Shown piece by piece: positions 1-27,996 of a DNA stretch of 27,996 nucleotides. Made by a program: the position numbers and the translations under genes. Position 1 is the first letter of the stretch; every line of letters starts with the position of its first letter. The stretch spans positions 1 through 27,996 of IMG/VR virus record IMGVR_UViG_3300037793_000039, one strand, 5' to 3'. Source of the stretch: a virus. Under the pieces are notes generated by a model that was given only the letters and a program-made list of their open reading frames with translations, was not told where the DNA came from and did no database searches.

Positions 1-2720
1 AAGGTGTCGTTATCCGGCACCGTAAACTCATCGTCGGTGCCATCCAAATCCCAGGCCTTGCCGGCCTTGCCGTCGACATAATCTCCAGTTAACATGGTGC
101 CGGCTGCCGTGCCATGGTTCTCGTTCATTGTGGAGTCCATGGCCTGTGGCGCTGTGCCGGATGGATCATCTGACATATGCCATACGGCCTGGTACTCGTT
201 CCAGATCAGGAATGTGACCGAGTCACCGATCCCACCAACGTACTCGTTGTTGTCCGGTACATCGGCCGAGAAGTATAGATACAGATAAGTCGTATCGCTG
301 CTGCTGATATTCGGCACCCTTGCATGCAGCACGGCTTTCTCGTTGGTATCATCCCAAAGGTCGACCTCGATGGGCAGTTGCGTGCGCCCATCTGCCAGGG
401 TGATGGCCAGCTTTTTGTGATTGGCGCCGATCTCATCGAAAACTGGCGTCATATCATCAGTGCCGGTGCCGCAGCTTGAGGAGAGATGCACGGTCAGCGG
501 GAAATAATCCAGCGCCCCATCGATGTTGGTGGAAGGAATCGTGATTTTGCTGCGCTTGGTAAAGCCCCTGAGCCAGCCGGCCACATCGGCCACCTCGCCT
601 GCAGCAGCGTAACTAAACAGCTGGTCAAACAGCGTGTTATATGTGGCGGCAATCCAGGCATCGGATCGCTCTGTGTCGCTGAGGCGGACCTCTGACATCG
701 GAGAGTCGCCATAGACGGTTCCAGTTGGGGTATTAAGCCAGAGAGCAATCGCCGAGTCAGTCGTATTGATTGTATAGTTTGACCCGGCCGTTAGCGAAAC
801 AGACTGGCTCACACCGTCAATGTCCAGCTTCGTTGCGCTCATGGCCGAGGATCCGGAAGGCAGTCTGCCGACAATATATGTGTCTGCGGCAGCAGAAAAG
901 GTGCCAGTGACCCCCCAGCGGCCGCCCTGGTAGGCTATTGCAATCTCTGTTGTCGTCGCTTGAATCGCCCTGGCTAAACCGTTGCTGCTTACAACCCCGA
1001 TCCCTATTTGGTTCTGAACTGTGGCAGTCGGTTTAAGGATCACCTCGCAAGTCCAGGGGTCGGTCCCAGAGATTCCGCAGTTTGCACCGGTAACGGCCTT
1101 CTCGTTTGAACCATCGGCCGTGATTTGCGTTCCAATGGTGTCACTGTCTGTTTGGTCGCCGCTCTCAAAATTGGACGCCGTGGCATCGCTGGTGCCGGAG
1201 GCGTCAGTTAACGTGCCTCCGCTGGGGTCATCGTTCATGTGGAAAACGGCGACAAAGTTATCATCCCAAACATTTTGCGCCACCGCATCGCCAGTATCCC
1301 CCACATAGCCGTCATTGTCAGCTTTGGCGCTGTCATAATAAAGATAAAGGGTCGTATCGACCGCCGAGTCAATGAAGGGCACGCCCACATGCAAGACCGC
1401 ACTCTCAGCCGAGTTGTCCCAATTATCGACTTCGACGTAGAGCTGTCTGACACCAGTGTGGTCTGTAACCGCTAATTTGTGAGAGTTCGCGCCGAGCTCG
1501 TCAAAGACGGCCGTCATGTCCACATCTGAAGTGCCAGCGCTCGAGTTCAGGAACAGGGCCAGGGGAAAGTTTTCCAGGTCGCCGGAGATGCCTGTGGATG
1601 GAATCGTGATCTGCCGGCGGTATTTCCAGTCGGCCAGCCAGCCATCGGCGGCTTCTAAGCTCGCCTCGAGGCTCTTCCAGTCTCCGAGGTTATCGAACAG
1701 CGTGTAATAGGTTGCTTTAATCCAGGCTGCGCTCCTGGCAACCGAACTAAGGCGAGCCTCTGACACTTGACCGTTTGCGTAATGGATAGCCTCTTTGCCG
1801 AAGCCGAAATATCCAGAAGTACTCTCGGCAGTTCCAGTTGCCAGGTCGTTAGTTGTTGGTGTAACCGAAGATCCATCGAGATACAGCACAGGAGAGGCAG
1901 CGTTGACGCCAACCGTGACCGCAAGGTATCTGTCAATGTTAGTTGTTGTGCTTATGGAATATGAGATTTCTCCAGCAGACGAATGGTAATACCGCCGCAA
2001 AGTGTTGGCAGGATCGAAACTTAAGTACCACCCCTTTGATTCATTGTTGACGCCACCGTAATCGAGTCTGGATCCGAGCCCCAAACGGTTCGTGTCGTCG
2101 TTATTAGCCAAGATTTCGACCGTTTTTTCTTCGTTGACCAGCGGAAGCCCTGAGAGGGCTGTGACCAGATGCTCGTTGGTTCCATCAAGGTTAACGGCCT
2201 TGCCGATGGTATCAGAGTCTACGCTGTCGGCCGACTCCATGTTGACGCCGGTCAGATGATGTGAGTCGGCTTTTGAGTTCTTGAGGTCACTTGCAACCGA
2301 TGGGTCGCCATTCATGTGCCAAACTGCAGCGAAGTCGTCATCCCATACATTCTTAGCCGCATCACTGCCGGTCTGCCCGATATAACCGTTGCCCACTCCA
2401 TCGGGGTCGAAATAGACATAGAGGTAGGTGGACTGGCTCGATGAGATGTTCGGCACCCTGACATGCAAGACGCCGTTTTCGTTGTCCACATCCCACAGAT
2501 CAACCTCGGTCCACAGCGGTGTCCGCTCGTCTGCCTCGCAAACGGCGATCTTGCTCCAATCGGCGCCAACGGCGTCAAAGATTTTCGTGACATCGTCGCT
2601 GCCGGTGCCAGCCGTGCTGTTGAAAAACAGCGCTACGGGGAAGTCGGCCAGGGCCGCATCTACGTTGGTGCTTGAGATCTCGAACTTAAAGCGGTAGCGA
2701 TAGCTTTTAAACCAGGGCAT
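1..2720 (-). CDS. Tail fibre / receptor-binding protein with tandem DUF2341-LamG modules (partial, C-terminus beyond window)
   Basis: One frame stays open from the ATG at 2720 to the left edge (906 codons), so the protein is larger than shown. It consists of a module of about 355-360 residues repeated at least three times, beginning near residues 1, 361 and 716. Each module opens with a DUF2341-like segment (W-x-Y-R or similar, then ITIPST, then DFPVAL/NFPLAL, then VLHVRVPNISSS and TLYLYY) and continues with a LamG/concanavalin-like segment marked by VWDDDFAAVWHM and DSDTIGKAVNLDGTNE. These folds are common carbohydrate-binding or adhesion modules, so a virion receptor-binding role is inferred from fold and from its place last in the tail gene series. 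The start lies 7 bp after the previous stop, with a weak AGGC ribosome site. The tandem copies are well diverged from each other, so the duplication is old. Confidence 0.85.
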   Translation of the reverse strand, partial: MPWFKSYRYRFKFEISSTNVDAALADFPVALFFNSTAGTGSDDVTKIFDAVGADWSKIAVCEADERTPLWTEVDLWDVDNENGVLHVRVPNISSSQSTYLYVYFDPDGVGNGYIGQTGSDAAKNVWDDDFAAVWHMNGDPSVASDLKNSKADSHHLTGVNMESADSVDSDTIGKAVNLDGTNEHLVTALSGLPLVNEEKTVEILANNDDTNRLGLGSRLDYGGVNNESKGWYLSFDPANTLRRYYHSSAGEISYSISTTTNIDRYLAVTVGVNAASPVLYLDGSSVTPTTNDLATGTAESTSGYFGFGKEAIHYANGQVSEARLSSVARSAAWIKATYYTLFDNLGDWKSLEASLEAADGWLADWKYRRQITIPSTGISGDLENFPLALFLNSSAGTSDVDMTAVFDELGANSHKLAVTDHTGVRQLYVEVDNWDNSAESAVLHVGVPFIDSAVDTTLYLYYDSAKADNDGYVGDTGDAVAQNVWDDNFVAVFHMNDDPSGGTLTDASGTSDATASNFESGDQTDSDTIGTQITADGSNEKAVTGANCGISGTDPWTCEVILKPTATVQNQIGIGVVSSNGLARAIQATTTEIAIAYQGGRWGVTGTFSAAADTYIVGRLPSGSSAMSATKLDIDGVSQSVSLTAGSNYTINTTDSAIALWLNTPTGTVYGDSPMSEVRLSDTERSDAWIAATYNTLFDQLFSYAAAGEVADVAGWLRGFTKRSKITIPSTNIDGALDYFPLTVHLSSSCGTGTDDMTPVFDEIGANHKKLAITLADGRTQLPIEVDLWDDTNEKAVLHARVPNISSSDTTYLYLYFSADVPDNNEYVGGIGDSVTFLIWNEYQAVWHMSDDPSGTAPQAMDSTMNENHGTAAGTMLTGDYVDGKAGKAWDLDGTDDEFTVPDNDT

Positions 2721-2727
2721 CTTTTGC

Positions 2728-3075
2728 CTATGGCGTTTTGTAGGTCAGTGGGTTAATTGGGAAATCAACGACATCGCGCAGTGGCTTGCCGGCACCCCAC
2801 CGCGGGCTCGTGTACGTGCCTTCGAAGGTCACGTATCGTTTAACAGGACCTCTGCCGAATATTTCCAGGTCGTCGCCTTCAAGCGGCAGCAGCTCGGAGG
2901 CCAGCGGTGTGGTGATCGTGACATTGAGCCGGTTGTTAACCACATTGTTGTCGATATCATGCAGCGTCCAGGCCATCGTATCGGGTGCTACCGAATTGCC
3001 CTGCTCGTCTTCCCAGTCGACGCGGATCTCATAGGTGCTTAGCTCAATGGCGGGTTCTTGGATTGATATTGGCAT
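2728..3075 (-). CDS. Hypothetical virion-associated protein, 115 aa
   Basis: A 115-residue acidic protein without Cys, signal peptide or membrane segment. It is rich in predicted beta strand (IELSTYEIRVDWEDEQGN and LNVTITTPL), which suggests a small Ig-like or beta-sandwich fold; this is inferred only from residue pattern. It sits between the large tail protein and the fibre gene, so a tail accessory or fibre-attachment role is plausible. The ATG is preceded by AAGGAT at good spacing, and the start lies inside the end of the upstream 57-codon gene, suggesting translational coupling. I do not recognise a named family. Confidence 0.75.
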   Translation of the reverse strand: MPISIQEPAIELSTYEIRVDWEDEQGNSVAPDTMAWTLHDIDNNVVNNRLNVTITTPLASELLPLEGDDLEIFGRGPVKRYVTFEGTYTSPRWGAGKPLRDVVDFPINPLTYKTP

Positions 3076-3217
3076 TGCGCTTATCCTTTTTGAGTATGCC
3101 GTGCTCGGCCGGCCGGATTATCGTTTTGGGTGGCTCACCAGGCTCGATTTCTTTGGTATCGAAAAACTGCCGCTTCCACGGCTTGGTCACATCGGTGATG
3201 ATCTGTTTAGAGGCCAT
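3044..3217 (-). CDS. Small hypothetical protein, 57 aa
   Basis: A short basic, proline-containing protein starting MASKQIITDVTKPWKRQFFD. Its ATG overlaps the last codons and the TAA stop of the upstream 804-residue tail gene (11 bp overlap), and its own end overlaps the start of the next gene by 32 bp. An AAGGAG motif lies about 11 bp before the ATG. The gene fills an otherwise empty gap between two tail genes, which is the strongest argument that it is real. No membrane segment or Cys is present and I cannot assign a function. Compact overlaps like these are typical of phage structural operons. Confidence 0.6.
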   Translation of the reverse strand: MASKQIITDVTKPWKRQFFDTKEIEPGEPPKTIIRPAEHGILKKDKRNANINPRTRH

Positions 3218-5621
3218 AGTTTATCCAACTCCTTAACCCGAGATCGATCAGCGTAAAGCCAGCTGACTTCTCCCCGTTGCGAAACCTGAGCGTCGGCTGC
3301 TGGCTCTCGAGCAGCACCGGCAAGTTGTGCCGGCACGTTGCATTGGCGCCTTGCTTCGAGATCATGCTCACCGGAATGGAACCGATCTCAACATCGTTGT
3401 CGAGCATCGTCACAATCAACGTGCCGTTGGTGCGGGCCTCACAACGCAAGACGATATCGGCCACCTGCACAACCTGGCCTTTGTAACCAAGCTGCAGGTC
3501 GACATAGGCATCGATGCCCTCGAGCACATCGTTCAAACCGTAATTGGATTGATACACCTGGCCGTCATCGATGCCGCCCACAACCTGGACGACAGCCGCC
3601 TGGCCGGAGTCGCCACTGACCTCGGTCATGCAGCTGAGCTCCTGGCTGGGAGTGTCAAAGGTCCAGGTGCGATCGGTGAGATCGTAAACGGGAAACACGT
3701 TGCACTCGGTGGCCGTGGCGCCACTGACCAGCCCGATCCGGATGACCCCATAGGCGCTGTCGTATTTAAGCCAGTGTCGATGCTCGTAGCCGCGGCGGAT
3801 GCACTCGGTCTCTGAGCTGTCGAAATAATTGCGAATGTCATCGCTGATGACCTGGACCGAGCGGCCATCGGTGGCACACACCCCGTAGCGGCTGATCCAA
3901 AAAGCCACGGTCTTCACGGCCTCGTCGGTGCGGGTGGCCACCGTGACACCGTCAATGACATCGATCGATTTGTTGTTCATGGCTCCGATCTGGCTGGAAA
4001 GAACGAGTTTGCCGAAGGTCTCGGGACTGTAGCCTTCGAACAGGGTCACGCAGCCACCCTCGACGCCCTGCTCTTGCTGCCAAACCATCAATTCATTGTG
4101 GAATTTGCGAGCCCCTACAACACGGTTGGCTCGGCCGTCGCCGGCCTTCAGGATCCCGAAGTCAGCACCGTTTAGCACCATCGGAGAGTTGGTGCGAGAC
4201 ACATACAGATAGGCGCCCCACAGATCGAAGCTGTACACGGCCCTGTCCTTCCAGGCCGCGCAGCATCTGCCGTTGCCGAGCTCGGATATGTTGAAATAGG
4301 GCATGTACATCAGCGCCGGCTCGAAGTCGGCCGCCAGGGCGCTGTCGAAAATAATCTCGTACCAGTAGGCCTGGTATTGGGAGGAAAACATCTGCCGCGG
4401 CATCACATCTGTTTGCCGGCCGAAGGTCATCCACCCGGTGTGCGTCAGCCCTTCTGTGCCGTCGTTCACTGTGCCAACGCTCTGCCAGCTGTGGCCGTCC
4501 CAATACTTTAATGAGGTCAGGTCAACGTCTGCGGTCGTTGAGCACGGTATGCTGCCGACATCCCAGTACAGGCCCTCGATCGGATCTGTGCATGCGACAT
4601 ATATTTTTCTGCCGGAAGCAAGGGCATTCAAATCGATAGCCGAGGCGCCGAAGGTGGAATAATTGGTGTCGGCTTGCTCGACCTGGACCTCGACACCGTA
4701 CTGTGGGATTCCATCCCATATGTTGCGGATGTCCTGAAAGCCGGCCTGGTATTTAAGTGCCGTGATCTCGACCTCGGCATCCAGGGCGGCGCTGACACGC
4801 AGCTGATACCAAAACTTGTTCTGGCCGTATTGATATTTGTCCTGCTCATCGGTTGGTGCCGTCCAGCTCATAGATCCGGATTGTGCAAGCGTTGCTCCTG
4901 CCGATTCGGTTCCATCTGTAAGTCCGGACACCTGGCTCCAGGCGCCGTTCCAATAGTACAGTGATGCTGTAGCAGTGCTTGCGTTTGCAGCGCCAACTGT
5001 CCAATCGAGAGCTGTAACAGGCACAGGCGTACCAATAAACACACAGCCAAAGCCAGCAAAGTTAGGCAGGCTATCCAGCACAGCAGCCGTTGTCGATCGG
5101 CCATCAGACACCTCTACGCTATAATCCTGTCCCTCAGTCGGGACGTTGTCTGGAGCAGCCGTGCCCTTGTAAACGATACAGTTCTCGACAAATGAATCTT
5201 CCCCGCTGTAGATTTGGTGCTGATCAACACCATTGCTGTAGAGCATCAAATCCAAAATCGTCGCGAAGCTTGCGGGGATCTGGTTGGCGCTGCCGTCGTG
5301 CGCCTCCGAGCCAAAGGCGCCGGTTGTCACCGTTGGCGGCAGACTGGTTGCAACCAGCAAGTCACCGTCGCTCATTTGTGCAAAAAATTTGTTAAAATCA
5401 ACCCGCGTCTTTTGGAATTCATACAGGTTCTCGACACGGTTGCTTCCATCGGCTGTGGTGTGCAACTTCCTTTGTCCAGGGCGTTTCTTTATCCCGGGAT
5501 GCGTGTTGCGCACGTTTTGGGCCCAGCTGTATCCGCCAAACGGCAGCAGCCCGGTTTCGATCGCTGTAATGGCGCCGCCGCGGAAAGGCGTGCCCTCCAT
5601 TGTGGTCAATTTGGTCAACAT
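3207..5621 (-). CDS. Large tail / DNA-stabilisation-type protein, 804 aa
   Basis: The ATG at 5621 overlaps the end of the connector-like gene and is preceded by GGAG about 9 bp upstream, so I prefer it to the upstream in-frame start at 5711. The second half carries motifs seen in beta-propeller-like phage stabilisation proteins of the P22 gp10 type, for example GVCATDGRSVQVISDDIRNY followed by VFPVYDLTDRTWTFDTP. The first half contains two related inserted modules, one around SLYYWNGAWSQVSGLTDGTE and one around SLKYWDGHSWQSVGTVNDGT, each followed by a W-x-T/M-F/P strand, which look like an internal duplication. The protein is longer than P22 gp10 (about 470 aa), and the insertions may account for this. 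Position after the connector and before the fibre fits a tail-tube or plug role. The fold assignment is inference. Confidence 0.7.
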   Translation of the reverse strand: MLTKLTTMEGTPFRGGAITAIETGLLPFGGYSWAQNVRNTHPGIKKRPGQRKLHTTADGSNRVENLYEFQKTRVDFNKFFAQMSDGDLLVATSLPPTVTTGAFGSEAHDGSANQIPASFATILDLMLYSNGVDQHQIYSGEDSFVENCIVYKGTAAPDNVPTEGQDYSVEVSDGRSTTAAVLDSLPNFAGFGCVFIGTPVPVTALDWTVGAANASTATASLYYWNGAWSQVSGLTDGTESAGATLAQSGSMSWTAPTDEQDKYQYGQNKFWYQLRVSAALDAEVEITALKYQAGFQDIRNIWDGIPQYGVEVQVEQADTNYSTFGASAIDLNALASGRKIYVACTDPIEGLYWDVGSIPCSTTADVDLTSLKYWDGHSWQSVGTVNDGTEGLTHTGWMTFGRQTDVMPRQMFSSQYQAYWYEIIFDSALAADFEPALMYMPYFNISELGNGRCCAAWKDRAVYSFDLWGAYLYVSRTNSPMVLNGADFGILKAGDGRANRVVGARKFHNELMVWQQEQGVEGGCVTLFEGYSPETFGKLVLSSQIGAMNNKSIDVIDGVTVATRTDEAVKTVAFWISRYGVCATDGRSVQVISDDIRNYFDSSETECIRRGYEHRHWLKYDSAYGVIRIGLVSGATATECNVFPVYDLTDRTWTFDTPSQELSCMTEVSGDSGQAAVVQVVGGIDDGQVYQSNYGLNDVLEGIDAYVDLQLGYKGQVVQVADIVLRCEARTNGTLIVTMLDNDVEIGSIPVSMISKQGANATCRHNLPVLLESQQPTLRFRNGEKSAGFTLIDLGLRSWINYGL

Positions 5622-5625
5622 GAGG

Positions 5626-6501
5626 TTACTCCGCAACGATGCCCCAGCTGCGAGCGGCTGGCGCAAAATCTGAGAATACCGTTTCGATATCAACGTCTTC
5701 CTGGCCGTCACTCCAGGCCTGGAAGGTCGTGACTAATTCATCATTGAATAGGTCCATGTCCGCTTTGGTGGCCCTGCTCTTGACCAGCGCGGAGGTCGTC
5801 CGGATGTTTAAAAGGGCTTTTTTTGCAATCAGGTGGTGAAAGACTTCTGGCAGATCCGAGACCAGGCCGTAAAAATCGGCTTTAGACGAATTGTTGGTGA
5901 TGGTGGCCACCCGCGTCGTGCCAACATAGTCGCTGATTTGATCGAAGATGTTCTCGTTAACATTCTCGATGATCATCCCGTTGTAATAATCATCGATGCG
6001 AGCAGCGAAGCGCTCATCGAGGGTGATCTCAGCGGTGCCGGCAGTCGAGTTGCGGCCGGCGTGAATGTTCCTGGGCTTTTTGCGATACCACAGCGTGTAG
6101 GTGTCGGTCACGCCGGATTTGTCCAGGACCAGGTTGCTGCCCTTGTGATAATACAGGCGCTTGGAACCACCGCCGGAGGTTGACCGGGTCAGGTTGTCCT
6201 GGCGGACCCGCTCGACTTTGCGCAGCCGGTCATCGAGGAAAACAATCAGCCCTCCATAGTCGTTGGGCAGCGCATACTCGCTGTCGACGCCAACGATCTC
6301 GGCTTTGCCAATAAAATAGCCTGGAGACCTATTAAGCGCCAGGCTATAGAGGTAAAGTTGAGCCGAGTTGATTTCGTCCATCAACAGTTCATTCGGATGG
6401 GTGGTTGCCCCCTGCATCCCTGTTTGGATAGGATCCGAATATTCGCTTAAACCATAGCGGACTTTCTTTAAGATTTCATAGGCATTGGAGTAGGTCGGCA
6501 T
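5626..6501 (-). CDS. Putative head-tail connector / adaptor protein, 291 aa
   Basis: The 291-residue protein begins MPTYSNAYEILKKVRYGLSE and has an early helical region (LLMDEINSAQLYLYSLAL) followed by a beta-rich middle (SEYALPNDYGGLIVFLDDRL) and a helical C-terminal part. This order resembles phage adaptor proteins that dock under the portal in podoviruses. The gene lies between head genes and the large tail protein, which supports the idea. The frame has a clear ATG and overlaps the next gene start by a few bases in the usual coupled way. No enzymatic motif is visible. An alternative is another tail-tube or tail-completion protein. Confidence 0.6.
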   Translation of the reverse strand: MPTYSNAYEILKKVRYGLSEYSDPIQTGMQGATTHPNELLMDEINSAQLYLYSLALNRSPGYFIGKAEIVGVDSEYALPNDYGGLIVFLDDRLRKVERVRQDNLTRSTSGGGSKRLYYHKGSNLVLDKSGVTDTYTLWYRKKPRNIHAGRNSTAGTAEITLDERFAARIDDYYNGMIIENVNENIFDQISDYVGTTRVATITNNSSKADFYGLVSDLPEVFHHLIAKKALLNIRTTSALVKSRATKADMDLFNDELVTTFQAWSDGQEDVDIETVFSDFAPAARSWGIVAE

Positions 6502-6528
6502 TTATCCCCCAATGCACCGGCCGTGAGA

Positions 6529-7284
6529 TCAAATTGACGGCTGCTCCTCAGGGAACGGCCGATTGTACAGGCTGATATATTTGTCTTTTATCTCGACCTG
6601 GATCTCAGGCGGTGCAGTTTGTATTTTGTCCCAGTTGCGCCCGATCCAGCCTTCAAAACGATCTGTGCCAAGATATTTGTAGCCGAGTTCTTTCCGAATC
6701 TCTATCAGTTCAACAGCATGCTGCTCCTGGTCGCCATTGTCACCTGACACCCGAGCCTCAGTGTTGCCCTGCAGAAGAGACATGAGTTTGTCGAGCTGCC
6801 CTTGCATGGTAGCCATCTGCCCCTGCATTTCAGTTAAATCACGGTCCTTTTTGGCAAGCAGGTCATCTTTGGCAGCCACCTCCTGTTTCAAGCCGGCGAG
6901 CTTCTCTACCTGTTCGTCACCGAAAACATATGGTTCCAGAAGCTTGATGCCGAGCTCCTCGGCATATTCGCTTATTTTCTCGGTTGGCTCCAGGTAGGGC
7001 AATTTACTGGTGGCCCGCGCCTCGTTTTGCTGATTGTGGCGCATGACCTGCCGGCGTTTGAATTCCAGGTTTTTCTTGCGGCCGTTGGCCGCTTTGCGCT
7101 CCTCGACATCGCCCTGATCGCCATACTCCAGAGCGACCAGGCCGCGGTTGTCCAAATTGGCAAGCAAATGCCGTCCGCGGTTGTCGTCGACCTTAAGCTT
7201 GGTGCCGGGTTTGAGCACGGTCAGCTGGCCGATATAGGTGTACTCCATGGTCTCATTTGTCGGATTGAACAAAACAATCGCCAT
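6529..7284 (-). CDS. Hypothetical coiled-coil structural protein, 251 aa
   Basis: The N-terminal 50 residues form a small beta-rich domain (MAIVLFNPTNETMEYTYIGQ, then VLKPGTKLKVDD). A basic helical stretch follows, then a predicted coiled coil around residues 125-170 (VEKLAGLKQEVAAKDDLLAK and MQGQMATMQGQLDKLMSLL). The C-terminal part is acidic with several Trp and Tyr residues. An ATG with an AAGGAG site fits the start. It lies between a small hypothetical gene and the connector-like gene. A head or tail assembly role is inferred from location only. The N-terminal pattern is often seen in short phage proteins next to head genes, but I cannot name the family. Confidence 0.7.
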   Translation of the reverse strand: MAIVLFNPTNETMEYTYIGQLTVLKPGTKLKVDDNRGRHLLANLDNRGLVALEYGDQGDVEERKAANGRKKNLEFKRRQVMRHNQQNEARATSKLPYLEPTEKISEYAEELGIKLLEPYVFGDEQVEKLAGLKQEVAAKDDLLAKKDRDLTEMQGQMATMQGQLDKLMSLLQGNTEARVSGDNGDQEQHAVELIEIRKELGYKYLGTDRFEGWIGRNWDKIQTAPPEIQVEIKDKYISLYNRPFPEEQPSI

Positions 7285-7305
7285 ATCTCACACTCCTTTA
7301 GCTTT

Positions 7306-7779
7306 TCATGCGCTCAGGTTGTCTAAGTTCGCATGAAACCTTTTATCAGTCACTTTGAAAGCCTCTGTTTTCGGTTTAGGCGTAATCCGGCGAAAGGCCG
7401 AATTGCACTTGCTGGCGCCCATGGCGCGGCCGAATACATTCATTAGTTGGATTTTGTCGTCCTTGGTCATGTCGCGAAAGTTCTCACGAGAGCGCCGCCG
7501 GCACTGGTCCCGGTAGTCTTGCATGTACTTGGTCACCATCGATAGGCGATCTTTAAGCCGCATGTTCTCAAGATCCCACTGCTGCAGAAACTCGACATCG
7601 CTTTGCCGCGGGCGCCTGAACTGCTGGTCCTCGGTTTCGATGACGGTAAGCGGCAGCGGCTCTCCGTAGCCACGGTCATAGGTGATAACAAAGCGCTCGA
7701 GAGACCACTGGAAACTGCAATCAAGTCTCTGATCTAAACACTTCAGGGATCTCATGAATGATTTGTCGGCACGGTACAT
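7306..7779 (-). CDS. Hypothetical protein, 157 aa
   Basis: A strongly charged, Arg-rich protein with a long helical region (WDLENMRLKDRLSMVTKYMQ) and a C-terminal basic tail. The ATG at 7779 is preceded by AGGAGG at 9 bp, which decides this start even though it overlaps the sulfotransferase gene by 59 bp. No transmembrane segment is visible and the Cys residues are scattered. Its place among head and tail genes suggests a virion or assembly function, possibly DNA-associated given the charge, but this is only inference. Confidence 0.65.
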   Translation of the reverse strand: MYRADKSFMRSLKCLDQRLDCSFQWSLERFVITYDRGYGEPLPLTVIETEDQQFRRPRQSDVEFLQQWDLENMRLKDRLSMVTKYMQDYRDQCRRRSRENFRDMTKDDKIQLMNVFGRAMGASKCNSAFRRITPKPKTEAFKVTDKRFHANLDNLSA

Positions 7780-8476
7780 CCGGCGTTCCTCCTATCTCTC
7801 GATACATATATCCCCGCGGGTTGTCGGCCGTGTTCAGCTGACAGTTAACGCGAAGGGTTTGAAGGTCCTGCTCAAAGCCAAAGAAGCTGAGCACCTTGCT
7901 CTGGCCCTCGAGCGTGTTGAGGGCATCTCGCCAATCGATAACCATCACGTTGTCAGGGGCTCGCTTGCGCCAGTACTCACAGCGCTCGTAATACTCATCC
8001 CAATAGGCGCCGATCGCCTCGGCCTTCGGCAGGTCGAATTGAGGAAAACTGTCTCTGAACTGGATCGGCGAGCTGTTGGTTGAATTGAAAGTCGGCCACT
8101 GGTCGTCCCAGTGAACGCTGTCCTCGCGGGTCCAGTAGTTTTCAGTCGGCCAGTGCTTTAGAAACGAGGCGATGACCTCTTCGCGTGGACGCCGCAGCGC
8201 AACGAACTTGACGTCTTTGAGCATCCGGAAGGCCAGGGCGATGTAACAGCACCAGCTATAAGATGAGATGGCGAAATACTCCTGGCCGCTCCACTCATCG
8301 CACAGGTGCCGCAGGACCCAGTAATACCAGGCACAGGCATCGCCAGGCGGATCCCAGGGCAGCGGATAGCCCTCGTGGCGCACATGTACATGGCTCCCCT
8401 GAGACTGCAGTATCCGGTAAAAGCTCCAGGTGCCGCATCTACCGGTGCCCAGTACAATTCGAAACTTCGGTATCAT
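7721..8476 (-). CDS. Sulfotransferase-family protein, 251 aa
   Basis: Residues 10-18 (GTGRCGTWS) match the P-loop-like 5'-phosphosulfate-binding loop of PAPS-dependent sulfotransferases (general form GxxRSGTT, here with Cys for Ser). Residues 91-105 (FVALRRPREEVIASF) match the second conserved region, R-x-P-x-x-x-x-x-S, that holds the 3'-phosphate of PAPS. Length fits a single compact catalytic domain. The enzyme would transfer sulfate from PAPS to a hydroxyl on a sugar, protein or small molecule; the acceptor cannot be read from sequence. The start ATG overlaps the previous stop by 4 bp (ATGA), so it is translated within the structural operon. It is odd to find this enzyme between head genes, and modification of a virion or host-surface glycan is a reasonable inference. 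Confidence 0.75.
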   Translation of the reverse strand: MIPKFRIVLGTGRCGTWSFYRILQSQGSHVHVRHEGYPLPWDPPGDACAWYYWVLRHLCDEWSGQEYFAISSYSWCCYIALAFRMLKDVKFVALRRPREEVIASFLKHWPTENYWTREDSVHWDDQWPTFNSTNSSPIQFRDSFPQFDLPKAEAIGAYWDEYYERCEYWRKRAPDNVMVIDWRDALNTLEGQSKVLSFFGFEQDLQTLRVNCQLNTADNPRGYMYREIGGTPDVPCRQIIHEIPEVFRSET

Positions 8477-8742
8477 CCTGGCAACATCGCGATCAGATTG
8501 GCAATTTCGCCAACCGGCAGAAACCGCTCGGTGGCCTTGTTGTCCTTGTCGTAAAAGGTGATGATCAGGCCGGCCCTGGCATTTTTGACTGCCATCGTTT
8601 TCATGCCGTCATCGCTACGGAAAACCGTGTCGATGGTGCCGTCCTCATCTTGCATGCGCACATCGCGAAAAACCGTAGGCGTGGCCACGGTCTGCTCGGC
8701 TGATACGCTTTTTTCTTCAACGTCATTTTTCTTCTTGGCCAT
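8473..8742 (-). CDS. Small hypothetical protein, 89 aa
   Basis: The start is fixed by a strong AAGGAGG site before ATG GCC. The first 25 residues are charged and likely disordered (MAKKKNDVEEKSVSAEQ); the rest is a small beta-rich domain ending in a hydrophobic helix (VGEIANLIAMLPG). No Cys or membrane segment is present. It lies between a head protein and the sulfotransferase, with which it shares an ATGA overlap. A head accessory role is possible, but no family is recognised. Confidence 0.7.
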   Translation of the reverse strand: MAKKKNDVEEKSVSAEQTVATPTVFRDVRMQDEDGTIDTVFRSDDGMKTMAVKNARAGLIITFYDKDNKATERFLPVGEIANLIAMLPG

Positions 8743-8867
8743 CGGTGCCTCCTTGTTTGTGGTTTTTGTGTGAGGCAGGCGGTTCGATTAGCAACCTAAA
8801 CTCCGCGCCTTTTATCTGTTGCCACGGCCCCACTAGCGTATAGGCCTCTCTGCGGCGATACGGTCGG
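8743..8867. other. Intergenic gap between head protein and 89-aa gene
   Basis: This 125-bp gap carries the AAGGAGG ribosome site of the downstream small gene at its low-coordinate edge. I see no ORF with a ribosome site, no strong hairpin and no recognisable promoter in the remainder. Confidence 0.5.
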
Positions 8868-9473
8868 TTAATACAGGCTGCGGCCCTCCAGGGAGGTCAG
8901 CGTCGTGTCTCTCATCTGAGAGTCACCGGTGGCCTTGACGGTGTAGGCTAGCTCGATACCCCACAGGGTGATCTCGTTTGCGCCGGCACTGCCCAGGCCA
9001 TTGCATTCAACAGCCATATTCAAAAAGACATCGGTGGCAGCAAATATTCCGCCGGAGGTCTTCTGCCAGCTGGTTTTCTCCAGTGCATCTGCCGTGGCGG
9101 CAACCGCCAGCGCCGGGAAGGTCAACGAGGCATCCGGTGTCGCGGTCGATGCGGTCAAAGCTTGCAGTCCCAGCCCCTTTAAGGTCACGAGCCAGTCAGG
9201 ATTATCGGTATCGGTTGTAGAGTGGTTGAACCAAATGCGAGCGGCCAGCGGCATGTCACGATCCAGATCGTAAGGGATCTTCAATAGATCGTGAATGGCG
9301 TCACCGGCTGCGGCGACCTGGAGGCCAGCGAGTTGGGCTGCGGCGACAGGCTCTTGGTAAATGGCAGCGCCAGCACCAAGGGCTGCTTGTTGGGTCGCAT
9401 CCCAGCCGGCCATGTCCTGGACGGCCCGAAATAGTCTTTTTACATTCCATGCAATAGCTTTGTCTTTTATCAT
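8868..9473 (-). CDS. Putative second head / structural protein, 201 aa
   Basis: I place the start at MIKDKAIAWN because AAGGAG lies 8 bp upstream; the frame stays open further upstream without a comparable site. The protein is Ala- and Thr-rich with alternating strands (PLAARIWFNHS, then LTFPALAVAATADA, then GANEITLWGIELAYTV), which suggests a beta-sandwich. It follows the major capsid gene directly, the usual place for a decoration or minor head protein. No catalytic residues can be seen. Alternative: a capsid-associated fibre base or tail-tube-like protein. Confidence 0.65.
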   Translation of the reverse strand: MIKDKAIAWNVKRLFRAVQDMAGWDATQQAALGAGAAIYQEPVAAAQLAGLQVAAAGDAIHDLLKIPYDLDRDMPLAARIWFNHSTTDTDNPDWLVTLKGLGLQALTASTATPDASLTFPALAVAATADALEKTSWQKTSGGIFAATDVFLNMAVECNGLGSAGANEITLWGIELAYTVKATGDSQMRDTTLTSLEGRSLY

Positions 9474-9536
9474 GTGAATTGCTCCTTGATAGTTAGCCCC
9501 TGCCGTTTCGAGCAGGATACTTGGAGGGTTAAAGGC

Positions 9537-9561
9537 CGAGGGGCGGCAAGTGTGCCCCTCG
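9537..9561 (-). terminator. GC-rich hairpin after the major capsid gene
   Basis: CGAGGGGC (9537-9544) and GCCCCTCG (9554-9561) are perfect 8-bp inverted repeats with a 9-bp loop. On the minus strand the stem is followed by GCCTTTAA, a poor U-run, so it may act as a weak terminator or as an mRNA-stabilising hairpin after the capsid gene. It sits in the 161-bp gap between the capsid gene and the next head gene, one of the larger gaps in the virion block. Confidence 0.5.
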
Positions 9562-9634
9562 ACCATTGAAAAGGAGGATAAGAATACTATGGTAAACGGC
9601 CCCCACGCGGTTTTAAGGCGCTAAGCCGATATAC

Positions 9635-10948
9635 CTACGAGTACAGGCCAGGCTCCACCAGGTCTTTGACCAGCACCAGGCTATTGCGGTCTTCGGTTCC
9701 CAGGTTGGTATACAACCTCAAAAACTGATCCCACTCATCGTAGCCGGCACGTTGGTGGATTTGCTGGTCCAGGTTGCCCCAGCCGATCGGGGTCATCTCG
9801 AATTTCTCGATGGCGCCGTCCGGATGAAGGAATATCCGCCCCGGGGTTGCCAGCGGATCGATGACCATGCGGATGCTGCCGTCGCCGGCTGCAAACGTCA
9901 GCTCTTCGTAACCGCCTTTGAACGTGCCAGGTGAAAAGCGCACATCCGGAGCGAGTTGGTTAAAATATTTCCTGCGCTGACCCAGGCCCATTCTCATGAC
10001 CCCAGGCTTTTTACCGGCGCGAACTCGCATGACATCCACGGCCTGCAGCAGCAGATCGAGGCTGAGCTCACGGTCAACGCCGGAGTTGCCCAGGATACCG
10101 GCTCTCCAGCGAGGATATGAGGCCACCGTGATGTCTTCGAACGAGGCCAAAAGCGTGCCGTCATCGAAGATACCGTCTAAGCCCGTGATCTCAACGGGGG
10201 TGTCGGTGGTGGCAAACGCGGCATCACGAGCACCGTAGCGCACCATTTGACTGGCGGCCGGGATCGTACCGGTGCCCACTGTATACGTGCGAGCGGCAAC
10301 CAACGGGTGAAGGGCCTGAAAGTCAGTGCTGAGGGCCTCCATGGTAATGGTCTTGGTTACCGGGTTGATGGATTGAATGCGCTGCGCCACCACATTTTGG
10401 TCGACGGCGCCGGCACTGTTGTAGAAGTCAACGATCATTCCCTCGATCGCCCGCATGACGCCCAGGCTGTTGTCACAGACAACGTCATAGGCCGAGCCGG
10501 TAGCTGGGGTGGCAACCGCGGAATTGTAAGCAATCAGACCGAAGCCATCGCCCCAGGCCTGACGGTTCATGTCATTGACAAGTGCGGTGTAGATATCGTC
10601 GACGGCATCGGCCAGGCCATCGACAAAGGCCGCCGGATCGCTCTTGGCGGCTTCGATCATGGGACCGGTCAACCGGAGCGTACCGTAGATGTATCGCGGC
10701 AGCACCGTCGCATTGTCATACTTGCCCGCCAACGGCTGCGGCAACGGGCTTGATTCCGCCCGCGCCCCAATGCCCTGCGCCCGCGCATAGCGGATCGCAA
10801 ACTTGTAGCCGAGCCCCCGCGGCGACCGGTTGCTTCGGGGAAACTGGTTATAGGTGAGCTGTTCATCGGCAAACTGATTGCTGATGCCCGAGCCGTAAAC
10901 GGTTTTCAGCGTATCGCTGATGTTGGTAAGATCGTGGTAAGCACTCAT
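9635..10948 (-). CDS. Major capsid protein, 437 aa
   Basis: The protein starts MSAYHDLTNISDTLKTVYGS and has features of HK97-like phage capsid proteins: an N-terminal arm, a long alpha-rich middle (SDPAAFVDGLADAVDDIYTA, then LVNDMNRQAWGDG), and a C-terminal beta-rich part with IRMVIDPLATPGRIFLH, close to the common MVSDPLLPKG-type loop. It lies directly downstream of the scaffold gene, the standard capsid position. No capsid protease is seen next to it, so maturation by a separate scaffold, as in P22-like phages, is likely. Length is typical. I am confident in the capsid call, less in the exact subfamily. Confidence 0.85.
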   Translation of the reverse strand: MSAYHDLTNISDTLKTVYGSGISNQFADEQLTYNQFPRSNRSPRGLGYKFAIRYARAQGIGARAESSPLPQPLAGKYDNATVLPRYIYGTLRLTGPMIEAAKSDPAAFVDGLADAVDDIYTALVNDMNRQAWGDGFGLIAYNSAVATPATGSAYDVVCDNSLGVMRAIEGMIVDFYNSAGAVDQNVVAQRIQSINPVTKTITMEALSTDFQALHPLVAARTYTVGTGTIPAASQMVRYGARDAAFATTDTPVEITGLDGIFDDGTLLASFEDITVASYPRWRAGILGNSGVDRELSLDLLLQAVDVMRVRAGKKPGVMRMGLGQRRKYFNQLAPDVRFSPGTFKGGYEELTFAAGDGSIRMVIDPLATPGRIFLHPDGAIEKFEMTPIGWGNLDQQIHQRAGYDEWDQFLRLYTNLGTEDRNSLVLVKDLVEPGLYS

Positions 10949-10966
10949 GGAAAGACCCCTTATTTG

Positions 10967-11809
10967 TTAGCGCCGGCCAGGCGAGAGCGCATCGAGCAAC
11001 TGCTTTTTTGCGATCTCTCTGGCATCGCGCAGGTTTTTAGGTTGGACCTCTCCAGTGTCAGACCCTGGTTCAACGCCCCTGCTCATCGGGGGCAGCTTCC
11101 CACCGGTTTTATCAGATTCCACCGTGCGCCGGCCGTTCTTCTCGTAGTCCTCAATGATCGAATCCTTGAGGGCCTGGTAATCCTTGGCCGCGGTGTGAAT
11201 CAATTTGGTGATGCCTTTGCTGTCGGTAAGCTCGATGTCGTGGATGGGGTTGTTAACCCCTAAATACTTCTTCACGAATTTCGCCTCGGGTTTCGTAAGT
11301 CCTTCGAGGCCATCTACCGACTTGGACACATAGCTGTTGAAGTTATTAATGGCCTTGCGGTCTTCGGCCGCCTGGAGCCTTGCCTGCTCATCGAGCTGGC
11401 GCTCCTGGTCCCGCTTGTTGATCTCCCGCTCGAGCCTCTCGATGGTCTGCTCTGGAGTTTCGGTTTCACGCCGTTTGGATTCTTCTGCTCGCTGCCAGTC
11501 CGCTTTGATCTTGGCCAGGGCTTTCTTGTTGGCCAATAGCTCTTCGATATCTTCGGTCCCGAGTTTTTCTTTCAGACTCGATAGGTTTCCGATGAATTCA
11601 TCGAGCTCCTCAGCTGAACCAAGCTGGTACTTGTCGAGCAGGTCAGTGATTTGTTCCTGGGTCTTTCCGGACCCTGAACTGTCTTGGGGTTTTGCATCTG
11701 CATCCTTGCTTGCGGCACTATCGTCAGCTGGTTTGCCATCTGCCGATGCGCCATCGCCGGTCTTGTCTGTGACATCCGCTGTGGTGTCGTCTACTACCTC
11801 TGTGCCCAT
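10967..11809 (-). CDS. Scaffold protein, 280 aa
   Basis: An acidic, highly charged protein. The first 60 residues are low complexity (rich in Asp, Ala, Ser, Lys). A long helical and probably coiled-coil segment follows around residues 85-165 (IEELLANKKALAKIKADWQR and ERLEREINKRDQERQLDE), and the C-terminus is basic (REIAKKQLLDALSPGRR), the usual place where a scaffold binds the capsid. I choose the ATG at 11809 because GGAGGTGA lies just before it; an in-frame ATG four codons upstream lacks this site. It precedes the capsid gene and follows a terminator, so it probably opens a new transcription unit. No protease triad is visible. Confidence 0.8.
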   Translation of the reverse strand: MGTEVVDDTTADVTDKTGDGASADGKPADDSAASKDADAKPQDSSGSGKTQEQITDLLDKYQLGSAEELDEFIGNLSSLKEKLGTEDIEELLANKKALAKIKADWQRAEESKRRETETPEQTIERLEREINKRDQERQLDEQARLQAAEDRKAINNFNSYVSKSVDGLEGLTKPEAKFVKKYLGVNNPIHDIELTDSKGITKLIHTAAKDYQALKDSIIEDYEKNGRRTVESDKTGGKLPPMSRGVEPGSDTGEVQPKNLRDAREIAKKQLLDALSPGRR

Positions 11810-11875
11810 TGTCACCTCCATTTGATTGACTCAAGCGTCACTGGGGTTGCCACGTTACGCTGGAGCCATGACGAA

Positions 11876-11914
11876 AAAAAGGGATCCTCAAGGCGAGCTC
11901 GCGGATCCCTTTTT
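11876..11914 (-). terminator. Strong bidirectional intrinsic terminator
   Basis: A 12-bp perfect inverted repeat, AAAAAGGGATCC (11876-11887) and GGATCCCTTTTT (11903-11914), encloses a 15-bp loop that itself contains the palindrome GCGAGCTCGC. Both strands show a GC stem followed by a run of five or more T, so it can stop transcription in either direction. It separates the packaging genes from the scaffold-capsid genes, so a promoter for the virion operon is expected in 11822-11875, although I cannot recognise one there. Confidence 0.85.
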
Positions 11915-11983
11915 ATTCGTCGTTGGAACCGGCAGCCGCGGGCCAGGCGGGCCGGCAAGATTGTGAGTGTGTTTTTTTAGCCT

Positions 11984-12229
11984 CTAAACAGCTCTATGAA
12001 TCCCATACTCATATTGTGGCATTTGCTTGCCAGGAAATTGTTTCGGGTCCATATAAACCTTTTTTGTCGGTTTATACAGGCCGACGATGACCTCTTTGAG
12101 ACTGTGCTTGTCGAAGACCGGAACCTTGCGGCAGAATTTCGGCTCAACTCGCAAGATAACGCCAATCAAATACGCACGCTTCTCGTGAGAATATAAAAAG
12201 TTTTTGCGTCGGTTTATTTCAACCTTCAC
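11984..12229 (-). CDS. Small basic hypothetical protein, 81 aa
   Basis: I take the GTG at 12229 as start because it overlaps the stop of the previous gene as GTGA, a standard coupled junction. The protein is Lys- and Arg-rich (KVEINRRKNFLYSHEKRAYL) with a beta-strand pattern (VGLYKPTKKVYM). It has no membrane segment. It is the last gene before the strong terminator at 11876-11914. Function unknown; nucleic-acid binding is possible from charge only. Confidence 0.6.
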   Translation of the reverse strand: MKVEINRRKNFLYSHEKRAYLIGVILRVEPKFCRKVPVFDKHSLKEVIVGLYKPTKKVYMDPKQFPGKQMPQYEYGIHRAV

Positions 12230-12414
12230 GCCGCAGCCTCTCGTTTTTCTTTGCAAATGGCTTTTTCAAACATCTCGAGGCGAAGTGTCGCGTTGCGGCA
12301 GGGCCGATCCGGCAGGCCGTACTCGCAGAACAGGCCCCATTTTTTAAAGCCGCGGCATTTATCCTGTTGATACATATTGCATACACATTGGGCAGTGAAT
12401 CTTATCTCGCGCAT
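12226..12414 (-). CDS. Small Cys-rich protein, 62 aa
   Basis: A compact protein with five Cys spread as CVCNMYQQDKC ... FCEYGLPDRPC ... C, compatible with a small metal-binding fold. It starts six bases after the portal stop, within a short gap, and its stop overlaps the next gene start. Several small Cys-rich genes in this genome flank packaging genes; their functions are unknown. Confidence 0.55.
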   Translation of the reverse strand: MREIRFTAQCVCNMYQQDKCRGFKKWGLFCEYGLPDRPCRNATLRLEMFEKAICKEKREAAA

Positions 12415-12419
12415 TATCG

Positions 12420-14597
12420 CTACATCCCTGGCACCGCGCCCTGACCCTCCCCTGCCGATGGCGCGATATCTTGCGGTATGTTGGGTGGCTGCGTAGCCTC
12501 AGTCATGGCGGCTTGTGCTTGCGCAGCTCGCTGCTGCTCCTCGAGCATCTGCAACTCCATCATGCTTTTGTGCTCCTGGGCATGGCCAACCAAAATAGCC
12601 TTTGCCTCATCGCTTAAATTCCGGAACTCAGGGCTTAACAAAAACTTGCGATGCACCTCAAAGTGTACCATGTGATCGTCGAAAACAAAAAGCTCATCTT
12701 CGGAGAGCACCACCGGCTCGGCAACCGTGGGATCGGTCATTGCCATCTCTTGCACTTCTTCGGGCGGCAGACCGGCGGTGATTGGATTGGCGATCGACAA
12801 AAAAACGCCCGGGATGATAGGCACCTCCTGCTCGCCAATACGGGTATTGATCTTAACAATCTCAAAGCCGTCCTCTTCGGTGTTGGCCACCATGGTGTTT
12901 TCCATCGAGGCCCGCTCCAGGTCAACGGAGGTTTTATCCCGGAATCCGGACAGCCCCATGCGCTTTAGCAGCTCGTCGCGGAACTCGGGCTCCAGCTCGC
13001 TTTGAGAGCTGAAAAAGCCGACCTTGACCAGCTCCAACATCATTTGCGTTTGCCCCACCCGGGTAGAGGCCAACCCGCTGGCCAGCTCCAGGCGCACATC
13101 GGTGTTGTCTCTCAGATCTGCCGATTTGAAGGCCCTGACCTCAACACCATGGCCGCGGCCGCTGACCTTGATCATGCGCTCATCGGTGTAAATATCGGAG
13201 GCCAATATGATGCGCTTGCGATATGTCCTTTTGTGGGACCGAAAAAACCTGGTGATATCGGGGAAGTGTCCTTGCTCGGCCGCATCTCTTAATATGTCGA
13301 CCATGATGCCGGAGGCGTTTCCAGTTGGCGCATTGCCCCTGAGCACATTTTTGGGGTCGCCGGCGACATCCTGGATCGAGGCCCTGTGGATCGCTCGTTC
13401 CTCGAGCACTTGCTGTGGATACGGAGTGCCGGCCTCAATCGATGGTTTCTGCCCGCCACTGGTCAGTGGGTCATAGCGGATCACCAGCAGATGCTGGCCA
13501 TCGGCGGTGCTGCGCTTTATCCTCGCCGAGGATCCCAAAAAGACAATCGGCCTGGCCAGAGATTTCCGGTTCATTTCCAGGTCGCGATCGATCTCGTTGA
13601 TCGTGTTCTGCGGGCTGATTAAATCATCGACCGCGGAATCCGGCCAGAAGCGACCGGGCACATAATGATAGCGGTAGTCGGTGGCTGTGTAGTACCAGGC
13701 CACAGTGCCCTGGGATTTTTGGACAGGAATCGGCAGCCGATCAACGCTGAACGCCAGCGTGTCACCGGTGACCCCTACATACCTGCCGTTCGGATAGCTC
13801 TTGCAGGGCGCGAACTCGAACTCCTTGAAGATCACCTGGTCGTCTTCTTCGTCGCTGAACTCGACCATGTTCTCATAGCCGGTGCCCTTCCAGGGGCTCA
13901 CGGTGGCCACCAGCTTGGCCAGCTTCTTCTCGTAATTGATGACCGGTTCGTCTTTGGCGTCTTTATTGACCTTGATTTTGAAGGTGTCCTCGACCCACTC
14001 GCGATCCTTCAGGCTTTTAAACCCGATCCAGGGCTTGAGCATTATGTCGTCGCCCACTGCAGGACATGTGAAGTTAAATGGCGACCAGTTGAAACTGCAT
14101 ACCTCGCTTTGCTTGGTCGGCTCGCCGGTCTTCGGATCCAGGCCCCACTCATTGTCAGCAACCACCGGGATAGTGCGCATCAACCCCAGGCCGCATAAGA
14201 TCATCCAAACGGCAACCTTTTCTGTTTCATCGCGAAACGCCTCGTCGTTTTCTGCATCCATGTGGCGCAGCAAAAACTCCCCCATCTTGCTTGCGTCCCG
14301 GTCCTCCTGGTCCATAGAGTTGGGCCATATTTTTACGCTAAAATCTTTATTGAGTATGAGGGCTTTCATGCTTCGGACATGGTCGCGGATGATATTTGAG
14401 ACCGGTGTGGGGGCGAGCTCAGTGGGCTTGATGCGGCGAAAGGTGCCAGTGCTGATGATCCAGTCCAGCCACTGCTCGCCGACATAATAGAGCACATTGC
14501 GGAACCAGGTGCGCTCTCGAATCACAATGCTTGGATCTTTGATACGGCTGAACGAATCGTTTGCCAGCCGTATCAGCTGCTGATCGGTGTGTCTCAT
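12420..14597 (-). CDS. Portal protein, P22-like, 725 aa
   Basis: The length of 725 residues equals that of P22 gp1, and the middle contains the characteristic segment FWPDSAVDDLISPQNTINEI followed by DRDLEMNRKSLARP, seen in portal proteins of podoviruses. The portal is a dodecameric ring at one capsid vertex through which DNA is packaged and released. The C-terminal 80 residues are helical and Gln/Ala-rich (MMELQMLEEQQRAAQAQAAM), consistent with a barrel or crown extension. The ATG overlaps the stop of the upstream 53-codon gene as ATGA. It lies downstream of the large terminase and upstream of the scaffold, though six small genes are interspersed. Confidence 0.85.
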   Translation of the reverse strand: MRHTDQQLIRLANDSFSRIKDPSIVIRERTWFRNVLYYVGEQWLDWIISTGTFRRIKPTELAPTPVSNIIRDHVRSMKALILNKDFSVKIWPNSMDQEDRDASKMGEFLLRHMDAENDEAFRDETEKVAVWMILCGLGLMRTIPVVADNEWGLDPKTGEPTKQSEVCSFNWSPFNFTCPAVGDDIMLKPWIGFKSLKDREWVEDTFKIKVNKDAKDEPVINYEKKLAKLVATVSPWKGTGYENMVEFSDEEDDQVIFKEFEFAPCKSYPNGRYVGVTGDTLAFSVDRLPIPVQKSQGTVAWYYTATDYRYHYVPGRFWPDSAVDDLISPQNTINEIDRDLEMNRKSLARPIVFLGSSARIKRSTADGQHLLVIRYDPLTSGGQKPSIEAGTPYPQQVLEERAIHRASIQDVAGDPKNVLRGNAPTGNASGIMVDILRDAAEQGHFPDITRFFRSHKRTYRKRIILASDIYTDERMIKVSGRGHGVEVRAFKSADLRDNTDVRLELASGLASTRVGQTQMMLELVKVGFFSSQSELEPEFRDELLKRMGLSGFRDKTSVDLERASMENTMVANTEEDGFEIVKINTRIGEQEVPIIPGVFLSIANPITAGLPPEEVQEMAMTDPTVAEPVVLSEDELFVFDDHMVHFEVHRKFLLSPEFRNLSDEAKAILVGHAQEHKSMMELQMLEEQQRAAQAQAAMTEATQPPNIPQDIAPSAGEGQGAVPGM

Positions 14598-14755
14598 CGG
14601 CGAGCTCTCCTTTTAGATGGCGTCCAGCCGTGATCAAGTGCGTTTAAAAGCCGCTGCTGTGCTTTTGCCTTCCGGAGAGTGGTGCCTTTTGAGTGGGTTT
14701 GATTGGGTGTTGAGACTTGGTATCGTGAGCCGCGTTTGCGGATCTTTGCCGGCAT
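14594..14755 (-). CDS. Small basic protein upstream of portal, 53 aa
   Basis: A short, very basic protein starting MPAKIRKRGSRYQVSTPNQT and ending KRRARR. A GGGAG ribosome site lies about 5 bp before its ATG, and its TGA overlaps the portal ATG (ATGA), so the two are likely co-translated. Short proteins of this type (MPAKI-R-K-G start, KGTT middle, LLNALDHGW end) are common next to phage head genes; no function is known to me. Confidence 0.7.
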   Translation of the reverse strand: MPAKIRKRGSRYQVSTPNQTHSKGTTLRKAKAQQRLLNALDHGWTPSKRRARR

Positions 14756-14774
14756 AGCTCTCCCTTTGCTTGCT

Positions 14775-15053
14775 TTAAGCTACTCGGACCCGATCGCTTG
14801 CGGACTCACCGCCGACAGCTCCGAAGACCTCTTCGGCGTCAATCCCTTCTTGGGTCAATTTGTCTACCGCGTCAGCTACAGTAACCGGTGCGCTGCGGCG
14901 GGTCAATCTTTTTACGTTGGCATATTCAATGGCATCGCGTGACATCAGGCGATCGATGAGGTCTCGCTCCCTGCTATCGAACACTCGTTGTCGCCAGACA
15001 ATGAAGGCCAGTGTTGCGAATAATACAATGCACAGAATGATTTCGTCAATCAT
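14775..15053 (-). CDS. Single-pass membrane protein, 92 aa
   Basis: Residues 5-22 (EIILCIVLFATLAFIVWR) form an N-terminal membrane anchor followed by a charged helical domain and an acidic C-terminus. I choose the ATG at 15053 with GAGAAAGG upstream rather than a TTG two codons earlier. It is adjacent to another one-pass protein (15056-15253). Such pairs can be lysis components such as holin or spanin, but no peptidoglycan hydrolase is present in the window, so this remains open. Confidence 0.6.
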   Translation of the reverse strand: MIDEIILCIVLFATLAFIVWRQRVFDSRERDLIDRLMSRDAIEYANVKRLTRRSAPVTVADAVDKLTQEGIDAEEVFGAVGGESASDRVRVA

Positions 15054-15055
15054 TT

Positions 15056-15253
15056 TCAACCTTTCTCAATGCCCCCGGGCTTCTCCAAAGTTTGCTTTGC
15101 GCTCCAAGCTTTCTCGAGCCGCTCGGCCTTGACTTTATAAGTGTTGATGGCAGCGATCACCTTCTTTCGCCACCGCCGGAAATAAAGAACCGTTCCAATA
15201 ATGCCTACCGTTGTTCCTGCGAAAAATGCTGCGGAGATCCATCCCCAATCCAT
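15056..15253 (-). CDS. Single-pass membrane protein with basic helix, 65 aa
   Basis: The protein starts MDWGWISAAFFAGTTVGIIG, giving a membrane segment at about residues 4-24, then RRWRKK and a charged helix (INTYKVKAERLEKAWSAKQT). Positive charges after the segment favour a cytoplasmic C-terminus. A GGGGGTG site precedes the ATG. It ends 2 bp before the next membrane-protein gene, so the two are tightly coupled. An i-spanin or holin-like role is possible but unproven. Confidence 0.65.
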   Translation of the reverse strand: MDWGWISAAFFAGTTVGIIGTVLYFRRWRKKVIAAINTYKVKAERLEKAWSAKQTLEKPGGIEKG

Positions 15254-15269
15254 ATCGCACCCCCTTTTT

Positions 15270-15569
15270 TTAAGCCGGTTTACTGCCATCAAATAGAAAG
15301 TGATACGTGTATTCAGACAATTTGTGATCGCCGCACCAGTCGGTGTTATAGACCACCGGCCAGCCGCGCAGCGTTGGTGCATGGCGCCTGCAGCGGCCGA
15401 GATCGTAGTGTATCGGCGGTATCCCCAATCTCGGGGGATGCTCCTGGCTCTGTGCTTCAGGTGCGGCGCCCCCCATCGAATACTCCGGCACCTGCTTGGG
15501 CACAAAAAATCTGCATGTTTTGCAAATCATTCGCGACAGTCGATCTCCCCAGTTGTCATGAATTTCCAT
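15270..15569 (-). CDS. Small zinc-binding-type protein, 99 aa
   Basis: The protein has a CKTC pair at the N-terminus followed by FF, then GRCRRHAP, then WPVV and DWCGDHK. This spacing (C-x2-C, C, C with a nearby His) is typical of a small phage zinc-ribbon-like family found in many genomes, usually of unknown function. The start is supported by AAGGAG about 7 bp upstream. It sits between the large terminase and portal genes with other small proteins. Confidence 0.7.
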   Translation of the reverse strand: MEIHDNWGDRLSRMICKTCRFFVPKQVPEYSMGGAAPEAQSQEHPPRLGIPPIHYDLGRCRRHAPTLRGWPVVYNTDWCGDHKLSEYTYHFLFDGSKPA

Positions 15570-15590
15570 GGCTCTCTCCTTTCTTTGTTC

Positions 15591-15908
15591 TCATTTTACC
15601 AGGCTATTCACCCAGTGGTTAAATGACGCCCTGGTCCGCTGTCGCTCCTCGAGCGTATCGAATTCGTTCTCCAGGCTGCGCGGCTTCCATCCGGCCAGCG
15701 AACACAGGATCGCCATGCCCTCAAAATACCTGCTGCAATGATGAATCAACACAACGGCCCTGCAGATCCGCTGTTGTACAGACCAGGGCACATCTATTCG
15801 GCCCTTTACCTTGGCGCTGTTCTTGACCAGGGTTTTGAGCTCTTTTGTCTCAACATCAAACAGCCTCTCGATTTGCTGCGTGTGCTCATCTTCGTAGGCA
15901 TCCATCAT
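15591..15908 (-). CDS. Hypothetical helical protein, 105 aa
   Basis: The start ATGATGG overlaps the TGA stop of the large terminase, with GGGAGGAAC directly upstream, so either of two adjacent ATGs (15908 or 15905) may be used. The sequence is mostly helical and charged (EHTQQIERLFDVETKELKTL) with one hydrophobic patch containing Cys and His (VVLIHHCSRYF). No signal or membrane segment. Close coupling to the terminase suggests a packaging-related or accessory role, unproven. Confidence 0.6.
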   Translation of the reverse strand: MMDAYEDEHTQQIERLFDVETKELKTLVKNSAKVKGRIDVPWSVQQRICRAVVLIHHCSRYFEGMAILCSLAGWKPRSLENEFDTLEERQRTRASFNHWVNSLVK

Positions 15909-17437
15909 AGTTCCTCCCACCCCTGCTCAGAGGATAGATCATTATCAACAGTGGCAAAGCTGCTCTCGAGCCGGCGTTTTTCATCCCATGCAGCCTTTGC
16001 GGCCGGCTCAAGCTGCGCCTCTTTGGCTGCGATCTTTGCGGCGTTTATCTCAGCAGCGATGGCCTCAACATCCAGGTTGATCGGCCTGGCCATGCACAAC
16101 AGCGACGCCTCGTCATAGCAATGATCCTCGAGATCGGTGTCGACATCTTCCACGTTGTGCTCATCGTGGGTCAGCGCCGGCACCGTCCGGATGAAATCTG
16201 CGCAAGTCTCATAAACCACCATCATCGGCATCCCCTCGCTGCCATCGGGATTCACCGGGATGCGCAAGCGCTCATGGAATTGGCGAACTTTAAGTGTGCG
16301 GTTCGGATCGCCTTTTTGCAAGTTGATTATGCCGCATCCGGCAAAAACCTCAGCCGTGCTTTTGCCCTGGCCGCCACCCTGGTAGTCGGGTTTTTTATTC
16401 CAGCAGTCAGGCGAGAGAATGTGGACAACCTTGTCCTTGATGCCCTCTTCTTCTTCAATGCGGTTGATGTGACCGGCAATGACGGTATCGGTCTCGCGGG
16501 TGCCGGTGTTTGGCTGCCCGCCTGGCATCTGGCCGTATCGTTCGCGAAATCGATAGAAGCGGCCATCAGCATCCACCCACCACCAGCCTATCGAGTACGG
16601 TGCGCCGAAGCCCCAATCCATCGTCATGTAAAGCGGTGCTCCGTGGGGAATGGGTCGCGGTTTAATCACATGGTGACGGTGAGAAAAGAGAAACATTTGT
16701 CCGATAAAGATATCCCAGTTGCCGGTTTTATAAGCCGATCGCCAGGGCTCTGGCAGGTTGTTCAGCCTGACGATGTACCCGGGGTCAACGCGATTTAATA
16801 TCGGGTTGTCCTCGAGCAGCCCGGGAATGTACTGCCTGAGCATCGGTGGCGCATCCGGATTGCTGACATCTGGCGGCGCCCGCTTGAGCTCATAGGGGCG
16901 AGCGAAACTTATCCAGCGCTCTTTGACCCACTGGTGACCGACGTTGCCTGGGTTGGTGGCGCAATAGACCCCTGGAACCTTGTGCTTAAATTCCGGCGGG
17001 ACGTCCAAAGTGCAGCGCACGCGGCCGTACAGATAATTGTAGATCCACGCGGTGAATGTGGTGAGCTCATCTATTAAAAGCACGTGGATCTCGGCGCCCT
17101 GGTAGGCGAACACATTTTTTTCGTGTTGGCAATGGCAGAAGTGAAACATTGCCCCATTGAAAAACTCCCAACGCTTCTCGGCCTTGTTGTATGAGGCCAG
17201 GCTGGTCGGAAATTCCAGCCAGCTCTGCAGAATGTGATTATGCTCCAGCTCGGGGTAGGTCCGCCGAAAGAGAAAGACCTGGAGGTTTGGAATCTTCACG
17301 CACCAGCGCAAGCCCTCTTGGCGCAGCGAATGACTTTTGCCGGGTCCCGCAGCCCCGCCGAATAAAATTTCGTTTGCCGGAGAGCTGTGGAGCTGAGCTT
17401 GTTTCGGTTGTGGGTTGTAGGCCAGCCGTACGTCCAA
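15905..17437 (-). CDS. terL: Terminase large subunit, 510 aa
   Basis: The ATPase domain shows a Walker A variant GGAAGPGKS at residues 27-35 and Walker B VLLIDE at about 119-124, followed by LTTF. A C-terminal nuclease domain of the RNase H-like type is indicated by YMTMDWGFGAPYSIGWWW (an Asp after a beta strand) and by later acidic residues near LSPDCW and YDEASLL. Together these motors pump DNA through the portal and cut concatemers. Length is normal for the family. The start lies 3 bp after the stop of a small Cys protein, and the gene follows the small terminase, as usual. Confidence 0.93.
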   Translation of the reverse strand: MDVRLAYNPQPKQAQLHSSPANEILFGGAAGPGKSHSLRQEGLRWCVKIPNLQVFLFRRTYPELEHNHILQSWLEFPTSLASYNKAEKRWEFFNGAMFHFCHCQHEKNVFAYQGAEIHVLLIDELTTFTAWIYNYLYGRVRCTLDVPPEFKHKVPGVYCATNPGNVGHQWVKERWISFARPYELKRAPPDVSNPDAPPMLRQYIPGLLEDNPILNRVDPGYIVRLNNLPEPWRSAYKTGNWDIFIGQMFLFSHRHHVIKPRPIPHGAPLYMTMDWGFGAPYSIGWWWVDADGRFYRFRERYGQMPGGQPNTGTRETDTVIAGHINRIEEEEGIKDKVVHILSPDCWNKKPDYQGGGQGKSTAEVFAGCGIINLQKGDPNRTLKVRQFHERLRIPVNPDGSEGMPMMVVYETCADFIRTVPALTHDEHNVEDVDTDLEDHCYDEASLLCMARPINLDVEAIAAEINAAKIAAKEAQLEPAAKAAWDEKRRLESSFATVDNDLSSEQGWEEL

Positions 17438-17440
17438 GCC

Positions 17441-17722
17441 TCAGGCTCGCTTCCGTTGTTGTGATTGCTTTGTTTCGTGTTGCTCCTGTGCGATCTCGCG
17501 AAGGAGCTTAAATTCTTCTTCGAAACGCTTTAATATTATATCGCTGTGAGTGCTGCAACCGCAAGGGCTTGTAACGGGCAGATCGTCACCATAGCATTCG
17601 GGGTCATCAGGGTCAGTGGGTTGCAGGGAATAGACCAGGCCATCGCCACAGCAGGCCGTGCATCTTTGGCGATGTTTTAGGGCAGAATAAAGCTCGTGGG
17701 CCATTTCGCAGATTAGTCTCAT
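17441..17722 (-). CDS. Small Cys-rich protein, 93 aa
   Basis: Residues around CTACCGDG and SPCGCSTHS provide CxxC and CxC pairs, compatible with one zinc site of DnaJ-like zinc-ribbon type. The C-terminal 35 residues are a charged helix (ILKRFEEEFKLLREIAQEQ). GAGAGGAG lies 6 bp before the ATG. Positioned between the small and large terminase genes, it may be a packaging accessory, but this is only from location. Confidence 0.65.
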   Translation of the reverse strand: MRLICEMAHELYSALKHRQRCTACCGDGLVYSLQPTDPDDPECYGDDLPVTSPCGCSTHSDIILKRFEEEFKLLREIAQEQHETKQSQQRKRA

Positions 17723-17820
17723 AGCAGCTCCTCTCGAGGATCAGGTAACGTACAGGTGGAAGATGAACTCAGGTGATGAGATCAAGTTGTATTTTTTTTA
17801 AGCTTCGTTTGTCCTTTCTA

Positions 17821-17835
17821 TTGTAATTGTTACAA
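17821..17835. promoter_or_regulatory. Short perfect inverted repeat near small-terminase stop
   Basis: TTGTAA-TTG-TTACAA is a perfect 6-bp dyad located just after the stop of the small terminase gene, in the 114-bp gap before the Cys-rich gene. It could be an operator for a dimeric regulator or chance in AT-rich DNA. No clear promoter elements are next to it. Confidence 0.3.
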
Positions 17836-17836
17836 A

Positions 17837-18454
17837 TTAAATCCCGGGCGGGACCGGCTCCGGATCCGGCACGTTTGTGTATACATTGAAAGTGCCGGTC
17901 TTGGCAATATCGCCATCTTTGCGGTCCAAGGCTAAGCTCTTGCGCTCGATGTCAACGGCCGCAGTCAGCGACCTGGAGGCGTTGGTCAGCGCCTGGGCCC
18001 GCTTGGTGACATCATCTTGCAGCTGCACCTCGCTGCCGTCTTTTGTAACCACCGTAAACGGCTCGTTGGCATCGACCTCGCGGATAATTCTCATCGCCGC
18101 CGCTCTCAGCTCATCCGCATTCCGCCTGTGTTTGTACACAGCCTCAGCGGCCACCTCGGCCGCCTCGTCGACTGTTTCGTCATCTGACTTCCTGTCTCTC
18201 GGGGCTTTGTCAACAGCACCGTCAACACCACCAGCGCGGTCTGTTTTTTCAATCACCTTTCGGGCGACAGCTTTTTCATAGCGCTCGGACAGATCCCGCT
18301 TCCATTTTTCTTTTCGGGCCACCACACCGATGCGTTGCCGGCTGATGCTTTCTCCTGGGAATTGCTCGGCATATTTGTCCGAGATTTGCCCGAGGGTGAA
18401 TCCCAACTCGAAGCGTTTTCGTATCCATTCCCAGTTTTTCTCACGTGGGTTCAT
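17837..18454 (-). CDS. terS: Terminase small subunit, 205 aa
   Basis: The N-terminal 50 residues form a helix-turn-helix-type DNA-binding domain (FELGFTLGQISDKYAEQF, then SRQRIGVVARKEKW). The middle is acidic and helical, fitting the oligomerisation core, and the Pro-rich C-terminus (VPDPEPVPPGI) would contact the large subunit. Small terminases recognise the packaging start site. AGGGGG lies about 10 bp before the ATG. The 9-bp repeat array begins only 17 bp upstream of this start, which makes a recognition link worth testing. The call rests on domain order and the position before the large terminase. Confidence 0.75.
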   Translation of the reverse strand: MNPREKNWEWIRKRFELGFTLGQISDKYAEQFPGESISRQRIGVVARKEKWKRDLSERYEKAVARKVIEKTDRAGGVDGAVDKAPRDRKSDDETVDEAAEVAAEAVYKHRRNADELRAAAMRIIREVDANEPFTVVTKDGSEVQLQDDVTKRAQALTNASRSLTAAVDIERKSLALDRKDGDIAKTGTFNVYTNVPDPEPVPPGI

Positions 18455-18470
18455 ATTCGCTTTTCCCCCT

Positions 18471-18887
18471 TGGGTTTCTAATTAAGCCTGGCACGCTATT
18501 CCTGCATGGGTTTCTATATCTTAATGGCTCGCTTGGACATATTGGGTTTCTATCCCATAACGGCTGACACGCTTTTTCCGTCTGGTTTTCTTTTCATAGA
18601 TGGCTCGCTTCTGAACATTGGGTTTCTATGTCATGACGGCTGGCACGCTTTTTCCCTCTGGGTTTTTAGTGCAAGCTGGCACGCTTTTCCACCGTGGGTT
18701 TTTAGGTCATGACGGCTGGCACGCTCAGGTTCGGCGGGTTCCTAATTTTTTATGGCACGCTAAGAAGCGATGGGTTACTCAGCTATCCTGGCTCGCTTTG
18801 CATATGTGGGTTTTTATGGTGGTCTGGCACGCTCTCTTTGAATGGGTTCTTGGTTTGCCTTGGCACGCTAATTACCGATGGTCTCCT
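18471..18887. repeat. Anchor-spacer array, block I (18/36-bp period)
   Basis: About 23 alternating 9-bp anchors (plus-strand sense): type B TGGGTTTCT or TGGGTTTTT at 18471, 18507, 18543, 18583 and onward, and type A TGGCACGCT or TGGCTCGCT at 18489, 18525, 18565 and onward. Anchors are separated by 9-bp spacers that differ from unit to unit. Three spacers (18552, 18628, 18704) are 13 bp and all end in CGGC, breaking any reading frame. TGGCACGCT dominates type A here, unlike blocks II-IV. A near-duplicate of about 76 bp is visible (compare 18628 with 18704). The block ends in a T-run and degenerates by 18887. It occupies the leader of the small terminase gene. Confidence 0.9.
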
Positions 18888-18911
18888 TTTTTTTAACGGC
18901 ACACCATTTTT

Positions 18912-19062
18912 TTGTCACCTACCTCGCCAACCTCGCCGTACCTCGCGGCGAAGAAGATATGGGTGAGGGTGACAAGCCACACCATCGCCTACTAACCCGG
19001 CGGCTTTCGATACACGCTGTGCTGTCCGGTGTGTTCTGCCCCTTGGCAGCTTGTCACCCCTC
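18912..19062. ncRNA. Cloverleaf-like structured segment with alternative pairing
   Basis: GAGGGTGACAAG (18965-18976) pairs with CTTGTCACCCCTC (19050-19062, one bulge) to close a multibranch structure. Inside are CACACC (18978-18983) with GGTGTG (19028-19033), a hairpin CTGCC-CCTT-GGCAG (19036-19049), and ATCG (18984-18987) with CGAT (19008-19011). The same GGTGACAA strand can instead pair with TTGTCACC at 18912-18919, which gives two mutually exclusive folds. No credible ORF is present. It fills the gap between array block I and the tRNA-like element. Sense strand is unknown; phage transcription would favour minus. Confidence 0.45.
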
Positions 19063-19068
19063 ATAATT

Positions 19069-19199
19069 TGGTTGGGCGTGGCAGGGCTTGAACCTGCAAT
19101 CGGGACATCTAAATCGGCTTTTCCCGTAGGGGAGGTTGTTTAACCTTTATCCCTCTGCCGTCAATGCTGCGTCTATCCTATTTTCGCCTACACGCCCAA
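19069..19199 (-). tRNA. Oversized tRNA-like element with Leu-type features
   Basis: On the minus strand a 7-bp acceptor GGGCGTG/CACGCCC is followed by T and A at positions 8 and 9. The D-arm GCG-AAAATAGGATAGA-CGC closely resembles tRNA-Leu, with the G18-G19 pair and the conserved A residues. A perfect T-arm GCAGG-TTCAAGC-CCTGC and discriminator A are present, followed by ACCA. A CGGGA/TCCCG stem sits where a class II variable arm is expected. The body is 125 bases, about 40 more than a class II tRNA, and no normal 5-bp/7-base anticodon arm can be drawn; the surplus contains a nested hairpin (AGGTT-AAAC-AACCT). It may be a pseudogene with an insertion, a tRNA with an intron, or a tRNA mimic. 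Confidence 0.5.
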
Positions 19200-19214
19200 C
19201 ATGAAAAACCCCCC

Positions 19215-19245
19215 AAATATTGATTATTTGAAAAAATCAATATTT
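19215..19245 (-). terminator. AT-rich hairpin between anti-CBASS gene and tRNA-like element
   Basis: AAATATTGATT (19215-19225) and AATCAATATTT (19235-19245) are perfect 11-bp inverted repeats with a 9-bp loop. On the minus strand the stem is followed by GGGGGG and TTTTT, an unusual tail that makes termination uncertain. It lies after the stop of the Acb2-like gene. An operator role is the alternative. Confidence 0.45.
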
Positions 19246-19309
19246 CACCAGTTTTTTTCTTACCCATTCTATGCAATAATTATAGGTTTAAATCGTCTTT
19301 CCGGATCGC

Positions 19310-19543
19310 TTAATCCCCTTCGTTTCGAGCAATCGCTGCATTTGCCCACATGACCGATTCTTCAAGTTTCCGGACGGCTAATGTTTGCTCCCGGCTATAG
19401 GGCGTTTTTTCTATCATAAGCTTCGCCAACTCAAGGGCCGCATCGCGCAGCATTTGGTAGCGTTGCTCTTGATCGCCAATCGGGGGGTGATAGACGAACC
19501 AATTTTCGAGTTGCTTAGTCGTAATCATTTTCCAGTCTTTCAT
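19310..19543 (-). CDS. Acb2/Tad1-like anti-CBASS protein, 77 aa
   Basis: The sequence carries the recognisable Acb2 hairpin pattern: NWFVYHPP (residues 14-21), DQEQRYQMLRDAALELAKLM (24-43), then TLAVRKLEESVMWANAAIAR (54-73). Phage Acb2 proteins form helical oligomers that bind and sequester cyclic oligonucleotide signals produced by CBASS defence, so the host effector is not activated. Length fits the family (roughly 70-90 aa). An internal ATG at codon 6 is an alternative start. The gene overlaps the upstream small membrane peptide gene and is bounded by the tRNA-like element and array block II. The family call is from remembered motif pattern, and ligand choice cannot be judged. Confidence 0.8.
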   Translation of the reverse strand: MKDWKMITTKQLENWFVYHPPIGDQEQRYQMLRDAALELAKLMIEKTPYSREQTLAVRKLEESVMWANAAIARNEGD

Positions 19544-19652
19544 CCGACAATGGTTTTTTAAGCTCTTCGTATAATATCATCCAGAGAATGTAAAAAATTA
19601 GCAATCCTGCCGCGAGACTTTCATCTATTATTTCTTTTACAGTGATTTTCAT
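19515..19652 (-). CDS. Tiny single-pass membrane peptide, 45 aa
   Basis: MKITVKEIIDESLAAGLLIF starts a 45-residue frame with one hydrophobic segment at about residues 13-28 and an acidic C-terminus. Its end overlaps the start of the Acb2-like gene by 29 bp in another frame. The ribosome site is weak (GAGAA). It begins 19 bp beyond the first anchor of array block II, in the only AT-rich, array-free stretch nearby. The amphipathic composition looks protein-like, but function is unknown. Confidence 0.45.
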   Translation of the reverse strand: MKITVKEIIDESLAAGLLIFYILWMILYEELKKPLSDERLENDYD

Positions 19653-19671
19653 TCTAATTCTCAATCAATGA

Positions 19672-20076
19672 GGGCTCGCTCAGCTCAAGTGGGTTTCTCC
19701 CTTCGATTGGCATGCTTGTTTTCACTGGGTTTCTAAATATCTCTGGCACGCTTACACCTTACGGATGGCTACATTGCTTTGGCTCGCTGATTAGTCCTGG
19801 TGTTCTGCCCCTCTTTGGCTCGCTAGATGTTTATGGATTAACAATTTGCCCTGGCTCGCTCACATGTTATGGGTTTATAGATGTTTATGGCTCGCTCATA
19901 TGTTCTGGGTTTATAGACGATAGCGGCTCGCTTGGTCTTCGAGGGTTTTTAGCTTCCGATGGCTCGCTCACGTTTTTTGGGTTTCTGCCAATCTCCGGCT
20001 CGCTTGGAGGTATTGGGTTTCTGCCAATTCTCGGCTCGCTCACGTATTTTGGGTTTATGGCAGGTTCCGGCTCGCG
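19672..20076. repeat. Anchor-spacer array, block II
   Basis: Twelve type A anchors (mostly TGGCTCGCT or CGGCTCGCT) at 19672, 19708, 19744 and then every 36 bp to 20068 alternate with eleven type B anchors (TGGGTTTCT, TGGGTTTAT) at 19690 to 20050. Every spacer is exactly 9 bp, the most regular block. The plus frame is open for about 120 codons (GSL-xxx-GFL pattern), but the minus frame has TAA in spacers at 19825, 19861 and 19879. Repeated spacers such as AGATGTTTA (19825, 19879) and GCCAATCTC/GCCAATTCT (19987, 20023) show local duplication. Confidence 0.92.
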
Positions 20077-20109
20077 CTAACATTATACACGATTAAGCCG
20101 GTTATTAAA

Positions 20110-20604
20110 TGGCTCGGCTAAGATGACATGGGTTTGCTGCACTTTCTTGGCCCGCTTTGACTTATTGGGTTTCTATTGTTGAATGGCTCGTTTTCTGTGG
20201 TTTTCTTCTACCCTGTGGCCTCGCTTACTGCTTATGGCTTTCTATCACCTTAAGGCTCGCTGAAAACACTTGGGTTGCTCGCATGCCCTGGCTCGCATCA
20301 GTTCTTTGGGATTCTTATTATATTTGGCTCGCATCAGTTCTTTGGGATTCTATATTTTTTTGGCTCGCATCTATGCTTTGGGATTCTTAGTTTTTTTGGC
20401 TCGCTTTATTTCATAGGTTTTCTAACTCTCCGCGGCTCGCTCGATGACGCTGGTTTTCTCAAAGGTCTCGGGCTCGCTTATTTTTAATGGCTTCCTAACG
20501 CACCCTGGCTCGCTACCTTTTAGTGGTTTTCTTTTTCCCTGTGGCTCGCTTGAAACCATTGGTTTTCTAGGCTCCGCTGGCTCGCTCCTTTCATTTGATC
20601 TTCT
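20110..20604. repeat. Anchor-spacer array, block III
   Basis: About 14 type A and 14 type B anchors. The low end is irregular: 10-bp anchors TGGCTCGGCT (20110), TGGGTTTGCT (20129) and TGGCCTCGCT (20216), and a 5-bp spacer at 20193. Three near-identical units around 20289-20387 use TGGCTCGCA and TGGGATTCT with the spacer TCAGTTCTT twice. Later units use TGGTTTTCT. A 10-bp spacer at 20460 breaks phase. The last anchor overlaps the stop region of the Cys4 peptide gene. It is separated from block II by only 33 bp (20077-20109) that hold no visible feature. Confidence 0.9.
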
Positions 20605-20770
20605 CAGACAGTTTGGCTATTTGTCCCAAATAATAACTGATTGTGCAAACAACACACGTTGACTCCTCAAAGTCCCACCACATGCAATCTTCTTCCCGGC
20701 AAGTAAACTGTGGCTCTATGTCCACCAACTTTAAACTCGTTACTTTGGGGTCGGCTGACAACCCGGCCAT
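20591..20770 (-). CDS. Small Cys4 protein lodged between array blocks, 59 aa
   Basis: C-x4-C-x9-C-x2-C (CREEDCMWWDFEESTCVVC) suggests a one-metal zinc knuckle, with a helical C-terminal tail (YYLGQIAKLSEKIK). Similar short phage proteins with a C-x-WW-D/E pattern exist, function unknown. I choose the ATG at 20770 (MAGLSADPKV); the in-frame ATG at 20791 would include an array anchor (GGGCACGCT at 20778), so it is less likely. The ribosome site is weak. The gene replaces array sequence exactly: an anchor overlaps its end and another lies 8 bp before its start. Confidence 0.6.
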   Translation of the reverse strand: MAGLSADPKVTSLKLVDIEPQFTCREEDCMWWDFEESTCVVCTISYYLGQIAKLSEKIK

Positions 20771-20777
20771 TATAAAA

Positions 20778-21739
20778 GGGCACGCTGACATAAGCTTTTT
20801 TCCTCTTCTTTTTGTGGCTCGCTGGTTTCTTCTGGCTCTCTCATATCCTTTTGGCTCGCTTGACCTCCCTGGCGTCCTTTATCTTCCTGGCGCTATGGAT
20901 CGCTTAAATCAATAGGGTTGCTCATCATCCATGGCTCGCTAGATTCCATCGGGGTTCTGGTTTTTTTTGGCTCGCTCAGCCACTTTGGGGTTCTAATCGC
21001 TTCTGGCTCGCTCAGGCATATTGGGGTTCTGGTTTCTTGTGGCTCGCTCCGGCATATTGGGGTTCTGGTTTTTTTTGGCTCGCTCGGGCATGTTGGGGTT
21101 CTGATGGCTAATGGCGACTTATTACTCTTTTCTTCTGGCTCGCTCCGGTACATTGGGGTTCTGGTTTTTTTTGGCTTGCTTATGGATGCCGGTTTTCTTG
21201 CCTCTATTGGCTCGCTTATTAGAAATGGTTTTCTCCCTCATTTTGGCTAGCTTACTGGGGGGGGTTCTAAACTTTTGTGGCTCGCTTGGGAATTCCGGTT
21301 TTCTATCCTTGCCTGGCTCGCTTACTGTTTTTGGGTTTATTTTTTCATCTGGCTCGCTTGGGAATGCCGGCTTTCTAACCTCCCCTGGCTCGCTTTTTTC
21401 GTCTGGTTTTTTAAACCTCCCTGGCTCGCTTTGGACGCATGGTTTTCTAACGTGATTCGGCCGCGCTACAACTCGATGGTTTTCTTTGTCCAGATGGCTC
21501 GCTTGGGACGCATGGCTTTCTAACATGGCTCGGCCGCGCTACAATGAATTGGTTTTCTTTGTCCTAGTGGCTCGCTTGACCAAGCTGGTTTTCTGAAAAT
21601 TTTTGGCCGCGCTCAGAAAAAGTGGTTTTCTTTGACTCGTTGGCTCGCTTGGGAGGCATGGTTTTCTACCAACCCCTGGCTCGCTTGACCAGACTGGTTT
21701 TCTGACAATTATTGGCACGCTCATCTGTTTTGGGGTTTT
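20778..21739. repeat. Anchor-spacer array, block IV
   Basis: The longest block, about 27 type A and 26 type B anchors. Its low end (20778-20905) is ragged with missing or short spacers. From 20932 it is regular. Type B is mainly TGGGGTTCT in 20950-21162 and mainly TGGTTTTCT in 21190-21703, so the two halves expanded separately. A 10-bp type A variant with core GGCCGCGCT recurs at 21458, 21531 and 21604, defining a 73-bp higher-order repeat. Related spacers recur, for example CAGGCATAT, CCGGCATAT and CCGGTACAT, and TTGTCCAGA with TTGTCCTAG. The array ends at 21739. Confidence 0.92.
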
Positions 21740-21819
21740 TAGTTGTTTCGGCGTGAGCCTTTTCCCTACCAGGGGCTTTATAGGCTGTCAATATATTTAT
21801 TTAGAACGTAGCGACAATT

Positions 21820-22032
21820 CTACCGTTTCTTTTCGGTTACCATCCTCACCCGGGCGAATTTGCGCTCGGTGTCCCGGTAATGAACTCGCGGCCGCAAACC
21901 CTCAGCTCGGCCGTGTCTGCAAATCCAGCACGTGCAAGCGGCCATGTCCCAGTGCTGCGTCATTATCCTTTCGACAATCTCCTCAGCGCTCATTTTCTGC
22001 CTCCTCTCGACAACCTTTGTTAGATTGACCAT
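21820..22032 (-). CDS. Small Cys-motif protein, 70 or 57 aa, with two ribosome sites
   Basis: Contains CTCWIC (C-x-C-x2-C) followed by R-H, then a basic tail (RDTERKFARVRMVTEKKR). Two starts are equally supported: the ATG at 22032 and one 13 codons later, each preceded by GAGAGGAGGCA-A at 7-8 bp. The repeat of this 16-bp leader looks like a short duplication. The first start overlaps the radical SAM gene stop. A metal-binding role is possible. It is the last ordinary gene before the array in transcription order. Confidence 0.6.
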   Translation of the reverse strand: MVNLTKVVERRQKMSAEEIVERIMTQHWDMAACTCWICRHGRAEGLRPRVHYRDTERKFARVRMVTEKKR

Positions 22033-22841
22033 TTTTTGCCTCCTCTCTTTTTGTTATTGTACGCCGCCGGCCGGCTCCATTTCCTGGCCATATCGGTCCA
22101 GTCGCGGGTGTAGACCTTTGGCTCCTCGGGTTGGTAGAGCTGGCAAAATGGCAAAAAGCCCATATCGTAAACCGCCTCGAGCCTGGCCTCGGCTTGATTT
22201 AATGATTCACCATCATAGCCGATCATCACATAGGCCCGCTTCTTCCACAGCGGCAGCTCGCCAAACAGCTTGGCCGCATATTTCAACGGCCGGAGGGCAC
22301 CTTCCTCGTCGGCAGCAAACCACAGCTCGCCTATGGTGATCGATTTAAAGAGCTCAAGGTGCCAGGGCCTGAGCAGCCTGGCATCCAGCCCGCCGTTAAA
22401 AGATGCCGCTTTGCGCTGGTCGCGCAGCATGGCGAACACCCGCTCAACGTGTGCTTTTGAGCAAGCAAGGATGTTGTTGTCTTGGATGATGTGACCAGGA
22501 GCGATCGATTTGAGCTCGCGGATCCGGCCTTCTCTTGCCGGCACGTGGCACCAGGGACAGTGCCGAATGCACCCGCGGCTGGTGATGGTGATGCCTTTTC
22601 TTAGAAAGAGTCCAGCGGTGAATTCACCGCCTGGATCCCCGAGGCCTGGTCCGCCGAGTTCAACTCTGCTGTAGAACCGCGACCAGGACCGCTGCAGATG
22701 CTCGGCCCTCGGAATATCCCAGGTGAACGGAACCGAGATTGCAACAGGTTGCTCGGGCGGCCGAAACAGCTCAGGTTCGCCAAAAAAAGCAAGCTCATCG
22801 TCAGGGGTCCATTTAGACTTGCGTAAAAAAACACGGATCAA
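22020..22841 (-). CDS. Radical SAM domain protein, 273 aa
   Basis: Residues 91-98 (CIRHCPWC) give the C-x3-C-x2-C motif that binds the catalytic 4Fe-4S cluster, preceded by a strand ITITSRG as usual. The downstream FNGGLDARLL and IGELWFAADE fit the glycine-rich and acidic positions of the partial TIM barrel. The enzyme would cleave S-adenosylmethionine to make a 5'-deoxyadenosyl radical, but the substrate is not evident. The N-terminal 80 residues have no recognised domain. It is encoded between a membrane-anchored protein and a small Cys protein. Radical SAM proteins are known in phages, sometimes for nucleotide or peptide modification; no partner here indicates which. Confidence 0.85.
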   Translation of the reverse strand: MIRVFLRKSKWTPDDELAFFGEPELFRPPEQPVAISVPFTWDIPRAEHLQRSWSRFYSRVELGGPGLGDPGGEFTAGLFLRKGITITSRGCIRHCPWCHVPAREGRIRELKSIAPGHIIQDNNILACSKAHVERVFAMLRDQRKAASFNGGLDARLLRPWHLELFKSITIGELWFAADEEGALRPLKYAAKLFGELPLWKKRAYVMIGYDGESLNQAEARLEAVYDMGFLPFCQLYQPEEPKVYTRDWTDMARKWSRPAAYNNKKRGGKKWSI

Positions 22842-22850
22842 AAAGCCTCC

Positions 22851-23924
22851 TTAAGGGGTGGCTGGAACGCCTTTTAGGTAAATTAGCCCGCCAGGGGTTT
22901 GAGGAACGCCAACAGTGATCACATATTCGCCTGGCGCCGATTTCGGCCCCTCAAGCACCCCTTGATCACTATCACGATAAGCACTAATTGCAAACCAAAC
23001 ACTTCCTGAGGCTGGCAGGGGCACATCTGCAACGGCCCGCAGTTCGGCAGGGGCGCCTATTTGAATATTGTCGAGCCAGCCGGTTTGGTTGTTTATGATG
23101 ATTTCCAGCTTGTTTATATCCAGGGCCTTTGTGTCGTCACCCGATACCACATCGCCGAGCACGCTGGCGGTATACTGGCCTGGTGTCCAGCTCATGTAAA
23201 CCCCGAATCCATTGCACAGCATATCGCCTGACGGCTCGCCTGAAAAACACTGCTCGTAGCGCGGCAGCCCAAAGGCGCCATCAACCCCGCCCCACTGGCC
23301 ATCATAACATTTGCGCCAGTTTGAGTAACGGATGCCATCGGCCCCGGCCAGGCGCAGCTCATAGTAGGCTTTCAGTGATTCGTCCTTGATGTAGCTGTAA
23401 ATGATGGGCTGGTCGGATAAGCTTTTTTCAGGATAAAACTCAAAGCTCATGGCGTTGTCTGTGCCGGCCGGCACCTCGAAAACGACCATGAACTTGGCGC
23501 CTTCTATCTTCATGGCCTTGGTGCCGTTAGAATCCCAACGCCAGGAGCCCTCGGTCACCGTGTATTTAGTCCCAGGGTCGGTGTCGAACTTGTCTGACAC
23601 CAGCAAGGCCGGATCGGTTTTTATGGCGACATCGGCGACGGCAATGTCAGCCACAAGCGTTGTTGCCGCGGTGGCCGTGTCGCCCATGTACAGCCGGTAG
23701 CCGGCTATGTTTTGATGGACATGTTTCGGGTAATGCCAGGCGAAGGTGCGCTCGGCACCGCTGGCAAAGTTCACAAAGGCAAAGGTGACAATGGCCATGA
23801 CAAAGCAGATCGCCGCGGCCCAAAACATTACCTCGGCAATGATGTCAAGCATTGCCCGCCGCCGGTCAATGCGATCTTGCTTGTCGGGATCTTCGAGATT
23901 AAAAGGCTCATAAGGTTTAACCAT
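22851..23924 (-). CDS. Membrane-anchored beta-rich (lectin-like) protein, 357 aa
   Basis: About 25 charged residues precede a membrane segment at roughly 28-54 (EVMFWAAAICFVMAIVTFAF). The exterior part contains a region with strand pattern and Trp/Gly residues like a concanavalin/LamG-type jelly roll (FEVPAGTDNAMSFEFYPEKS and YYELRLAGADGIRYSNWR) and ends in a fibronectin-like repeat (SGSVWFAISAYRDSDQGVLE). The N-terminal arginines suggest an N-in orientation, so the domain would face the periplasm or surface. It is odd in an early gene cluster. Superinfection exclusion or surface modification is possible, but not shown. Confidence 0.7.
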   Translation of the reverse strand: MVKPYEPFNLEDPDKQDRIDRRRAMLDIIAEVMFWAAAICFVMAIVTFAFVNFASGAERTFAWHYPKHVHQNIAGYRLYMGDTATAATTLVADIAVADVAIKTDPALLVSDKFDTDPGTKYTVTEGSWRWDSNGTKAMKIEGAKFMVVFEVPAGTDNAMSFEFYPEKSLSDQPIIYSYIKDESLKAYYELRLAGADGIRYSNWRKCYDGQWGGVDGAFGLPRYEQCFSGEPSGDMLCNGFGVYMSWTPGQYTASVLGDVVSGDDTKALDINKLEIIINNQTGWLDNIQIGAPAELRAVADVPLPASGSVWFAISAYRDSDQGVLEGPKSAPGEYVITVGVPQTPGGLIYLKGVPATP

Positions 23925-24231
23925 GTGGGAGAATGCTTTCTATGTGGGCATCGAGTGTCGACTCGAGATCAAAAAGTGCTTTCTTGTCGCGTTCACGCTT
24001 GATGCTTTCTGAGAACGCCCTGTCAGCTTGCTCGGTTAGAGCTTTTATAAGTGAAATTTTTTGGCGAACAACCCCCTGGAGGTAATCGGCCTGCTCGCGC
24101 AAGCGCTCAACTTCCTTTTCGTAATACTCCCTGTGCGCACGCATGAGGTGTACTTCAGCTGCTTTCTTTCGATCAATTTTTGTTTCATCCTCGATTTTTC
24201 TATAATCGATGTATGCTTTGTCCTCCGGCAT
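23917..24231 (-). CDS. Coiled-coil hypothetical protein, 104 aa
   Basis: Nearly all helix and highly charged, with heptad-like hydrophobic spacing (YYEKEVERLREQADYLQGVV and LIKALTEQADRAF). No Cys motif or membrane segment. It overlaps the next gene by 8 bp and starts 13 bp after the previous stop with GAGAGGAGG upstream. Function unknown. Confidence 0.7.
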   Translation of the reverse strand: MPEDKAYIDYRKIEDETKIDRKKAAEVHLMRAHREYYEKEVERLREQADYLQGVVRQKISLIKALTEQADRAFSESIKRERDKKALFDLESTLDAHIESILPHG

Positions 24232-24244
24232 TGCAAACCTCCTC

Positions 24245-24487
24245 TCAAAAAATTTGCTTGTCTAAAAGTATTTGGTATGCCTCTTCGAAAAAGGTGCTAA
24301 AAAGCGGCATGTGCGATCGGTTGGCGTAAAGGCCTTTTTGTAAGATGTCATCCTCGATGGCACTGTAGCACCTGTAGCAAAACGCATAACCAGGTTTTTT
24401 TTCATTGCCGCACAGGCACTCTTCGCTGGTTAATGTTTTCCGGTAAAAATCAAAGTCTTTTTGGTTCGGGTTTATTTTTAGTTTCAT
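24245..24487 (-). CDS. Small zinc-finger-like protein, 80 aa
   Basis: Cys pairs CLC and CYRC around residues 22-40 (ECLCGNEKKPGYAFCYRCYS) suggest one zinc site of ribbon type, with a helical C-terminus. The start at 24487 is decided by AAGGAGG 7 bp upstream; the frame is open further upstream but that part overlaps a hairpin region and lacks a site. A DNA- or RNA-binding role is plausible. Confidence 0.75.
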   Translation of the reverse strand: MKLKINPNQKDFDFYRKTLTSEECLCGNEKKPGYAFCYRCYSAIEDDILQKGLYANRSHMPLFSTFFEEAYQILLDKQIF

Positions 24488-24517
24488 GGGGCGCCTCCTT
24501 TTATCGCAAGAAAAAAG

Positions 24518-24610
24518 GATGGTGGCGAGCCGGAAGGCATATGCAGTAAATGGCAGATCAGAAAACCCATTTTTGCGCCTTAGGACCCTATGTCCTGGCC
24601 CGCCACCATC
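24518..24610 (-). promoter_or_regulatory. Long hairpin with U-run in leader of zinc-finger-like gene
   Basis: On the minus strand GATGGTGGCGGGCCAG pairs with CCGGCTCGCCACCATC (14 Watson-Crick pairs, one G-U, one mismatch of 16) around a loop of about 60 bases that holds a second hairpin AGGAC-CCTAT-GTCCT. The distal arm is followed by CTTTTTTCTT, so the structure resembles a terminator or attenuator. It fills most of the 127-bp gap ahead of the zinc-finger-like gene. Confidence 0.55.
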
Positions 24611-24614
24611 ACAC

Positions 24615-24797
24615 TTAGCGCCGCCGGTACTGATCGATATCGGTGATCTCATCCATCAGCGCTTTTTTCTTTTCCACATCCCCATATCTGATTCGCGTAA
24701 CCCCGCGAAGCGTCTTTTTTCGTTTCTTGCGCCGCTGCTCGGCGCTTTCTTCTCTTTCTTTTTTTTTGCCGAAAATTCTTCTGATTGTTTTTCTCAT
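24615..24797 (-). CDS. Very basic small protein, 60 aa
   Basis: MRKTIRRIFGKKKEREESAE begins a 60-residue, Lys/Arg-rich helix-type protein. I choose the ATG at 24797, preceded by AGGGG; the open frame extends upstream into a GC-rich hairpin region and is unlikely to be coding there. Nucleic-acid binding is suggested by charge alone. Confidence 0.5.
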   Translation of the reverse strand: MRKTIRRIFGKKKEREESAEQRRKKRKKTLRGVTRIRYGDVEKKKALMDEITDIDQYRRR

Positions 24798-24831
24798 GAG
24801 GTGCCCCTGCGGTTGGCGGTTGGTCGAGTGT

Positions 24832-24922
24832 GCGGCCGGGGGTGGTGAGTCCCCGGCCGCGAGAGGAGGCCGCTCGGTCCAATGTGGCCGCTGCATGGGC
24901 GGCAGTGCCACGGTATTGGACC
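24832..24922 (-). ncRNA. Two strong hairpins upstream of basic small protein
   Basis: Hairpin 1: GCGGCCGGGG (24832-24841) with CCCCGGCCGC (24851-24860), perfect 10 bp, 9-base loop. Hairpin 2: GGTCCAAT-GTGGC (24876-24888) with GCCAC-GGT-ATTGGACC (24907-24922), 13 bp with a 3-base bulge, topped by CTGC/GCAG. They fill the 150-bp gap between the basic protein and a conserved phage gene. No U-run follows, so a structured leader, RNA or replication-origin role is more likely than termination. Confidence 0.45.
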
Positions 24923-24947
24923 TCGAGCCCGCTTTATTGTAGCCGGT

Positions 24948-25697
24948 TTAGAACAAGATCGGCAAGCTATTATCATCGATTTTGGCTTCAAGGTAATCAG
25001 CAATCGCTTTTTTATAGTCCAGTTGCCAGTGCAGGTTTTTCACCGGCGATAGCGACACCATCGGCTCCTTGTTTTGCATGGAGAGCCGAATGTAATAATT
25101 AACCTCGGCGGGCTCGAGCTCGGTGAAGCTTACAAATGGTCGCAAGTTTAAACTGTTTCTCACCTCGTGAGCCCCCACCCGCACATGGCCTTTTTTCGCG
25201 GTAATCGATTGCGAAACACCATCGTCGAGAAAGGCCTGCTGGCTCTCATACACCCAGCTGCTCAGGGTCTCGACTAAATAGTCACGGTCGCTGCTCTCTG
25301 CAAAGAGTGTCAGCAAACCAATGATCGCCGCCTCCAGTTTATAATTTTGAGGCTCGAGCGTTGCCACGGTAGCTTTGCCATGCGTGGGACCTACAGTCGC
25401 CTTGGCCATGACGCACACCTCTCGGCGGTTCCACTGGTCGAGTTCCCATACCAAACTAACCAGCCAGGGGCTCTCAATATGCAGATATTTCGATCGGTTG
25501 GGGTTGTGGTTGTCGGGGTTTGTGTTGATGTATTCGATGAGACTGGTAAGGGTTGAGACCTCAAGAGCGCTGCTTAGCTCCGGTTTGATCGGATTGAATC
25601 CATGTACCGTTTGGGCGAAATCCTCGCCATTGATTTGGATTACCTCGGGCCGCGTGTGCTCCAATATCCAGTCGGCGAACTGAACTAAATCGTACAT
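24948..25697 (-). CDS. Conserved phage protein, DUF2303-like, 249 aa
   Basis: The C-terminal half has the pattern DDGVSQSITAKKG, then LNLRPFVSFTELEPAEVNYY, then a final helix DYKKAIADYLEAK, as in a family of about 240-residue proteins found next to replication genes in many phages (related in style to DUF2303). No catalytic motif is known. Start overlaps the stop of the upstream gene by one base. A role in replication or DNA metabolism is inferred from location only. Confidence 0.6.
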   Translation of the reverse strand: MYDLVQFADWILEHTRPEVIQINGEDFAQTVHGFNPIKPELSSALEVSTLTSLIEYINTNPDNHNPNRSKYLHIESPWLVSLVWELDQWNRREVCVMAKATVGPTHGKATVATLEPQNYKLEAAIIGLLTLFAESSDRDYLVETLSSWVYESQQAFLDDGVSQSITAKKGHVRVGAHEVRNSLNLRPFVSFTELEPAEVNYYIRLSMQNKEPMVSLSPVKNLHWQLDYKKAIADYLEAKIDDNSLPILF

Positions 25698-26050
25698 CAG
25701 ACCTCCTCTCGCTTGAATTCTGCCACGTTTAGCGGCAGTTCCTGTTGTTGGTATGCGTTAAGCATCCGCGCCACCATTTTGCCCCTCTCACGGCCGCAAA
25801 CAAATCGACCTTCCCACCCGCGGTTGTCGGCCAATTTTGTTTTAACCCCGACTTTGACCACATGCATTCCGGAAACCCGGTCGGGCACGATGGTAAACTC
25901 CAGGCTGATGCGCCGGCTCTGCTCGCCGGTGTTCGGGTCATCGATGTTCTCGAGCACCCTGCCCAGGGCATCGTCAAAGAGCTCGATGGCCGCTTTGATC
26001 TCGGTTAAACTCAAGTGCTGCTCAGATGTAATCATAAAGCCTCCTCTCAA
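25697..26050 (-). CDS. Hypothetical early protein, 117 aa
   Basis: Starts MRGGFMITSEQHLSLTEIKA; a helical N-terminus is followed by a beta-rich half (ISLEFTIVPDRVSGMHVVKV, then GVKTKLAD). The E-F-x-x-x-P-D-R and V-K-x-K-L-A pattern resembles small phage proteins annotated as replication-terminator-like that are paired with the DUF2303-like gene. This match is by pattern only. It overlaps the helicase stop by 4 bp (ATGA). Confidence 0.6.
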   Translation of the reverse strand: MRGGFMITSEQHLSLTEIKAAIELFDDALGRVLENIDDPNTGEQSRRISLEFTIVPDRVSGMHVVKVGVKTKLADNRGWEGRFVCGRERGKMVARMLNAYQQQELPLNVAEFKREEV

Positions 26051-27384
26051 TAGTCACATTGTTGATGTTTCGCCATACTCGCAAATTCCATTTGGTTTTC
26101 GATGAAAAGCAAACTAACCGTTCCTACGGGTCCGTTGCGCTGTTTGGCAAGAATTATTTCAGCCGTGTGGCGTTTGGGATCGTTGGGATCGCGGTTGTAG
26201 GCCGCGCTCCTGAACAACAGCAAGACGTTGTCGGCGTCCTGCTCCAGGTCACCCGAATCCCTCAGGTCGCTCAGCCGCGGGCGCTTATCGGGGCGCTCCT
26301 CACACTTGCGGTTGAGCTGATTTAACACCATAATAGGCACCTTCAATTCTTTGGCCGCAGCCTTGATCGCTCGGCTGATCTGGCCGATCTCAGCCACTCG
26401 GCTGCGCTGGTCGTCGCCTGATAAAAATCCCATATAATCAATAATAACGAACTTGACGCCTTCTTTTATCACGGCCCGGTGCATTTTCCGGATGAGCTCG
26501 CCGTAGTGCATCCTCGGCGTATCGTCGATGAGAATTGGAAACGTGTGCAGCTCGCTGGCCGCATTGCTGATATCCTGCCAATCCTGGGGTGACAAACACC
26601 CGCTTCGAAAGCGCTGGCTGCTGACCTTGCTCTGCAGGCCGAGCAGGCGGGTGACCATCTGGATCCTGGCCATCTCGAGGCTGAAAACCGCGGTCTTAAC
26701 CTGGTTCTCGCCGAGGTTGCGGGCAATGTTGAGCGCAAGGGCGGTCTTGCCCATCGAGGGCCGGCCGGCCAAAATCGTCACCTCTCCGGCATGCATCCCG
26801 CCGGTCAGCTGGTCCAGATCAGCAAAGCCGGTGGCGATTCCGCCGGTGCCGCCCCGCTTGGCGACCGCCTCGATGTGCTCGATAGTCTCGTTAAGGACCG
26901 CATCAACGGACACGAGCTCCCGGGATTGCTGTCCGATATCAACCGAAAGGATCTTTGCGTAACTTTCGGCCAGCACCTGTTCGGCATTGCCGTTGGCGTT
27001 AAATGCCAGAGATGAGATTTCATACGCGGCGGTGATCAGCTGCCTCATCGCGGCTTTCTGCAGCAACACATTGGCGTAATGCTCATCGTCTGATGGCAGC
27101 GGCACATCGCCCAAAAGCTTGGCGAGCATGTTGATTCCGCCGGCAGCATCCAAGCGCTTGGTGCGCACCAGGGCCTCTCGCAGTGTGTTGACATCAATCG
27201 GATCGTTCCGGATGGTAAGGGCGGTGATAGCGTTAAAGATAATTTGATGTTTGGCCGCATAAAAATGTTTTGGCCTGAGTTTGCCTAAAAAATAATATCG
27301 GGACTCATCGAAGAGCAACGCTGCGGAGAGCACCGATTCTTCAAAATCAAGGTTTTGTGGTGGTGGTATCCCGTTGTTGATCAT
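26047..27384 (-). CDS. dnaB: Replicative DNA helicase (DnaB family), 445 aa
   Basis: An N-terminal helical domain (residues 10-110, starting NLDFEESVLSAALLFDES) is followed by a RecA-like ATPase with Walker A GRPSMGKTAL (about residue 205), Walker B FVIIDYMGFLSG, the arginine/QQ-like segment LSDLRDSGDLEQDADNV, and KQRNGPVGTV near the end, all typical of hexameric DnaB. It unwinds the lagging-strand template and recruits primase. Length is typical. GGAGG lies 5 bp before the ATG; the start overlaps the loader-like gene. The phage appears to carry its own helicase with a possible loader. Confidence 0.95.
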   Translation of the reverse strand: MINNGIPPPQNLDFEESVLSAALLFDESRYYFLGKLRPKHFYAAKHQIIFNAITALTIRNDPIDVNTLREALVRTKRLDAAGGINMLAKLLGDVPLPSDDEHYANVLLQKAAMRQLITAAYEISSLAFNANGNAEQVLAESYAKILSVDIGQQSRELVSVDAVLNETIEHIEAVAKRGGTGGIATGFADLDQLTGGMHAGEVTILAGRPSMGKTALALNIARNLGENQVKTAVFSLEMARIQMVTRLLGLQSKVSSQRFRSGCLSPQDWQDISNAASELHTFPILIDDTPRMHYGELIRKMHRAVIKEGVKFVIIDYMGFLSGDDQRSRVAEIGQISRAIKAAAKELKVPIMVLNQLNRKCEERPDKRPRLSDLRDSGDLEQDADNVLLLFRSAAYNRDPNDPKRHTAEIILAKQRNGPVGTVSLLFIENQMEFASMAKHQQCDY

Positions 27385-27751
27385 TTATCCTCCATGGCTC
27401 AGGGCCTTGATAGGCTGACGCCCAGGTATGCAGCGCACCGAGCGATGGGAATTTGCCGAAGGTGTCCTCCAGCATCAGGTGCTCGGCGGCAAGTTTTAAG
27501 TAATAAGGCGTGAATTTTCTTAGATATTTATAGTAGATCCGTTTTGTTTCCTTGGGCAGCTTGTGCTGATACGCATTCTCGAGCATTTCAATAATCTCAT
27601 CGAATTCCCTGGGCAGGCACCGCGGGTTTGTGACTTTTTGGGGCGGCTGCCAGCCGTGGGCCATCATGATCTCTTTCGCCCGCTCAAATTCACGCTTGTT
27701 TTTGTTCGTTTCGGATGATGCCTCTGAGGTAACTTTCGTCGATTTTTCCAC
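27347..27751 (-). CDS. Putative helicase loader, about 134 aa
   Basis: A helical protein with KFTPYYLKLAAEHLMLEDTF followed by FPSLGALHTWASAY near the C-terminus, a layout like small phage helicase loaders (G39P/DnaI-type), which carry a conserved F-P-S/T motif. Position immediately upstream of and overlapping DnaB supports this. The GTG at 27751 overlaps the previous gene by 62 bp; an ATG at 27667 would avoid overlap but has a weak ribosome site. Confidence 0.6.
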   Translation of the reverse strand: MEKSTKVTSEASSETNKNKREFERAKEIMMAHGWQPPQKVTNPRCLPREFDEIIEMLENAYQHKLPKETKRIYYKYLRKFTPYYLKLAAEHLMLEDTFGKFPSLGALHTWASAYQGPEPWRINDQQRDTTTTKP

Positions 27752-27996
27752 CTGGCTTGTCTCCTCTTTTGAAATTCTTGTCGTTATAGATCTTGATCGC
27801 CTTTTCCACTACATGCTCGTCGTAAGGTTTCCCACCATTTTTGCCGCCGGCCAAAGTCCACTTAACGAGATCCGCCAACGTGCTCGATATGATTTTTCCG
27901 GATTTTCGCGACGCGCACATGTTAAATACGAGATTTTCGATCGATTCTTCGTTGAATTTTTTAAGGTAATCAGCTTCAAACGGGTGAAATTCTTCG
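27690..27996 (-). CDS. Partial replication-associated protein (5' end outside window)
   Basis: The frame is open to the right edge, so the gene begins outside the window. The visible C-terminal 101 residues read through VFNMCASRKSGKIISSTLAD to KIDESYLRGIIRNEQKQA, a mixed helical region with a Lys/Gly-rich loop, and the ending resembles DnaD- or O-like replication proteins where SYL-x-GI-L/I-x-N precedes the stop. With the loader and helicase downstream, a replication-initiation role is likely but not proven. Confidence 0.5.
   Translation of the reverse strand, partial: EEFHPFEADYLKKFNEESIENLVFNMCASRKSGKIISSTLADLVKWTLAGGKNGGKPYDEHVVEKAIKIYNDKNFKRGDKPGGKIDESYLRGIIRNEQKQA

What the first reader, a model, noticed from the sequence alone, without database searches (positions are those of the whole stretch)
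20950..21703. Unit duplication, anchor subtypes and a 73-bp higher-order repeat
Type B anchors switch from TGGGGTTCT (20950-21162) to TGGTTTTCT (21190-21703), and a 10-bp type A form recurs at 21458, 21531 and 21604. Neighbouring spacers are similar while distant ones are not, for example CAGGCATAT/CCGGCATAT/CCGGTACAT and TGGGACGCA/TGGGAGGCA. The array therefore grew by local tandem duplication, then spacers diverged while anchors stayed, implying selection on anchors.
Basis: seen in the sequence. Interest (0 to 1): 0.7.

Follow-up and report, generated by a model that had tools for sequence, protein, structure and literature searches.

The report
Phage dual-guide RNA array grown by copying
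This stretch of a bacterial virus is a long list of short paired RNA guides (a TIGR array), and comparing its copies shows that the list grew by copying neighbouring entries whose guide letters then changed while the fixed handles stayed the same, which bears on the open question of how these lists grow.

Summary
Observation confirmed; interpretation partly supported. The feature belongs to an array of about 62 + 62 alternating 9-bp anchors in three blocks (18457-21757). Read on the minus strand they are AGCGAGCCA (edge) and AGAAACCCA/AGAACCCCA/AGAAAACCA (loop), separated by 9-nt spacers: a TIGR array. The same arrays occur in >200 contigs. In 76 of 76 testable loci they lie on the strand of one gene family, median 13 bp away, and that family is Tas (profile matches to TasH 7e-54 and TasR 4e-41). 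This record holds no tas gene, but a 93-95% identical sister phage does. A second such repeat (76 bp) lies at 18507-18725. Between related phages whole 36-nt units come and go, and the spacers of kept units change less (1-10%) than third codon positions (10-38%). So copying plus spacer divergence is one route; whole-unit turnover dominates. No targets were found. New member of a known kind.

The parts
20815..21757 (-). [quoted passage not shown]
   Evidence: anchors and 9-nt spacers every 18 bp; strand from 76/76 tas genes lying on the same strand as AG..CCA arrays
19672..20604 (-). TIGR sub-array II: about 26 units, with irregular units near 20110 and 20184-20217
18457..18905 (-). TIGR sub-array III: about 12 units; ends in a 3'-truncated edge repeat AGCGA (18457-18461), 2 bp before the ATG of the next gene (18454)
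21422..21649 (-). 73-bp higher-order repeat: two-unit blocks with alternating 9-bp and 10-bp edge repeats (AGCGAGCCA, AGCGCGGCCA/G); three copies 21422-21494, 21495-21567, 21568-21640; TRF extends it to 21668
   Evidence: TRF; copy alignment: anchors 3/74, spacers 36/72 differences between adjacent copies
18507..18725 (-). 76-bp higher-order repeat: two-unit blocks in which one spacer is 13 nt (GCCGTCATGACCT and variants)
   Evidence: TRF: anchors 6/72, spacers 32/80
   Evidence: TRF: anchors 0/54, spacers 19/54
20298..20405 (-). tandem 36-bp unit copies with loop subtype AGAATCCCA and edge TGCGAGCCA; one spacer (AAGAACTGA) identical in two neighbours = recent copy
   Evidence: TRF: anchors 1/36, spacers 11/36
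21790..21817 (-). weak sigma-70-like site (TTGTCG-16-TATATT) just upstream of sub-array I, possible array promoter
   Evidence: 3 sites found against 3.0 expected by chance, so weak
17837..18454 (-). gene directly downstream of sub-array III, two genes before the large terminase subunit (15905-17437): phage packaging region; small terminase subunit by position (inference)
   Evidence: (no Pfam match)

Best explanation
The feature is part of a TIGR (tandem interspaced guide RNA) array of a tailed phage. The minus strand is transcribed and cut into 36-nt tigRNAs; each carries two 9-nt spacers held between edge and loop repeats that a Nop-domain Tas protein binds, and the two spacers pair with the two strands of an 18-bp DNA target (mechanism inferred from Faure et al. 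2025, not shown here). The array enlarged by tandem copying of one- and two-unit blocks; after copying the anchors were kept, most likely by selection for Tas binding and processing, and the spacers of the redundant copies changed (shown by paired divergence; the cause is inferred). Across the wider family, arrays also change by gain, loss and replacement of whole units, while spacers that are kept change slowly. The effector in this lineage is probably a nuclease-less TasA, encoded about 12.5 kb away in the sister phage.
For: Architecture: alternating 9-bp anchors every 18 bp with 9-nt spacers; edge keeps the G2-C7 pair (55/62) and the extra C3-G6 pair (58/62), loop is A-rich and lacks the 3-6 pair, as Faure et al. 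describe (PMC12045711). The same arrays are in >119 viral stretches for one exact pattern and in many CPR, archaeal and bacterial MAGs. One protein family in 75 of 119 array loci, same strand 76/76, median gap 13 bp. Profile match to TasH 7e-54 and TasR 4e-41, next IS621 2e-4. The sister phage (93.5% and 95.3% identical on either side of the array) encodes this Tas; its AlphaFold model (pLDDT 89) matches TasH and TasR first, then IS110 enzymes, then Nop5, and shows no nuclease domain. Spacers are not depleted of stops in any frame on the array strand, so not coding. Growth. Near-identical strain L041: 3 array differences, all in spacers.
Against: No tas gene in this 28-kb record, and in the sister it lies about 12.5 kb away on the other strand, whereas 71 of 76 other loci have it within 300 bp. 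Anchors start with AG, not the UG of TasR arrays. No transcription data and no targets. Copied blocks are visible in only 7% of arrays. Conserved anchors could also reflect conversion between units rather than selection alone.
Confidence: 0.82

Rival explanations
1. TIGR array in which new spacers are captured from other DNA (CRISPR-like adaptation), each insertion copying the neighbouring repeat; similar neighbours are incidental.
For: Copying of the adjacent repeat would also cluster anchor subtypes. Most spacers in most arrays resemble no other spacer of the array. 56 of 134 units in a related phage family have no relative in the other arrays.
Against: Neighbouring spacers themselves are similar well beyond chance. 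No end-polarity of new units (shared units at mean relative position 0.54, unshared 0.49). One replaced unit in L254 is an exact copy of a unit elsewhere in its own array. No source or target sequence found.
Confidence: 0.25
2. Arrays are mosaics: whole units move between arrays of related phages and between positions by recombination in the anchors; local tandem copying is minor, and new spacers rarely arise.
For: In a family of phages with 73-97% identical flanks, 78 of 134 units have a relative in another array; spacer A and spacer B travel together (72 of 110 pairs have an identical spacer B given a matching spacer A); whole-unit replacements in L052/L254 and L208/L255.
Against: Most shared units are collinear and interspersed with unshared ones, as vertical inheritance with gain and loss would give. 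The window's own units have no convincing relatives outside its strain.
Confidence: 0.35
3. A degenerate tandem repeat coding for a hexapeptide protein (SEPxxxRNPxxx on minus, GSLxxxGFLxxx on plus), in decay.
For: ORFs of 82-134 aa with such repeats exist in both strands.
Against: Frames break at 7-, 10-, 13- and 33-nt gaps; stop codons in spacers occur at about the rate expected from composition on the array strand in all frames; no third-position bias in spacer differences.
Confidence: 0.01

Closest known systems
TIGR arrays of TIGR-Tas systems (Faure et al. 2025, PMC12045711)
   Same: Two alternating short repeats (edge, loop), 9-nt spacers, 36-nt unit, box-C-like CCA end, A-rich loop, extra G-C pair in the edge, truncated edge at both ends, phage location, Tas genes next to the same arrays in relatives
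   Different: Boxes are AG..CCA rather than UG..CCA; about 58 units against the usual 5-15; higher-order two-unit repeats and 13-nt spacers; tas not beside the array but about 12.5 kb away on the other strand in the sister phage; no clear terminator found
CRISPR arrays
   Same: Repeat-spacer array encoding guides
   Different: Two alternating 9-bp repeats, 9-nt spacers, no cas genes recognised in the window, no end-polarity of new units
VIPR vrRNAs (PMC13142463)
   Same: Phage-encoded repeat RNA guides
   Different: VIPR has alternating GGY/NN motifs and a RAMP protein; not the 18-bp period or Nop-type protein seen here
IS110 bridge RNAs and box C/D snoRNAs
   Same: Guide RNA bound by a Nop-like domain with C and D boxes
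   Different: Mostly single RNAs, not dual-repeat arrays; the Tas here matches TasH/TasR far better than IS621 or Nop5

Membership tests
TIGR dual-repeat array | two distinct alternating 8-12-nt repeats with 9-nt spacers, conserved within a locus | tested here: met
   62 edge and 62 loop anchors of 9-10 nt; most spacers 9 nt
TIGR dual-repeat array | box C / box D motifs shared by edge and loop, pairing G-C; extra pair only in the edge; A-rich loop | tested here: met
   AG..CCA in both; 2-7 pair GC 55/62 and 48/62; 3-6 pair CG 58/62 in edge, absent in loop
TIGR dual-repeat array | array starts and ends with a truncated edge repeat | tested here: met
   5' CTCACGCCG at 21749-21757 (weak, 4 of 9 letters as in the edge); 3' AGCGA at 18457-18461
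TIGR dual-repeat array | rho-independent terminator after the array | tested here: not met
   no minus-strand terminator-like site in 18300-22100; the paper says 'typically', so not strictly defining
TIGR-Tas system | tas gene with a Nop domain associated with the array | tested here: inconclusive
   absent from this fragment; present next to same-class arrays in 75 of 119 loci and in the sister phage genome
TIGR-Tas system | processing into 36-nt tigRNAs bound by Tas | not testable with these tools
   needs RNA-seq or pull-down
TIGR-Tas system | tandem-spacer targeting of both DNA strands | tested here: inconclusive
   no excess of 18-bp targets in 2.8 Mb held, in either geometry; one widely kept unit gave 3 and 3 hits in all of IMG/VR, chance level
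CRISPR | single repeat type with 25-40-bp spacers | tested here: not met
   two repeat types, 9-nt spacers
VIPR | alternating GGY/NN motif RNA | tested here: not met
   period 18, anchors AGCGAGCCA/AGAAACCCA (PMC13142463 abstract)

The most novel reading that the evidence does not exclude
TIGR arrays enlarge without adaptation machinery: units are copied or swapped as 36-nt cassettes, a redundant copy changes its two spacers and so becomes a new guide, while guides that are kept are held by purifying selection because they aim at very conserved sequences. New guides would then be born by copy-and-diverge rather than captured.
Probability: 0.4. Interest if true: 0.82.

Novelty: new member of a known kind. 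Interest (0 to 1): 0.62.

Why it matters
[quoted passage not shown] This array preserves stages of expansion (identical, slightly changed and strongly changed neighbours with constant anchors), and the related phages collected here give a first clock for unit turnover. Both make the question of where guides come from directly testable by population sequencing. Slow change of kept spacers suggests that they have lasting, conserved targets.

Tried and rejected
Pfam Nop (PF01798) search of 50 array-bearing records: no hit over the cut-off; the model misses Tas, so the family was found instead by all-against-all comparison. Target search in both geometries and control geometries in 2.8 Mb: no excess. 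Target scan of IMG/VR with the most widely kept unit (GAAGGACAT / TCCTTACRA): 3 hits in each order, chance level. Interior half-units chosen by weak neighbours were mostly chance and were dropped for scored blocks. Permuting spacer order inside parser-split sub-arrays had little power; the curated whole-array test replaced it. Radical-SAM-like gene as a handle for relatives: none; terminase worked. Rfam: one sub-threshold box C/D snoRNA match, E 0.19, taken as chance. Coding hypothesis and VIPR considered and rejected.

Full report
What is there. Every specific statement checks out: the B-anchor switch (with five exceptions), the 10-bp A form at 21458, 21531 and 21604, the named spacer pairs, and the 73-bp period. 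Chance is excluded for subtype clustering (0 of 20,000 shuffles) and for similarity of near spacers (>=7/9 in 18/359 near against 9/2508 far; 0 of 5000 shuffles for the >=6/9 count).

What it is. On the minus strand, the strand of the neighbouring phage genes, the anchors read AGCGAGCCA and AGAAACCCA (or AGAACCCCA, AGAAAACCA). Both start with AG and end in CCA. The first keeps a G2-C7 and a C3-G6 pair, the second is A-rich and lacks the inner pair. This is the anatomy of edge and loop repeats of TIGR arrays (PMC12045711), with 9-nt spacers, a 36-nt unit and truncated edges at both ends.

Independent test of membership. An exact pattern of two anchors hits at least 119 viral stretches; further patterns bring the set to 223 contigs with arrays, including CPR, Altiarchaeales, Bathyarchaeota, Spirochaetaceae and Dehalococcoidia MAGs. 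One protein family is shared by 75 of 119 loci. It lies on the array's strand in 76 of 76 testable cases, within 300 bp in 71, median 13 bp. Its profile matches TasH (7e-54), TasR (4e-41) and, weakly, IS621 (2e-4) among solved structures. No such gene is in the window record. A 61-kb contig of a sister phage (93.5% identical over window 24117-27996, 95.3% over the genes from the terminase on) lacks just the stretch with the array, apparently an assembly break, and carries a tas gene about 6.2 kb beyond the window's right end on the other strand. Its predicted structure (pLDDT 89) matches TasH and TasR first, then IS110 enzymes, then Nop5, without a nuclease domain, so a TasA type.

How the array grew. 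Four tandem groups in the window were compared copy against neighbouring copy: anchors differ at 10/236 sites, spacers at 98/242. A second two-unit higher-order repeat (76 bp, 18507-18725) has the same pattern. A contig 99.9% identical to the window (L041) differs in the array at three sites, all in spacers (small numbers).

Is this general? In 274 non-redundant arrays of 197 contigs, 23 copied blocks stand against 0.25 expected, in 20 arrays, at distances of 1-14 units; anchors differ about 5%, spacers about 22% (choosing blocks by spacer similarity makes this conservative). Most spacers have no relative in their array. Related phages show why: above 97% flank identity arrays share nearly all units; at 75-97% they share from none to about a half, mostly a tenth to two fifths; below 70% none. 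Units change as wholes: the array of L254 differs from that of L052 (99.2% identical) by one unit, which is an exact copy of another unit of the same array, and by three anchor letters. Spacer A and B travel together. Kept spacers differ 1-10% where third codon positions differ 10-38%, so they are conserved or recently exchanged; collinearity favours conservation. There is no leader-end polarity of new units.

What is inferred. Transcription, processing and DNA targeting rest on the published system, not on data here. Selection on anchors is inferred from their constancy between copies and across unrelated phages plus their role as the Tas-binding boxes; conversion between units may contribute. 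Target searches were negative.

Caveats. Metagenomic assemblies tend to break near these arrays (three near-identical contigs start within or near it), so single unit replacements could be assembly errors; the recurrent pattern is less likely to be. The parser splits arrays at irregular units. Flank divergence mixes genes. Pairs of related contigs are not independent of one another.

Noticed in passing
window 19310-19528, minus strand: A 72-codon gene between TIGR sub-arrays II and III matches Acb2_Tad1_hairpin (Pfam PF24729, E 2.6e-13), a family of cyclic-nucleotide sponges that counter CBASS/Thoeris; an anti-defence gene embedded in a guide array.
   Followed up: partly
window 19069-19199, minus strand: A tRNA-like ending (TTGGGCG ... 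GGTTCAAGCCC ... CGCCCAA-CCA) with a very long interior, not called by ARAGORN nor by Rfam, lies between two array blocks.
   Followed up: no
L182 10030-10962 (sister phage G051): The tas gene is about 12.5 kb from the array position and on the opposite strand, unlike 71 of 76 other loci where it lies within 300 bp.
   Followed up: partly
PP438412.1 (Microcystis phage Mvi-JY20) 21649-22026: The only named phage in the INPHARED set with a relative of the sister phage's Tas (29% identity, E 8e-9, annotated hypothetical).
   Followed up: no
L254 and L052, last array units: In two 99.2% identical phages one unit is replaced by an exact copy of a unit about 12 units away in the same array, as if by conversion.
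   Followed up: partly
L009, L034, L052, L103, L189, L199, L204, L208, L216, L254, L255: One unit (GAAGGACAT / TCCTTACRA and variants) is kept in 11 contigs whose third codon positions differ by up to 38%; no target for it stands out in IMG/VR.
   Followed up: partly
window 18565-18725: Three units have a 13-nt spacer (GCCGTCATGACCT and variants) that is better conserved between copies than the neighbouring 9-nt spacers.
   Followed up: partly
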